NCBI GenBank assembly: GCA_003402345.1
Contig: QFXH01000001.1
Coordinates: 248,001 to 312,000, forward strand
DNA length: 64,000 nt
Source of the DNA: Candidatus Nitrotoga sp. MKT
GTDB lineage: Bacteria; Pseudomonadota; Gammaproteobacteria; Burkholderiales; Gallionellaceae
Reading direction: 5' to 3'
Positions within the stretch are counted from its first letter, which is position 1, and each line of letters starts with the position of its first letter. This document shows, one piece after another, positions 1-64,000 of this stretch. The notes below the pieces were generated by a model. The model did no database searches. It was not told the DNA's origin and saw only the letters and a list, made by a program, of their open reading frames with translations. Position numbers and translations under genes: made by a program.

Positions 1-2
1 AG

Positions 3-2195
3 AAACGCTTCCAATTTATCACGGTGGAACACCTGCTGCTGGCGATGCTGGATAACTCCTCTGCCGCACATGTATTACGTGCTTGCGGGGCAGATGTCGA
101 AGAATTGCGCGCAGTACTAACCGATTTTATTAATACGCATACGCCAGTCGCACCTGGTAACAGCGAAGTAGACACGCAACCCACTGTCGGCTTCCAACGC
201 GTCATTCAGCGCGCTATTTTACATGTGCAATCATCTAGCAAAAAGGAAGTTTCCGGTGCCAACATACTGGTTGCCCTGTTTAGTGAAAAAGATTCCCACG
301 CCGTGTTTTTCCTAAACCAGCGTGCCATCACCCGGCTAGATGTAGCAAACTATATTGCACATGGAATTGATAAAGCCGCTCAATCAAGCACTCAAAAATC
401 AGCAGATACTGAAATAGAACAAGAACCAAGCCAGAAGAGCGCCCTGTGCGACTACACGCTTGATCTCAACGCACAAGCTTTAGCTGGCAAAATCGACCCA
501 CTAATTGGACGCGAAACCGAGCTGACACGAGTTATTCAAACCTTGTGCCGCCGTCGCAAGAACAACCCATTATTGGTCGGTGAAGCTGGTGTAGGTAAAA
601 CCGCTATCGCTGAAGGGTTGGCGCGCCGAATTAAGGAAAACAACGTACCAGAAATTCTCAGAAATGCTCAAATCTATGCATTAGACATGGGCGCACTGCT
701 AGCTGGCACTAAATATCGCGGCGATTTTGAACAACGCCTAAAGGCTGTACTTAAAGAATTAGCCGATGAACCAAACGCCATTCTGTTCATTGACGAAATA
801 CACACTCTAATAGGCGCAGGTGCAGCCTCAGGTGGCACCATGGATGCGTCCAACTTACTCAAGCCTGCACTTTCAAGTAGTGGACTTAAATGCATCGGTG
901 CAACTACCTATCAAGAATATCGCGGTATTTTCGAGAAAGACCATGCGCTATCACGCCGTTTCCAAAAAGTAGATGTGCTGGAGCCCTCGGTTGAACAGAC
1001 CATTGAAATTCTAAAAGGATTGAAGTCTCGCTTTGAAACTCATCACGGTATCAAATACAGCGCCGCTGCACTAACCAGCGCGGTCGAGCTATCCTCACGT
1101 TTTATCAATGACAGACACCTTCCTGACAAAGCAATTGACGTAATTGATGAAGCGGGTGCAGCACAACGCATATTGCCAAAGTCAAAGCAAAAAAAACTTA
1201 TAGGCAAGCATGAAATCGAGGACATCATCGCCAAGATTGCACGCGTACCCTCACGCACTGTTTCTTCTGATGATCGCAATTTATTAAAAACACTGGATCG
1301 TGACCTCAAAACCGTAGTGTTCGGCCAGAATGCCGCCATTGACGTACTGGCACGCGCCATAAAGATGTCCCGAAGTGGATTGGGCAATCCGCAAAAACCA
1401 ATCGGCAGCTTCTTGTTCTCTGGCCCTACCGGTGTGGGCAAAACTGAAGTAGCACGTCAACTTGCCTTTGCAATGGGCATGCCGTTAAACCGCTTTGACA
1501 TGTCTGAGTATATGGAACGTCACGCGGTATCACGCCTTATTGGGGCACCACCTGGCTATGTCGGCTTCGATCAGGGTGGTCTACTCACTGAAGCAATCAA
1601 CAAGCAGCCTCATTGTGTGTTACTACTAGACGAAATCGAGAAAGCACACCCGGACATTTTTAATATTCTGTTACAAGTGATGGATCACGGTACGCTCACT
1701 GATAACAACGGACGCAAGGCAGATTTCCGTAATGTAGTTATTATTATGACCACCAATGCGGGGGCCGATGCATTAAGTAAAGCACAGATAGGTTTCACTA
1801 AGAGCGGAGTGAGCGGCGACGAAGCGGCCGAAATCAAGCGGCTATTCACGCCAGAATTCCGTAATCGATTGGATGCTACCATTTCCTTCGCCGCACTGAA
1901 TAAAGAAGTCATCTTGCGCGTAGTAGACAAATTCCTGATGCAGCTTGAGGAACAATTACACGAGAAGAAAGTGGAGGTCATCTTCACCGATGCACTCAAA
2001 GACTACCTCGCTAAGACTGGCTTCGACCCACTAATGGGCGCACGCCCGATGGCACGTTTGATTCAGGACATCATACGTAGTGCGCTGGCAGATGAGTTAC
2101 TTTTCGGCAAGCTATCGAACGGCGGCAAAGTAGTCGTCACGGTTGATAAAGATGAGAAAGTGCAATTGGAACTTGCAGAAGAAGTTGTTGTTTGA
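3..2195 (+). CDS. clpA: ATP-dependent Clp protease ATP-binding subunit ClpA, 5' end cut off
   Basis: AAA+ unfoldase that feeds substrates, including N-degron proteins delivered by ClpS, into the ClpP peptidase. The reading frame is open from base 3, and the residues before the GTG at base 24 (KRFQFIT) match the ClpA N-domain, so that GTG is an internal valine and the true start is upstream of the window. Visible are the N-terminal Clp repeat domain, a first AAA module with Walker A GEAGVGKT (about residue 186 counted from base 24) and Walker [11 protein letters not shown], and a second AAA module with GPTGVGKT (about residue 468) and [12 protein letters not shown]. An internal [10 protein letters not shown] segment marks the C-terminal small domain. 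Family and orientation are clear. It converges on the GGDEF gene, with only about 100 bp between the two. Confidence 0.97.
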
Positions 2196-2295
2196 TTTTG
2201 GCGACATCGCCCCGTTAGTTGTTGACGGTCAATTTTTTTACAAAAAATTGTATTTGTTGGTTGCTACACGATTTTTCACAGGATGCAGGGAAAAA

Positions 2296-4206
2296 TTAAC
2301 GCCCAACAGTAAAGTTACGTCCCTTTTCTTTAGCCATAAACAAATACTTATCTGCAAGTTGCAATAACATTTCAGCATTTGATAATGCTGATGTTTTACT
2401 GGCCACCCCAACACTAATAGTAACTATTAAGTTTGGGTAAATATTCCCAGCAGCTACGTTTTGGCGCAATCTTTCCGCATACTGATAGGCTTGGTCTGCA
2501 TGTGCATCCGGGCAAATCACCAAAAACTCTTCCCCACCATAACGGCACACCATATCCTGTTTACGCGCGGATGAGCGCAAAATTTGCGCCACCTGTTTCA
2601 ACACATCATCCCCCACCTTATGGCCATAAGTATCATTAACCCTCTTGAAAAAATCTATATCTACTATCATGCACGACAGCGGACGGCCACTGCGCTCTGC
2701 CACCGCCCACTGCTGTTCCAAATAATCATTTGCATGGCGACGATTAGGCAACTCCGTGAGTACATCGGTAAGCGCCATCTGCTGCAATCTCTGATTTGAT
2801 GCCGCTAACTGCGCGGCAACATTACGTAACTGCTGATGTTCAATCTTCAGTTCATCCTGCAACTGCACCATACGCTGAGTGACACACAGTCTCGCACCCA
2901 ACACTTTCGAATTAACCGGTTTGGTCAAATAATCAGAAGCTCCAGCCTCAAATATCTCTTCCATCCTATCCAAATTGTCTTGCACCATCATTACAAACAC
3001 ATGAATATTGCGCCATAAATCGTTACATCTAAGCGCCTTGCAAAATTCAATGCCATTCATATTAGGCATGTGCCAATCTGTAATAATAAGTTGAGGCATA
3101 AATTTATCGAGCATACTCAACGCTTCCACCCCATCGCCTGCAGTAGCAACCGTATGCCCCGCCTTGGTCAACAAAGATTTCAGCACCTGCGACGTTGCAC
3201 AATCATCCTCTACCAGTAGGATACGCAATGCATAGTAAGTCTCCAGGCTGATCTTTAATACCCCTTCGTCATCAAGTACTTCCATCTCATCAGGAAGAGC
3301 AGCTTGCAAAAGCTCGTTGAAGAGTGGTACCTCTGCCGAACGAATGCCAAACAACTTACTTAATTCGCGCCATTCCTGCACCGTTTTATCGGCTAATTCA
3401 GTAAAAACATTCGTCTCCAAGCCCTGTCTAGCGGCAATCAAAATCAATTTAGAAGCCATTTTTTGCCGTTGTTGCCCGCGCGATAAACACGCCTTGGAAA
3501 AATAGTTTGCGATATGCAATATATTTAAAATATGCCACTGCCGATTGCCTTCAGCAAGATCAGATAGAGCTGGATTTTCGTGATGCAAAGCCGCTACCTG
3601 GAATATTTGTGGCAGCCCCCAATCTGCTAACATTTCTTTAGTCAGTTGGTTATGATCAATTCCGAACTCAGTCCGTTCGAGATTAATCAATGCAACGTCA
3701 GTATCTGCTGCTCCGACTTTTTCAATAATGAGGGAATATTCTTTAGGATATGCTGTCGCTAGTCCTAAGGAACCAACTCGGGCCAGCAAGCCGAGAATAA
3801 ACATTTCTTCAGCTGCCCCCATCCTACGGCCATCCAAAAAATTTTTTGCAGCAATTGCCGTCAACAACGAATGCGACCAGAAATTTTGATAATCAAATTT
3901 TCGGCAGGCCCCATCTCGGCTATCCTCCACTAGCGACAAACCCAACACCATATTACGTACAATACTCAATCCTAATGACATAACCGCGTCCGTTATAGAC
4001 GCAATAGGTCTTGTCTGGTAAGACATGAGCACATTGGCCATCTTAATCAGCCGGCCTGATAATGCCGGGTCAGTCATTATCGCGCGCGCTATCTCCTGAG
4101 TTGTTACATCTTCTTTCAAGGTAAGCTGAATTATTTTCAGGGCAATACCTTTAGGAGAGGGTAGGTGATCTTTCTCCTTGAGCACCTCAAACTTAGTATT
4201 AACCAT
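2296..4206 (-). CDS. HDOD / receiver / GGDEF signalling protein (probable diguanylate cyclase)
   Basis: Composite regulator of 636 residues that probably makes cyclic di-GMP. Residues about 10-210 form an HDOD domain (a non-catalytic HD relative). Residues about 327-437 form a receiver with acidic residues at 334-335, phospho-acceptor Asp377 in TDWHM and Lys429. After a short coiled linker, residues about 475-630 form a GGDEF domain with active-site GGEEF at 557-561. An RxxD product-inhibition site (RKQD, 548-551) sits the usual five residues before GGEEF, so catalysis and feedback inhibition both look intact. No signal peptide or membrane segment is visible, so it should be cytosolic. It starts with ATG 54 bp after dedA and may be the last gene of the tgt-sec transcription unit. 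The input signal is unknown. Confidence 0.9.
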   Translation of the reverse strand: MVNTKFEVLKEKDHLPSPKGIALKIIQLTLKEDVTTQEIARAIMTDPALSGRLIKMANVLMSYQTRPIASITDAVMSLGLSIVRNMVLGLSLVEDSRDGACRKFDYQNFWSHSLLTAIAAKNFLDGRRMGAAEEMFILGLLARVGSLGLATAYPKEYSLIIEKVGAADTDVALINLERTEFGIDHNQLTKEMLADWGLPQIFQVAALHHENPALSDLAEGNRQWHILNILHIANYFSKACLSRGQQRQKMASKLILIAARQGLETNVFTELADKTVQEWRELSKLFGIRSAEVPLFNELLQAALPDEMEVLDDEGVLKISLETYYALRILLVEDDCATSQVLKSLLTKAGHTVATAGDGVEALSMLDKFMPQLIITDWHMPNMNGIEFCKALRCNDLWRNIHVFVMMVQDNLDRMEEIFEAGASDYLTKPVNSKVLGARLCVTQRMVQLQDELKIEHQQLRNVAAQLAASNQRLQQMALTDVLTELPNRRHANDYLEQQWAVAERSGRPLSCMIVDIDFFKRVNDTYGHKVGDDVLKQVAQILRSSARKQDMVCRYGGEEFLVICPDAHADQAYQYAERLRQNVAAGNIYPNLIVTISVGVASKTSALSNAEMLLQLADKYLFMAKEKGRNFTVGR

Positions 4207-4260
4207 AGTTCAATTTACCGTTAATCCGACCACATACAATTTTTAACATTTATATATAAT

Positions 4261-4905
4261 CTATGCGCTATACATACGACGATGCCGAATGAACTCTCGC
4301 AGTGCTGGCAAAAATGAAATAATGATGACAATGACTACCATCAGGGTCAGATTATCTTTCACCACTGGGATATTGCCTAAAAAATAGCCTCCCAGGATGA
4401 AAAGACTAATCCACGCAACACTCCCTAACGCACTGAACAACATGAACAGACGATAGCGCATCAAACCAATACCGGCTACGAATGGCGCAAAGGTTCGCAC
4501 AATGGGCAAAAAGCGAGCAAATAAAATGGCTTTACCTCCGTGCTTCCTGTAAAACGCATGCGTTTTTTCCAAATGCTCAGGTTTGAGAAAACGCGAGTTG
4601 GTACGCTTAACTAAGCGCATACCTACCAACCGACCGATCCAGTAGTTGGTGCTATCCCCTGAAAACGATGCAGCCATCAACAACGGCAAAACCAGCTTAA
4701 TTTCCAGCGCGCCAACCCCGCACAGCGCACCGACCACGAACAACAGCGAATCTCCCGGTAGAAAAGGCATTACTACTAGCCCAGTTTCGCAGAAAATAAT
4801 TATGAACAGGATGGCATAAATCCACATGCCATATGCCTGCATGATTGCTAATAAATGAACGTCCAGATGCAGGACAATATCTATAAAAGAAGTGAGCAGT
4901 TCCAC
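4261..4905 (-). CDS. DedA family membrane protein
   Basis: Inner-membrane protein of the DedA/SNARE-associated (PF09335) family, 214 residues with several hydrophobic segments. Family hallmarks visible are the acidic-glycine stretch around PGDSLLFVVG and the basic motif FARFLPIVRTFAPFVAG. Members are proposed to move undecaprenyl phosphate or phospholipids across the membrane and to affect envelope integrity; the exact substrate here cannot be read from sequence. The start is GTG, three bases after the secF stop, so it is very probably co-transcribed and translationally linked with secDF. Confidence 0.88.
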   Translation of the reverse strand: MELLTSFIDIVLHLDVHLLAIMQAYGMWIYAILFIIIFCETGLVVMPFLPGDSLLFVVGALCGVGALEIKLVLPLLMAASFSGDSTNYWIGRLVGMRLVKRTNSRFLKPEHLEKTHAFYRKHGGKAILFARFLPIVRTFAPFVAGIGLMRYRLFMLFSALGSVAWISLFILGGYFLGNIPVVKDNLTLMVVIVIIISFLPALREFIRHRRMYSA

Positions 4906-4908
4906 GGC

Positions 4909-5838
4909 CTAGGGTAATACTTCTTCAGCCATTTTTTCCGTCTTGATGAAATCCTCGCGCGAAACACCCATCAGCATAAGCAATGGGCTGGCCACCAGCA
5001 CAGAGGAATAAATACTAAACAGAATGCCAATAGTCAACGCTAGCGCAAAATAATGCAATGTCTCTCCGCCGAAAAATAGCATCGCCGTCACCATCATTTG
5101 GGTGCAAAGGTGGGTAATGATGGTACGCGACATAGTGCGTGTAATCGCGTTATCGATTATTTCGGCAACCCCCGTCTTGCGCATCTTACGGAAATTTTCC
5201 CGGATACGATCGAACACTACCACTGATTCATTTACCGAATAACCCAACACGGCTAGCAGCGCCGCCAATACGGTGAGTGAGAAATCCCACTGAAAGAACG
5301 CAAAAAAACCGATAATGATAATTACGTCATGTAAATTGGCAATTATCGCTGCAAGGCCAAACTTCCACTCGAATCGCACCCAAAGATAACACGCGATGCC
5401 AATGGACACCAGCAACAACGCAAGCGCACCATTCTCCACCAAATCTTGCCCCACTTGCGGGCCAACAAATTCGACGCGGCGCATTTCCACACTGGCATCT
5501 TGCTGACGCAACTTATCGAGAATCTGCTCGCTCAGTTTCGCGCCTACTACATTCTGCTTAAGCGATACCTGCAACAACACATCATGGCTAGAGCCAAAGT
5601 TTTGTACTAATACATCATGCAACCCCATATCAGCCAACTGTCCACGCACCTTATTCAGGTCAGCAGTCTGGGCATAGTGCACTTCCATCACCGTTCCACC
5701 AGTGAAATCCACACCGAAATTCAATCCTTTGGTTGCGATAAAAAATACCGCCAAAATAAATGTCACCAAAGAAATTGTGGTGGTATACCGCCCATAGCTC
5801 ATGAACGGAATATTGCGATTGATCTTGAAAAATTCCAT
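4909..5838 (-). CDS. secF: Protein translocase subunit SecF
   Basis: Membrane subunit that works with SecD and YajC to use the proton gradient for pulling preproteins out of the SecYEG channel. At 309 residues it has normal SecF length. Residues about 40-50 carry the FGVDFTGGT motif typical of SecF at the start of the periplasmic domain, followed by the cluster of membrane helices with the conserved NESVVVFDRIRE segment. It begins with ATG 17 bp after secD and is followed three bases later by dedA. Confidence 0.97.
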   Translation of the reverse strand: MEFFKINRNIPFMSYGRYTTTISLVTFILAVFFIATKGLNFGVDFTGGTVMEVHYAQTADLNKVRGQLADMGLHDVLVQNFGSSHDVLLQVSLKQNVVGAKLSEQILDKLRQQDASVEMRRVEFVGPQVGQDLVENGALALLLVSIGIACYLWVRFEWKFGLAAIIANLHDVIIIIGFFAFFQWDFSLTVLAALLAVLGYSVNESVVVFDRIRENFRKMRKTGVAEIIDNAITRTMSRTIITHLCTQMMVTAMLFFGGETLHYFALALTIGILFSIYSSVLVASPLLMLMGVSREDFIKTEKMAEEVLP

Positions 5839-5855
5839 TTATTACCTCTTTATAC

Positions 5856-7667
5856 TTAACCGATGGCGATATTAGTCAACCGCAACTTACGCCCGTAAAT
5901 CAGGTTAACCAGTGCACGTGATACCAACACCGCACTGAACATCGAAGTAAGGATGCCCAAACACAATACAACAGCGAAACCTCGTACCGCACCGGAACCA
6001 AACATGAACAACGCTATACCGGCGATCAAAGTGGTAATGTTGGAATCAAGTATGGTACGGAATGCATGCTCATATCCGGCATGGATGGATGCTTGTGGCG
6101 TATTACCATTACGCAACTCCTCTCGAATTCGTTCATTAATCAATACATTAGCGTCGATCGCCATACCCAACGTTAGCGCAATACCTGCCATACCAGGCAA
6201 AGTTAGCGTAGCTTGCAGCATGGACAACAATGCCACCAGCAACAATAAATTAGCACCCAGTGCCAGAACGGAAACCGCGCCAAACATCAGATAGTAAGAA
6301 ATCATAAAAATTGCAATGGCGACAAAACCAATCTGAGTAGAACGGAAACCGCGGACAATATTGTCCGCACCAAGGCTAGGACCAACTGTGCGCTCCTCAA
6401 TAATTTCCATCGGCGCTGCCAGCGCACCAGCGCGCAGCAACAAGGATATATCGTTTGCCTCTTTGGTATTCATCTGACCGCTAATTTGCACGCGCCCACC
6501 ACCAATCTCCTCACGGATCACTGGAGCAGTAACAACTTCACCCTTACCTTTTTCAAATAACACTATAGCCATACGCTTGCCGACATTCTCACGCGTCGCT
6601 TCTTTAAATTTACGCGTACCCGCGCCATCCAGATTGATATGTACTGCTGGCTCATTGCTGCGGCTGTCAAAACCAGGTTGCGCATCATTGATGCGTTCAC
6701 CGGTAAGCAGCACTGTTTTCTTCACCAGCAGCATAGAACCGTCGCGATCCTTGAACGTCTCGGTACCAAACGGTACGGCGAAACCCTCGCTAAATTTATG
6801 CTCATCATCTACCAGACGCACTTCCAGTGTCGCGGTACGGCCAAGAATGTCTTTCGCGTGCGCTGTATCCAGCACACCGGGGAGCTGCACTACAATACGA
6901 TCTATACCTTGCTGCTGAATTATCGGCTCGGCTACACCTAATTCATTGACACGGTTGCGTAAAGTAATTAAATTCTGCTGCACAGCGGATTCTTGGATGC
7001 GTTTTTCTTCCTCTGGCTTTAAGGTAGCAAGTAAGAGAATCTCGTTGCCTTCATTCTTGTCATTAAAGGCCAAACCACCGAAGCGTTGTTTGAGCTCTAC
7101 TGCACCTTTGCTGCGCGTATCCGCATCGCGGAACTTAACCGTCACCACTCTGCCATCACGGCTGACACCAGAATAAGCAATATTCTGATCACGGAGGATG
7201 CTCCGCATATCGCCAGAAGCGGCTTCCATCGCCTTATCCAGCGCACCCTTCATGTCAATCTGCAACAAGAAATGCACCCCGCCACGCAAGTCCAATCCGA
7301 GATACATGGGCCGTGCATTCATAGCGGTTAACCACTGCGGCGAGCGTGACAGTAGATTGAGGGCAACCATGTAATCATCACCCAACTGTGCCTGAAGAAC
7401 ATCCTTAGCCTTAAGTTGACTATCGGTATTATTAAAGCGCGCTTTAACACTTGTCAGATCCAATGCGACCCCTTCCGCATTCAGATTTGCCGCTTTAAGC
7501 GCATCATCCACCCGCCGCAGCAGTGCACTATCCGCCTTAAGATTGGCGCGCAAAGGCAGCACCTGCACAGCAGGAGATTCACCATAAAAATTAGGTAAGG
7601 TGTAAATCAGACCCAAAATAAATACAACGAGGACAAGCAAATATTTCCACAGCGGATAACGGTTCAT
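5856..7667 (-). CDS. secD: Protein translocase subunit SecD
   Basis: Larger partner of SecF in proton-driven protein export, 603 residues. An N-terminal membrane helix (residues about 7-25) is followed by a long periplasmic region with the LGLDLRGGVHF motif near residue 125, and by a C-terminal block of helices with the AIDANVLINERIREE motif, which corresponds to the conserved SecD proton-relay region. It sits nine bases after yajC and 17 before secF, the classical yajC-secD-secF order. Confidence 0.97.
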   Translation of the reverse strand: MNRYPLWKYLLVLVVFILGLIYTLPNFYGESPAVQVLPLRANLKADSALLRRVDDALKAANLNAEGVALDLTSVKARFNNTDSQLKAKDVLQAQLGDDYMVALNLLSRSPQWLTAMNARPMYLGLDLRGGVHFLLQIDMKGALDKAMEAASGDMRSILRDQNIAYSGVSRDGRVVTVKFRDADTRSKGAVELKQRFGGLAFNDKNEGNEILLLATLKPEEEKRIQESAVQQNLITLRNRVNELGVAEPIIQQQGIDRIVVQLPGVLDTAHAKDILGRTATLEVRLVDDEHKFSEGFAVPFGTETFKDRDGSMLLVKKTVLLTGERINDAQPGFDSRSNEPAVHINLDGAGTRKFKEATRENVGKRMAIVLFEKGKGEVVTAPVIREEIGGGRVQISGQMNTKEANDISLLLRAGALAAPMEIIEERTVGPSLGADNIVRGFRSTQIGFVAIAIFMISYYLMFGAVSVLALGANLLLLVALLSMLQATLTLPGMAGIALTLGMAIDANVLINERIREELRNGNTPQASIHAGYEHAFRTILDSNITTLIAGIALFMFGSGAVRGFAVVLCLGILTSMFSAVLVSRALVNLIYGRKLRLTNIAIG

Positions 7668-7676
7668 TACAGCACC

Positions 7677-8000
7677 TTAAATCGACTTAATTGTTCCCTT
7701 GGGTAGCACCATTTGAACCGCACTTTTTTGAATCAGTACCGTCACGTTTTCGGCGATTTCCAAGCTAATATAGTTTTCGCCCACCTTGGACACACGACCC
7801 AACTCTCCGCCTATAGTAACGATCTCATCATTTTTTTGAAGGGCAGCCAGCATGGCCTTTTGCTCCTTAACGCGCTTCTGCTGCGGACGCAGCAAAAGAA
7901 AATAAAACACTGCGCACACTGCGACCACAGGCAGAAAGTCCATAAATCCGGAGCTGGGCGCAACTGCTGCGGTTTGTGCATAAGCGTTGCTAATCAACAT
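7677..8000 (-). CDS. yajC: Sec translocon accessory protein YajC
   Basis: Small single-span inner-membrane protein of 107 residues that associates with SecDF. One hydrophobic helix (about residues 20-40, ending FYFLLLRPQQKR) is followed by the conserved cytosolic stretch with DEIVTIGGELGRV. The charged RPQQKR just after the helix is diagnostic for YajC. It lies between tgt and secD in the standard order. Confidence 0.97.
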   Translation of the reverse strand: MLISNAYAQTAAVAPSSGFMDFLPVVAVCAVFYFLLLRPQQKRVKEQKAMLAALQKNDEIVTIGGELGRVSKVGENYISLEIAENVTVLIQKSAVQMVLPKGTIKSI

Positions 8001-8034
8001 GACCTCTCCCAGTTAAATTTTTCAGCGGCGAATT

Positions 8035-9372
<1,338 letters not shown>

Positions 9373-9383
9373 TTACGAATAAA

Positions 9384-10640
9384 ATGAATAAACCGATTAC
9401 CTGCGATATTTTTTGCGCCGTGATAGACAATTTCGGTGACATTGGCGTGTGCTGGCGACTGGCTAAACAATTGGCGCATGAGCATGATATGACAGTGCGA
9501 CTATGGGTGGACGATCTGTTAAGTTTTCGCAGGTTACACTCGGCAATCTGTCCAGATATGCCAATGCAACATTGTTTTGGCGTAGAAGTCAGACAATGGA
9601 AAGCAATTTTTTCGGAGCTTTCATTTCCAAAGGTAGAACCAGCACACCTGGTGATTGAGGCATTCGCATGTGAACTACCCGAGCATTACGTGGCATCGAT
9701 GGTGGCGCAAAAGTGCAAATCGATTTGGATTAACTTGGAATACCTCAGTGCAGAAGAATGGGTGGCTGGCTGTCATTGCCTACCCTCACCACATCCTTCT
9801 TTACCCCTCACTAAATATTTCTTTTTCCCGGGGTTCACCCCGCAAACTGGTGGATTGCTGCTGGAGCGAGACCTCATCGCACGACGCGATGCATTTCAGA
9901 GCGAACTGCACACCCAAGCCGCATTTTGGCGAGCACTTGGCGTGCCATTACCCAAACCCAATGAAGTGCGTCTGTCGTTATTCTGTTATGAAAACCTCGC
10001 GCTGCCGGAATTATTCTCTACCTGGGCAAAGTCCAATATGCCAATACTGGGTTTAGTGCCAGAAGGCTGTGTGTTACCCCAGGTGGCAGCTTTTTTTGGA
10101 CGAAAACTCATTGTAGCGGGTGACATATTACAGTACGGTAATTTGGAAGTACGCATATTGCCGTTTATCGAACAAGAGCGGTACGACGAACTATTGTGGG
10201 CCTGCGATATTAACTTTGTGCGAGGGGAAGATTCCTGCGTGCGCGCGCAATGGGCGGGCAAGCCGTTTGTTTGGAACATCTATCCGCAACAGGATAATGT
10301 ACATATAAAGAAGCTGGGCGCTTTCATGGACTTGTATTGTGCCGGACTGCAGCCAGACGCAGCGCAAGCGTTATATAGCTTGTGGGAAGGATGGAATACT
10401 GGACAAAATATAGACCAAACGGCCTCAACAAACTCAAAGCATGCTTGGCACGAATACTGGAAGCACATAGCGCTATTGCAGACGCATGCGCGCGAATGGT
10501 CGCAACATTTATCCGGCAATAGCCTTGTTTTGAATTTGCTGAATTTTGTTCAAAAAATTGATAGAATACAAAACTTAGAATGTAAATTAGATTTTAGGGT
10601 AAGCAGATATGAAAATAGCACAAGAACTACGGGCGGGTAA
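9384..10640 (+). CDS. earP: EF-P arginine-32 rhamnosyltransferase EarP
   Basis: Glycosyltransferase that adds rhamnose from dTDP-rhamnose to arginine 32 of elongation factor P. The 418-residue product matches the EarP (formerly DUF2331) family. It starts with the nucleotide-sugar enzyme motif [18 protein letters not shown] and contains the conserved [18 protein letters not shown] segment, whose family counterpart binds dTDP-rhamnose. The last 10-11 codons lie inside the start of efp, a 32-bp overlap in another frame. The C-terminal tail after about residue 388 therefore looks longer than is usual for the family. Pairing with an arginine-type efp immediately downstream supports the call. Confidence 0.93.
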
Positions 10641-11169
10641 TGTTGTTATGGTCGGCAGCGACCCTATGGTGGTATTAAAGGCCGAGTACACTCGCTCTGG
10701 CCGTAATGGCTCGGTAGTTAAAATGAAATTCAAGAACCTATTGACGGACTCGCCGAGCGAGGCAATATATAGGGCGGATGACAAATTTGAAATAGTTCTA
10801 CTTGATCGAAAAGAGGCCACATACTCTTACTTTGCTGATCCCATGTATGTGTTTATGGATGCTGATTACAATCAGTATGAGGTGGAAAAAGAGAATTTGG
10901 GTGAATCGCTTAACTATCTCGAAGATGGTATGGCCTGCGAGATGGTTTTTTACAACGATAAAGCCATTTCTGTTGATCTACCCAATACTGTCATACGCGA
11001 AATTATCTACACAGAACCGGCAGCGCGTGGTGATACCTCCGGTAAAGTGATGAAGCCTGCCAAAATCGGTTCTGGTATAGAGTTACAAGTGGCTGCATTT
11101 TGTGAAATTGGTGATCAAATTGAAATTGATACACGTACTGGCGAATTTAAGCGCCGTGTTAATGCTTGA
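10609..11169 (+). CDS. efp: Elongation factor P (arginine-32 type)
   Basis: Translation factor that relieves ribosome stalling at polyproline stretches. The product has 186 residues and three beta-barrel domains. The loop tip that enters the ribosome reads SGRNG, with Arg32 at the position where lysine-type EF-Ps have Lys34, so modification should be by rhamnosylation through EarP. The start overlaps the end of earP and is preceded by AGGG about nine bases away, so expression is probably coupled, although a separate promoter inside earP is possible. Confidence 0.97.
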
Positions 11170-11219
11170 TGCCCCTAAGAGAAAGCGATATTTGTAGCAC
11201 TAAAAGCCGCAACGTACTG

Positions 11220-11270
11220 TGAACTGAATCGCTTTCGCGGTGGTACTCCCACCCCACCGCTTCTTCCCCA
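11220..11270 (+). terminator. Hairpin downstream of efp, possible terminator
   Basis: A GC-rich inverted repeat (GCGGTGG pairing with CCACCGC across a short loop, about 11237-11260) lies about 70 bp after the efp stop. A pyrimidine-rich run follows it, but it is not a clean T tract. Termination is therefore a guess. The 180-bp gap to the convergent redoxin gene holds nothing else I recognise. Confidence 0.35.
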
Positions 11271-11348
11271 CACTCCCACTTTGCATAGTAGTTGCAACTG
11301 ACGTCAGAATCGCCGCACCCTACAACGTGTTGCCCTCAATTTTAGTTG

Positions 11349-11837
11349 TTATAAGGGGTCGGTCGCAGCCTCACTCACCAGTTGGCCAATTATTGCTCCA
11401 ACACGCAAATCATCTATGCGGCCAAAATGATTAAGTCTGATGCGTCCTTGCCGGTCTAAAATAATCAACGTCGGTGTGCCCTTCATACCAAATGCTTCCA
11501 TCGTATGCGGAATATTACCTGTTGTTGATAATTGATCCACAGCAACTGGAAAACGGATACGGTATTCATAAAGAAATGCCTCTAAAGCTACAGGGGTCAT
11601 TGCATTGTGATGCTCGAAAACACTATGAATACCAATCACGGCAACATCTGCTGCCGGAAAAGTGTCATGGATAGCCATAGCTTGTGGCAAGCCATGTGAC
11701 ACACAACCGGGGCATAGCATCTGAAATGCGTGCAGTACGACCACGCGTCCGCGTAATTCCGCAAGCGTAATAAAACGTAGTGTATTGAGCCATTGAGATA
11801 CTTGTAATTCTGGAGCTACTAAGTTGATGTTAGGCAT
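11349..11837 (-). CDS. Thioredoxin-fold redoxin (TlpA/AhpC-TSA type)
   Basis: Thiol-disulfide or peroxide-handling protein of 162 residues. The fold is recognisable from the strand VVVLHAFQM followed by the redox motif CPGC (Cys42 and Cys45), and later from TPTLIILDRQGRIRLNHFG, the typical thioredoxin beta-strand after the cis-proline. No signal peptide is visible, so it is probably cytosolic. It is the most distal gene of a same-strand block with an AhpD-like protein and an exported protoglobin, which suggests a role in oxidative or nitrosative stress. The electron donor and substrate cannot be inferred. Confidence 0.8.
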   Translation of the reverse strand: MPNINLVAPELQVSQWLNTLRFITLAELRGRVVVLHAFQMLCPGCVSHGLPQAMAIHDTFPAADVAVIGIHSVFEHHNAMTPVALEAFLYEYRIRFPVAVDQLSTTGNIPHTMEAFGMKGTPTLIILDRQGRIRLNHFGRIDDLRVGAIIGQLVSEAATDPL

Positions 11838-11904
11838 ACAATTATTCCTGATTCAGGTTAAATATTGCTGGGAGAACCTGAGCTACCCCCAGCAAAACTG
11901 GTAT

Positions 11905-12450
11905 CTAAGCTGCTACGCGTAGATTTATCTTAGGGAAATCGATCGGCACATTGAAAGCCAAATTGACATAATTGGTAAAAATGTTCAATGCGACGTGAGC
12001 CATAATTTCAACAATCTGTTCGTCGTTGAACCCCACCGTCCTCAATTCGATGACATCGGCATCGGCGATTTGCGCACGGTTGGTAACAAGCTTCAGAGCA
12101 AAGCGCAAAGCGGCGGCGGTTTGTGCGTCATCTGATTGGCCAGCTTGAGCAGCTGCCATCTCAAGTGCGGAAACCCCGGCATTTTGACCCAAGACAGTAT
12201 GAGCTGCCAAGCAGTATTCACAGCGATTTCTGTCAGCAATTGCGACTGCAATTTTTTCCCCAAGCTTAGCTCCCAGAACGCCGGAACCAAGGGCGCCAAA
12301 TGAACCCCACATACTCTTGAGCGCTGCTGGTGAATTAGCCACTGCGCGGAACATATTTGGCACAACACCAAAGGCTCCGTGGATCTGATTCAGAATAGCC
12401 TTGCGATCTTCTGTGGCTTCGTTGGCGTTGATGAGTTGAACACGGGACAT
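11905..12450 (-). CDS. AhpD-like / carboxymuconolactone decarboxylase family protein
   Basis: Probable peroxidase-type disulfide reductase of the CMD/AhpD superfamily, 181 residues. The core motif is CEYCLAAH (Cys77, Cys80, His84), matching the CxxCxxxH signature in which the two cysteines form the active disulfide. The fold is all-helical and no export signal is seen. It starts with ATG 67 bp upstream of the redoxin gene in the same direction, so the two may act together as a thiol peroxidase pair. Carboxymuconolactone decarboxylase activity itself is unlikely because of the CxxC motif. Confidence 0.85.
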   Translation of the reverse strand: MSRVQLINANEATEDRKAILNQIHGAFGVVPNMFRAVANSPAALKSMWGSFGALGSGVLGAKLGEKIAVAIADRNRCEYCLAAHTVLGQNAGVSALEMAAAQAGQSDDAQTAAALRFALKLVTNRAQIADADVIELRTVGFNDEQIVEIMAHVALNIFTNYVNLAFNVPIDFPKINLRVAA

Positions 12451-12546
12451 GATAAGTTTTCCTTAATTGATTAATTGGTTGAGATAAATTTTTAGCGAGG
12501 CTCCAAAATATGGAGCGCACGCCATATTAGCTATGCAATCCAACAG

Positions 12547-13227
12547 CTAGAACTGGCCATCGCGAACGTACGGATAGCTCCATAGAATGGTTTGCAATAA
12601 AACAGACTTCACCCAAGCAGCATGCATCTTCTCGACATCGGCTGCGCTCACGCCTTTTTTCGCAAGAAAGGGCTTAAGCGTTGTCGTCACAGGGATCGTG
12701 AGCGCAGGTAGATAGCGGAAATTCACCTGAGGCACGCTTTTAACGTGATCCGTCTTATTCTTTTTGATCTTAGTGTGACGAAGACCGATCTCATACTGAT
12801 AGTCGAGCCATGCTTGATCATAGTTCGCATCAGCCGTATCTAATATCCACTGTCCAAATCTTTTACGAACTGCACCCAGGTAGTCGCCATCTGGCTGGCC
12901 TGTCTTGGTGTTTTTAAAATACTCGACAAGTTCAGGCGTAGATGCGACGAAACCGTACCAAACATCCAGAATTGCATCTGTTTGACCCGCCAATATTTCC
13001 TTGCTTTTACGCAGATAGAGCACATCCTCATCAGTAAAAAGAAGTGACTTCTTTAATGACTCTAAATCCTTAAGAGTATAGGGTGCAGGCGCAACCAATT
13101 TCTGGCCGAATGTGTAACCGGGAATTTGAGTCTGCGCATTGAGATCTGATCCGCTGTGTGCAGATGCGATCGGAGCTATGGCACTAAAGCAAACTGATAC
13201 AGCGAGTGAAAGTAAGCGATTTTTCAT
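12547..13227 (-). CDS. Exported protoglobin-family haem protein
   Basis: The 226-residue product begins with a clear Sec signal peptide (residues 1-23, AxA site ASA before H24). The rest reads as a protoglobin (PF11563-type globin fold): the RFGQWILD block (124-130), WLDYQYEIGLRHTK with candidate proximal haem ligand His151, and KKNKTDHVKSVP. It ends with the conserved AAWVKSVLLQTILWSYPY helix. Known protoglobins are cytosolic sensors or oxygen/NO-binding proteins, so a stand-alone periplasmic form is unusual. Neighbours (AhpD-like protein, redoxin, MarR) suggest NO or peroxide defence. No second signalling domain is present. Haem binding is inferred from the family. Confidence 0.85.
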   Translation of the reverse strand: MKNRLLSLAVSVCFSAIAPIASAHSGSDLNAQTQIPGYTFGQKLVAPAPYTLKDLESLKKSLLFTDEDVLYLRKSKEILAGQTDAILDVWYGFVASTPELVEYFKNTKTGQPDGDYLGAVRKRFGQWILDTADANYDQAWLDYQYEIGLRHTKIKKNKTDHVKSVPQVNFRYLPALTIPVTTTLKPFLAKKGVSAADVEKMHAAWVKSVLLQTILWSYPYVRDGQF

Positions 13228-13316
13228 GAATAAATCCTTTAGTTAGTGTTAACAGCAAAGTTCGAAATGATTGATTAATTAATTACTTTATTTATTTCAA
13301 GGTGGATTATTAATAT

Positions 13317-13327
13317 AGGACTCCTAA
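13317..13327. promoter_or_regulatory. Candidate MarR operator upstream of protoglobin gene
   Basis: The palindromic 11-mer AGGACTCCTAA lies about 90 bp upstream of the protoglobin ATG. The same motif with only the central base changed (AGGAATCCTAA) lies at 14053-14063 upstream of the MarR gene. Two near-identical short palindromes in front of a regulator and its neighbour are what a MarR autoregulatory circuit would show. Binding is inferred, not shown. Confidence 0.5.
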
Positions 13328-13358
13328 TTATAATAGTTAAAAAAAAGCAATACGGCAT

Positions 13359-14018
13359 TTAGACACTCTCAAGCTCCCGCCAGTTTTGAACTGCGACGGT
13401 TGCCTGGGCCTGGTCATGTTCGGGGCAATCAAGGCGCAATTGGCTGACAGAAAGGGGCGCATTGACCAATGTACAGTGGTGTGGCGCCTCGGAACCAGAA
13501 TGCCTGTTCACAGCAAAGTACTTGCATGTGACGCAGGCGCGGATTTCAGGGAACCGATCCGACTGCTGCAACTTGCCAATCAATGCCAGAAGGGATTCGA
13601 ACAAAGCTTCCTGAGTGGATTGGGGAAGATCGGAAACGGCTTCGTGCGCAAAACCAAGCGAGTTGGAAATTCTTGCAGCCAAGTCTTGCCCTGAACTCGT
13701 CAGCCTCAATGCCACAGCGCGCCCATCAGCAGCATCACGTCCCTTCTCGATTAAGCCTTTAGCCGTGAGTGAAGTGATTGAATCACTCGCGCTGGCGGCC
13801 GTTACGCCCAAATGCCGGGCTATCAATGACAAACGCACACCTTCTCGTCGTGACCGCAGCGCTTCCAGGATATCCACTTGTGTCGGGTTGAGCCCTTCAG
13901 CCGTCGCAAACTGCCATGCTCCGCTGCGCAACACAGAAGCAATTCGCGTAATGGCACTGACAATGCGTTCGCTTTTCGCAGGTGTGTCTTGCCAAGAAAG
14001 GGAGTGTTTCGTTTTCAT
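13359..14018 (-). CDS. MarR-family transcriptional regulator with C-terminal cysteine/histidine cluster
   Basis: Winged-helix regulator of 219 residues counted from the ATG at 14018; a TTG at 14066 is possible but gives a tail without domain support. The DNA-binding domain includes NPTQVDILEAL, the recognition region LIARHLGVTAASASDSI and the wing RDAADGRAVALRLT. Beyond the usual MarR core there is a C-terminal segment with CVTCKYF, HHC and LDCPEH. These cysteines and histidines could bind zinc or another metal, or sense thiol oxidation. The gene lies just upstream of, and in the same direction as, the protoglobin/AhpD/redoxin genes, so it probably controls them and itself. Confidence 0.85.
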   Translation of the reverse strand: MKTKHSLSWQDTPAKSERIVSAITRIASVLRSGAWQFATAEGLNPTQVDILEALRSRREGVRLSLIARHLGVTAASASDSITSLTAKGLIEKGRDAADGRAVALRLTSSGQDLAARISNSLGFAHEAVSDLPQSTQEALFESLLALIGKLQQSDRFPEIRACVTCKYFAVNRHSGSEAPHHCTLVNAPLSVSQLRLDCPEHDQAQATVAVQNWRELESV

Positions 14019-14052
14019 GTTTGCAGTATCCACGAAACTTAAATAATTGTCA

Positions 14053-14063
14053 AGGAATCCTAA
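14053..14063. promoter_or_regulatory. Candidate MarR autoregulatory operator
   Basis: AGGAATCCTAA, 35-45 bp upstream of the chosen MarR start, matches the motif at 13317-13327 at 10 of 11 positions, and each copy is nearly self-complementary around its centre. The position suits repression of the regulator's own promoter. Confidence 0.5.
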
Positions 14064-14088
14064 CAAATATATTGCAACATATCTGAAT

Positions 14089-14430
14089 TTAAACTTTTCT
14101 CAGGTAACAAGCCTTGAGCATAAAGCTGCCAGAGTCCATTTTACAGTCCACCTCATGATCTCCTGCAACCAAGCGGATGCTCTTGATCTTGGTGCCCATT
14201 TTAAGTGTGATAGACGACCCCTTGACTTTCAGATCTTTGATCAACGCAACCGAGTCGCCATTTTCCAGCACATTGCCATTAGCATCCTTCACCTGCGGTT
14301 CTGCGTTGTCATCTGCGTTTGAGGCCTTCACTATCGGCCACTCATGGCCACAGTCGGCACAAATATAATTGTCGCCATCCTGGTACGTATTCTCCATAGC
14401 ACATTGGGGGCAGGCAGAGATAGTCGGCAT
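14089..14430 (-). CDS. yjdM: YjdM/PhnA family zinc-ribbon protein
   Basis: Small protein of 113 residues of the YjdM (formerly PhnA, 'alkylphosphonate utilisation') family. The N-terminus has a zinc ribbon (CPQC and CADC pairs within the first 30 residues, ending CGHEWP). The C-terminal part has the conserved GDSVALIKDLKVKGSS and KMGTKIKSIRLV beta domain. Despite the old name, these proteins are not phosphonoacetate hydrolases of the Pseudomonas type, and the cellular role is not settled. It ends very close to the start of the MarR gene and follows arsC on the same strand. Confidence 0.9.
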   Translation of the reverse strand: MPTISACPQCAMENTYQDGDNYICADCGHEWPIVKASNADDNAEPQVKDANGNVLENGDSVALIKDLKVKGSSITLKMGTKIKSIRLVAGDHEVDCKMDSGSFMLKACYLRKV

Positions 14431-14474
14431 AATTTCCTTTAAATTTTTGGTGGATCAGATACCCACTGCTAAGG

Positions 14475-14828
14475 CTACGGCAGAATTTCCAGTACAGTTT
14501 CAGACGGTCGACACAAGCGTGTCCCCAAAGGCGTTACGACAATCGGGCGATTGATTAGAATCGGATTCGCAATCATGAAGTCGATCAATTCGTCATCACT
14601 CCATTTCGAATTACCCAGGTCAAGCTCTGTATACAGCGAGTCTTTATCGCGTAGCACATCACGCACCGGCTTACCCATAGCAGCAATCAAAGCCACTAGT
14701 TCGGCGCGGTTTGGCGGTGTTTTCAGGTACTCGATAACACGTGGTTCAATGCCACTATTGCGGATCATCGCCAGCGTGTTGCGAGAAGTACCGCAATTGG
14801 GGTTGTGATAGATGGTTATGTCAGTCAT
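14475..14828 (-). CDS. arsC: Arsenate reductase, glutaredoxin-coupled (ArsC/YffB family)
   Basis: Product of 117 residues with the ArsC N-terminus ITIYHNPNCGTSRNTL; Cys12 is the expected catalytic cysteine. The C-terminal half carries IANPILINRPIVVTPLGTRLCRPSE, a family hallmark including the arginines that hold arsenate. It would reduce arsenate to arsenite using glutathione and glutaredoxin. No arsR, acr3 or arsB lies next to it, so a stand-alone role is likely. A truncated near-copy lies 1.5 kb away at 16124-16300. Confidence 0.93.
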   Translation of the reverse strand: MTDITIYHNPNCGTSRNTLAMIRNSGIEPRVIEYLKTPPNRAELVALIAAMGKPVRDVLRDKDSLYTELDLGNSKWSDDELIDFMIANPILINRPIVVTPLGTRLCRPSETVLEILP

Positions 14829-15332
14829 GAGGTTGTTTTACTCAAAAATTCAGCCCCGATCATACCAAGACCTGGCGTTGTTGACGATACGTACCACCAA
14901 ATTCATGACGGGCATCATCTATAAACTACAGTCGTTGTAATAAACATTACCTGTATCATTCACTCTAGAACGACACACTAGCGCCGTGGGAGCGGCTAGT
15001 TTAGCTCATAACTGAGCATAGACGGCTTCCGTCGCGTGCAGAGAAATAAATATTCTGCAGGAATTTTATCAAGTCACACCCCATAAAAACTGTATGCCGA
15101 TATAAAAACCATGCAGAAAAATCTAGACGAATGGCTCAAATTATTACGATAATGAAAACACTCATTAAAACAAGGTTTGTAACGGCAGAACGCCGTAGGA
15201 GACTTTACTCAGTGAGAAACCGGCTTGGAATGGAAAAAATCTAAACCAAATTTAACCTTAGACACCCGAAAATTCGGTAACTGTCAGCTTAGGTATAACC
15301 TAATACAAATAAACCCTAACCAACTTAATGCC
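14829..15332. other. Intergenic stretch without a recognised gene
   Basis: About 500 bp between arsC and the small membrane protein. It is AT-rich in its second half and has stops in all frames. A 13-codon frame at 15111-15152 (starting MQKNLDEWLKLL) resembles the first residues of some folylpolyglutamate synthases, but it is too short to call. No RNA gene was recognised. Confidence 0.4.
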
Positions 15333-15854
15333 ATGTCAAACCAAACAAGCAACGACATTCTGATCAATGACGCACACTTTTTTAATCCCCGCCGATATTT
15401 TCTCGTGCAGCAAATTAACGTCATTAAGCTGGTTGCAATGGTATTGATTACCGCTATTCTCTACTCATGTGCTATCCAGCTCTCCATGAATTATTTATTT
15501 ATCGACGCCGCCGTTGACACGCCTGAATGGTGGCTTGACCATGAAAGCGGTTCATTCCGTTATTTTTCTTGGATTTCCACTCTTTCTCTGTTTCATTACA
15601 CAATCGCAGGAACTCCAATCGCATTAGGAATCGCATGGCTGGCTCCAAAAAAATGGCTAGCCATCTCATTTTCAAGCTGTGTTGTATTAACGTTGTTCAT
15701 TGCAATTTACTCGCTGCCTCGTTTTATACGAATTCATCAAGATGATCAGTTGCTCTACATATTTGCAAGTCTTGCAACCCTATTGTTTTTGCTTCCATCT
15801 CTGACCGCAATTGCAAGCAAAATTCTGCCTAACGCGCCTTTCCAAGATAAATAA
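15333..15854 (+). CDS. Small polytopic membrane protein, function unknown
   Basis: Not recognised. From the ATG at 15333 the product has 173 residues and about four hydrophobic segments (roughly residues 28-50, 72-95, 98-118, 128-150). The N-terminus is hydrophilic and the C-terminus short and charged. The frame is open further upstream to 15225, but without domain support or a ribosome-binding site. It lies alone in a stretch with a mobile palindromic element and a broken arsC, so it is probably accessory DNA. Confidence 0.55.
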   Translation: MSNQTSNDILINDAHFFNPRRYFLVQQINVIKLVAMVLITAILYSCAIQLSMNYLFIDAAVDTPEWWLDHESGSFRYFSWISTLSLFHYTIAGTPIALGIAWLAPKKWLAISFSSCVVLTLFIAIYSLPRFIRIHQDDQLLYIFASLATLLFLLPSLTAIASKILPNAPFQDK

Positions 15855-15935
15855 ATTCAACGCCAGAACTTTGCAATAAGAACAGATAAACATTTCACTG
15901 CTCCGATTGTTCATCGAATTGGTGTATCACTTTAG

Positions 15936-16044
15936 GGAAACGCAGATTTATTCAGTTATGTCGTTCCCGCGAAAGCAGGAACCCAGTCAAATCAAGCAGC
16001 TGGATTCCCGCCTACGCGGGAATGACGAATTAATCTGCGTTTCC
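15936..16044. mobile_element. MITE-like palindromic element with 4-bp flanking repeat
   Basis: A 109-bp element bounded by 18-bp terminal inverted repeats: GGAAACGCAGATTTATTC at 15936-15953, with its complement at 16027-16044 (17 of 18 positions match). It is flanked on both sides by TTAG (15932-15935 and 16045-16048), which fits a target-site duplication. Inside are two hairpins of REP type: TTCCCGC around GAAA, and the perfect ATTCCCGC/GCGGGAAT pair with a four-base loop. It has no coding capacity, so it would need a transposase in trans. Confidence 0.75.
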
Positions 16045-16123
16045 TTAGATATTGCAAAGTCGGCTATCGCTCTGCCACCCAAGAGTAACAAGCGTAATCG
16101 TCTCGTCCCCTCATGGCACTCAA

Positions 16124-16300
16124 TTAAGCATCGCGCACCGGTTTACCCGTAGCCGCAATCAAAGCCATCAGTTCAACGCGGCTAGGCGGGATTTTCAGAT
16201 ATTTAATAACACGCGGTTCAATGCCACTATTGCGGATCATCGCAAGCGTGTTGCGAGAAGTGCCACAATTGGGGGTGTGATAGATAGTTATGTCTGTCAT
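16124..16300 (-). pseudogene. Truncated duplicate of arsC
   Basis: Starting from ATG at 16300, the frame encodes 58 residues beginning MTDITIYHTPNCGTSRNTL before a TAA at 16124-16126. It is nearly identical to the first 57 residues of the intact arsC at 14475-14828 and keeps the catalytic Cys12. It lacks the whole second half, including the arginine-bearing segment, so it cannot be a working reductase. Similarity stops abruptly at both ends, so the copy covers codons 1-57 only and not the promoter. Confidence 0.88.
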
Positions 16301-16429
16301 GGGACGGCGATACGTTTGACTGCGGCATCCATGTGTTGGGTTATGGAAGCATTACAAAAACAATGCCTAGTAGCTATTTGCGACTTTTGGCATTGCGACT
16401 ATAATCACCGCAAGTGAACTTACTTTCCA

Positions 16430-17374
16430 ATGATCTATATGTCCTCAACTAGAATTTATTTATTGCTTATCAGTCTTGCATTAAGTGGCTGCGCTGCGAC
16501 TCGGGGTGATTCAATTCAAGGGGGAAAAAATCCACACGACCCACTGGAACCATTTAACCGGGGAATGTATAAATTTAATGACGCTGTGGACAAGGCTATA
16601 TTAAAACCGGTAGCAACTGGCTACAACACCATCATGCCAGAACCCGGGAAAATCATGGTGAGAAACTTTTTTTCAAATCTGGATGACATTATCGTCACTA
16701 TCAACGATTTGTTGCAGTTAAAGTTTACTCAAGCCGCATCCGATGGAACACGTGTATTATTCAACTCAACGTTTGGTATTTTAGGCCTGATTAACGTTAC
16801 CGACCGGCTTGAAAAACATAATGAAGACTTCGGCCAAACATTAGGTTACTGGGGTGTTAGCAGCGGACCCTACATCGTCCTCCCATTCTTCGGCCCCAGA
16901 ACTATTCGTGATAGTGCCGGTTTGTATGTGGATAGCTATGCTAGTCCCATTCGCCTAATTTCGAATATACCTGTACGTAACGAAATGTATGTAACGCGGA
17001 TGGTTAGTCTTCGAGCCGGACTATTGGATCAGGAAAAAATATTGGATGAGGCCGCAATTGACCGTTATACCTTCATCCGTGACGCCTATTTACAACAACG
17101 TCAAAGCTTAGTGTATGACGGTAATCCGCCACGTGAAAAATTCGATGACGAGGACAATAGTGACCCAATCGAAGATAGTAAAGAAAACGAACAGCAAGCA
17201 GTAGCAAGCACACCTGTTCCGCCACACAACATAGAAGCGCCAGCACAAAAGACATCGAGTGATCCTACATCCGGTGTGGCGCCAGCAGATATTGTGGTTC
17301 CCGCAGACACATCTTTTAACCCGTATAAAATGGAAGAGCCAACACCGACAACAACAAATTCCGTGGTGGAATAA
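16430..17374 (+). CDS. mlaA: MlaA (VacJ) outer-membrane lipoprotein
   Basis: Lipoprotein of the Mla pathway that removes misplaced phospholipids from the outer leaflet of the outer membrane. The 314-residue product has a lipobox LSGC (Cys21 if translation begins at 16430). Family blocks follow: DPLEPFNRGMYKFNDAVDKAILKPVA, GILGLINVTD and GPYIVLPFFGPRTIRDS. After about residue 225 there is a long proline/serine/acid-rich tail (DDEDNSDPIEDS to the end) that is probably unstructured and not part of the core. An ATG three codons further in is an alternative start. No other mla genes are adjacent. Confidence 0.93.
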   Translation: MIYMSSTRIYLLLISLALSGCAATRGDSIQGGKNPHDPLEPFNRGMYKFNDAVDKAILKPVATGYNTIMPEPGKIMVRNFFSNLDDIIVTINDLLQLKFTQAASDGTRVLFNSTFGILGLINVTDRLEKHNEDFGQTLGYWGVSSGPYIVLPFFGPRTIRDSAGLYVDSYASPIRLISNIPVRNEMYVTRMVSLRAGLLDQEKILDEAAIDRYTFIRDAYLQQRQSLVYDGNPPREKFDDEDNSDPIEDSKENEQQAVASTPVPPHNIEAPAQKTSSDPTSGVAPADIVVPADTSFNPYKMEEPTPTTTNSVVE

Positions 17375-17377
17375 AGC

Positions 17378-17399
17378 ACCCCGCCGCAAGCAGCGGGGT
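17378..17399 (+). terminator. Hairpin just after mlaA
   Basis: ACCCCGC pairs with GCGGGGT around an eight-base loop, three bases after the mlaA stop codon. No T tract follows, so it may be a partial terminator or an mRNA-stabilising end. A second small hairpin (CACGG...CCGTG) is at 17519-17536 before the convergent htpX end. Confidence 0.45.
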
Positions 17400-17608
17400 A
17401 TTAACACCGGCTCTCCAAACTACTGGCTTTCAGCCAGCCTTCGCCGCAGGGACGGGGAATTGAACCCGGAGAGATTAAACGATAATTCCAACGGTAATAC
17501 GGCTCGACCTTAAACAATCACGGCAGAAACACCGTGCCATCGCTCCATCCCCTCCCCTATATTTAATGTTATTGGCCGATTTCTACGCCACGGGAAATCT
17601 CAGTTAGC

Positions 17609-18484
17609 TTAACGTCCTGCATGTAATGCCTTAATGCGCTCATCAAGAGATGGGTGAGTACTGAATAACTTTGCGAAATGACCCCCACCCGCAATTCCAA
17701 ATGCTGCCATCTGCTGGGGCAGAGTGGCTTGTTCGTGATTGATTTTCAATTTCTCCAATGCAGCGATCATCTTATTACGCCCAGCCAAGTTTGCGCCACC
17801 TGCATCGGCGCGAAATTCACGCTGGCGCGAAAACCACATAACAATCATGCTGGCCAAGATACCTAGCACCATCTGCGCGACCATGCTGGTAACCCAGTAA
17901 GCTGGACCATATTCACGTTCAGTCTTAAACACCAAACGATCTACTAGATGACCAATTATTCTTGAAAAGAAGATTACAAAAGTGTTGACCACGCCCTGTA
18001 TGAGCGCTAGCGTTATCATGTCACCGTTGGCAACATGGCTGATCTCGTGCGCTAGCACAGCTTCTGCTTCATCCCGGCTCATGTTATGCAGCAATCCGGC
18101 ACTCACCGCCACCAACGCATTGTTGCGATTCCAGCCAGTAGCAAAAGCATTTACGTCTGGTGCTTCATAGGTCGCGACTTCAGGCATGCCGATTCCGGCA
18201 GCTTGCGCCTGTTTACGCACGGTTTCTATCAACCAACGCTCGGTCGGATCAATCGGATTAGTAATAACCTGTGCGCCAACCATCCGTTTGGCCGACCATT
18301 TGGACAGAAACAACGAAATTAGCGAGCCAGCAAAACCCATTACCGCTGACATGGCCAAGAGAGCGTTGAAATTAATACCACCGCTTTCATTTAACACTTT
18401 ATCAACACCAAGCAAGCGTAAAGTGATGCTGATGACAACAAGTACGGCCAAATTGGTCAGGATAAACAAAAAAATTCGTTTCAT
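17609..18484 (-). CDS. htpX: Membrane zinc metalloprotease HtpX
   Basis: Heat-shock-linked inner-membrane protease that degrades damaged membrane proteins, 291 residues. It has two N-terminal hydrophobic segments, the zinc motif HEISH in [14 protein letters not shown], two more hydrophobic stretches, and the third zinc ligand in [14 protein letters not shown]. The C-terminus [13 protein letters not shown] is typical. Length and motif order match the family. It is transcribed alone, facing mlaA. Confidence 0.97.
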
Positions 18485-18653
18485 GTATGTATATCTCTCT
18501 TGAACTAAAATATGGGATGCAATTTGTTATCATTGCACATCGTGGTGCTTAACATTGGGGTGGTGCCTAATATTTCAAGGGATGCATACCAATGCAAATT
18601 TACGTTACACATAGACACGTCCGCAGACAAATAATTCCCACTAGGAGAATATA

Positions 18654-18704
18654 ATGTCACTGGAAATTAATAAAATTACACACATAACATGCAAGAATTA
18701 CTGA
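18654..18704 (+). CDS. Possible 16-codon leader peptide
   Basis: ATG at 18654 follows an AGGAG ribosome-binding site at six bases. It opens a 16-codon frame (starting MSLEINK, ending CKNY, stop at 18702) that overlaps the start of the next gene in another frame. The next gene's ATG has no visible ribosome-binding site of its own. This looks like a coupling or leader ORF; the peptide sequence itself says nothing about function. Confidence 0.4.
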   Translation: MSLEINKITHITCKNY

Positions 18705-19504
18705 ACCATCCCGCCGTGCAAGGTGGCCTCGCTCCCTTTGTCATTGCACTGATAGTGGCGGAACTACTACTGCGCTTACGTTTAAGTGGTTTGGCTGTTA
18801 TTGCCGGGTTTGCTGTCACTGTTTACTTGGTGAGTGATTTTTCTATCGAACCACTCACCTCTGCGCGCAAAATCGTGTTGATGGGTTTGCTTTCTTCACT
18901 GCTTGCTCTGACGCTACTACCATTCAATTGGCGCCCATTACGCTTGATACTTGCTGTAGCCGGCGGTATTGCGGCAGTATGGATGGCGTTGCGCATCATA
19001 CAACAACAAGACATGACACATATGTTGCTCTGGGGTGGCGGTTGCGCGCTGTATGTGGGCTGGCTGATATTCTGGATGGATACATTACATGAAACGCCAG
19101 TACGAGCAGGAAGTGCAGGTATGGCACTGGGACTAGGGACTGGGGGATCTGCATTGCTTGGTGCTTCTGCCCTGCTCGGCCAGTTCGGTTTAGCTTTGGG
19201 TGCGGCGGCAAGCGCTTATCTGCTGCTTCAAACTATAACTAATAGCCGATTGCCATGTGGACGTAGCTTTACTCTTCCATTGTCACTCATCGCCGGGTTA
19301 ACTGGCTGTCTCGCAGTGCTGACCGCTCAGTTGCCATGGTATGCCCTATTTATGCTGGCCATAATTCCGCTGGCTGCCAAAATTCCGGTTCCCGAAAAAA
19401 TGGGGCTATGGTTGCAATCGTTATTACTATCCATTGCTACCTTAGCCTGCGCGGCAGGTGCTATATATTTAACTTGGTACGTGGCAGGTGCCCCCCCTTT
19501 TTAA
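18689..19504 (+). CDS. Polytopic membrane protein of unknown function
   Basis: Not recognised. It has 271 residues and is almost entirely hydrophobic, with roughly eight to nine predicted spans and glycine/alanine-rich segments (GMALGLGTGGSALLGASALLG). No catalytic or transport motif is visible. Its start lacks a ribosome-binding site and lies inside a short leader frame, so translation is probably coupled. It converges on the czcA-type gene with 17 bp between the stops. Confidence 0.7.
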   Translation: MQELLNHPAVQGGLAPFVIALIVAELLLRLRLSGLAVIAGFAVTVYLVSDFSIEPLTSARKIVLMGLLSSLLALTLLPFNWRPLRLILAVAGGIAAVWMALRIIQQQDMTHMLLWGGGCALYVGWLIFWMDTLHETPVRAGSAGMALGLGTGGSALLGASALLGQFGLALGAAASAYLLLQTITNSRLPCGRSFTLPLSLIAGLTGCLAVLTAQLPWYALFMLAIIPLAAKIPVPEKMGLWLQSLLLSIATLACAAGAIYLTWYVAGAPPF

Positions 19505-19521
19505 TCGGGGTATCCTTAAAA

Positions 19522-22500
19522 TTACAAATCAGGGATTTTTTTAGTGGAATTGGTTTCTTCAGCAAATACAGAGAACAGCAAAGGCAGTAATAGCAAGGTA
19601 AACAGGGTAGCAGAAACAATGCCACCAACGATAACCACGGCAAAAGGACGCTGTGTTTCTGAGCCTATACCATGAGAAAGCGCGGCAGGTAACAGACCAA
19701 TACCGGCCATCAGCGCAGTCATCAGGATAGGGCGCAAACGTGCCACTGCCCCTTCCAACACGCTCTCGTGCATCTCTTTGCCATTACGTAAGCCTTCCAT
19801 GAATTGCTCCACCATGATCACACCATTTTGAACTGATATACCTGCCACGGCAATGAACCCAACGGCAGCCGAAACGGATAGATGCAATCCGGCAAACCCA
19901 AGGCCAGCAATGCCGCCAATTAGTGTAAAGGGCACCATCAAAATTACCAAAAGCGCTTTGCGCATGGAGCGAAATGCCCAAAACAACAGTATAAAAATCA
20001 TCAGAATTGACAACGGTACAATGATTTTGAGACGTTTAATTGCACGTTGCTGGTTTTCAAATTGCCCACCCCAAATCATGCTATAGCCAGGCGGAAGCTT
20101 CACCTGTGCGTTCACTTTTTCCATCGCTTCAGCAACAAAACTGCCTTGGTCACGTCCGAGCAAATTAGCTTTTACTGCGACTAACCGTCCACCCGCTTCA
20201 CGCCCGACACGAGCCGCTCCCTGCCGTACTGCAACTTCGGCAATTGAACCCAAGGGTAAAGTTCCTCCAGCAGGTAGCGATATCGGTAAATCAGCCAGAT
20301 CATCTACTGCATCCCGGTAAGGTTTATCCAAGCGTAAAGTTACATCAAAGCGTCGGCTTCCTTCGTAAAAAACGTTGGCTGTGCTGCCTGCCATAGCGAT
20401 ATTTATGGTGTTATTCACATCATTGACATTAATGCCATAACGCGCCATCCGATTGCGGTCGAGCGTAATATTTAATTCGGTTTGTCCGCCAACTTTAATT
20501 GCGGCTACATCAGCTGCTCCACGAATGCTATTCAAAATATGGGCGACTTGCTCAGATTTATCTTCCAAAATTTCCAGATCGGGACCGAAAATTTTAACCG
20601 ATATTTCACCCTTCACACCCGACAATGCCTCCTCTACGTTATCTTGAATGACTTGCGAAAAATTGGTAGGTACGCCGGGAATAGCACGGATTTTTATGGT
20701 CATATCCGCAATTAATGCTTCTTTGTCAGCGAAATGCCAAGTGTCATGCGGGTTGAGATCGGCCATAATTTCCAAATTATTCGGCCCCTTCGGATCAGTA
20801 CCATCGTCAGGACGGCCAACTTGGGTAGCGACATTATTAACCTCGGGATAAGAATTCAGAATAGCCCGCACCTGGCTTTCAACATCTTTAGTTTTATCTA
20901 ATGCAGTTGCCGGCGGCAAGCTGATAGTCAGCCAGATGTTACCTTCATCCAGCTTGGGTAAAAATTCACTACCAAGCAAGGGGATTGCCATAAGCGCAAT
21001 AACCAGGACACAGGTCGAAGCCGCTACGATACTTCGACGACGATTCCTTGCCCATAACAACAAACTGCGATAATGTTCCTGCAGCTTGTGCATCCAATCA
21101 CTATGTTTTTCAGCAAGATCTTTGTGTTTTACCGCATAGCTCAATAATGTTGGCAATAACGTAAGTGTCAATAGAATTGCACCTAAAAGAGCAAAAGTTA
21201 GGGTAAGCGCCACGGGCGTAAAAATTTTCCCCTCTACACGCTGGAAGGTAAATATTGGCAAAAAAGCCAATATAATTATTGCCTTAGAGAATAAAATAGG
21301 ATGCCCCATTTCGATGCTCGTTTGCTTGATGAGATGTAACCGCCAGCCATAAGTTTGATGCTGCGGCAATGCATTCACCTTGGCTAGAGCGAGTTTGACC
21401 ATCAGCGCTTCGATCAAAACGACTGCACTATCAATAATGATCCCGAAGTCAACCGCCCCGAGCGAAATCAAATTGGCTGACACGCCTCCATGATCAAGCA
21501 GGATAAATGCAAACAACATTGCCAAAGGAATAATCACCGCTACAGCAAGAGCCGCGTACCAATTACGCAGAAATAATATCAAGATGGCGATAACCAATAG
21601 AGCACCAACAATCAAATTCTCACTTACAGTATGAACTGCATGGCGCACCAAATCAGTTCTGTCATAATAAGGGACAATTTTTACACCCGGTGGCAGTTTA
21701 GTTGTTAGTTCTTCAATACGAATTTTGAGTGCTTCCACAACCCTAGTAGCATTTTGCCCTTTGGTCATTTGCACGATACCTTGCACCACGTTATCGTAAT
21801 CGTTAAAAGCCACCATGCCGGAGCGTGGCCGATCACCAATTACTACCTCACCGACATCGCTAACCAGTACAGTTTTGCCATCTTTGGCAATAACCACAAC
21901 ACGTGCAATATCACCCGTAGTTTTAAACAAACCGATGCTGCGCACCACCAATGCCTCATCACCCCGCTTCAGTACACCGCCACCACCATTATTACTATTG
22001 ACACTAAGGGCTTGCGCTACCTGATCGATAGTCACATTGAATTTGCGCAAAAGAAAAGGATTAATGTGAACTTGATATTCTTTCACCGCACCGCCGAAAC
22101 TAACTACATCTGCCACACCCCGAACTTGACGTAACGCGGGCCGCAGCACCCAATCCTGTAATGCACGCACTTCTCTGGGGGACATATCTTTAGGTACTTC
22201 CAGTACATAACGATATACTTCACCCACCGCGTTCGTGAGGGGAGCCAGACTGGGCTGTACACCAGGAGGTAGGCTGATGTTCTGTAATTTTTCCAGCACT
22301 TGATGGCGCGCAAAATAATCATCGGTACGGTCAGAAAAAGTCAAAGTGATTACTGATAAACCAGTAATAGATACAGAACGCAATTGTGTCATGCGCGGAA
22401 CGCCACTCATTTCACGCTCAATCGGTAACGTTATACTGCGTTCGACTTCTTCCGGGGCTTGCCCTAAAGCTTGGGTAACAATCTGCACCTGCACATCCTG

Positions 22501-22626
22501 CACATCAGGGAATGCCTCAATCGGCAGATTTTCGATGGCCTGCCAACCAGCAATAATCAGTACAAATGTGCCCGCAAGCACAAACATACGCTGTTGTAAC
22601 GCGAAAGTAATTAACTTCTCTAACAT
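19522..22626 (-). CDS. Heavy-metal efflux RND pump (CzcA/CusA family)
   Basis: Inner-membrane proton-driven transporter of 1034 residues, the engine of a three-part metal efflux complex. The N-terminus (LPIEAFPDVQDVQVQIVTQALGQAPEEVE) is a family hallmark. The fourth membrane helix carries D-x5-D-x6-E in DFGIIIDSAVVLIEA, the proton-relay pattern of HME-RND pumps, and a second repeat includes GFIAVAGISVQNGVIMVEQ. This points to divalent cations (Zn, Co, Cd, Ni) rather than Cu/Ag. The exact metal cannot be fixed from sequence. It lies 17 bp after the adaptor gene. Confidence 0.93.
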   Translation of the reverse strand: MLEKLITFALQQRMFVLAGTFVLIIAGWQAIENLPIEAFPDVQDVQVQIVTQALGQAPEEVERSITLPIEREMSGVPRMTQLRSVSITGLSVITLTFSDRTDDYFARHQVLEKLQNISLPPGVQPSLAPLTNAVGEVYRYVLEVPKDMSPREVRALQDWVLRPALRQVRGVADVVSFGGAVKEYQVHINPFLLRKFNVTIDQVAQALSVNSNNGGGGVLKRGDEALVVRSIGLFKTTGDIARVVVIAKDGKTVLVSDVGEVVIGDRPRSGMVAFNDYDNVVQGIVQMTKGQNATRVVEALKIRIEELTTKLPPGVKIVPYYDRTDLVRHAVHTVSENLIVGALLVIAILILFLRNWYAALAVAVIIPLAMLFAFILLDHGGVSANLISLGAVDFGIIIDSAVVLIEALMVKLALAKVNALPQHQTYGWRLHLIKQTSIEMGHPILFSKAIIILAFLPIFTFQRVEGKIFTPVALTLTFALLGAILLTLTLLPTLLSYAVKHKDLAEKHSDWMHKLQEHYRSLLLWARNRRRSIVAASTCVLVIALMAIPLLGSEFLPKLDEGNIWLTISLPPATALDKTKDVESQVRAILNSYPEVNNVATQVGRPDDGTDPKGPNNLEIMADLNPHDTWHFADKEALIADMTIKIRAIPGVPTNFSQVIQDNVEEALSGVKGEISVKIFGPDLEILEDKSEQVAHILNSIRGAADVAAIKVGGQTELNITLDRNRMARYGINVNDVNNTINIAMAGSTANVFYEGSRRFDVTLRLDKPYRDAVDDLADLPISLPAGGTLPLGSIAEVAVRQGAARVGREAGGRLVAVKANLLGRDQGSFVAEAMEKVNAQVKLPPGYSMIWGGQFENQQRAIKRLKIIVPLSILMIFILLFWAFRSMRKALLVILMVPFTLIGGIAGLGFAGLHLSVSAAVGFIAVAGISVQNGVIMVEQFMEGLRNGKEMHESVLEGAVARLRPILMTALMAGIGLLPAALSHGIGSETQRPFAVVIVGGIVSATLFTLLLLPLLFSVFAEETNSTKKIPDL

Positions 22627-22643
22627 TTGGCTAGAACCAGCAT

Positions 22644-23819
22644 TCAGTTATGTACGGCATCACTCGTTGATCCGAGTTCAGAATTAAGTAACAGTGCTCC
22701 ACTTGTGACCACACGTTCGCCTGCCTGCAAACCTTCTTTGACATAAGCATATTCGCTCCCCTGCAAGCTTAGCGTAACCCGGCGCCGTTCTAACACGCCT
22801 GGTGATTGTTCTACAAATATGAAACTGAACAGGCCTTCGGTGACTATGGATGCATTGGGTACGCGGGGTAATTTTGATCTTTCACTTGCAATTGGAGTGA
22901 CACGCGCAAACATTTCGGGTTTTAGTTTGAGGTGTGGATTATCCAGTTCACAGCGTACCTGTATACGCCGGGTGAACGGATCCAACGCCCCACCAATAAC
23001 TGCCACTTTACCTTGAAAAATTTCGCCAGGGTAAGCATCAACTTCAACAGAAACCATATCGCCAAGGTCTATTTTATCGAGCTGCCGCTCGGGTAGATCT
23101 ATCTGTACCCAAAGATGATAAGGGTCAGTGATGACAAATAATGGATTGACGGCATCCGGCCTGACTTCACTGCCGGCATTGACTTGACGCTCGCTTATGA
23201 TCCCATCTATTGGCGCACGTAAAATAAACTGACCCGCTAAAGCGGACAAATCACCATTCAAATTTTTCATCCGTGCCTTAGCCCGTTGGGATTCCGCTTG
23301 TGCTTGCTGCCAATCAGCCGCAGCAGCTTCTACCTCCTTACGGGCAATTCCCTTGACTTGATACAACTGCTTAGTGCGTTCATATACTTCTTGTTTACGT
23401 AGTAGATCTGCATTTGCCTTTACGTTATCGGCTATTGCTATAGCAAAATCAGGTGAATCCAGAACGAGTAGGTGATCACCTTTTTTTATTTGCCCCCCTA
23501 CTTCAGCCGCTATTTTTACGACACGGCCTGCAAGCGGCGAAAAAACACGGGCAGTATGATTATCATTGTAAGCAACCCGCCCGTTAAGTGGCTCCACCAA
23601 AGGTTCAGGAAACGCTTCAACCGTTTTTATTTTCAAAAATGACAACTGTGGGGCGTTTGCCGCAAACCGTAACTGGTTAGACGACTTTGAGGCAGGAGGT
23701 TTTCCTGAGTTTGGAGCCAAGCTGGGAGCGCTAAATTTATGCCACCCCCAGTAGCCAGCAATAACCACCAAAGTAATGGCGGAAAGAAGCAGTAATAAAT
23801 TTTTATTTAATTTGATCAT
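22644..23819 (-). CDS. RND efflux periplasmic adaptor (CzcB family)
   Basis: Membrane-fusion protein of 391 residues linking the RND pump to the outer-membrane channel. An N-terminal hydrophobic anchor (about residues 8-26) is followed by the barrel-sandwich half-motif (GRVVKIAAEVGGQIKKGDHLLVLDSPDFA), a helical hairpin around residues 135-185, the returning lipoyl half (RAPIDGIISERQVNAGSEV) and a beta-barrel. There is no extra histidine-rich metal-binding N-terminus as in some CzcB proteins. It is the middle gene of a channel-adaptor-pump operon. Confidence 0.92.
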   Translation of the reverse strand: MIKLNKNLLLLLSAITLVVIAGYWGWHKFSAPSLAPNSGKPPASKSSNQLRFAANAPQLSFLKIKTVEAFPEPLVEPLNGRVAYNDNHTARVFSPLAGRVVKIAAEVGGQIKKGDHLLVLDSPDFAIAIADNVKANADLLRKQEVYERTKQLYQVKGIARKEVEAAAADWQQAQAESQRAKARMKNLNGDLSALAGQFILRAPIDGIISERQVNAGSEVRPDAVNPLFVITDPYHLWVQIDLPERQLDKIDLGDMVSVEVDAYPGEIFQGKVAVIGGALDPFTRRIQVRCELDNPHLKLKPEMFARVTPIASERSKLPRVPNASIVTEGLFSFIFVEQSPGVLERRRVTLSLQGSEYAYVKEGLQAGERVVTSGALLLNSELGSTSDAVHN

Positions 23820-23860
23820 AAAGCATATTTCTCATTTGGTGAGGCAAGTAATACGGTTAA

Positions 23861-25411
23861 TCAGTTCTTACTTGTAACATCGGAACGATTCCACCACCCT
23901 CCCCCAAGCGCTTGGTATAAGGCTGCCGCATCACCAAAGCGATTGGTTTGAGCCTGGATCAGGTTAATTAATGATTGCTGATGGCTTTGCTCGGCTATCA
24001 CCACTATTTGATAACTGACATAGCCCAACTTATATTGCTTGCGGGTAATCTCAGCATTTACTTTCAGGGCTTGTTCAGACCGTACTGCGGCTTTCAAGAA
24101 ATCAGCATCTGACTGGATAGCATGCAGCGTATCAGCCACATTCTGAAAAGCAGTAATCACCACATTTCGATAATCTGCACTGGCCTGAACCAGATGCTCT
24201 CTTGCGGCACGCTCCTTAGCTTTCAATGTCCCGCCATCAAACAGCGTTTTAGAAATGCTTCCGAGCAACGAAAAAAAAGGACCACCTGTCTGAAACATCC
24301 AATTTGGAGTTGATGCCATTCCTCCAATCGCCCCGGTAATTGCAAACTGCGGAAGCCGGCTTGCTATGGCCACGCCGACTTCCGCACTGGCTGAATGTAA
24401 TTGTTCTTGCGCGGCTCGTATATCAGGGCGCTGCTCAACGAGCTGTGATGGAAGACTTAATGGAAGCTCCTGCGGTAAATGAAGCGACGCAAGCTCAAAT
24501 TTTTCTGGAACATCTTCATTGGGTAAATTACCCGCCAGGGCGCGGATCAAATCGCGGGTTTGTTCGAGCTGCTTTTTCATTGGGATGAGCGCTTGCTCTG
24601 CCTGTGCCTTCAATGATTCTTGAAACGCCACATCAAGTTCAGCAATATATCCAAGCTTAAGCTGTTTGCGCATAATCTCAAGATTTTCATTGTAGAAATT
24701 AATGATTTTTTGCATCACAGCAATTTGGCTGCGTAGCGACGCTTCCTGTAAGGCAGCCGCCACCACATTTGAAGCAAGTGTGATATAGGTCGCTTCCAAT
24801 TGAAAATGCTGTGCATTTAATTGGGCTTGAAGAGACTCCACCTGCCGACGGTTACCACCAAACACATCCGGTACATAACCCACCGTTAATTGCGCAACGT
24901 GATAATTGTAATAAGTTGGTTCAACAAATATGGGCCCCGCAGGATTGAAGCCGGTTTGGATGCTCCGGCCATTTCCCTGTAAACCCAATGCATTCCCGCC
25001 ATTGTTACCAGCAAGTTTATTACGGGATGGTGAATAATTGGCACCTAGCGTGGGATAGAAAAACCCCTCTTGCGCAATAACGTTTTGCTGCATCCGACGT
25101 AGCGCTGCCTGTGCCGACTGAATAGATGGATTGGCCTTAAAAGCCCGTTGAATTAATGAATTAATTTGCGGTGAATGAAACATCGTCCACCAATCAAAAG
25201 GAATAGATACTGACGTATTATATTTTTGTAACTCTCCGCTTTGACCTGGTGTCACGGCAGTGTCCTGCTGTAAGGGTTGAGGAGAATAACTGGTAGCACG
25301 AGGGGCTTCAGGTTTTTTGAAGTCAGGGCCCATAGCGCAGCCATTCAGTAGCGCCAAAAATGTTAGCGCAACCCAATGGAATGAGCTCTTCGTTAAGAGC
25401 TTTCGAGTCAC
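23861..25411 (-). CDS. Outer-membrane efflux lipoprotein (NodT/OprM type)
   Basis: Outer-membrane channel of the same efflux complex. I choose the GTG at 25411 because it puts the lipobox LLNGC at residue 25 behind a proper signal peptide (516 residues). The frame is open to ATG 25573, but that would bury the lipobox at residue 79. Family features are GPDFKKPEAP right after the lipid cysteine, two homologous helical halves (RRMQQNVIAQEGFFYPTLGANYSPSRNKL; RPDIRAAQEQLHSASAEVGVA), and LYQALGGGW at the C-terminus. It is first in the operon, 41 bp before the adaptor gene. Confidence 0.88.
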   Translation of the reverse strand: MTRKLLTKSSFHWVALTFLALLNGCAMGPDFKKPEAPRATSYSPQPLQQDTAVTPGQSGELQKYNTSVSIPFDWWTMFHSPQINSLIQRAFKANPSIQSAQAALRRMQQNVIAQEGFFYPTLGANYSPSRNKLAGNNGGNALGLQGNGRSIQTGFNPAGPIFVEPTYYNYHVAQLTVGYVPDVFGGNRRQVESLQAQLNAQHFQLEATYITLASNVVAAALQEASLRSQIAVMQKIINFYNENLEIMRKQLKLGYIAELDVAFQESLKAQAEQALIPMKKQLEQTRDLIRALAGNLPNEDVPEKFELASLHLPQELPLSLPSQLVEQRPDIRAAQEQLHSASAEVGVAIASRLPQFAITGAIGGMASTPNWMFQTGGPFFSLLGSISKTLFDGGTLKAKERAAREHLVQASADYRNVVITAFQNVADTLHAIQSDADFLKAAVRSEQALKVNAEITRKQYKLGYVSYQIVVIAEQSHQQSLINLIQAQTNRFGDAAALYQALGGGWWNRSDVTSKN

Positions 25412-25809
25412 ATTCTTAATTATTCTGTGCTGCTTAATTGTCAAGGCCAAAACCGAAATGAAATAAATCAATTTGAATGCGACGCTTGCATAAAGATAAT
25501 TGATATGTTCCAAGCATTCCCGAAAAAAGTGTAAATCAAGTTTAGGTACACCTAGAGTATTTAACATAGACATTATAGTCCAAAGTATATTTTTTCTCTT
25601 TTCAAACGGCTATTTAAAAAGCTGCAATTTGATTGAACGCTCGCATTATTCAATTAGAGCGTACCAAAACTCTTGAGCATATGCACTTTCTCGCATTACA
25701 GCTCCCCTTTTCATTCGAAGAGTGAAATAAACCGTAAAACCCGCTTTATTCGTCGTGCTGTGTTTTCCCAGACTGATGATAATCACTACAGTCAATGGAA
25801 TAGTAAATC

Positions 25810-26961
25810 ATGGCAGAAGATAGCGATCTCGAAAAAACAGAACAACCCTCACAGCGGCGCCTAGACCAGGCCCGCGAAGAAGGTCAGGCAGCGCGTTCGC
25901 GCGAACTATCCACTTTTTCCGTACTTTTTGCAGGTGGTGCCGGGCTATGGCTGATGGGTTCCGCGCTATCTACGCAATTAATAAAGCTGTTGCGTGATGG
26001 CCTGACTCTTGATACCACACTGGCTTTTAATACCGATTTGTTATTGCCACGTTTGCATACATTGTCGCTGGAAGCGCTAGTGGCATTTCTGCCTATTTTA
26101 TTGTTACTGCTTGTTACTGCCGCGCTGTCTCCATTATTGCTTAATGGCTGGATATTCAGCTTAAAAGCACTACAACCCAACCTTTCTAAACTCAATCCGA
26201 TCGCAGGTATAGGCCGCATGTTTTCGGTTAATAGCCTGGTTGAACTTGGTAAGGCGATTGCCAAATCGTTAGTAGTAGGTGGGGTAGGCGCATGGGTTAT
26301 TTGGCACAACAAAGATTCGGTGATGATGTTGATAGCGGAACCATTAATTACCGCCTTGCCTCATCTTGGCTATCTGTTATGGATAAGCTTCGCCACTATT
26401 ATGGGTGGCATGCTTTTAATTGCGTTAGTGGATGTCCCCTTCCAATTGTGGGAACACAACAAAAAATTGAAAATGACCAAGGAAGAAGTTCGTCAGGAAG
26501 CCAGAGAATCCGAGGGAGATCCTCAGGTCAAAGGGCGAATTCGCAGCATGCAACGCGAAATGGCACGTCGCCGCATGATGTCGAACATTCCGACGGCCGA
26601 TGTGGTGGTGACCAATCCTACTCACTATGCCGTCGCATTGAGTTACAGCGAAAAAGGCATGGGTGCACCTATCGTAGTCGCCAAAGGCTCCCATCTGCTT
26701 GCTGCACGCATACGTGAAATTGCCATACAGAATAATGTGCCTATCCTTGAAGCTCCCCCACTGGCGCGCGCCTTGCACAAGCATACCGAGTTGGGGCAGG
26801 CCATCCCCGAAGCGCTATACAACGCCGTCGCGGAAGTATTGGCCTATGTATATCAATTGCGCCGTTATCGCCAAGGCAGTGGTGTCATGCCGGATGCTCC
26901 ACATGACTTACCGGTGCCGCCACAACTTGATCCCGCATCTGATGGGGAAGGATCTATATGA
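25810..26961 (+). CDS. flhB: Flagellar export switch protein FlhB
   Basis: Membrane component of the flagellar type III export gate that switches export from rod/hook to filament substrates. At 383 residues it has normal length, with four membrane segments. The cytosolic domain contains the self-cleavage motif NPTH (in VVVTNPTHYAVAL), and KMTKEEVRQEARESEGDPQVK is also diagnostic. Its last codons overlap flhA by four bases (ATGA), showing translational coupling. Confidence 0.97.
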   Translation: MAEDSDLEKTEQPSQRRLDQAREEGQAARSRELSTFSVLFAGGAGLWLMGSALSTQLIKLLRDGLTLDTTLAFNTDLLLPRLHTLSLEALVAFLPILLLLLVTAALSPLLLNGWIFSLKALQPNLSKLNPIAGIGRMFSVNSLVELGKAIAKSLVVGGVGAWVIWHNKDSVMMLIAEPLITALPHLGYLLWISFATIMGGMLLIALVDVPFQLWEHNKKLKMTKEEVRQEARESEGDPQVKGRIRSMQREMARRRMMSNIPTADVVVTNPTHYAVALSYSEKGMGAPIVVAKGSHLLAARIREIAIQNNVPILEAPPLARALHKHTELGQAIPEALYNAVAEVLAYVYQLRRYRQGSGVMPDAPHDLPVPPQLDPASDGEGSI

Positions 26962-29042
26962 TTAACTTACTAACCATACAAAATTTAATCAAGCGTGTTG
27001 GTTTGCGCAGCATGGCTGGACCAGCCCTGATTGTGATAATTCTGGCGATGATGGTGTTGCCATTGCCGCCAATTCTGCTTGATATTTTGTTCACCTTCAA
27101 TATTGCAATAGCTGTCATGGTTTTGCTGGTAAGCATGCATACCGTCAAGATTCTGGATTTCGCTGTATTTCCCACCGTTCTGCTGATTACCACATTGCTG
27201 CGCCTTTCGCTTAACGTGGCTTCCACTCGTGTGGTGCTATTGGAAGGCCATACTGGCCCTGGAGCTGCCGGCAAGGTAATTGAAGCATTCGGCCACTTCC
27301 TGGTGGGCGGCAATTACGCCGTCGGCATAGTCGTGTTCATTATTCTGGTGGTAATTAACTTTGTGGTGATTACCAAGGGTGCGGGACGTATCGCTGAAGT
27401 TGGAGCACGTTTTACATTGGATGCGATGCCGGGCAAGCAGATGGCGATCGACGCCGACCTGAATGCCGGGCTGATTGGCGAAGAAGAAGCGCGGCGGCGG
27501 CGCGCCGCTATTTCGCAGGAAGCGGATTTCTATGGCTCAATGGATGGAGCCAGCAAGTTCGTGCGCGGTGATGCGGTAGCGGGCATTATCATCATTTTTA
27601 TCAATGTCATCGGCGGATTAATCATTGGCGTATTTCAACACAGCCTGGATATCGCTACTGCCGCCAATAATTACACCTTGCTGGCCATCGGCGATGGTTT
27701 GGTGGCGCAAATTCCGGCACTTGTTATATCTACCGCCGCCGGCATGATGGTAAGCCGTGTATCTACTGAAGAAAACATCAGCCAGCAAATCGTAGGGCAG
27801 TTATTTAGCCAACCGCAGGTGTTGGTTTTAACTGCGGGCATCATTGGCATGCTGGGCCTGATTCCTAACATGCCGCATTTCTCTTTCTTATTGCTAGCTG
27901 GCGCTCTGGGCGGCCTGGCTTATTTCATCATGCAGCGCGGCAAAGCAGTCGAACAAAAGCCTGAAGCTGCAAATATTGTGGCGCCGCCATCAGAGACCAA
28001 TGAAGCTAGCTGGGAAGATGTGTCGCAAGTGGATATCCTGGGACTGGAAGTCGGGTATCGTCTTATCGCACTGGTTGATAAAGCACAAGACGGTGACCTA
28101 TTACGGCGCATCAAGGGGATACGCAAGAAATTTACGCATGACATCGGATTCTTGCCGCCTGCAGTGCATATCCGAGACAATCTTGACCTGCGCCCGAATG
28201 CTTACCGTATTACCCTGAAGGGAGTTGAAATTGGCACGGGCGATGCTTTTCCCAATATGCATCTGGCGATTAATCCCGGCAGCGTAAGCGGTACGTTACC
28301 CGGTACTCAAACGCAGGATCCGGCATTCGGCCTACCTGCCATCTGGATAGATACGGCGATGCGCGAGCAAGCGCAGTCTATGGGCTATACGGTGGTTGAC
28401 GCCAGTACGGTTATCGCCACCCATCTAAGCCATCTGATCCATACCCATTCCGCTGAACTACTGGGTAGGCAGGAATTACAGCAATTGTTCGATCATTTGA
28501 GCAAGCTGTCACCTAAATTGACCGAAGACCTTATTCCTAAGTTGCTACCGCTTTCTACAGTGCAGAAGGTAATGCAAAACTTGCTCGACGAAGGCATGCA
28601 TATCCGTGACATGCGCACCATATTGGAAACGTTGGCGGAGTGTGCCGCCCAAACACAGGACGCACACCATCTTACCGCCTTAGTGCGTGTCGCGCTTGGC
28701 CCAGCCATCGTGCAACAGTTCTACCCTGCGGCGCAGGAATTGCAAGTTATCGGCATGGATAAAGAACTGGAATATATCTTAATGCAGGCCATGCAAACGG
28801 GCGGCAGCAATTCAGCTATCGAACCCGGATTGGCCGATACGCTTCTGCGTGAAGCACGGACTGCCGCACAGTTGCAAGAACAATTAGGGCTACCCACGGT
28901 GCTGTTGGTACCAGGACAGTTACGCGATTTGCTGGCACGTTTTCTGAAACGTGCATTACCGCAACTTAAAGTTATTTCGCATGACGAAGTGCCCGGCTTC
29001 AAGGCCGTGCGAGTAACCTCAATGGTAGGAGGAAGAGCATGA
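26958..29042 (+). CDS. flhA: Flagellar export gate protein FlhA
   Basis: Large membrane protein of the export gate, 694 residues. The N-terminal half has about eight membrane helices with the conserved loop PGKQMAIDADLNAGLIGEEEARRRR, and the C-terminal half is the cytosolic substrate-docking domain. It overlaps flhB and flhF by four bases on each side (ATGA), so the three are made from one transcript. Confidence 0.98.
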   Translation: MINLLTIQNLIKRVGLRSMAGPALIVIILAMMVLPLPPILLDILFTFNIAIAVMVLLVSMHTVKILDFAVFPTVLLITTLLRLSLNVASTRVVLLEGHTGPGAAGKVIEAFGHFLVGGNYAVGIVVFIILVVINFVVITKGAGRIAEVGARFTLDAMPGKQMAIDADLNAGLIGEEEARRRRAAISQEADFYGSMDGASKFVRGDAVAGIIIIFINVIGGLIIGVFQHSLDIATAANNYTLLAIGDGLVAQIPALVISTAAGMMVSRVSTEENISQQIVGQLFSQPQVLVLTAGIIGMLGLIPNMPHFSFLLLAGALGGLAYFIMQRGKAVEQKPEAANIVAPPSETNEASWEDVSQVDILGLEVGYRLIALVDKAQDGDLLRRIKGIRKKFTHDIGFLPPAVHIRDNLDLRPNAYRITLKGVEIGTGDAFPNMHLAINPGSVSGTLPGTQTQDPAFGLPAIWIDTAMREQAQSMGYTVVDASTVIATHLSHLIHTHSAELLGRQELQQLFDHLSKLSPKLTEDLIPKLLPLSTVQKVMQNLLDEGMHIRDMRTILETLAECAAQTQDAHHLTALVRVALGPAIVQQFYPAAQELQVIGMDKELEYILMQAMQTGGSNSAIEPGLADTLLREARTAAQLQEQLGLPTVLLVPGQLRDLLARFLKRALPQLKVISHDEVPGFKAVRVTSMVGGRA

Positions 29043-30253
29043 ACATGAAAAAGTTTTTGGCCCCAACTTCGCGCGATGCATTGCGATTAATACGTATTGA
29101 GATGGGCGCTGATGCGGTCATCCTATCTAACCGTAAGGTGGATGGTGGGGTTGAGATTATGGCGCTGGCCGGTTCAGAATTTGCCCAGTTGACACATGAG
29201 CCCAAACAACCGGCTCCCGTGGCAGTCCGGCCAGCAATAGTTGCTCAGGAGCGTATACCTGCTCCAGCTAAGGCGGAACCTGCAATATCACCCATATCTA
29301 CATTACAACAGGAACAGCAAGGTATCCTCAGTGAAATCAAATTCATGCGCAACATGATGCAAGAACAAGTGGACTGTCTATCGTGGTCGGATAGACAGCA
29401 GCGTGACCCCCAACGCACACGTATGTTGCGCGGCCTGCTGAATGCGGGGTTTAGCGCAGCACTGACACGCCAGATCGTTGACAAGATGCCAGCTACAGCG
29501 AATATGGAATGGGTACGCCGGGTACTGGGGAACAATTTGCGTATCGCCAAAAAACAAGAAGATTTAATAGTGCGCGGCGGCGTAGTTGCACTGATAGGTC
29601 CCACCGGCGTTGGAAAAACCACCACCACGGCAAAGTTAGCGGCCCGTGCAGTAGTTCGCTATGGTGCAGACAAGGTAGCATTACTCACCACCGACAGCTA
29701 CCGAATTGGCGCACATGAACAATTGCGCATCTATGGCAAGATACTTGGTGTGGCAGTACACGCGGTGCGCGATACCGAAGATTTACGTCTCACCTTGTCC
29801 GGCCTGAAGCAAAAACATTTGGTGCTGATTGATACCATCGGTATGGGGCAACGCGATAGTCGCATGGCAGCGCAAGCTGAGATGTTCAATGCTACTGGGG
29901 TGCAACGTCTGTTGTTGCTGAATGCCACCAGTAGCGGCGACACCCTGAATGATGTGGTATGCATGTATAACGGTGCCGGGGTGGTTGGTTGCATTCCCAC
30001 GAAACTGGACGAAGCGGTAACCTTTGGTACAGTGCTGGATGTCGCAATGCGTCACAAACTGACATTGCACTACATCGCCAATGGACAACGCGTGCCAGAA
30101 GATTTGCATGAAGTGAATATGGAATATCTGTTACATCGCGCTTTCAAACAATCTGCTAAAGCGGCTCCATTCACCTTGCATGAACTGGAATTTCCTGCAC
30201 TGATGGCGGGAGTGGGCGCGGCACCTGCAATGCGGGGGGAATATGCAACTTGA
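29039..30253 (+). CDS. flhF: Flagellar placement GTPase FlhF
   Basis: SRP-type GTPase that sets position and number of polar flagella, 404 residues. An N-terminal basic/variable region (MKKFLAPTSRDALRLIR, then proline/alanine-rich sequence) precedes the NG domain with P-loop [16 protein letters not shown] (about residue 185), TTDSYRIGAHEQLRIYG, and DTIGMGQRD. A second ATG three codons in is an alternative start. It overlaps flhA by four bases and fleN by 11 bases. Confidence 0.95.
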   Translation: MNMKKFLAPTSRDALRLIRIEMGADAVILSNRKVDGGVEIMALAGSEFAQLTHEPKQPAPVAVRPAIVAQERIPAPAKAEPAISPISTLQQEQQGILSEIKFMRNMMQEQVDCLSWSDRQQRDPQRTRMLRGLLNAGFSAALTRQIVDKMPATANMEWVRRVLGNNLRIAKKQEDLIVRGGVVALIGPTGVGKTTTTAKLAARAVVRYGADKVALLTTDSYRIGAHEQLRIYGKILGVAVHAVRDTEDLRLTLSGLKQKHLVLIDTIGMGQRDSRMAAQAEMFNATGVQRLLLLNATSSGDTLNDVVCMYNGAGVVGCIPTKLDEAVTFGTVLDVAMRHKLTLHYIANGQRVPEDLHEVNMEYLLHRAFKQSAKAAPFTLHELEFPALMAGVGAAPAMRGEYAT

Positions 30254-31121
30254 ACGCATAACTGATCAAGCAGAGGGATTGCGCCGTCTGTTAGTTCGCG
30301 CTTCCACGCGTGTTATCACAGTGGCCGCTGCCCGCACTGGCTTCGGTGCGACCAGTATAGTAGTAAACCTAGCTACGGCCTTGGCGCGCACCGGTAAAGA
30401 AGTGCTCATACTGGACGGGAGCCAATCAAACGATAATGTAAGTAACATGCTCGCGCTAAGGTCACATCATGATTTATTACACACTCTACGGCATGGAAAA
30501 ACGATGCGCGAGATTATGCTGCGTGACAGCCTACAAAACATACGTATCCTGCCTGTAGCACGTGCCATTCAAGCGCTGCCAACATTGTGTACGCAGGAAC
30601 GTGAGCACTTGCTGGAAAGCTTGGCGGAAGCATCCTGCGATGTTGATGTTGTGCTGGTGGATGCGGCAACATATAAAAAACCAGATATTTTAGATAGCCT
30701 GACACCTAATCAGCCATTAATGCTAGTGTTGAACTCCACTGCCTCTGCTATCACTGAAAGTTATGCCTTGATCAAGCGTATGGCCATGCAGGATGGGCGC
30801 CAAAACTTTGGCATTGTAGTTAATAAGGCGTGTAATGAGCAGGCGGCACGTCTTGTATTTAATAACGTGGCGCAGGTGGCACGCCAACATTTGCAGGTTT
30901 ACGTGGAATATCTAGGTTATATTCCATTTGATGAAAAGCTTAAACGCGCGGCACAACTATGCCGCCCAGTTCTTGATTTGTTCCCGAATGCGCATTCTGC
31001 GCAAGCATTTGGCGAACTGGGGCGTAACCTAATGCTGTTACCCGTTACCGAATGCGAGGAATCAGGCAGTATGCCTCATATTATGCAGCGATTAATTAAG
31101 CAGGTATGTACATTGAATTAG
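30243..31121 (+). CDS. fleN: MinD-like flagellar number regulator FleN/FlhG, degenerate P-loop
   Basis: Partner ATPase of FlhF, 292 residues of the ParA/MinD type, called by position after flhF and by NLATALARTGKEVLILDGS and VLVDAATY. The deviant Walker A motif KGGVGKT reads RTGFGAT here (residues 31-37): both lysines, including the one that contacts phosphate, are replaced (Arg31, Ala36). The switch region also lacks the usual DTGAG. ATP hydrolysis may therefore be weak or lost, making this an atypical FleN. It may still bind FlhF and nucleotide. A 315-bp gap follows. Confidence 0.85.
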   Translation: MQLERITDQAEGLRRLLVRASTRVITVAAARTGFGATSIVVNLATALARTGKEVLILDGSQSNDNVSNMLALRSHHDLLHTLRHGKTMREIMLRDSLQNIRILPVARAIQALPTLCTQEREHLLESLAEASCDVDVVLVDAATYKKPDILDSLTPNQPLMLVLNSTASAITESYALIKRMAMQDGRQNFGIVVNKACNEQAARLVFNNVAQVARQHLQVYVEYLGYIPFDEKLKRAAQLCRPVLDLFPNAHSAQAFGELGRNLMLLPVTECEESGSMPHIMQRLIKQVCTLN

Positions 31122-31436
31122 GGTACATACGAATTATTGAAGATCATCATGAGACGCATCCTTATAAATCAAACAACGTTTTGATGTGGTATTGTTTATT
31201 AAATTTAGTAGTAAGTGTTCATCTCATTGGAATATAGCGTTAGAATTTACCATATGCCATATTGACTTAAACCTAGTCATTTCCGTAAAAACAGGGGGTT
31301 GCGAACTTTAAAAAAGTATTTTAAATTTTGAACTTTCGTTTCACCAAAACTAGCCTGTTTTGAGCTTATCGAAACGAGAATGACGGCTACTACAGCTACA
31401 CCTTTCATAATCAATGTAAATTCAACAACCAATATT
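31122..31436. other. Intergenic region upstream of fliA
   Basis: AT-rich stretch of about 315 bp with no convincing gene. It probably carries the fliA promoter, but I see no unambiguous -35/-10 pair. At about 31350-31377 there is a TTTTGAGCTTATCGAAACGAG block that resembles a decayed copy of a dispersed repeat common in betaproteobacteria. Confidence 0.35.
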
Positions 31437-32147
31437 ATGTACACAGCAAGCGGATTAAGCGACAAAGAGCAATGCATCAAAGAATATGCACCGCTAGTGA
31501 AGCGTATTGCGCATCATTTGATGCTGCGATTGCCCAGCAGCATCGTAGTAGATGACCTCATACAGGCTGGCATGATGGGGCTTTTAGAAGCAGCTGGGCG
31601 CTACGATGAATTGCGTGGCGCGCAGTTTGAAACTTATGCCTCGCAACGTATCCGCGGCTCGATGTTGGATGAATTGCGCCAAGCTGACTGGATGCCGCGC
31701 AGCTTGCGCCGCGATATGCGCCGAATTGAAGCGGCGATCAGTAAACTACAACAACGCTTGGGTAAACCACCAAGTGAAGCGGAGCTTGCCCAGGAATTAG
31801 GCATGCCGCTGACCGAATATCAGCATATGTTGTTCACATCGCGTGGCGCGCAATTAGTTTATTACGAAGATTTCCACAGTGAGGGCGAAGAAGATTTCTT
31901 TGAGCGTTATGATTTTGATAGCGATGCCAATCCACTCGAAGTGTTACAAGATGAACGTTTTCGCGGTGCCTTGATTCAAGCCATCGCAAATTTGCCCGAA
32001 CGTGAACGCATGTTAATGGGCATGCATTATGAGCAGGATATGAACTTGCGCGAAATCGGTGAGGTAATGGGCGTAAGCGAATCGCGGGTGTGCCAATTGC
32101 ACAGCCAAGCGGTAGCGCGTTTGCGCAGCTCGTTGAAAGGGCATTAA
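31437..32147 (+). CDS. fliA: Flagellar sigma factor FliA (sigma-28)
   Basis: RNA polymerase sigma factor for late flagellar genes. From the ATG at 31437 (MYTASGL) it has 236 residues, the normal length; the frame is open to 31380. Region 2 reads YAPLVKRIAHHLMLRLPSSIVVDDLIQAGMMGLLEAAGRYD. Region 3 begins QADWMPRSLRRD, and region 4 ends with LREIGEVMGVSESRVCQLHSQAVARLR. It abuts motC, whose ATG follows the stop directly. Confidence 0.95.
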   Translation: MYTASGLSDKEQCIKEYAPLVKRIAHHLMLRLPSSIVVDDLIQAGMMGLLEAAGRYDELRGAQFETYASQRIRGSMLDELRQADWMPRSLRRDMRRIEAAISKLQQRLGKPPSEAELAQELGMPLTEYQHMLFTSRGAQLVYYEDFHSEGEEDFFERYDFDSDANPLEVLQDERFRGALIQAIANLPERERMLMGMHYEQDMNLREIGEVMGVSESRVCQLHSQAVARLRSSLKGH

Positions 32148-32888
32148 ATGGACAAGCTTAGCTTAGTCGGCCTATTGCTTGGCATAGGCGGTATCTTAGG
32201 CGGGCAATTACTTGAAGGTGGCGGGCTCTCCATTCTTTTTCAGGGTACGGCTTTTCTTATCGTGGTCGGCGGTACTTTGGGCGCCGTGATGCTGCAAAGC
32301 CCACTAAATGTTTTCGTAACAGGTATCCAAATGGGACGTTGGGTATTCGTTACACCACAGTTATCCCCACAAAAATTAATTAATCAAATTACCGCTTGGA
32401 GCAGACTGGCACACAAGGATGGAATGCTTATTCTGGAGCCACAAATTGCCAGAAGCAGCGATTCCTTTGTAAAAAAGGGACTTCAAATGTTGGTAGATGG
32501 CAACAGTGCGGAGAAAATCCGGGAAGTTCTGGAGGTAGATAATCATACATATGAACAATTACGATTCCAGTCTGCGCGCGTATGGGAATCAGCAGCAGGT
32601 TATGCGCCGACGATCGGTATTTTAGGTGCTGTGCTTGGATTGATTCACGTCATGCAAAGCCTTGGCGAACCGTCAAAGCTGGGAGCGGGTATTGCGGTTG
32701 CATTTATTTCTACCATTTACGGTGTTGCGCTTGCAAATCTAGTTTTTTTACCCATGGCAAATAAATTAAAAATGTTAATTCTGCAACAGGTAGTAATGCG
32801 TGAAATATTGGTAGATGGACTAACAGCCATCGCCAGTGGCGAAAATCCACGTTTCATCGAAAGTAAGTTGCAGGGATTTATTCCTTAA
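32148..32888 (+). CDS. motC: Flagellar stator protein MotC (MotA family)
   Basis: Membrane subunit of a proton-driven flagellar stator, 246 residues with four membrane segments in MotA style (two near the N-terminus, two around residues 145-205). The conserved GYAPTIGILGAVLGLIHVM and FISTIYGVALANLVFLP blocks are present. The next gene encodes a MotB-type partner three bases downstream. I name it MotC because the gene follows fliA, as in the second stator pair of pseudomonads and related bacteria. Confidence 0.9.
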   Translation: MDKLSLVGLLLGIGGILGGQLLEGGGLSILFQGTAFLIVVGGTLGAVMLQSPLNVFVTGIQMGRWVFVTPQLSPQKLINQITAWSRLAHKDGMLILEPQIARSSDSFVKKGLQMLVDGNSAEKIREVLEVDNHTYEQLRFQSARVWESAAGYAPTIGILGAVLGLIHVMQSLGEPSKLGAGIAVAFISTIYGVALANLVFLPMANKLKMLILQQVVMREILVDGLTAIASGENPRFIESKLQGFIP

Positions 32889-32891
32889 GCC

Positions 32892-33659
32892 ATGGCACGC
32901 CGGGTACGACATAAAGACCATGAGAACCATGATCGCTGGCTGATCTCATATGCAGATTTCATTACGCTACTATTTGCTTTTTTTGTGGTGATGTATGCAA
33001 TTTCTTCGGTAAATGAAAATAAATATCAAATGTTCAGTGCTTCACTCACTTCCGCATTTGGTAAACAACAAACTAAACCTGAAGCAATTGTTCCAACCAA
33101 CGAACAGGACTTATTGCTGAAATCTCTAGTAGACAGAAGGAACGCCAAGTTAGCTGAACAACAACAAGAAGCCATGCAGGACATCGCCAAAAAAATCAAT
33201 CAAGTTATGACCGAACTGATTAAAAATGGCCAAGTCAGCGTGATGCAGACTAGTCGTGGTGTAGCACTAGAAATTAATGCTAGCGCTCTATTCAATCAAG
33301 GGGATGCAGTATTACAAGGCGGTGCAATAAACACCCTGGCCGAGGTGGCAAAGGTATTGGAACAAGTCGATCTAGCCATTGAAGTTGAAGGACATACCGA
33401 TGACACCCCCATTAACACTCAACAATTTCCCTCCAATTGGGAATTGTCTTCGGCACGTGCCAGTAGCGTAGTGCGCTTATTTATCGAACATGGATTAATG
33501 TCAAAGCATTTAAAAGCAATAGGCTCTGCCGCCAACTATCCGGTCACATCTAATGACACCGCAGAAGGGCGCGCGCGAAATCGCCGAATTACGGTGACGA
33601 TATTATCGCCCGTACCCGAAAAAACAACGCAAGCGCCTAAAGAGTCAATCAACAAATAG
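32892..33659 (+). CDS. motD: Flagellar stator protein MotD (MotB family)
   Basis: Peptidoglycan-anchored stator partner of MotC, 255 residues. A basic N-terminus is followed by the single membrane helix WLISYADFITLLFAFFVVMY, whose aspartate is the proton-carrying residue. A linker precedes a C-terminal OmpA-like domain with VEGHTDDTPI and NWELSSARASSVVRLF. Three bases separate it from motC. Confidence 0.93.
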   Translation: MARRVRHKDHENHDRWLISYADFITLLFAFFVVMYAISSVNENKYQMFSASLTSAFGKQQTKPEAIVPTNEQDLLLKSLVDRRNAKLAEQQQEAMQDIAKKINQVMTELIKNGQVSVMQTSRGVALEINASALFNQGDAVLQGGAINTLAEVAKVLEQVDLAIEVEGHTDDTPINTQQFPSNWELSSARASSVVRLFIEHGLMSKHLKAIGSAANYPVTSNDTAEGRARNRRITVTILSPVPEKTTQAPKESINK

Positions 33660-34191
33660 TAGGGTTCGCCATTCCCACAGAAGCTGGAATCTTTTAAACT
33701 GCATTGATGTTTAACCGTAAAGCTTGAAAACTCCCGGACAGGCCCATCATCCTGATTCGGCGGTGCTGATACAATGGGATAAACTGCTTATATCGACCCT
33801 AGCCGCATTGAACTATGTGATCACCAAGGCTCTTTGGGATTTGCTGGGTTTGATACTGATTTTTTACTTGCGTTGCACCATGATTATCTCCATCATTCAA
33901 TTTGGAATATGCTGCCACGTCGGGTACGTCGTCTAACTCACTCGCGTAAATGGGATGTCTGTCAAGCGCCTATAAACGTCAGGCCGCTTCCCACAAATGT
34001 TGATGATGTCACCTAGGACACACTAACCCTCAATAATGTGCGTTTAATGCTATTTCAATCTTCCGTGACACCTTAATTTAGAGATAGTTAAACCTAAGAA
34101 ACGGAGGTATCCATGGTAAAACTGATTGGAATTGAGCTCTGAACTACAATGATAATATATTCAATCATATTAATTATAAAGGAGAAATACG
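33660..34191. other. Gene-poor stretch with REP-like hairpin and a mini-ORF
   Basis: About 530 bp between motD and mscL. ATTCC...GGAAT at 33671-33690 resembles the REP-type hairpins inside the 15936-16044 element and is followed by CTTTT, so it may end the motor transcript. Overlapping short frames at 33724-34016 do not resemble any known protein. A nine-codon frame with a strong ribosome-binding site is listed separately. Confidence 0.4.
34113..34142 (+). CDS. Possible nine-codon leader ORF before mscL
   Basis: ATG at 34113 lies behind a near-perfect GGAGG about six bases away and encodes MVKLIGIEL followed by TGA. It ends 50 bp before the mscL start, which has its own AAGGAG. It could be a leader peptide or the remains of a lost gene. 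Confidence 0.3.
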   Translation: MVKLIGIEL

Positions 34192-34596
34192 ATGGGCATG
34201 ATGAAAGAGTTTAAAGAGTTTGCCGTCAAGGGTAATGTTATCGATATGGCCGTAGGTATTATTATTGGAGCTGCATTTGGTAAAATTGTCTCGTCTTTTG
34301 TGGGCGATGTAATTATGCCCCCAATTGGAGTTCTCTTAGGCGGGGTTGATTTTTCCAATTTGGCGTTCACCGTTCAGGAAGCCAAAGAGGGAGTGCCGGC
34401 CGTTGTGATCAGCTATGGAAAGTTCATCCAGTCGATGATTGATTTTACGATTATTGCTTTTGCAATATTTGTGGCAATAAAAGGTATAAATTCCTTAAAA
34501 AAGGAAGCGGAAGAGAAACCGGCAGAGCTGCCAAAAATTTCAAATGAAGAGGTGCTCCTTACGGAAATTCGTGACTTACTTAAAGAACGAAAATAA
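34192..34596 (+). CDS. mscL: Large-conductance mechanosensitive channel MscL
   Basis: Pentameric channel that opens under membrane tension to release solutes during osmotic downshock. The product has 134 residues. The hallmark N-terminal amphipathic helix and pore helix ([31 protein letters not shown]) and the second membrane helix ([16 protein letters not shown]) are present, followed by the cytosolic helix. It has a good ribosome-binding site (AAGGAG) and is a stand-alone gene. Confidence 0.97.
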
Positions 34597-34681
34597 GCCG
34601 AATATGGAACTGGATCTTTAAGAGCAGCGAATTTGATAACCTGCAGTATTCGTAATTATGACGCATGGGGATGGCATAACT

Positions 34682-34718
34682 AAGCTCAGCAGGCTCACTA
34701 GATGAGCCTGCTGAGCTT
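34682..34718. terminator. Perfect 16-bp hairpin after mscL
   Basis: A 16-base arm (34682-34697) pairs without mismatch to 34703-34718 across the five-base loop CTAGA, 86 bp after the mscL stop. There is no T tract, so the function (terminator, RNA stabiliser or protein site) is open. A further 14-base palindrome AATATGGCCATATT lies at 34771-34784 before xseB. Confidence 0.5.
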
Positions 34719-34888
34719 CATGGCTAATCCAATATGGAAATGAATATGATTCGAGAGAATGAACAGGCCTAATATGGCCATATTGAAAAAATATTGGCCG
34801 CTGACTTAAAGCATTTCGCGACGGAAAGACCATAAGATTCAGGTTAAGGTAAAATACGCCGCGACTTTAGTAAATGGAATGTATATAC

Positions 34889-35152
34889 ATGGCAGTAAAA
34901 TCCCAAAAAACACCTAGCTTTGAGGTAGCGCTGACCGAACTGGAACAGGTAGTCGCTGATATGGAGGTAGGCCAGCTGTCACTGGAAGACTCGTTGTCAG
35001 CTTACCGGCGCGGTGCCGAGTTGTTAAAGATTTGCCGAGGCCGTTTGGAGGATGCGCAGCAGCAGGTGCGTATTCTGGAAGAAGGCACGCTACAAAATTT
35101 TTCTACCAATCCTACTAGTACGAGTGGTTTTGCCAAGCGAGAAAATGACTAG
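34889..35152 (+). CDS. xseB: Exodeoxyribonuclease VII small subunit
   Basis: Small subunit of the single-strand-specific exonuclease VII, 87 residues from the ATG at 34889 (GGAA nine bases before it; an ATG at 34874 is less likely). The conserved FEVALTELEQVVADMEVGQLSLEDSLSAYRRGAELLKICRGRLEDAQQQV core is complete. It overlaps ispA, the usual arrangement xseB-ispA-dxs. Confidence 0.96.
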   Translation: MAVKSQKTPSFEVALTELEQVVADMEVGQLSLEDSLSAYRRGAELLKICRGRLEDAQQQVRILEEGTLQNFSTNPTSTSGFAKREND

Positions 35153-36056
35153 ACCTAAAATGCTTGGCATTGATTTTCAAATTTGGGCAAGTTCCCACCA
35201 GAGCCGTTTCGAGGATCAGCTACAACAGTTGTTGCCACAACCGGATATTGCTCCGCAGCGCCTGCACGCAGCCATGCGATACAGTGTATTAGACGGTGGT
35301 AAGCGTGTGCGCCCGCTGTTGGCTTTTGCTGCAGGTGATTTGGTCGGGGCAGATAGCATGCGTGTCAACATAGTCGCTGCTGCCGTTGAACTGATTCACG
35401 CTTATTCATTGGTACACGACGACATGCCATGCATGGACAACGATGTGCTTCGACGAGGTAAACCCACCTGTCATGTTGAGTACGATGAGGCCACTGCGCT
35501 GCTGGTCGGCGACAGTTTGCAAAGTTTGGCGTTTCAGTTACTGACCGAGCATCAACTTAGTAATGATGCCGCGCAACAATTGGCTATGATCAAGCTATTG
35601 GCTACAGCATCCGGATCGCGTGGCATGGCGGGTGGACAAGCGATTGATTTAACGAGTGTGGGCAACCAGCTGAGTGTGCCGGAACTTGAATTTATGCACA
35701 TCCATAAAACGGGTGCGCTGATTCGCGCTGCTGTTTTGCTCGGTGCGCAGTGTGGGCCTACGCTGAGAGAGATGGAGCTGGCTAGGCTTGATCGCTACGG
35801 CAAGTGCGTCGGTTTGGCTTTTCAGGTGGTGGACGATGTACTCGATAGTGAGGCGGACACTGTCACTTTAGGCAAAACCGCAGGTAAGGACGCCAAACAA
35901 GAAAAGCCGACTTATGTCACACTGCTTGGCGTGCAGGCAGCTAAACAGATGGCGGCGGAATTGCATAAAGAAGCGTTGGAAGCTCTAGCGGAGTTCGGCG
36001 AGCCAGCACGTCGCCTACGTGAGATGGCTAATTTTATTTTATCAAGAAAGTTTTGA
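35145..36056 (+). CDS. ispA: Farnesyl diphosphate synthase
   Basis: Condenses isopentenyl and dimethylallyl diphosphate to geranyl and then farnesyl diphosphate. The 303-residue product starts at the ATG at 35145, which overlaps the xseB stop. Both aspartate-rich motifs are present: DDMPCMDND (first) and DDVLD (second). GGKRVRPLL near residue 49 binds diphosphate. The stop TGA shares its last base with the dxs ATG. Confidence 0.97.
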
Positions 36057-37924
36057 TGGTTTCGCTGCTTAATACCATCAATACCCCGGAAGCCTTGCGT
36101 CTATTGGATCGCAAGCAATTGCCTCAACTGGCGAATGAATTACGCCAGTTCTTGGTGGAGTCTGTGAGTAAAACGGGTGGCCACCTATCTTCCAACCTCG
36201 GTACAGTAGAGTTAACCATCGCATTGCACTACGTTTTTAATACACCATATGACAGGTTGGTATGGGATGTGGGTCACCAAACCTATGCACACAAGATACT
36301 TACGGAACGGCGCGAAGCAATGAAAACCCTGCGCATGGCCGGTGGTATTTCAGGTTTCCCTAATCGCGCTGAAAGTGCCTACGACGCCTTCGGCACCGCG
36401 CATTCCAGCACATCGATCAGCGCAGCTCTAGGAATGTCGGTGGCGGCGAAAATTGATGGGAGCGATCGCTGTGCGGTGGCTATCATTGGTGATGGTGCGA
36501 TGAGCGGTGGCATGGCATTTGAGGCACTTAATAATGCTGGTGCGATGGATACTAACCTGTTGGTAATCCTCAATGACAATGACATGTCCATCTCGAGGCC
36601 AGTAGGTGCACTCAATAATTATTTTGCCAAATTGATGTCAGGACGTTTTTATTCCGCCATGCGGCGCGGTAGCGAAAAAATGCTGAAAGGCATGCCGCCA
36701 GTACTTGAATTTGCTAAGCGCGCCGAGGAGCATGTCAAGGGCATGGTTACACCGGGTACGCTGTTTGAAGAATTTGGTTTCAATTACATCGGCCCGATCG
36801 ATGGGCACGATCTTGATACCTTAGTCACAACTCTCGGTAATATACGTCAGCTCAAAGGGCCGCAATTTCTGCATGTTGTTACGCAAAAAGGCAAAGGCTA
36901 CACCCACGCAGAGGAAGATTGCCTGCTCTATCACGGTGTGGGCAAGTTTGATCCAGAGCAAGGCATTGTTACTAAACCTGTCCAGAGAAATATTGAAGGG
37001 CAAACCAGCAAGCCTACCTACACCCAGGTTTTTGGCGAATGGTTGTGCGATATGGCAGAACAGGATAAGCGTTTAGTAGGCATTACTCCTGCCATGTGTG
37101 AGGGTTCTGGCTTGGTTGAATTTGCAAAAAAATTTCCACAACGTTATTTTGATGTAGGTATTGCCGAGCAGCATGCACTAACCTTTGCCGCTGGGCTTGC
37201 ATGTGAAGGTTACAAACCGGTAGTGGCGATTTATTCCACTTTTTTGCAACGAGCTTATGACCAGCTAATACACGATATCGCGATTCAAAACCTGCCGGTA
37301 CTGCTGGCGATAGATCGTGCCGGACTGGTCGGTGCGGATGGTGCTACGCATGCAGGTAGTTTCGACCTAAGTTTTTTGCGCTGCATTCCTAACCTGACAG
37401 TGATGGTACCTTCTGACGAGAACGAATGCCGCCAACTCTTATACACCGCATTTCAGCTGGATAGTCCGACTGCTGTACGTTATCCGCGCGGCTATGGTTC
37501 GGGTATTACGCCATGTAAGGAAATGCAGGCGCTGCCTTTAGGTAAGGGTGAAGTGCGTCGTGTGGGCTCAGGTGTCGCAATTTTGTCCTTTGGATCTATG
37601 CTTGGCGCAGCTCTTGGCGCTGCGGATTCTCTCAATGCCACCGTTGCTAACATGCGCTTTGTTAAGCCTCTGGATACAAAGCTGGTGTTGCATTTGGCAC
37701 GCGAGCATGCTTTGCTTGTAACTGTAGAAGAAAATACTATCCAAGGCGGTGCGGGTAGCGCGGTGGTGGAATGTTTACAACAACACGGTATGACAAACGC
37801 ACTGCTCCAACTTGGGTTGCCAGATAGCTTTTTAGAACAAGGAGAGACAGAAAAAATGTTGGCTATGTGCGGTTTGGACGCAACAGGCATCGTTGCCTCA
37901 ATTCGTCAAAAAATGTCTTTATAA
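36056..37924 (+). CDS. dxs: 1-deoxy-D-xylulose-5-phosphate synthase
   Basis: Thiamine-dependent first enzyme of the MEP isoprenoid pathway, joining pyruvate and glyceraldehyde 3-phosphate. The 622-residue product contains [14 protein letters not shown], the thiamine/Mg motif [18 protein letters not shown]...NDND, and [15 protein letters not shown]. It begins at the ATG at 36056 inside the ispA stop (TGATG), so the two isoprenoid genes are translationally coupled. Confidence 0.97.
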
Positions 37925-38154
37925 ATTTAAGCATTGTATTGCTAGAAAATTTGTAATTTATAAAGATAACGTTAAGTTAATTTATGAATCTCGACAAATA
38001 TATAAATAAAATCAAATAAATATTAAGTATACTTTGGATAAGCACACAAACCGCAAGCTATAAATATATTTTATTGCAAACAATACGTGTGTAATCAATA
38101 GGTAGTAGCAAGTGATATCACGACACGATTTTTAATATAAACGGAGGATTGGCC

Positions 38155-38814
38155 ATGTCACTACGGATTAATGATGAAGCACCAAATTTTACTGCTCCCA
38201 CAACGCAAGGTACCATCAATTTTCATGAGTGGATTGGCAATGGTTGGGCAATATTATTTTCTCATCCAAAGGATTTCACGCCAGTATGTACAACTGAACT
38301 AGGGTACATGGCAAAACTAGAGCCGGAATTTAAAAAACGGAACTGCAAAATAATTGGATTAAGCGTTGATCCAGTGGATAACCATGCAAAATGGGCAAAA
38401 GATATTCATGAAACACAAGGTTATGCTGTTAATTATCCGATGATTGGAGATGAGAATTTAACTGTAGCGAAGCTTTATAATATGCTACCCGCCTCAGAGA
38501 CGGGTACATCTGAGGGGCGCACTGCGGCTACTAATGCAACTGTTCGCTCAGTTTTTATTATTGGTCCAGATAAAAAAATTAAACTGACACTTACCTACCC
38601 AATGTCCACAGGTCGAAACTTTGATGAAATTTTACGTGTTTTGGATTCCATGCAGCTAACCGCCAGATATAAAGTCGCTACGCCTGTTAATTGGAAAGAT
38701 GGCGATGACGTAATTATCGTACCTTCGGTATCTGATGATGACGCAAAAACAATGTTCCCAGAAGGTTGGAAAACAGTTAAACCCTATTTACGTGTAGTCA
38801 AGCAACCAAGTTAA
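38155..38814 (+). CDS. 1-Cys peroxiredoxin (Prx6 type)
   Basis: Peroxide-reducing enzyme of 219 residues. The peroxidatic cysteine is Cys45 in FTPVCTTELG. The C-terminal dimerisation part (PVNWKDGDDVIIVPSVSDDDAK, KPYLRVVKQPS) is that of the Prx6 group, and no resolving cysteine is seen there. I start at ATG 38155, which has GGAGG eight bases away, rather than at the TTG two codons upstream. A 230-bp AT-rich region before the gene probably carries its own promoter. Confidence 0.94.
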   Translation: MSLRINDEAPNFTAPTTQGTINFHEWIGNGWAILFSHPKDFTPVCTTELGYMAKLEPEFKKRNCKIIGLSVDPVDNHAKWAKDIHETQGYAVNYPMIGDENLTVAKLYNMLPASETGTSEGRTAATNATVRSVFIIGPDKKIKLTLTYPMSTGRNFDEILRVLDSMQLTARYKVATPVNWKDGDDVIIVPSVSDDDAKTMFPEGWKTVKPYLRVVKQPS

Positions 38815-38834
38815 AAGATAATTTTATGAGGTAA

Positions 38835-38870
38835 TCCCCTGGTCTTCCAGGGGAATCCACAAAGTTTTAT
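38835..38870 (+). terminator. Rho-independent terminator after the peroxiredoxin gene
   Basis: TCCCCTGG pairs with CCAGGGGA around the loop TCTT (38835-38854), about 20 bp after the stop. A T-rich run (AGTTTTATTTTA) begins some 17 bases later. This looks like a terminator, though the T tract is not immediately next to the stem. Confidence 0.6.
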
Positions 38871-39106
38871 TTTATGTTTGTCTGATTGAGTTTTTGTCTA
38901 TGACCTTAAATGCTTTGATTGATGTGCATTTAATTTAATGCAGTCAGACAGACTTTCTGTCTGCTGCATCCACGCGGCGTTAACCTGTCTATTTTGGTAG
39001 TAGGTAGTCTATTAGTAAGGTATCGTCTGATAACGCCACAGACTATATTAATGTAATTAAATTTATTCGAATTCTTGTATCTCTCTAGCTATTACATTGC
39101 GCAAAC

Positions 39107-39913
39107 ATGAACTCTCCCCAGGCTATCCTTATCCCTGATGTACAAAACATGGCCGATACGCGCCACTTGGCGATTAACAAAGTTGGCATCAAAAGTATTC
39201 GTCATCCAGTGCAAGTGAAAGATAAAAACGTGGGGGTACAACATACAATTGCTACCTTTAATATGTATGTGCATTTGCCGCATAACTTTAAAGGCACGCA
39301 CATGTCGCGTTTTGTTGAGATACTCAACCATCATGGGCGGGAGATTTCCGTAGAGTCATTTGAAAGCATTCTATGCGAGATGGTTGAGAAATTAGAAGCT
39401 CAGTCCGGCTACATCGAAATGAGCTTCCCTTATTTTATAAATAAAACAGCCCCGGTATCTGGCGTACAAAGCTTGTTGGACTACGATGTTACCTTTATTG
39501 GTGAAATTAATAATGGGAAATACCGTTTCACCATGAAGGTATTAGTGCCGGTAACCAGCCTATGCCCATGCTCCAAAAAAATATCTGAGCGAGGCGCACA
39601 TAATCAACGTTCACACGTGACTATTACTGTGCGTACCAACCGTTCTGTATGGATAGAGGACGTAGTGCGTTATGCAGAGGAGCAGGCATCTTGTGAACTG
39701 TATGGTTTACTTAAGCGCCCAGATGAGAAATTTGTCACTGAACGAGCTTATGATAACCCCAAGTTCGTTGAAGATATGGTGCGCGATGTTGCGGCAGCGC
39801 TCAATCGTGACGAGCGTATTGAAGCGTATGTAGTTGAATCAGAGAATTTCGAATCAATACATAACCATTCGGCTTATGCATTGATCGAATGGGATAAAAA
39901 TGTGAGCAATTGA
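39107..39913 (+). CDS. folE2: GTP cyclohydrolase FolE2 (type IB)
   Basis: Metal-flexible GTP cyclohydrolase that opens folate and queuosine precursor synthesis (GTP to dihydroneopterin triphosphate). It has 268 residues. The family motif [23 protein letters not shown] holds the conserved cysteines (153 and 155) and His170. In several bacteria FolE2 replaces or backs up the zinc enzyme FolE during zinc limitation; no Zur site was recognised here. It converges on pnp. Confidence 0.95.
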
Positions 39914-40087
39914 AAAAGCTGGGGGCAGACTCTCAGGCCTCCCCCAAAACTCTGTTGCATTTCAATCGAGTAGGACGTACTGTCTACCCCAAAGCAGCAC
40001 ATGCATGTGCAAGTTTATTGTCTCTTTCGTAGCGACCAACTGCGAAGGAGAGTCCGCCATGCATTCGATCATAATCTTACACCGCTA

Positions 40088-40125
40088 AATAACAAAGCCC
40101 CGTATCAACAAGTGGCTTTGTTATT
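40088..40125. terminator. Bidirectional terminator between folE2 and pnp
   Basis: AATAACAAAGCC (40088-40099) pairs perfectly with GGCTTTGTTATT (40114-40125) around a 14-base loop. It sits three bases beyond the pnp stop on the minus strand and about 175 bp after folE2, between the two convergent genes. A/T-rich ends on both arms suit termination in either direction. Confidence 0.65.
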
Positions 40126-40128
40126 TCA

Positions 40129-42240
40129 CTACTTTGAAACAGGAGCTTCTGGCTCTAGCACGACAAGAGCCTTCATGCTTAAGCGCAATCGGCCTTTTTC
40201 ATCGGCTTCCAGCACCTTAACTTTTACAATCTGACCTTCTTTAAGGACATCCGACACAACATTTATGCGCTCATGTGAAATTTGCGAGATGTGAAGCAAA
40301 CCATCTTTGCCAGGCATAATATTCACAATCGCTCCGAAATCTAACAGTTTTATAACCGGGCCTTCATAAACTTTCCCTACCTCAACTTCAGCTACAATAT
40401 CCTCAATACGTTTTTTTGCCAGCATTCCCCCGTCACCGCTAATACTGGCAATAGTTACGTTGCCTTCATCATCGATATCAATGGTAGTACCAGTTTCCTC
40501 AGTTAAAGCACGTATTACAGCACCACCCTTACCAATCACATCACGGATTTTCTCCGGGTTGATCTTAACTTTGATCATACGTGGTGCATGTATCGATACC
40601 TCTTCACGCACCGTAGGCATGGCCTGCTTCATGATACCAAGAATATGCAAGCGTCCTTCGCGCGCTTGGCTCAAGGCAACTTGCATAATTTCGCTCGTTA
40701 TCCCGTTGATCTTGATGTCCATTTGCAGTGCAGTAATACCTTGCTCTGATCCCGCCACCTTAAAATCCATATCACCCAGATGATCTTCATCACCGAGAAT
40801 ATCGGTCAGTACCGCAAAGCGATTACCTTCTTTAATCAACCCCATGGCGATACCTGCCACATGAGTCTTGACTGGCACACCGGCATCCATCATTGCCAAA
40901 CAACCACCACATACTGAGGCCATTGAACTGGATCCATTCGACTCGGTAATCTCAGAGACCACGCGAATGGAATATCCAAACTCTTCCTCACTCGGCAACG
41001 TTGCGACTAGAGCACGCTTAGCTAAGCGACCATGGCCAATTTCACGTCGCTTTGGTGTACCGACACGACCAGTTTCACCAGTGGAATACGGGGGGAAATT
41101 GTAATGAAGCATGAAGCGATCCAAATATTCACCTTGCAAGGCATCAATTTTCTGCGCATCGCGCGCAGTGCCTAGAGTGGCTACTACCAACGCCTGGGTT
41201 TCGCCACGGGTAAACAGGGCTGAACCGTGCGTGCGTGGTAATACGCCTGTACGTATGGTAATTGGACGCACGGTACGCGTATCACGACCATCGATACGAG
41301 GTTCGCCGCTTAGTATCTGGCCGCGCACAATCTTGGATTCCAGTGCTTGGAACAAATCATTGAGGTGATTTTTTGGCACCAAACCATTTTCCGATGCTGA
41401 CACGGCTTCCAAAACGCGTGTGCGAATCTCGTTTACTTGATTGGTTCGTGCCTGTTTTTCACGTACAGCATAAGCTTGCTGTAAGCTACTTTCTGCCAGT
41501 TCGGCGATTTTTGAGCTCAACACAATATCATGCACAGGTGCATTCCAATCCCAATCCGGTGCACCAACTGCATCCGCCATTTCGATGATCGCCTGAATCA
41601 CCACTTGCATTTGCTTGTGGCCAAACATAACCGCGCCCAGCATAACATCTTCAGGTAGCTCTTGTGCTTCTGACTCCACCATCAAGACCGCCTGTTCCGT
41701 ACCAGCGACCACTAGATCCATCTTGGATAGAGTAAGCTCCTCTGCAGTCGGGTTAAGTACATATTCACCGTTAAGATAACCGACACGCGCCGCACCTATG
41801 GGGCCATCAAACGGAATACCGGACAGCGCCAAGGCAGCAGAGGCACCAATCATGGCAGGAATATCAGAATCAATCTGATTATCAGAAGATATCACCGTAG
41901 CAACGATTTGCACTTCATTGTAAAAACCTTCTGGAAACAGCGGACGTAACGGACGATCAATCAGACGGGACGTCAAAATTTCCTTTTCACTAGGACGTCC
42001 CTCACGTCGAAAGAAACCGCCAGGAATCTTACCTGCAGCATAAGTACGCTCCTGATAATCCACAGTCAATGGGAAGAAATCCTGTTCCGGCTTGGCATCT
42101 TTCCTGCCTACCACGGTGACCAGAACGACTGTATCGTCCAGGCTAACTACGACCGCTCCACTAGCCTGACGTGCGATTTCCCCGGTTTCCAAGGTGAGTT
42201 GATGATTGCCATAAGCTAATGTTTTCTTGTAGTGACTCAA
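40129..42240 (-). CDS. pnp: Polyribonucleotide nucleotidyltransferase
   Basis: Phosphorolytic 3'-5' exoribonuclease of the RNA degradosome, 703 residues. Two RNase PH cores are followed by a KH domain ([20 protein letters not shown]) and an S1 domain. I choose the TTG at 42240 (product [20 protein letters not shown]) because GAGG stands six bases before it and the length is then normal; no ATG fits. The frame stays open to 42312. It follows rpsO as in most proteobacteria. Confidence 0.96.
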
Positions 42241-42350
42241 AATTCGCCTCTCTGTGCGTGACGTGGCGCTAATGCGCCATGGGGTAAACCCGTAGTTGGG
42301 TAATGCACCCAAAACAACGCGGGTCGCATTTGCGACCCACTTATAAAGTA

Positions 42351-42620
42351 CTACTTGCGCAATTCCAAACGCTGAATCAGCGCACGGTAGCTGCCCTCAT
42401 TCTTGCCCTTGAGGTAATCCAAAAGCTTACGGCGACGGCTCACTAATCGCAACAAACCGCGACGAGAATGATGATCCTTTATGTGTTCCTTAAAATGACC
42501 TGTCAAATAATTAATACGAGCAGTCATCAGCGCAACCTGTACTTCAGGTGAGCCAGTATCGCCTTTGATGCGTTGGTAATCAGTCACAATTTGCGCTTTT
42601 TGCGCTGCCGTAATAGACAT
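42351..42620 (-). CDS. rpsO: 30S ribosomal protein S15
   Basis: Primary 16S rRNA-binding protein of the small-subunit platform, 89 residues starting [12 protein letters not shown] from ATG 42620 (a GTG three codons upstream is ignored). The core [25 protein letters not shown] and [22 protein letters not shown] are diagnostic. It is separated from truB by 228 bp and from pnp by 110 bp. Confidence 0.98.
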
Positions 42621-42848
42621 AATATTCACACTCCACTAAATAAAAAGTGCCGCATTTTACTCTTGAATGCGGCGTTTGCTCAAGTTTATTCGGACAAGAA
42701 AGTAATCCAATGCTACGTTAATTAGTCCGAAGTTTCATAAATTAACGCACATCTTTGCTTATCTTTGCAGCTTCCCACTCAGATTCATTTTTTCGAGCAC
42801 TTCTACTCGAGTACCTCTATTAAAAACACCTTAAAGTAGAGCCAAAAC

Positions 42849-43763
42849 CTATTCTATGCAAGCGGCGCTTTTCGCCACGCTGGACAACAATCTCACCGGG
42901 GTCAGTCGCTGTTCCACGAGATCGGCCACTCCAATGAAGTGCCCTGCCCCATATAATCGAACTTTGCCGTCCAGCAAGGCTGTTTCGATAGCGAGCCGCT
43001 GCCCTTGGGCAATGCGGGTCACTTGTGCCGCATCCAGATCAAGCACGGGTAGATCGTGCAGTAAACTATCTAACGGTAAAATATATGCCTCTCGTTCTGA
43101 CATGGTTACCGACTCCATCTGAATCAAATTATGCGCACCTTCAAGGCCAAATCGACCAATCGCTGTGCGGCGCAACCCTTTGAGGTGTGCACCACACCCT
43201 AAAGCCAATCCAATATCCTCGGCCAGCGTGCGCACGTAAGTACCCTTGCTGCAGCGCACTGTAATCTCTAACTCGTTACCCACGAAGCGCTCCAATACTA
43301 GCTCGTGTATAGTCACACTACGGCTTGCACGTATTACGGTTTCGCCCTTACGAATGTATTCATATAGTGGCTTTCCCTTATGTTTGATGGCGCTATGCAT
43401 AGGCGGCAGCTGCTGAATGTCACCGATAAAATTGCGTAATGCCGCATGTATCTGTGCGTTATCTAGCTTTACAGCACAGGTACTAGTAATTTCGCCCTCG
43501 GCATCACCAGTGGTAGTCGTTTGACCAAGCCGAATCAATGCACAATAAGTTTTGTCCGCATCCAGTAGTGAGCTGGTGAACTTAGTAGCCTCGCCAAAAC
43601 AAACTGGCAACAGGCCTGTCGCTAGCGGATCAAGCGTACCAGTATGGCCAGCTTTCTCCGCCTGAAAAAGGCGGCGTACCTTTTGTAAGGCGACATTAGA
43701 GCTGAGTCCTAGGGGCTTATCGAATAACAAAATACCATCTAATGAACGCAATACGCGGGTCAT
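42849..43763 (-). CDS. truB: tRNA pseudouridine(55) synthase
   Basis: Makes pseudouridine-55 in the T loop of tRNAs. The 304-residue product has the catalytic aspartate in HTGTLDPLATGLLP, plus GILLFDKPLGLSSN at the start and CSKGTYVRTLAEDIG. It follows rbfA after 43 bp. Confidence 0.97.
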   Translation of the reverse strand: MTRVLRSLDGILLFDKPLGLSSNVALQKVRRLFQAEKAGHTGTLDPLATGLLPVCFGEATKFTSSLLDADKTYCALIRLGQTTTTGDAEGEITSTCAVKLDNAQIHAALRNFIGDIQQLPPMHSAIKHKGKPLYEYIRKGETVIRASRSVTIHELVLERFVGNELEITVRCSKGTYVRTLAEDIGLALGCGAHLKGLRRTAIGRFGLEGAHNLIQMESVTMSEREAYILPLDSLLHDLPVLDLDAAQVTRIAQGQRLAIETALLDGKVRLYGAGHFIGVADLVEQRLTPVRLLSSVAKSAACIE

Positions 43764-43806
43764 TGCACCTTCTCGAAACGTCCTTCACTACCACCTTAGG
43801 AGGAAG

Positions 43807-44217
43807 CTAGTCGGCTTCTCCCTCCTTTAACAAGTGATCCAAAGGAGCTTTAGGCGAGCTGTGTAATGATTTATCGCTGGCAACCGCTTGATCAATAAGC
43901 TGCGCTAAATGCGCGCCACGTTCGATCGACGGATCGTAAACAAAATGTAGTTGCGGCGTGATGCGCAACTTCATCGAATGCGCGAGTTGGCTACGTAAAT
44001 AACCGCTTGCATGCTCCAAACCTTGCTGCACTGTATCACTTACGCCATCCAAAGACGTGTAAAACACTTTGGCATGGGAATAATCCTTGGTCACCTCAAC
44101 TCCCGTGAGCGTGATCATGCGCACGCGTGGATCTTTCACGTCGAGGCGCAACATTTGAGCCACCTCGCGCTGAATCTGCTCGGCTATTCGGTCTGTTCTG
44201 GTATAGCCTTTAGGCAT
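43807..44217 (-). CDS. rbfA: Ribosome-binding factor A
   Basis: Assembly factor for the 30S subunit and cold adaptation, 136 residues with the KH-like fold: [33 protein letters not shown] and [28 protein letters not shown]. Its start overlaps the end of infB by eight bases. Confidence 0.97.
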
Positions 44218-46843
44218 TTAGAGGACGTGCCACTTCGATTATTTCAAAAACTTCAAGCTGATCGCCCACTTCAAGGTCGTTAAAATTACGCAACGATAAC
44301 CCACACTCGAAATTCGATCGCACTTCCTTAACGTCATCCTTGAAGCGTTTCAATGAATCCAATTCACCAGTATGTATAACCACATTATTGCGCAGTACCC
44401 GTACCTGCGCATTACGTTTGATTATGCCATTAGTCACGTAACAACCAACTACAGTGCCGATCTTGGAAATAACGAATACCTGACGTATTTCCACCATACC
44501 GAGGATGATTTCCTTTTTTTCTGGAGCCCGCATACCTGACAAAGCTGCTTTAATGTCGTCTACCATTTCATAGATGACATTGTAATAACGGACATCTACA
44601 CCGGCAGATTCCGCCAGCTTACGCGCAGCAGCATCGGCACGGATGTTAAAACCAATCGCGATTGCCTTAGAAGCCAGCGCCAAATTAATATCTGATTCAC
44701 TAATTGCACCCACGGCACTGTGAATCAAATTAACTTTAACCTCATCGTTGGATAGTTTTTGCAAGGCATGCGCAATAGCTTCGCAAGAACCCTGCACGTC
44801 AGTCTTGATAATTAATGGCAACATACGCACTTCGCCTTCTGCCATCTGCTCAAACATATTCTCCAACGTAGTGGCCTGCTGCTTAGCCAGCTTCACAGCA
44901 CGGAACTTACCTTGACGGAACAACGCAATTTCACGTGCTTTCTTCTCATCTGAAAGCACTAGCACGCTTTCACCAGCTATAGGCACTTCAGATAGACCCT
45001 GAATCTCCACTGGTATCGACGGCCCTGCCTCACTTATTGCTCTACCATTCTCATCCAACATGGCACGTACGCGTCCGGATACTACGCCTACCAATACTGC
45101 ATCGCCCCGCTTCAAGGTGCCAGACTGAACCAATATGGTCGCCACGGGCCCTTTACCTTTATCTAACCTAGCTTCAATCACAATCCCTTTAGCCAAACTT
45201 AGCTTAGGTGCGGTGAGCTGCAACAATTCAGCTTGCAGCAGTACGCCTTCCAACAAAGAGTCTATACCTTGCCCACTCTTTGCAGACACTTCAATAAACA
45301 TAGTATCGCCGCCCCAGTCCTCCGGCACCACACCCTCTGCAACCAATTCTTGTTTTACGCGTTCGGAATTAGCATCAGGTTTATCAATCTTAGTCACCGC
45401 TACCACGATAGGCACGTTGGCTGCCTTGGCATGGTGGATTGCCTCTTTGGTCTGCGGCATTACACCATCATCAGCTGCCACCACTAAAATCACAATGTCG
45501 GTCACTTTTGAACCACGTGCCCTCATTGCGGTAAATGCCTCATGGCCCGGTGTATCAAGAAAAGTAATCATGCCGCGCGGGGTATCCACATGATAAGCGC
45601 CGATGTGCTGCGTAATGCCGCCTGCTTCGCCACTGGCCACACGGGTTCGACGGATGTAGTCCAGCAATGAGGTCTTACCATGATCAACATGGCCCATAAC
45701 GGTAACTACCGGAGCACGCGACTCAAGAGGAGCATTTTTATGCTCTTCAGATTCTGTTAGATAAGCGCTAGGATCATCCACCTTGGCTGGCTTGGCAATA
45801 TGCCCCAACTCCTCCACCACAATCATTGCAGTTTCCTGATCCAGCACCTGATTAATGGTCACCATGGAACCTAATTTCATTAGCGCTTTAATAATTTCGA
45901 TGGCTTTAATTGACATTTTCTGCGCTAATTCAGCGACGCTTATAGTCTCTGGCACCATGACCTCATGCACAACTGGTTCAGTCGGCAGGGAGAAAGCGTG
46001 CTGAACAGTTTCTTCCTGCTTGACATGCTTGGCATGATGGCGTGGGCTAGCGTTTCCACGACCAGCCGTCCAGCCGCCAGGTCGTGCATCAATGACTGCG
46101 GGTGGCCGCTTCTTATGGCCAGCCTCGGGCCATGAACTGATTTTGTCTGGAGCGGTAGTTTTAACACCTTTTTTGGGTGTAGGCCGAACAACCTTGTCAC
46201 CAGGCTTGGGCATAGGTTTATGCAACGTACCCTCGACCAAATCAGGCTGAGCAACAGGGATTGCCGCTACTTCAGCAGCTGGAACCACTTTTGTTTCTGG
46301 TACTACCTTAACGGGCGGCACCACAGGTTCAACAACTGGCGTCGCTTTGCGTTTGGCATATTCTTTTTTGGCCTGGATTTCGGCGGCCTGACGTGAAGCT
46401 AATTCTGCCTGATTACGTGCCTCTTCAGTACGCAGAGCAATCTCCTGCTCGCCCAATATTTCTGCTTTTGATGTCTTTGATACAGCCTGCACAGGCGTAA
46501 CCTTTACCACAACAGCGGCAGCTGGCTGCTCCACCTGGGCAGCCGTGATTGGTGCAACCACGCGCTTCTTGCGCACTTCAACTTGAATGGTGCGGGCTCT
46601 GCCCGTGCTATCCGCCTTCTTGATCTCCGTAGTTTCGCGGCGAGTCAGTGTAATTTTTTTATTTTTCTCACTACCATTACCATGTGCGCTGTGTAGATGC
46701 TCGAGTAATTGCGCTTTATCCTGTTCAGAGATGCTATCCAACTCCTGCTTTTTGGCAACACCGGCCGCCTGTAATTGTTCAAGCAGCAATCCAACCGGCA
46801 AGCCAAGCTCACCAGCAAACTGCGCTACATTCATTTTTCCCAT
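44210..46843 (-). CDS. infB: Translation initiation factor IF-2
   Basis: GTPase that brings initiator tRNA to the 30S subunit, 877 residues from ATG 46843 (AAGGGG five bases upstream; two GTG codons precede it). The N-terminal domain ([19 protein letters not shown]) is followed by a long basic and proline-rich linker. The G domain has [22 protein letters not shown] and TKID, and then come domains II-IV. It overlaps rbfA. Confidence 0.98.
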
Positions 46844-47178
46844 CACCACCCCTTAATCCCCAAAATTTGAGACTGATAGCACTCAATACTCAACAGAAAC
46901 CATTAGCCAGACCGGTTCATAATTAATTTACGCCCACGTTATTGATCCGGCCAAGATATGTTTGAACTTATTTGCTAGTCAAACTGCACAGTGATGGCAT
47001 CTCTCACGTCAAACTTTGCCTATCTGTATCAATCAGTCTTTGCCAAGCAAGATTTTATTCTATCGGTTACGCACAAATGACCGCATTAACCCTTTAAAGT
47101 TTATATCCAATAAAATTGGATATAAACCATGCAAATTATGGAAAGTCTGGATTAACAAATCACCACATACCAACTCCA
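46844..47178. other. nusA-infB spacer with a perfect 13-bp hairpin
   Basis: This 335-bp gap is unusually wide for nusA-infB. It contains a perfect hairpin (GTTTATATCCAAT paired with its complement across AAA, 47099-47127), 52 bp after the nusA stop in the direction of transcription. No gene or T tract is visible. The hairpin could act as an attenuator or processing site, or be a small mobile palindrome. Confidence 0.5.
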
Positions 47179-48651
47179 TTAGGCAAACCAAGGAGCGCGG
47201 GCAACCATAATCAACCGATTTGCCTGTTCTTCATCCACACCCGCCAGCTCAACCAGTTCGTCCACGGCCAAATCAGCAAGTTGTTCTTGCGTGCCAATCC
47301 CCTTGCTTGCCAAGACGCGCGCGGTTTGCTCGTCCATACCTTCAAGCTTAATTAAATCCTCAATGTTATGCTCCACTTGCTCTTCGTTGACAATTGCTGC
47401 AGTCAACAAAGCATTACGCGCACGGCTGCGTAACTCATTCACTGTCGCCTCATCAAGTGATTCGATGCCCAACATCTCGTTCAGTGGCACATAAGCTACT
47501 TCTTCTAATGTGTTAAAACCTTCCAGGACTAAAATATCTGCTACCTCTGCATCCACATCAAGCTTACTCATAAACAAATCGCGCACTTTGGAAAATTCTT
47601 GCTCATTCTTCTGGCTAGATTCTTCCTTGGTCATGATATTCAGCTCCCATCCCGTCAATTCACTAGCCAAACGAACATTTTGTCCATTTCGACCAATAGC
47701 CTGAGCAAGATTATCTTCCTCAACCACCACATCCATGCTGTGATTGTCTTCATCCACCATAATGCTGGTCACATCAGCCGGAGCCAAGGCATTAATCACA
47801 CTGGCAGCAGGGTCTTCTGACCACAAGACAATGTCAACGCGCTCGCCCGCCAACTCATTGGTTACAGCCTGCACACGCGAACCACGCATACCCACACAAG
47901 TGCCAATCGGATCTATCCGCTTATCGTGGGAACGTACCGATATCTTTGCGCGAACCCCTGGATCACGCGCCGCACTGACTATCTCCAGCAACCCCTCCTC
48001 AACTTCCGGAACTTCAAGCTCAAACAACTTAATCAAGAATTCAGGCGTAATACGCGACAGGGTAATTTGCGGCCCACGTATTGAACGGTCCACACGCAAT
48101 AAATACGCACGCACACGATCACCCACACGCATATTCTCCTTTGGGATCATCTGATCACGCGGCAGCAACGCTTCAATCTTACCAAATTCGACGATGGCAT
48201 TGCCGCGTTCAATGCGTTTCACCGTACCGGAAATCAAATGCTCCTTGCGCTCCATAAAATCGTTCAGAATCTGTTCCCGCTCAGCGTCACGAATTTTCTG
48301 AAAGATCACTTGTTTGGCTGCTTGTGCACCTATACGTCCAAAATCGATAGATTCTAATGGCTCTTCAACAAACTCTTCCAATTGAATATCCGGATTACGT
48401 TTCCGGGCTTCGCTAAGCTTGATATGCAAATCAGGCGTTTCAAAAGTTTCATCATCCATTACCTGCCAGCAACGAAATGACACATACTCACCAGTATTGC
48501 GGTCGATACTGACACGTACATCAGACTCCTCAGCAAAACGCTTCTTGGTGGCGGACGCCAAAGCAGACTCCAGCGCACCAAACACAATCGCCCTGTCCAC
48601 ATTTTTCTCACGCGCTAACGCATCAACCAATAATAAAACTTCACGACTCAT
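47179..48651 (-). CDS. nusA: Transcription termination/antitermination factor NusA
   Basis: RNA polymerase-binding factor in pausing, termination and antitermination. The 490-residue product starts at ATG 48651 with GGAG six bases away. N-terminal domain, S1 domain ([29 protein letters not shown]), two KH domains ([37 protein letters not shown]) and two C-terminal acidic helix-hairpin repeats give the long E. coli-like form. Confidence 0.98.
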
Positions 48652-48883
48652 CACTATCTCCAGCCCATTCGAATGTTTTCTAGCCCAATGTGCCCACTGG
48701 TTTATTTTTTATATTCCACATTTACCATGTTAAATTTTATTTCAGCTAGGTGACATAAGCAGCCACACCGCTCTCCATACATACTGGGCAAGACAAACAT
48801 TTTTTGTTATACATAACGCGTAAAGAAAATTTCAAAAACGCTCGGCTTAAGCAAATTGTTCACTCCAACAAACGATCACAACA

Positions 48884-49309
48884 TTAAAATGTAGGCACTA
48901 AATGTGCCTTATCCAAATTGGATAACTCAATCAACACCTCTTTGCCATCCACATCCAGTTGCAACACACCATGCTGGAAATTACTGAGGATACCGATAAA
49001 GTTCTTACGGCCTGCCAAGGGCAGGCGCAATTTCAACCGCACCTTCTTGCCGCAAAAACGTATGAAATCAGCTTCTTTTTTAATTGGCCGATCCAATCCC
49101 GGGGATGAAACTTCAAGACGGTCGTAATCCACACCCTCTACCGCAAACAAACGTGTCAACTGATGACTGACCAATTCACAATCTTTCACCGCAATTCCAC
49201 CTGCCTGATCTAGCAACACTCGCATCAAGCCCCGGCCAGATAATTCAAAGTCAACCAACTCATACCCCAAGCCAGTCACCGTGATTTCCACTAATTTCGC
49301 TACATCCAT
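48884..49309 (-). CDS. rimP: Ribosome maturation factor RimP
   Basis: 30S assembly factor of about 141 residues, first gene of the rimP-nusA-infB operon. VTGLGYELVDFELSGRGLMRVLLD and DYDRLEVSSPGLDRPIKKEADFIRFCGKKV are the family hallmarks. The start is uncertain: ATG 49309 (GGGC six bases before) is preferred, with ATG 49315 and GTG 49321 as alternatives. A 230-bp gap before nusA is wider than usual. Confidence 0.95.
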   Translation of the reverse strand: MDVAKLVEITVTGLGYELVDFELSGRGLMRVLLDQAGGIAVKDCELVSHQLTRLFAVEGVDYDRLEVSSPGLDRPIKKEADFIRFCGKKVRLKLRLPLAGRKNFIGILSNFQHGVLQLDVDGKEVLIELSNLDKAHLVPTF

Positions 49310-49573
49310 GATCATGCCCACAAATAAAAAATGGGCCTAGGCCCATCTGGAAAACTGTGCGGATTATAGCAAAAATAATCTGTTAGTGGAAATTGACCTC
49401 ACTACATTGTCATTTTTATAGGAGTTGCGCGGTCAGTTTATTTGGCTATGTCATTATCAAAATAGGGCGGATTCAACTATGAAGTACAACTTTTATAAAT
49501 GAATTAGATGCCTTACTGCATTAGTACCAGAGCTACTTGAACGGTATACTTAATTCACCAGCAGGCAACGATA

Positions 49574-49735
49574 TTAGCTTAATAAATTGAAGCATGCGGG
49601 GTAGCCAGGCTCGCTTCCCAAATCCCATGCAATCTCTTTTGAAATGGTGCTCGGAGAGCGTTTCAAGAATCGACCAATCTCTCTCAGTTCACGATACTCG
49701 CTGTAACCATCGACGTGCTGAATGAGAAACACAAA
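49574..49735 (-). pseudogene. Remnant of an IS30-family transposase
   Basis: Read on the minus strand, this stretch gives REIGRFLKRSPSTISKEI, a close match to the N-terminal helix-turn-helix of IS30-family transposases (REIA-LGRSPSTISREI pattern). It is bounded by stop codons at about 49736 and 49574 and lacks the DDE catalytic domain. Only about 54 codons survive, so it is dead. No terminal inverted repeats were recognised. Confidence 0.55.
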
Positions 49736-50034
49736 CTACTTCGTGTCCGGTTTATCCCTACCTGCCAAGCAGGTTGAGTATCGCTTAATTGAAGCAGTCG
49801 CCCGTTCAGCTAGCACAAATCATGTGTAGTTGGCAGCTGGATAAATTAGAATTGTTCTAGGGTAGAATTGATAGCAGAGTGAAGACAAGCAGTCATTATT
49901 TTCAAAGTTTGTGTTTAGATAACTCGAACACTATCCTCAATGGGTACTTTGTTATTCACCATTACGGTATGAAAATTTAGGTTAATCAGAATGTGCAACA
50001 TTCCGTTGATACATCAAACGTAATCCCAAATGGC

Positions 50035-50040
50035 TATAAT
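50035..50040 (+). promoter_or_regulatory. Candidate -10 box for the rmuC-hsd operon
   Basis: A consensus TATAAT lies 64 bp before the rmuC ATG, just after TGGC. The best upstream TTGATA (50006-50011) is about 23 bases away, too far for a standard -35, so this promoter is weakly supported. Confidence 0.35.
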
Positions 50041-50103
50041 TGAAAAACTTCACCTATCGGATCATGGCGTTTGATACTCGTAAGAGTAAGGGAAACAGGA
50101 TTC

Positions 50104-51741
50104 ATGGATCTACCAATGTATAGTTTTGTTTCACTGTTTATTGGATTATTAGTTGGCGCAGGTGTTGGTTGGTTGATTTTGTATACCCGTATTTCTACTG
50201 CAGAATTTCGGGTAAAAAGTGAAAGCCAAGTTGAAATTGCCACACTTAATGCACGTCTGATCGCCTCACAGGAAGAAGTACAGCATCTCAACACACAGCT
50301 CGCTAATCTGCAAGAGCAAGCAAATCTCTTGCGCGACCAGCTTGCTGATGCGGGCAATGAGTGTGCCCAATTGGCCGAACGCGCGGGTCGTGTTCCTACA
50401 CTTGAGGCTGATCTTGTAAAGACAAATCAAGAGATACTCAAACTTAACCAATCCATCGCAGATATTCGTGAAAAGGTGGGTACCGTTAACTCGACCATTA
50501 AGTCACAAGCGGAGCATATTGCGCAACTTCAGCAGGAACGCGACAATCTGAAAAAGCAAAATGAGTTACTAACACAGGACATCAAGAGTTTGAGTGTGCA
50601 AAAATCCGAGCTCACCGCGACACTGGAAGCTGAGCGCAAGCAGTCACCAGAAAAATTGCAATTATTGAATGATGCCCGCGAACAGCTTTCGAATCAGTTC
50701 AAGTCCCTAGCTGGAGAAATCCTGGAAGACAAAAGCAAGCGTTTTACTGAGCAAAATCAAACCAACATAGGCGCGCTACTTGGACCATTGCAGACACAAC
50801 TTCATGAATTCAAAGCTAAGGTTGAAAATATTCATATTGAGGATACAAAGCAACAAGCAACCTTAAAGGCAGAGCTAAATCAATTAAAAGATTTAAATCG
50901 GCAGATTACCGAGGAGGCTCATGGTCTGGCAACAGCACTTAAAGGCCAATCCAAAATGCAGGGGAATTGGGGGGAAATGGTATTGGAGAATATCCTGGAT
51001 CGTTCAGGATTGAGGCTCGGTAAAGAATATCGTCGCGAAGTCAGTTTTAACACCGAGACGGGCAAGAGCCGCCCAGACGTAATTATTTATCTTCCGCAAG
51101 AAAAACATCTCGTCATCGATGCCAAAGTATCCCTCAATGCCTACACCCGGCATGTTAATGCAGAAGGAGAATTTGAGCGGCAATTGGCACTGAAAGAGCA
51201 CGTTGCAGCTATATCGAGCCGAATTAAGGAACTGTCAGATCGAAATTATTTTGAGCTACCCGGCCTAAATTCCCCCGAGATGGTCTTCATGTTTATTCCC
51301 ATTGAATCCGCTTTCGTAGAAGCGTTGCGCGCAGACGAAACGTTATTCCAAAAAGCTATTGAACAAAATGTGTTGGTTGCGACGCCGACCACATTGCTTA
51401 CCAGCCTCAATATCGTGCGTCAACTCTGGAGATTTGAAGAACAAAATGCTCATACTGCGGAACTTGCGGAACGTGCCGCCAAGGTGTACAAAAAGCTAAG
51501 TGCCTTCGTTGGTTCAATGCAAGGAATTGGCACGCAACTCGACAAAGCCAAGGATTCATTTAATAAAGCAATGGATCAATTTACTAACGGGAAAGATAAT
51601 CTGATTAAACAAGCCAACGATTTCAAAAGACTTGGCGTCTTAGTGCAAGGGACTTTCCCTGAGAGTCTGCTGGCCAAGGCAGAACTCGAATTAGAGCACC
51701 TGCCTGAATTACCTCCACAAGAAACTGTACCATTGGAATAA
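50104..51741 (+). CDS. rmuC: RmuC-family putative nuclease
   Basis: RmuC limits recombination between inverted repeats and belongs to the PD-(D/E)XK nuclease fold. The product has 545 residues from ATG 50104. An N-terminal membrane helix (FVSLFIGLLVGAGVGWLILYT minus a few residues) is followed by a long coiled coil to about residue 200. The nuclease-like domain includes the family patterns GNWGEMVLENILDRSGLR, then PDVII...LVIDAKVS, whose D-x-K supplies catalytic residues. It ends two bases before the hsdM start, so here it heads a restriction-modification-like operon instead of being a lone housekeeping gene. Confidence 0.92.
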   Translation: MDLPMYSFVSLFIGLLVGAGVGWLILYTRISTAEFRVKSESQVEIATLNARLIASQEEVQHLNTQLANLQEQANLLRDQLADAGNECAQLAERAGRVPTLEADLVKTNQEILKLNQSIADIREKVGTVNSTIKSQAEHIAQLQQERDNLKKQNELLTQDIKSLSVQKSELTATLEAERKQSPEKLQLLNDAREQLSNQFKSLAGEILEDKSKRFTEQNQTNIGALLGPLQTQLHEFKAKVENIHIEDTKQQATLKAELNQLKDLNRQITEEAHGLATALKGQSKMQGNWGEMVLENILDRSGLRLGKEYRREVSFNTETGKSRPDVIIYLPQEKHLVIDAKVSLNAYTRHVNAEGEFERQLALKEHVAAISSRIKELSDRNYFELPGLNSPEMVFMFIPIESAFVEALRADETLFQKAIEQNVLVATPTTLLTSLNIVRQLWRFEEQNAHTAELAERAAKVYKKLSAFVGSMQGIGTQLDKAKDSFNKAMDQFTNGKDNLIKQANDFKRLGVLVQGTFPESLLAKAELELEHLPELPPQETVPLE

Positions 51742-51743
51742 GC

Positions 51744-53264
51744 ATGATTAATAACCAAGTCAAAAGCGACATAGACCGACTCTGGCTGGATTGTGCTGCG
51801 GGAGGAATTTCCAATTCGCTCACAATAATCGAACAAATATCCTTTCTGATTTTCGCCCGCCTGCTAGATATGGAAGAAGCACAACATGAGCGAAACTTAC
51901 GCTCCGATGAATCCCCGCATCATCTTTTTCGAGTTGACCAGCAAACGCTGCGCTGGCAAAACTGGAGCCGGATGAGTAATGGCGAGGACATGCTTAAGTT
52001 TGTGCGCGACGAGGTTTTTCCCCATCTGCGCATTCTCGGCGGCAAAAAATTCACATTTGGCGAATACATAAAAAACGTTTCGCTCCAAATTTCAAAGGCC
52101 AGTCTGCTGCTCTCGATGGTGGAGCAGATCGAAAATTTGCCGCTGGGCAATACCGACATCCAAGGTGGTTTATATGAGTATTTGCTGAGCAAGCTCACCA
52201 CGGCAGGTATACATGGCCAGTTTCGCACGCCGCGCCACATCATCAAGCTCATGGTGGAGCTTATAGACCCCAAGCCGTTTGAAACAATTGGTGACCCAGC
52301 TTGCGGCACGGCTGGATTTTTGGTGGCAGTAATGAAATACCTGCGCAAGACTTACTCTACACCGGAGTCCATCGAAACACTGAAAGGTAACAACAAAAAC
52401 TATCTTGTTGAGCCGCTTGAACTTAATCAAGAGCACATTCAGCACAACATGTTTCACGGTTTTGATTTCGATGCCACGATGCTGCGTTTAGCTGCCATGA
52501 ATTTGATGCTGCATGGGGTGGAAAATCCGGACCTTCATTACATGGATACGCTTTCAAAAGAATTCCCGGAAAAATTCCCGGACATTGCCAATGGCGACAA
52601 AAATGGACTGGATATCATCCTCTCTAACCCTCCATTTAAGGGTACGCTGGCGGAGGATGTGCATCCTTCGTTACTCAAAATTGTCCAAACTAGAAAATCC
52701 GAGTTGCTTTTCCTCGTCCTTATTCTCCGCATGCTCAAGAGTGGTGGCCGTTCCGCTACCATTGTCCCTGACGGAGCTCTGTTTGGTTCAAGTAAAGCCC
52801 ATTTGGCCGTACGTGAGTATTTGCTTGATCATAACCAGCTAGAGGGGGTGATCTCACTACCAACCGGTGTATTCAGATCTTTTGCAGGACTTTCTACCGC
52901 TATTTTGGTGTTCACCAAGGGGGGCTGCACTCAGGATGTATTTTTTTACGATGCGCAAACCGACGGACTCTCGCAGGGGAAAAAATGTCAAGAAAATGCC
53001 GACAATGATCTGTCCGACGTGCTGACCCAATATCGTCGCTGGCGTAATGGCGAGAGTGATTTTACTGATCGAACTGCAAAAGCTTTCAAGGTGTCCGCCG
53101 CAGACATTCGAGCCCATAATTTCGAGCTTTCAATAAACCGCTACAGGAAAATCAGGCATCAGGAAGTAAAATGCGAGGAACCCAAGGTGATTCTGGCACG
53201 CATGCGAATGCTTGAGGCCGAGATTCAAGGCGACATGGCTGAGTTGGAGGCTATGCTTCGATGA
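51744..53264 (+). CDS. hsdM: Type I restriction-modification DNA methylase HsdM
   Basis: N6-adenine methyltransferase subunit of 506 residues. An N-terminal helical HsdM domain (about 1-150) precedes the catalytic domain with S-adenosylmethionine motif DPACGTAGFL (about residue 180) and catalytic NPPF (about 294-297). QFRTPRHIIKLMVELIDP is a family hallmark. Motifs are intact, so it should methylate when paired with a specificity subunit. It is four bases (ATGA) into hsdS and directly behind rmuC. No hsdR occurs anywhere in the window. Confidence 0.95.
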   Translation: MINNQVKSDIDRLWLDCAAGGISNSLTIIEQISFLIFARLLDMEEAQHERNLRSDESPHHLFRVDQQTLRWQNWSRMSNGEDMLKFVRDEVFPHLRILGGKKFTFGEYIKNVSLQISKASLLLSMVEQIENLPLGNTDIQGGLYEYLLSKLTTAGIHGQFRTPRHIIKLMVELIDPKPFETIGDPACGTAGFLVAVMKYLRKTYSTPESIETLKGNNKNYLVEPLELNQEHIQHNMFHGFDFDATMLRLAAMNLMLHGVENPDLHYMDTLSKEFPEKFPDIANGDKNGLDIILSNPPFKGTLAEDVHPSLLKIVQTRKSELLFLVLILRMLKSGGRSATIVPDGALFGSSKAHLAVREYLLDHNQLEGVISLPTGVFRSFAGLSTAILVFTKGGCTQDVFFYDAQTDGLSQGKKCQENADNDLSDVLTQYRRWRNGESDFTDRTAKAFKVSAADIRAHNFELSINRYRKIRHQEVKCEEPKVILARMRMLEAEIQGDMAELEAMLR

Positions 53265-53995
53265 AGTTCGTTAGGCTAGGAAATATGGCGCAAATTATTT
53301 GCGGAGGATCACTTGACCGATCAAACTCTGCCTGTTGGAACGGTTCGATTCCTTGGGTTACTGCGAGGGATATTCGCGACGGAAGCATTATTGATTCGTT
53401 GGAAAGAATTACAGAGTTTGGCCTGAAAGAGTCAGGCTCTAATTTATTGCCCATCGGAAGCATACTTGTGCCAGCGAGCATGGCTCTCGAAAATATTGTC
53501 ATTAACGATATACCGGTTGCCATTAATAAAGATTTAAAGGCAATCATTGTTGAATCCCCTGATCTTGACAGGAATTACATACAGCAATTTTTGCTCTCGA
53601 AAGCAAATAGTCTTGAGATTAGCGGCAACGAATGGATGAAAAACAGGCATACAACCGAAATTCTGGCTAATATTAATATCCCGCTTCTGCCCCTGAAAGA
53701 GCAGCGGCATATCGCCTTAATCCTCGACAAAGCTGATGCTATCCGTAAAAAACGCCGTGCCACACTTAAACTCGCAGACAATTTTTTACATTCTATTTTT
53801 TTGGATACATTTGGCGATTCGGCGACAAATCCGAAAGAGTGGCCAACTCCTCCAATTGCTGCTCAGAAACGCTATACGCAAATTCATAACAAGATGATTT
53901 CAATTAAAGAAAAACTTGCAAATGAACTAGTTCAATCAAATTTTCTTTTCAACAGTCTTGCCGCATCTGTCTTTACATCGTCTGAGACAGCCTGA
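53261..53995 (+). CDS. hsdS: Half-size HsdS specificity subunit lacking the second recognition domain
   Basis: DNA-recognition subunit of 244 residues, against about 400 for normal HsdS. Residues 1-145 form one complete target-recognition domain. Residues about 147-190 are the central conserved helix region (LPLKEQRHIALILDKADAIRKK...FGD), ending in NPKEWP, which normally begins the second recognition domain. The sequence then jumps straight to the C-terminal conserved repeat (IAAQKRYTQIHNKMISIKEKL...LFNSLAASVF). This looks like an in-frame loss of the second domain near base 53850. Such half subunits can work as dimers that recognise a symmetric site. Confidence 0.85.
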   Translation: MKFVRLGNMAQIICGGSLDRSNSACWNGSIPWVTARDIRDGSIIDSLERITEFGLKESGSNLLPIGSILVPASMALENIVINDIPVAINKDLKAIIVESPDLDRNYIQQFLLSKANSLEISGNEWMKNRHTTEILANINIPLLPLKEQRHIALILDKADAIRKKRRATLKLADNFLHSIFLDTFGDSATNPKEWPTPPIAAQKRYTQIHNKMISIKEKLANELVQSNFLFNSLAASVFTSSETA

Positions 53996-54015
53996 GCAAC
54001 GAGGATAAACAAAAT

Positions 54016-55716
54016 ATGAATGCACCGACCGCTATTAATCAGACGGGGCTGACCAAAATTTATATTGAGAATTTTAAAGGGATCGGTTCCGAAATTCAGA
54101 TTGACCTAAAACCGATTACCCTTCTTTTCGGTGCAAACAGCGTTGGGAAAAGCACTATCATGCAAGCGCTGCAGTATGTGCGTGAAGTACTGGAGCGCAA
54201 TAACGCCAACCCTGACCGTACTCTGCAGGGCGGAAATTTTGTTGATCTGGGCGGGTTTCGCAATCTCGTCCATCTGCGCGATACGACGCGCCATATTGCC
54301 ATTCAGATCGAACTTTCTTTAGGTGGGAAAGGGTTACCCGATTTGGTGCCTGAAGCCTTTGACGATTGGCAAACAGATGATTCCAAGGTGTGGGCTTTTT
54401 ATAACCTGTTGCATGAAACACGGAATCGCGTCGAGTCGGTAAGCGTGAAGCTGGTGATTGCCTGGAGTCATCTACGCGATAGAGCTGTGGTGATCGGCTA
54501 TCAAGTGGGTGCCAATGGCGAATGGCTGGCCGAAATTGATGCTACGGATGATGGTCGGGATGTCAGCATCAGCATTAACGAGATCAACCCCATTTTTATG
54601 CGCCAGTTCACGCAAGAAGATCTTAGCAATAACTTAGAATATCTTTTGCGATTGAATACGAATTCGGCCACATCCAGTGACTCCGTAGCACCCAACATTG
54701 AAACTCACTATACGATATGGCCACACATTATCGAGACGGTAACTAATGCGGGCATGGAAAAGACTGGTGAGGGGCTGCGCGAATGGCTTTCCGGTTTTGA
54801 TAGCGCGTTGCCCCGATTGGGCGAACTACTGCATATCCCGGCACCAGATGTAATCGGGGCGGAAAATGTTTATATCGCCCGAGAGTTCACCGCCTTTATT
54901 TCGTCTCTGATTGTCGGCCCCGGTTTGCTAGTGCGCGATGAATTGCGAAAAATGCGCTATGTCGGACCTATTCGTCATGTGCCCGCACGCGATTTCGATG
55001 CCAGCCTGACTAAAGACGAGGCAGGCTGGGCAGACGGTTTGGCTGGATGGGAAGCTTTGCTGACCGGACAGCAAAGCCTGATCGATAATGTCAGTCGCTG
55101 GATGGCGGACGAAGACAAGCTCAATACCGGTTATGCGATCGAGCGGCGTTGGGTGCGTGAAGTACGCTCGGAATGGTTAGATCTGATTAGCTCTGAAGAA
55201 TTGAGCCCGCAGCGTAAGCGAATGTTGAAAAAAGCAATTGAAACCTTGCTGACCAAGCCTCGCATCGGTTTAATCGATACTAAATCCGGTCTGGAAATGC
55301 AGTCACGGGATGTCGGAATCGGTATCTCGCAAGTGTTGCCAGTCGTAGTCGCTGCCCTGGAGCCTTCTGCAAGCCTGGTAACTATCGAGCAGCCGGAGCT
55401 TCATATTCACCCTTCTGTGCAAGTGGGCCTGGGTGATTTGTTAATCCACAGTGTACTCCGCCACGATATGAATTTTTTGATTGAAACGCACAGCGAACAT
55501 CTGATTCTGCGCTTGCTGCGCCGGATTCGTGAAACATCGGAGGGGAATTTACCGCCGAATTTTTCGTCTGTTTCTCCAGAAATGATAGGGGTTTATTATG
55601 TAGGTCGCGGAGAAAATGGAGTGCAGATCAAATCTTTGCCCGTTGATGAAACAGGCGAGTTTACGGAAAGCTGGCCTAAAGGTTTTTTTGATGAGCGGGC
55701 CGGAGAACTATTCTGA
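54016..55716 (+). CDS. RecF/OLD-type AAA ATPase with DUF3696-like C-terminus
   Basis: ABC-class ATPase of 566 residues, probably a sensor or motor of a defence system. It begins with the pattern of this group (IYIENFKGIGSEIQIDLKPITLLFGANSVGKST), with Walker A GANSVGKST at 39-47. The C-terminal part has the Walker B/D-loop TIEQPELHIHP, the switch histidine in FLIETHSEHLILRLLRRI, and the DUF3696-like ending GEFTESWPKGFFDERAGELF. No TOPRIM or nuclease motif is seen after the ATPase core. It lies 20 bp after hsdS, and its TGA shares a base with the next ATG. Role inferred from family and context. Confidence 0.8.
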   Translation: MNAPTAINQTGLTKIYIENFKGIGSEIQIDLKPITLLFGANSVGKSTIMQALQYVREVLERNNANPDRTLQGGNFVDLGGFRNLVHLRDTTRHIAIQIELSLGGKGLPDLVPEAFDDWQTDDSKVWAFYNLLHETRNRVESVSVKLVIAWSHLRDRAVVIGYQVGANGEWLAEIDATDDGRDVSISINEINPIFMRQFTQEDLSNNLEYLLRLNTNSATSSDSVAPNIETHYTIWPHIIETVTNAGMEKTGEGLREWLSGFDSALPRLGELLHIPAPDVIGAENVYIAREFTAFISSLIVGPGLLVRDELRKMRYVGPIRHVPARDFDASLTKDEAGWADGLAGWEALLTGQQSLIDNVSRWMADEDKLNTGYAIERRWVREVRSEWLDLISSEELSPQRKRMLKKAIETLLTKPRIGLIDTKSGLEMQSRDVGIGISQVLPVVVAALEPSASLVTIEQPELHIHPSVQVGLGDLLIHSVLRHDMNFLIETHSEHLILRLLRRIRETSEGNLPPNFSSVSPEMIGVYYVGRGENGVQIKSLPVDETGEFTESWPKGFFDERAGELF

Positions 55717-56576
55717 TGATTAAAGAATTTGCATTAGATCCAGATGCTATTACTTCGTCTTATCGTGAATTTTGCTACTTCACAGAGAAGTTCGGTGTAA
55801 GCCAGGGGCGAGTGATTTCTTCATTTCCCAAAAAATGGAGAAAACTGGTTTGTGATTCTGCTTTGCGCGAGCATAAGGGTAAAGTTGAATTTTCTAAAAT
55901 TGTGGAGCGTCTAAATAAATTTGGTAATGATATCGTTTTTGATACAAGTCGACCGAGTGGAGAAGGTTCTCAAACATGGATTGACCGGGCATTAATGGAG
56001 CATGCGCGTAAACCCTTTGCTGCGATTATCTCAGCTACCGCTGTAAATCACCCGGATGTTTTGCTAAAAGATGAAATTGATGAAGAAAATCCGCGTTTTA
56101 AAACTACTCGACAGTGCGCTATTCCTCGAACAGCCCAAGCCCTAATAGGCTGTGCTGAGTTTTTGATCCGGCACGCTAAAATAATTAAGCTGGTTGATCC
56201 ACATTTTGACCCTACCAAGCCTCGCTATCAGCGACCGTTAGAAGAGATATATTCTCTATTGCCCGGCAACAAAACCATTGTGGAAATACATCGTAGTGAT
56301 GAGATTGCAAACGACGAACTGATTCGACGTTTTCAGCAGAGCATTTCCATGTTGCCTTCAGGAGTGACGATGCAATTGCATATTTACGAGAAAGCACAAA
56401 TGCACAACCGCTTTATCATTACTGAGAGTGGCGGACTGATTTATGGAGTCGGCCTTAGTGACAATGAGGACGGTGGTGGCGCGCCGGATGAAGAGGTCAC
56501 CTTGATGGAAACAGCAGTCAAAAATACTCGCTGGAATGACTACAGCAAAACTTCGCCTATCGCTATATGGCCATGA
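55716..56576 (+). CDS. Putative phospholipase-D-like effector coupled to the AAA ATPase
   Basis: The family is not securely recognised; the product has 286 residues. Residues 154-165 (AKIIKLVDPHFD) resemble the first strand and loop of PLD-superfamily halves. Residues 229-250 hold MHNRFIITESGG...YGVGLSDN, similar to the degenerate HxK/HDR motif plus G-[AV]-[GS]-S/L step of PLD-like nucleases, with His230 as the likely key residue. Here Asn-Arg replaces the usual x-Lys. The first 140 residues are unfamiliar. Translation is coupled to the ATPase by TGATG. I infer an effector nuclease (or nucleotide hydrolase) controlled by the ATPase, with low certainty. Confidence 0.45.
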   Translation: MIKEFALDPDAITSSYREFCYFTEKFGVSQGRVISSFPKKWRKLVCDSALREHKGKVEFSKIVERLNKFGNDIVFDTSRPSGEGSQTWIDRALMEHARKPFAAIISATAVNHPDVLLKDEIDEENPRFKTTRQCAIPRTAQALIGCAEFLIRHAKIIKLVDPHFDPTKPRYQRPLEEIYSLLPGNKTIVEIHRSDEIANDELIRRFQQSISMLPSGVTMQLHIYEKAQMHNRFIITESGGLIYGVGLSDNEDGGGAPDEEVTLMETAVKNTRWNDYSKTSPIAIWP

Positions 56577-56696
56577 TAACAAGATATTTATGTAGGTAAA
56601 TTTAATTGAGCAAAATGAACTTGCGCAGCCTATTGATTAACACTACTCAAACCATCCAATGGTTTACTTTGAAATAACTGCATTAATTACTTTGAA

Positions 56697-58652
56697 ATGA
56701 CATATCAAAAATTTATTGATCTTCCTCCCATGTTGAGCGCCCAAGGTACTGTGCGTCTTCCTGGTTCCAAAAGTATTTCCAACCGCATGCTGTTGCTCTC
56801 AGCGTTGTCTCATGGGGTAACTGAAATTCGTGATCTTTTGCATTCAGATGATACAGAGCACATGCTGCAAGGATTACGCACTTTAGGCGTATCAGTGGAA
56901 GCATTGGGAGGCCATGCTTATCGTGTGCAAGGATGTGCTGGCGATTTTCCGGTTAAGGATGCCCAACTGTTTCTCGGCAATGCGGGTACAGCTTTTCGCC
57001 CCTTGACAGCTACCCTGGCATTGGCCGGAGGCCATTATCAATTGTCCGGCGTGCCGCGTATGCACGAGCGCCCAATCGCTGATTTGGTGGATGCGTTGCG
57101 TGGGTTGGGTGCGGATATCCGATATCTGGGTACGGAAGGTTTTCCACCGCTCGAAATCTATCCTGCTAAGCTACTTGACGGCAGCCGCATCGCGGTGCGC
57201 GGTGATGTTTCCAGCCAGTTTCTCAGTGCTTTGTTGATGGCGTTGCCATTGATACCGAATGCAACCACGGTGGAGGTGAAAGGCGAGCTGATTTCCAAGC
57301 CCTATGTCGAAATTACATTAGCGATGATGGCGCGCTTTGGTGTGCAGGTTGTACGAAACGGCTGGAGTTCATTTACGGTTCCTGCCGGTAGCCACTATGT
57401 CGCGCCGGGTTTGATCCATGTCGAGGGCGATGCATCATCCGCTTCGTATTTTTTGGCTGCAGGTGCCATTGGTGGTGGCCCAGTACGAGTTGAGGGTGTA
57501 GGTCACAATAGTATTCAGGGCGATGTGCGCTTTGTCGAAGCATTACAGCTGATGGGCGCACGCATCGCAATGGGGCCAAACTGGATGGAAGCGCGTGCAC
57601 CAGAAAATGGCAAAATGAAAGGTATAGACTTGGATTGCAATCACATCCCCGATGCGGCGATGACGCTGGCGATATGTGCGTTGTTTGCCGACAGTATAAC
57701 CACGCTGCGGAATATCGCCAGCTGGCGTGTTAAGGAAACCGATCGTATCGCAGCAATGGCCACTGAATTGCGCAAACTTGGCGCAACGGTGGAAGAAGGC
57801 GCGGATTTCATTCGCATCATGCCGCCTCAATCCTTGATTTTGGCTCCTCAATACTCAATCGATACTTATGATGACCATCGCATGGCAATGTGTTTTTCGC
57901 TTGCCGCATTTAGTCAAACAGGTGTGCGTATCAACGATCCTCAATGCGTCGCCAAGACCTTTCCGGATTACTTCGAATGTTTTGCCAGCGTGGTTAAGGG
58001 TGTGCCAGTTATTGCCATTGATGGCCCTTCTGCTTCCGGCAAGGGTACCGTGGCGCAACTGGTTGCGGCACAACTTGGATTTCATTATCTTGACAGCGGT
58101 ACGCTGTATCGCTTATTGGCGTTAGCTGCGCAACAACGTGGAATAGCGTTGGATGCGGAAGATCAATTGGCTGATTTGGCGGCGCGCATGGATATACGCT
58201 TCGAGGGAATGAATTCATGGCTGAATGGCGTGCAGGTAAATGATGAGTTGCGTTCCGAACAATCAGCAATTGCGGCGTCCAAAGTAGCAACATTGCCAGC
58301 GGTACGCACCGCATTATTGAGCAAGCAACATGCTTTCCGTCGGGCACCAGGATTGGTTGCGGATGGCCGTGATATGGCGTCAGTGGTATTTCCTGATGCG
58401 GTTTTAAAAGTATTCCTAACTGCCAGTGCAGAGGTTCGCGCTGAACGGCGTTATAAACAGTTGATGGAAAAAGGAATCAGTGCTAGTATTCCAGACCTTT
58501 TAGAAAAAATTCGCGCTCGCGATGAGAGGGATAGTCGGCGTAGTACTGCTCCGTTGCAACAGATGCCCGGGGCCAGTTTGCTCAACACTACCGACTTGAC
58601 TATCGGGCAAGCGGTGCAGGAAGTGCTAACACGTTACCATTCCATGCATTGA
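56697..58652 (+). CDS. aroA-cmk: Fused EPSP synthase / cytidylate kinase
   Basis: One open frame of 651 residues joins two enzymes. Residues about 10-435 are 3-phosphoshikimate 1-carboxyvinyltransferase of the shikimate pathway: [29 protein letters not shown] and [14 protein letters not shown] are diagnostic. Residues about 438-650 are CMP/dCMP kinase with P-loop [22 protein letters not shown] and [13 protein letters not shown]. No stop or frameshift separates them. Enzymes normally encoded by neighbouring genes, as in E. coli (aroA, cmk-rpsA), are thus a single bifunctional protein. The ATG at 56697 lacks a strong ribosome-binding site. Confidence 0.96.
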
Positions 58653-58700
58653 ACCCCGCGCATGATTTCAATATAAAAGTTATTAATGTACGTTTGATAG

Positions 58701-58756
58701 CCCCGCAACGAACTTATCGTTCGGGTTTTTTAACCAGCCCCGCCAAAAGCGGGTTT
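58701..58756 (+). terminator. Tandem hairpins before rpsA, including an intrinsic terminator
   Basis: CCCCGCAACGA pairs (one bulge) with TCGTTCGGG and is followed directly by TTTTTT (58701-58731), a good terminator for aroA-cmk. A second hairpin CCCGC/GCGGG (58739-58753) with TTTG follows. They lie in the rpsA leader, about 20-75 bp before its start, so they could also attenuate rpsA. Confidence 0.7.
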
Positions 58757-58775
58757 GTCTTGGATATCTTTATAA

Positions 58776-60518
58776 ATGAATGCTAACGCTGCTGTAATTG
58801 AAAACGACCTGGAAAGTTTCGCCTCCCTGTTTGAAGAAAGTTTGACGCGCAAAGAAATGCGCGCGGGTGAGTTGGTCACTGCACATATTGTGCGCATCGA
58901 TCATAATGTAGTGGTGGTGAATGCCGGTCTGAAATCCGAAAGCTTTATTCCTGTCGAGGAATTCTTCAACGCCGCAGGCGAAATTGAAGTAAAAGCTGGC
59001 GATTTCGTTACTGTAGCGATTGAATCACTGGAAAATGGTTACGGTGAAACCAAGCTGTCGCGCGAGAAAGCTAAACGCCTCGCTGCATGGATCGAGCTGG
59101 AAGAAGCGATGAAAGAAGGCAGAATCGTTGAGGGTTATGTCAGTGGCAAAGTTAAGGGTGGCCTGACTGCTATGGTAAATGGTATACGTGCATTCTTACC
59201 CGGTTCGTTAGTGGATATCCGACCGGTCAAGGACACTGCGCCTTACGAAAATAAGACCATGGAACTCAAGATCATCAAACTGGATCGTAAGCGTAATAAC
59301 GTAGTCGTTTCGCGCCGCGCAGTGTTGGAAGCAAGTCATGGAGCGGATCGTCAGGCCATGATGGAAAACCTGAAAGAAGGCGCAATTGTCAAAGGTATTG
59401 TTAAGAACATTACCGACTATGGCGCGTTTGTTGACCTGGGCGGTATTGATGGCCTGCTTCATATTACCGACTTGGCCTGGCGTCGTGTCAAACATCCATC
59501 TGAAGTGCTGGCGGTTGGCGATGAAGTGGAAGCCAAAATACTTAAGTTCGACCAAGAGAAAAACCGTGTTTCTCTCGGTATCAAGCAGATGGGCGATGAC
59601 CCATGGACCGGCTTGGAGCGCCGTTATCCACAAGGTACCCGACTGTTTGGCAAGGTGACCAACCTGACTGATTATGGCGCGTTCGTAGAAATCGAACAGG
59701 GTATTGAAGGTCTGGTGCACGTGTCCGAAATGGATTGGACTAACAAGAACGTTCATCCTTCCAAGGTGGTACAACTGGGTGATGAAGTTGAGGTCATCAT
59801 TCTGGAAATTGATGAGCAGCGCCGCCGTATCTCTCTTGGAATGAAACAATGCAAATCCAACCCATGGGACGATTTTGCCTTGAACCATAAAAAAGGCGAT
59901 AAGGTAAAAGGCCAGATCAAATCGATTACTGATTTTGGTATTTTCATCGGCCTAGAAGGTGGGATCGATGGTTTGGTACATTTGTCTGATCTTTCATGGT
60001 CTGTACCTGGCGAAGAAGCTGTACGCAATTATAAGAAAGGTGATGAACTTGAGGCCGTGGTATTGGCAATTGATGTAGAGCGTGAGCGCATTTCGTTAGG
60101 CGTCAAACAAATGGATGGTGATGTCTTTAATGGTTATATCGCAACACACGATAAAGGCAGTGTGGTAAACGGTGTGGTTAAGGCAATTGATGCCAAAGGC
60201 GCAACGATTACCCTGGATGGTGATGTTGAGGGTTTCCTCAAGGCTTCTGAAGTGTCCACTGACCGTGTTGAGGACATTCGTAACCATTTGAAGGAAGGCG
60301 ATACAGTGAAGGCTATGATTATTAACGTAGATCGCAAAAATCGTGGCATTAATTTGTCGATCAAGGCCTTGGACAAGACAGATGAAGTGGTAACAATGCA
60401 GAAATCTGCTCCACCTGCTGTAGACAACACATCTACTACGGCCGGAACGACCAATTTGGGTGCCTTGCTTAAGGCTAAAATGGAAACCAGCAAGATTGAC
60501 GCACACAGTAAGGAGTGA
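58776..60518 (+). CDS. rpsA: 30S ribosomal protein S1
   Basis: mRNA-binding ribosomal protein of 580 residues with six S1 repeats. The first two are the ribosome-binding type, and the later four are clear ([74 protein letters not shown]). An alanine/threonine-rich tail ends the protein. It is followed five bases later by ihfB. Confidence 0.98.
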
Positions 60519-60523
60519 TAGGA

Positions 60524-60811
60524 ATGACCCGTTCTGATCTTATCGCAAAGTTGGCGGAGCGTTATCCGCAACTATTGGCCAAGGATGCCGATCTGGCAGT
60601 TAAAGTAATCCTTGATGCCATGGCGGAAACCTTGGCGCGGGGAGGACGCATTGAAATCCGCGGTTTCGGCAGTTTTGCGCTGAATTATCGTCCACCGCGG
60701 ATGGGACGCAATCCAAAATCTGGTGATAAGGTACAGGTTCCGGCCAAGTATGTGCCGCATTTCAAGGCGGGGAAGGAATTACGTGAACGGGTTGATTACA
60801 CACCTTCCTGA
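60524..60811 (+). CDS. ihfB: Integration host factor beta subunit
   Basis: DNA-bending protein of the HU/IHF family, 95 residues from ATG 60524 (AGGAG eight bases upstream). The DNA-intercalating arm reads [32 protein letters not shown]. It is adjacent to rpsA, as in many proteobacteria. Confidence 0.97.
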
Positions 60812-60964
60812 AGTCTGTTCTGAGTTTTTTTAGAGAGCTCGGGGCGGTTTAGTCGTAAATATTATTTTGTAATAACAAAGTTGGCGGCCTGTCGCAAGAT
60901 AGTGCCGTCAATTTTTTGCTCATTCGTACTTACTATTGCAACAAAAAATTATTGCAGGTGAATT

Positions 60965-61252
60965 ATGCGCTATATGATTTGGTTGTTGCGTACAGTATTA
61001 TTTTTTGTTCTTCTTGGTTTTGCCATAAAGAACGATCAACCTGTGGTATTGCACTATTTTTTTGGCTATGAATGGCAAACATCACTGATACTTATTCTGT
61101 TTCTTTTTTTTGCCGTGGGCGTGGGCGTTGGTATTCTCGCAGTGCTGGGCAATATTTTTCGGCAGCGCAGGGAAATTGCCATCCTAAAACGCGAGCTGCG
61201 TCTAAAAAACAAGCTTGCCAATGTTAACGATGTTAACCTGGATATTTCATGA
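60965..61252 (+). CDS. lapA: Lipopolysaccharide assembly protein A (DUF1049)
   Basis: Inner-membrane protein of 95 residues with two hydrophobic helices (about 5-22 and 39-65) and a basic, charged C-terminal helix (RQRREIAILKRELRLKNKL). In E. coli LapA works with LapB in controlling LpxC turnover and LPS levels. It sits between ihfB and lapB, the standard location. Confidence 0.92.
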   Translation: MRYMIWLLRTVLFFVLLGFAIKNDQPVVLHYFFGYEWQTSLILILFLFFAVGVGVGILAVLGNIFRQRREIAILKRELRLKNKLANVNDVNLDIS

Positions 61253-61445
61253 ATTGATATGGTCATTAACTGATGATGTTGTACCTACTATGCAAGATAT
61301 AGATTTTTCCGGGCGCGGCATATATTGCCCTTCCCTTCTAATAAATTTTTCTAACAAATAAAATTTTGTATAACTTTAATAATCAGTTTATAAAATATTT
61401 AGGCTGATTAGTTACATATAATATTTTTAATCTAATCTGTCATTT

Positions 61446-62621
61446 ATGGAATTTGAGCTGTGGATGCTGCTGGTTTTTCCGCTATTTTTTGGTATGGGCT
61501 GGCTGACAGCGCGTATTGATATCAAGCAAATGTTATTTGAATCTAGTGCGCTGCCGCGTTCCTATTTTCAAGGACTAAATTTTTTGCTCAATGAGCAACA
61601 GGATAAAGCAATCGAGGCGTTTATTGAGGTAGTCAAGGTTGATCCACAGACAATTGAATTGCATTTTGCGCTAGGTAGTTTGTTTCGCCGCCGTGGTGAG
61701 GTAGACCGCGCCATTCGCATGCATTTGAATTTGATTGAACGCGTCGACCTAGAAGAAGACAAGAAACAACAAGCGTTATTTGAGTTGGCACAGGATTACC
61801 TTAATGCCGGAATATTAAATCGCGCCGAAGAGCTATTTCTGAAATTACAAGCTACATCCTATGCCAAAGCCGCGTTAAATTTTTTACTCGAGTTATACCA
61901 AAAAGAAAAGGATTGGTTTAAGGCGATCGACGTGACACAACGTTTGACTGTGCTATGCGGTCAGCCGCATGGTAAGGAAGCTGCCTTTTTCTATTGTGAG
62001 CTGGCTGCCGCAGAGTTGGCGCAACAGCAAATCGATGCTGCCCATCTTCATCTGGAACAGGCACTGGAAGCTAACCCTCAGTCAGTGCGCGCTACGATGA
62101 TGTTAGGCGACATGGAAAATTCGGCGCAGCATTTTTCAAACGCCATTGAAATCTGGCAGCGTATCGAACAACAGAACCAGCAGTATCTACCCTTGGTGGC
62201 TGAACGTCTGCTACAGGCATATCGTCAAACTGGACGTGTAGATGCAGGAATTAACAAATTACAGACCTATCTAAGTAAACATCCCTCATTGGATTTGATG
62301 AACGTGCTATTTGATGCCATCCTGCAACGTGATGGGGCTGAAGCGGCATATAGGCTAGTTCGTGATGAATTGCGGCGCAATCCTATACTGCTTGGCCTAG
62401 ATAAGCTGCTTGAAGCACGTTTGCTGGATGTATCAAACGAACACCGTGCTGATGTGGAGATGGTGAAAAATTTAGTGCACCAACGTACGCGAATGCTGGC
62501 AATGTACCGGTGTGCTAATTGTGGTTTTAAGGCACGCCAGTTTTATTGGCATTGCCCGGCATGTCATGGCTGGGAAACCTATTCGCCACGCAGAAACGAA
62601 GAAAATGGATTAAACATATGA
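61446..62621 (+). CDS. lapB: Lipopolysaccharide assembly protein B (LapB/YciM)
   Basis: Membrane-anchored TPR protein that presents LpxC to FtsH and so sets LPS synthesis, 391 residues. An N-terminal helix ([21 protein letters not shown]) is followed by TPR repeats from about residue 50 ([40 protein letters not shown]). A C-terminal rubredoxin-like zinc domain has CANCGF and CPACHGW. It overlaps pyrF by four bases. Confidence 0.96.
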
Positions 62622-63319
62622 GCGATCCCAAGATAATTATCGCACTTGATTACGCTGATACGCAGCCTGCACTGGAATTGGTGGCACGGCTGGAGCCCGC
62701 AATGTGCCGTCTCAAGGTGGGACTGGAATTATTTACCACGGCAAAGTTTCAATTGATCGAACAACTAATGCAGCGTGGTTTTGAAATATTCCTTGATCTT
62801 AAATTTCATGACATTCCTAATACAGCCGCACAAGCATGTAAAGCTGCCGCTGAATTAGGCGTGTGGATGGTCAACGTACATGCGCTAGGTGGACGCAAGA
62901 TGATGGAAGCGGCGCGCGAAGCAATGAGCTTGTATACCCAACCACCTAAACTGATTGCCGTGACAGTGCTTACCAGTATGGCACAGGAAGATTTAGCCGA
63001 TCTGGGGATTGTAACGACTCCTGCCGAGACGGCGCTGCGTTTAGCTAAGCTTGCGCGCGATAGCGGGTTGGACGGTGTGGTATGTTCTGCACGGGAGGCT
63101 GCTTTGCTACGCCAGCACTGTGGAAGTGAATTCTGCTTAGTTACGCCGGGTATTCGCCTGGCCGATGCTGTTGCCGATGATCAATCACGCGTTATGACAC
63201 CGTGTGCCGCATTGGGTCAAGGCGCGGACTATCTGGTAATTGGCCGTCCCATCACCCGTGCCGCCGATCCGTTGCAGGTACTACAGGGTATTATTAAACA
63301 AATCGGCGAAGAGGCATGA
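62618..63319 (+). CDS. pyrF: Orotidine 5'-phosphate decarboxylase
   Basis: Last step of UMP synthesis, decarboxylating OMP; 233 residues from the ATG at 62618 inside the lapB stop (ATGA). The active-site motif [10 protein letters not shown] with the Lys-Asp pair, VCSAREA and the phosphate-binding [12 protein letters not shown] are all present. Confidence 0.97.
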
Positions 63320-63472
63320 ACCCCTCTTTACCGTTATTTGATCGTGCGCCCATATTGACCGACGATATATTGCTCGATCATCGGCCATATCTGGTTGGAA
63401 ACACTGTTGTTTGAGTAGCCTTAATCATGGCTTTATTACATTTGAAATTTAAATCTAAATAACCATGCAATT

Positions 63473-64000
63473 ATGAACCCTGCATTCCGGCGCGATTTAT
63501 TGCCCCAAACAATTCTATCTCTTTTGCCGCTGACGTTGTTTTTTCCAGTTGGTATAATATACACTGGCATCTTTCTGTTTCTATTTAGTTTATTGTACTC
63601 TGGAGATTATCGGTCGAAATGGTTGACCGTTAAAGAGAGTCCACTTTTTTGGCCTATTCTGGGTTTATCTGCAATAACATGCTGTGCCGCAATTTTATTG
63701 GAGCGGCCTCAAAATTCCTTCTGGTCAGGTTTTTTCCATTATCAAATTTATATTGTTTTGTTATTTTTTATTAGTGTCGGATCAGGAGATTGGCAAAAAC
63801 GGGCAGTCACAGCATTTTTTGTTGGGGCCCTCTATGCAGCAACGCTGTATTACCTCAATCTATTGCAGGTACTTCCAAACATAGAAATATTTGCGAATTA
63901 TCTGGTTTATCGGGGAAACAAGTCTATTTTGCTTGGTATTTTGCTGGCAATCGCTGCTGGATGGATGTTGTACGAAATGGCATCACTTACTGATCGCCGG
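63473..64000 (+). CDS. Polytopic membrane protein, probable O-antigen ligase/polymerase, 3' end cut off
   Basis: An open frame from ATG 63473 runs off the window after 176 codons. It is strongly hydrophobic, with about five spans so far (LLPLTLFFPVGIIYTGIFLFLF; FWPILGLSAITCCAAILL; FHYQIYIVLLFFISVG; AVTAFFVGALYAATLYYLNLL; ILLGILLAIAAGW). The order of helices and the tract with R...NKSILLGILLA before a further span resemble the N-terminal half of WaaL/Wzy-type ligases. The catalytic periplasmic loop would lie beyond the window, so the call is tentative. Confidence 0.55.
   Translation, partial: MNPAFRRDLLPQTILSLLPLTLFFPVGIIYTGIFLFLFSLLYSGDYRSKWLTVKESPLFWPILGLSAITCCAAILLERPQNSFWSGFFHYQIYIVLLFFISVGSGDWQKRAVTAFFVGALYAATLYYLNLLQVLPNIEIFANYLVYRGNKSILLGILLAIAAGWMLYEMASLTDRR

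Follow-up and report, generated by a model that had tools for sequence, protein, structure and literature searches.

Since the ATPase/PLD pair follows hsdR, hsdM and hsdS in loci outside Nitrotoga, where one further case of an extra rmuC was also found, we read the five-gene locus of this genome as a domesticated form of a composite type I locus that has lost hsdR and in which the methylase and the ATPase/PLD pair form two separable units (probability roughly 0.55). The locus lies in a 64,000-nt window (the whole stretch of DNA analysed, to which all coordinates refer) from the genome of a Candidatus Nitrotoga, a nitrite-oxidising organism.

All five genes are encoded on the plus strand. The first is rmuC (50104..51741; 545 aa; PF02646, 1.9e-95), for which a longer frame starts at 50071, followed by hsdM (51744..53264; 506 aa), encoding a type I N6-adenine methylase (PF02384, N6_Mtase, 7e-61; HsdM_N, 2e-08), and a half hsdS (53261..53995; 244 aa; one Methylase_S domain, 2.6e-17). 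The fourth gene encodes an OLD/RecF-type ABC ATPase with a C-terminal DUF3696 (54016..55716; 566 aa; AAA_15 1.9e-20, AAA_21 1.4e-15, DUF3696 7.3e-07, together with a family alignment), and the fifth a PLD-like, MIT_C-related protein of 286 aa (protein 5; 55716..56576) with an H-x-R at residues 230-232, assigned by a 20-row family alignment and hhalign. The reading frames and the spacings of 2, -4, 20 and -1 bp given in the first-pass annotation were exact, and its single-domain specificity subunit and upstream IS30 remnant were confirmed, the latter being a decayed minus-strand fragment (49577..49702) with a match to HTH_38 (8.4e-07), a domain that we take to be typical of IS30. Downstream, a gap of 120 bp leads to aroA-cmk, which lies in one frame on the plus strand (56697..58652; EPSP_synthase and Cytidylate_kin matches). 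Directly ahead of aroA lies tyrA (PDH_N/PDH_C matches) in G017, a Nitrotoga genome without the operon, as well as in G029, a member of the family.

Within the genus, the locus was present and syntenic ahead of aroA-cmk in 14 of the 19 genomes searched, while two nearly complete members (G004 and G017) are without it. The gene order was retained in all 13 relatives' loci, including one from which hsdM and the greater part of hsdS are gone, and is beyond chance. Every partner gene is kept in 13/14 Nitrotoga loci, and the genes overlap or almost touch in all 13 five-gene loci. The dN/dS values of the ATPase (0.065) and the PLD-like protein (0.054) compared to 0.13 for aroA-cmk indicate that the pair is under stronger constraint, and those of HsdM and HsdS were approximately 3-5 times higher than those of the pair. 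Values of dN/dS near 0.05 would be equally compatible with a house function and with defence.

Outside the genus the pair was rare; of the 16 loci that could be judged, 14 had it behind type I hsd genes, and four more (L114, L115, L118, L119) end too soon to judge and are outside the 16. One further match lay on a contig fragment (G892). The usual visible order was an RtcR-like sigma-54 regulator, hsdR, hsdM, hsdS, ATPase and PLD, and hsdR coexisted with the pair in each of the 12 loci in which this stretch of the operon could be seen. As to the regulator, the Pfam RtcR model matched one of the two proteins scanned, and the NCBIfam RtcR model remained below its cut-off for the sole one tested. 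The order hsdR-hsdM-hsdS-ATPase-PLD was found on Methylocella, Vibrio and Azotobacter plasmids (with hsdR and hsdM frameshifted in the last) and in G081, G518, G548, G962, G847, G916, G800 (hsdM frameshifted), G1248 and G1269, with extra genes interposed in some of these loci; the window contains hsdM-hsdS-ATPase-PLD, the order by which we define the composite locus. In G081 ordinary chromosomal genes surround the entire locus, and in G1269 a TOPRIM-bearing OLD protein adjoins the pair. No methylase was found near the pair in Deinococcus, where it stands behind an Argonaute-like gene, or in G099, where it stands alone. The possibility raised earlier that pair and methylase travel independently was therefore borne out only in part: pairs without a methylase nearby do occur (G099, Deinococcus and Nitrotoga sp. 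BS, see below), but most pairs follow hsd genes. The idea of a composite locus as a non-random neighbourhood held, based on the 14/16 loci and on one independent element that has an additional rmuC immediately ahead of hsdM. A search of 50,697 phage records with the G081 protein as query gave no match, nor did a distant blastn search of 20,395 E. coli records with DNA of the Vibrio-type pair only; searching viral contigs with three single-protein queries led nowhere.

The first reading that hsdR is missing from the locus was upheld. Three HsdR and four regulator queries from related loci gave no tblastn match at E values of 1 or below, either in the window or in the 13 relatives' loci, save one stray regulator match at E 0.07, the view upstream of rmuC being only 0.2-2.5 kb in four of the Nitrotoga loci because the contigs end. 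Elsewhere in the genome, the three hsdR genes found each adjoin their own hsdM and hsdS, and none clearly pairs with this hsdM/hsdS, although an unusual in-trans pairing with one of them is conceivable. The Nitrotoga HsdM is 47.8-55.2% identical to HsdM from five hsdR-containing loci, compared to 27.5% (blastp) to 31% for its closest counterpart among the further HsdM proteins of the genome, and carries PACGTAGF and SNPPF, which we take to act as methylase motifs. Compared to the 391-aa HsdS of Nitrotoga M5, the half HsdS consists of the first target domain and the C-terminal segment, with the second target domain absent in frame. It is intact (233-245 aa) in 11/14 Nitrotoga loci, full-length HsdS being found only in M5 and fabula (369 aa). 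This yields a prediction inside one genus, namely a symmetrical methylation motif for strains with half HsdS and an asymmetrical one for those with full HsdS.

Nitrotoga sp. BS represents a natural experiment on the methylation dependence of such a pair. Its hsdM stops after 17 codons, only the 3' end of its hsdS remains, and no hsdM closer than 32% was found elsewhere in its genome. The ATPase and PLD genes are open, with dN/dS values of 0.080 and 0.052 compared to the 12 others; these values stem from one genome and include the time before the methylase was lost. Because BS retains the pair after losing hsdM and the bulk of hsdS, methylation is probably not an obligatory antidote to ATPase/PLD.

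The guess that protein 5 is PLD-like was backed by profile comparison with controls. Searches of Pfam, PADLOC and NCBIfam with protein 5 itself gave nothing with an E value of 0.1 or less; among 20 members of its family, the best E values were 0.017 (Pfam), 0.029 (NCBIfam) and 0.04 (PHROGs), with none in PADLOC and no direct match to Pfam MIT_C, both at E up to 10. Aligning the family to BrxL MIT_C domains with hhalign gave probabilities of 97.1, 97.3 and 96.5%, compared to at most 0.3% for nine controls (three unrelated families, one reversed and five column-shuffled). Two weak family-search matches (G1116, G1139), left out of the pair-locus counts, were to the terminal MIT_C domain of BrxL. 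These profiles argue for homology of protein 5 to the MIT_C branch of the PLD superfamily. The AlphaFold model (pLDDT 44) is too weak to carry weight; Foldseek with this model returned PLD enzymes as top matches at E 1.5e-3 and none at or below 0.001, and PDB sequence searches with protein-5 profiles gave weak unrelated matches only. The MIT_C domain of human MITD1 has a membrane-binding PLD-like fold. An H-x-R is invariant in 20/20 family members, protein 5 lacking the catalytic H-x-K of the HKD enzymes of this superfamily, and it could be inactive. According to the accessible part of a BREX survey, the C-terminal domain of some BrxL proteins is an HKD endoDNase in which a lysine-to-arginine change is thought to preserve activity (PMC12839542).

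RmuC, whose best PADLOC 2.0.0 match is RTasRmuC (3.9e-109), has an N-terminus that reads like a membrane anchor. The rmuC gene occupies the same place in 13/13 relatives' loci and is the only RmuC gene found in the window genome and in each carrier genome, while four non-carriers have a different one. An extra rmuC directly before hsdM, as in Nitrotoga, was found in one element in two genomes (G962 and G1248); their RmuC proteins are 99% identical, as expected of one recent element, and we therefore count one independent case besides Nitrotoga. This case weakens the view of RmuC as a plain bystander. The same island lacks rmuC in G1269, and none was seen in the hsdR-hsdM interval of the other nine loci where it is visible. 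In an RmuC tree of modest support, with one plasmid row misplaced by a long branch, the embedded RmuC, itself on a long branch, grouped with the gammaproteobacterial ones (support 82/84), apart from the Nitrotoga RmuC, and from this placement the two recruitments look separate. No hsd genes were found beside plasmid RmuC in four neighbourhoods chosen from 20 of 54 records.

Under the reading that we prefer, the ancestral order would have been an RtcR-like (CARF-type) sigma-54 regulator, hsdR, hsdM, hsdS, the DUF3696 ABC ATPase and the PLD-like protein. The ancestor of the carrier Nitrotoga would have lost hsdR and the regulator, with the locus becoming fixed behind rmuC and before aroA, and the second target domain of HsdS would later have been deleted in most carriers; the losses are taken from comparison, and we infer their order. 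HsdM and half HsdS would then form a solitary adenine methylase, in which two half-HsdS subunits may pair and read a symmetrical two-part site. The ATPase and the PLD-like protein would form an autonomous two-gene module of sensor and nuclease: the ATPase may sense abnormal DNA or a phage-related state, and its ATP turnover would license nucleic acid cleavage by the PLD-like protein, putatively an HKD-type nuclease fold with H-x-R. Judging from BS, one genome, this module would need no methylase as antidote. RmuC, of nuclease type and probably co-transcribed, may add a degradation step. Given the strong type I association, the pair may still be functionally linked to HsdM/HsdS. A restriction locus would have joined the stable gene set of most genus members while restriction was lost. 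The pair is a candidate module of two genes for defence or genome maintenance, and its second protein is not convincingly matched by any model of Pfam, PADLOC, NCBIfam or PHROGs.

A tentative alternative is that the ATPase/PLD pair is an unnamed, portable and self-contained effector cassette adopted by different DNA-recognising machines, namely type I enzymes and Argonaute, and that in Nitrotoga it has become near-core and works with RmuC, independently of restriction and methylation. It is rather unlikely that the pair is a guard like PARIS, which responds to Ocr, with the ATPase monitoring either the type I enzyme or the blocking of that enzyme by anti-restriction proteins of phages and then releasing the PLD-like protein to act as a suicide nuclease. 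The location of the pair behind hsd operons and the OLD protein adjoining it in G1269 would suit such a guard, as would the description, in the accessible part of the survey, of OLD-type ABC ATPases with varied nucleases that serve BREX and RM-like systems as neighbouring back-up effectors (PMC12839542). However, the pair persists without an adjacent type I enzyme in G099, Deinococcus and BS, and without HsdR in the 14 Nitrotoga loci. Further type I enzymes that it might watch can be encoded elsewhere in a genome; the window's own, the one examined for them, has three. We consider it unlikely that the pair and RmuC were domesticated to a non-defence role in the DNA repair or recombination machinery of Nitrotoga. 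One fixed site beside housekeeping genes, constraint above that of aroA-cmk and an rmuC that is the sole copy found in carriers and differs in four non-carriers speak for it, but G004 and G017 manage without the locus, other loci are mostly hsd operons, some of them on plasmids or in an element common to genera (that of G081 is chromosomal), and constraint can also act on defence genes that are useful. The integrated system proposed by the first-pass annotation, in which self DNA is marked by HsdM/half-HsdS and the ATPase/PLD pair, alone or together with RmuC, takes the place of HsdR in attacking DNA that lacks the mark, is quite unlikely despite the tight packing of the five genes, their retention in 13/14 Nitrotoga loci and the position of the pair after hsdS in 14/16 loci elsewhere. 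The pair as a replacement restriction arm is not supported, as it coexists with hsdR elsewhere (12/12) and occurs without a methylase nearby in G099, Deinococcus and BS, and HsdM and HsdS are under weaker constraint than the pair. The further suggestion of an orphan methylase beside an unrelated two-gene system was rejected because the pair follows hsd genes in 14/16 judgeable loci.

Compared to type I restriction-modification systems, the locus shares HsdM, an HsdS target domain and the 4-bp M/S overlap, but in Nitrotoga it is without a cognate HsdR, has a half HsdS instead of one with two target domains, and carries two extra genes. MADS likewise has HsdM-like, HsdS-like and AAA ATPase genes, and PADLOC mad2 (1.7e-36) and mad5 (8.5e-23) matched below the type I models; however, NCBIfam MAD2 (130.4 of 720 bits) and MAD3 (34.3 of 420) both scored far below cut-off. 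Among PADLOC models, the ATPase matched NsnB of Menshen best (8.9e-45), with neither NsnA nor NsnC among the best 25 PADLOC matches of each of the five proteins. PADLOC AriA and GajA matches also fall on the ATPase, and the Pfam results for the five proteins contained neither the TOPRIM (AriB/GajA) nor the UvrD helicase (GajB) of PARIS and Gabija. OLD-ABC dyads (PARIS, Gabija and BREX-linked) similarly combine an ABC-type ATPase with a nuclease-like partner beside RM-like systems, but their partners, as far as the accessible part of the survey describes them, are TOPRIM, HNH, PD-(D/E)XK or PIN proteins (PMC12839542), whereas here the partner is of a stand-alone PLD/MIT_C type. In BrxL of BREX, the PLD-like domain related to protein 5, which also has H-x-R, is joined to a Lon-like ATPase in a single chain, while protein 5 is a separate protein beside an ABC-type ATPase. 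Two-gene cassettes within hsd operons are described in the accessible parts of two reports: TgvAB of V. cholerae VPI-2, embedded in a type I operon and protective by itself (PMC11411939), and an ATPase/RNA-binding pair situated between hsdS and hsdR (PMC12255303). These belong to other families (GmrSD-like for TgvAB), and here the cassette stands after hsdS, with hsdR lost in Nitrotoga. Finally, ShdA of Shield is, in the accessible part of its description, a membrane-anchored RmuC-domain protein linked with defence (PMC10270631), which the RmuC of this locus may resemble, although it differs in being the genome's single copy and in being joined to hsd genes.

The first-pass annotation had described five genes with spacings of 2, -4, 20 and -1 bp, and these are present in the window as claimed (50104-56576), in the order rmuC, hsdM, half hsdS, DUF3696 ABC ATPase and PLD-like protein 5 (286 aa). 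The proposed methylase and single-domain specificity subunit held up, with HsdM and one HsdS target domain surely assigned by Pfam, as were RmuC and the AAA_15/DUF3696 ATPase, while no model in Pfam, PADLOC or NCBIfam matched protein 5 at E up to 0.1. No description of the locus was found in literature on DUF3696, RtcR/CARF, MADS, RmuC, HsdS, PLD-like proteins, Argonaute, Menshen and Nitrotoga restriction-modification, including the available sections of PMC10952713, PMC11411939, PMC12409362, PMC12255303, PMC7159879, PMC10270631 and PMC12839542; an earlier account is possible in the ABC-ATPase classification of Krishnan et al. or in the Menshen domain study.

Of the 61 genomes searched, 14 (including that of the window) encode protein 5, all of them among the 19 from the genus Candidatus Nitrotoga, with 79-96% identity in the other carriers. 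It was absent from the Nitrotoga genomes G002, G004 (91% complete), G011, G012 and G017 (97% complete). The order rmuC, hsdM, hsdS, ATPase, PLD, aroA-cmk, rpsA is kept in the loci of the 13 relatives, except for gene losses in Nitrotoga sp. BS, where hsdM (stop after 17 codons) and most of hsdS are gone, the 3' part of hsdS remains and the ATPase and PLD frames are still open; no other hsdM above 32% identity was found in the BS genome. As tyrA lies directly upstream of aroA in the non-carrier G017 and in G029 of the same family (Pfam PDH_N/PDH_C and EPSP_synthase), we suggest that the operon became positioned between tyrA and aroA. In the window and the loci of the 13 relatives, aroA and cmk (56697-58652) form one 651-aa open frame; the two parts are separate in G030.

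Selective constraint was compared as pairwise Nei-Gojobori medians of dN/dS over 14 sequences (13 for HsdM and HsdS). Values were 0.029 for RpsA, 0.054 for PLD, 0.065 for the ATPase, 0.130 for AroA-Cmk, 0.171 for RmuC, 0.184 for HsdM and 0.282 for HsdS. The similar dS of all seven genes (0.37-0.50) speaks for their common vertical descent. Between BS and 12 others (without N. fabula), dN/dS was 0.080 for the ATPase and 0.052 for PLD, values that include the time before hsdM was lost.

An intact HsdS of 233-245 aa is encoded in 11 of the 14 loci, the window's counted; it measures 391 aa in M5 and 369 aa in N. fabula, and BS has none. Compared with M5, the window HsdS lacks, in frame, the second target domain between the segments FGD..NPK.WP and TPPIA. 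In other type I enzymes with a truncated HsdS, the half-subunits act in pairs and recognise a symmetrical site; methylase activity and a symmetrical motif are predicted for HsdM and the half HsdS. The hsdR that might pair with them from elsewhere in the genome was sought, and all three hsdR genes (two recovered by Pfam HSDR_N, the third by a search with hsdR of G518) adjoin an hsdM and hsdS of their own. At the third locus M, S and R were each checked by model, and at the other two hsdS was assigned by model and hsdM by similarity. In these three further type I loci (L094, L030, L031), hsdM is split in L030, and Fic-like genes, named by reading, seem to separate hsdS from hsdR in L094 and hsdM from hsdS in L031. 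Nitrotoga HsdM is 55.2% identical to that of Methylocella, 55.1% to G916, 49.8% to Vibrio, 49.0% to G518, 47.8% to G962 and 31.4-33.9% to G548 and G081, versus at best 27.5% (blastp; 31% in a separate comparison) to the three others tested from its own genome. Judged by these identities, the methylase is of the hsd-ATPase-PLD kind of locus.

Outside the genus the pair of ATPase and protein 5 is sparse. In samples drawn from larger groups, and with profiles that grew from search to search, protein-5 profiles matched 4/399 genomes of the order (two of them Nitrotoga), 3/369 of the class and 14/398 of the phylum (own included in both, and two of the 14 being BrxL C-terminal domains), and 3/298 of the family of G962, G962 included; protein 5 itself matched in 5 of 72,556 plasmid records. 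Twenty non-Nitrotoga loci were examined (L045, L046, L087-L092, L108-L115, L118, L119, L136, L137), and the ATPase lies directly upstream of protein 5 in 19/19 with a visible upstream side, L118 starting at protein 5. The search for the same gene order, which the first-pass annotation had proposed, found hsdS upstream of the pair on the same strand in 14 of the 16 loci where hsd genes can be judged (L045, L088-L092, L108-L113, L136, L137; L114, L115, L118 and L119 end too soon), either adjoining or up to about 4 kb away across other genes or ORFs. The stretches seen of L046 (G099, pair alone) and L087 (Deinococcus) contain no hsdS. HsdR is visible in 12 loci (L045, L088-L092, L108-L111, L136, L137), with frameshifts in hsdR and hsdM of L089 and in hsdM of L111. 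The position upstream of hsdR is covered in 11 of these 12 loci and holds an RtcR-like sigma-54 regulator in ten of them and a WYL protein in Methylocella; L091 starts within hsdR. The RtcR domain was model-tested in three of the ten regulators (L045, Pfam RtcR 1.3e-07; L092, Pfam sigma-54 domain only; L108, below the NCBIfam RtcR cut-off at 329.6 vs 650 bits), the other seven being named by similarity or record annotation.

Several of these loci carry further genes. On Deinococcus sp. AJ005 plasmid p96k (L087:6138-10897), an Argonaute-like gene directly precedes the pair, matched by PADLOC Argonaute models (best 7.6e-30) and weakly by NCBIfam Argonaute (24.8 of 700 bits), possibly an Argonaute-linked version of the module. 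In L088:11041-19482 and L091:12067-15715, SIR2 and DUF87/HerA-like genes adjoin the hsdRMS-ATPase-PLD locus or lie within it (DUF87/HerA-like in L091 by reading); in G548 their place is between hsdS and ATPase. L108, L136 and L137 (from G962, G1248 and G1269) represent a single island whose flanking genes are nearly identical across the three genera, all of one family; in G1269, hsdS and the ATPase are separated by a TOPRIM-bearing OLD protein.

G962 and G1248 (two genera of one family in the window's class) carry an extra rmuC, placed after hsdR and before hsdM, and G962 has a second, housekeeping-like rmuC elsewhere. Because these embedded genes are 99% identical and in the same element, they count as one case; the same island in G1269 is without rmuC. 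In all 14 Nitrotoga carriers a protein search found no rmuC besides that of the operon (additional hits in G015 and G018 being fragments of it), and the Pfam model gave the same result in the three carriers tested. The non-carriers G004, G011, G012 and G017 have a different RmuC (24-27% identity), and G022, G031 and G029 of the same family have stand-alone relatives (46-47%, or 41.5-46.9% in a second comparison). RmuC thus recurs as a neighbour without being obligatory, and in Nitrotoga it probably also keeps a housekeeping role. The Nitrotoga genomes (G000-G018) have the operon-type or the distant RmuC but in these searches never the two together, a pattern suggestive of a gene replacement tied to the operon. 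RmuC may be linked in function to the rest of the locus.

The PLD-like label given to protein 5 is one we adopt for its fold, from hhalign comparisons with the MIT_C domains of BrxL, a BREX protein. The 20-row protein-5 family aligned with five MIT_C domains at Prob 97.1% in one direction, 97.3% in the other and 96.5% under default settings, and none of nine controls (ATPase, RmuC and HsdM alignments, a reversed domain and five column shuffles) exceeded 0.3%; in Pfam, none of the 20 members reaches MIT_C directly. A5, a protein-5 family profile, also matches two BrxL-like proteins at their C-terminal end (G1116, 8.5e-07; G1139, 1.9e-06); one of the two is BrxL by NCBIfam, and the other has BrxL and MIT_C domains by Pfam. 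BrxL or BrxL-like proteins ending in a protein-5-related domain (Pfam MIT_C) with H-x-R occur in L116:7538-9601, L117:9865-11916 and L138-L140, and Pfam MIT_C marks such ends in 3/200 genomes above the cut-off and 5/200 at E up to 0.001. Within the protein-5 family, H-x-R is conserved in 20/20 members, and most also have a D-P-x-[FY]-like motif. Protein 5 is likely a nuclease; in the working proposed for the pair, the ATPase would sense and the PLD-like protein would act as the nuclease. According to PMC12839542, some BrxL variants end in an HKD endoDNase in which lysine is changed to arginine, with activity expected, and protein 5 shares with that domain the arginine in place of lysine (H-x-R).
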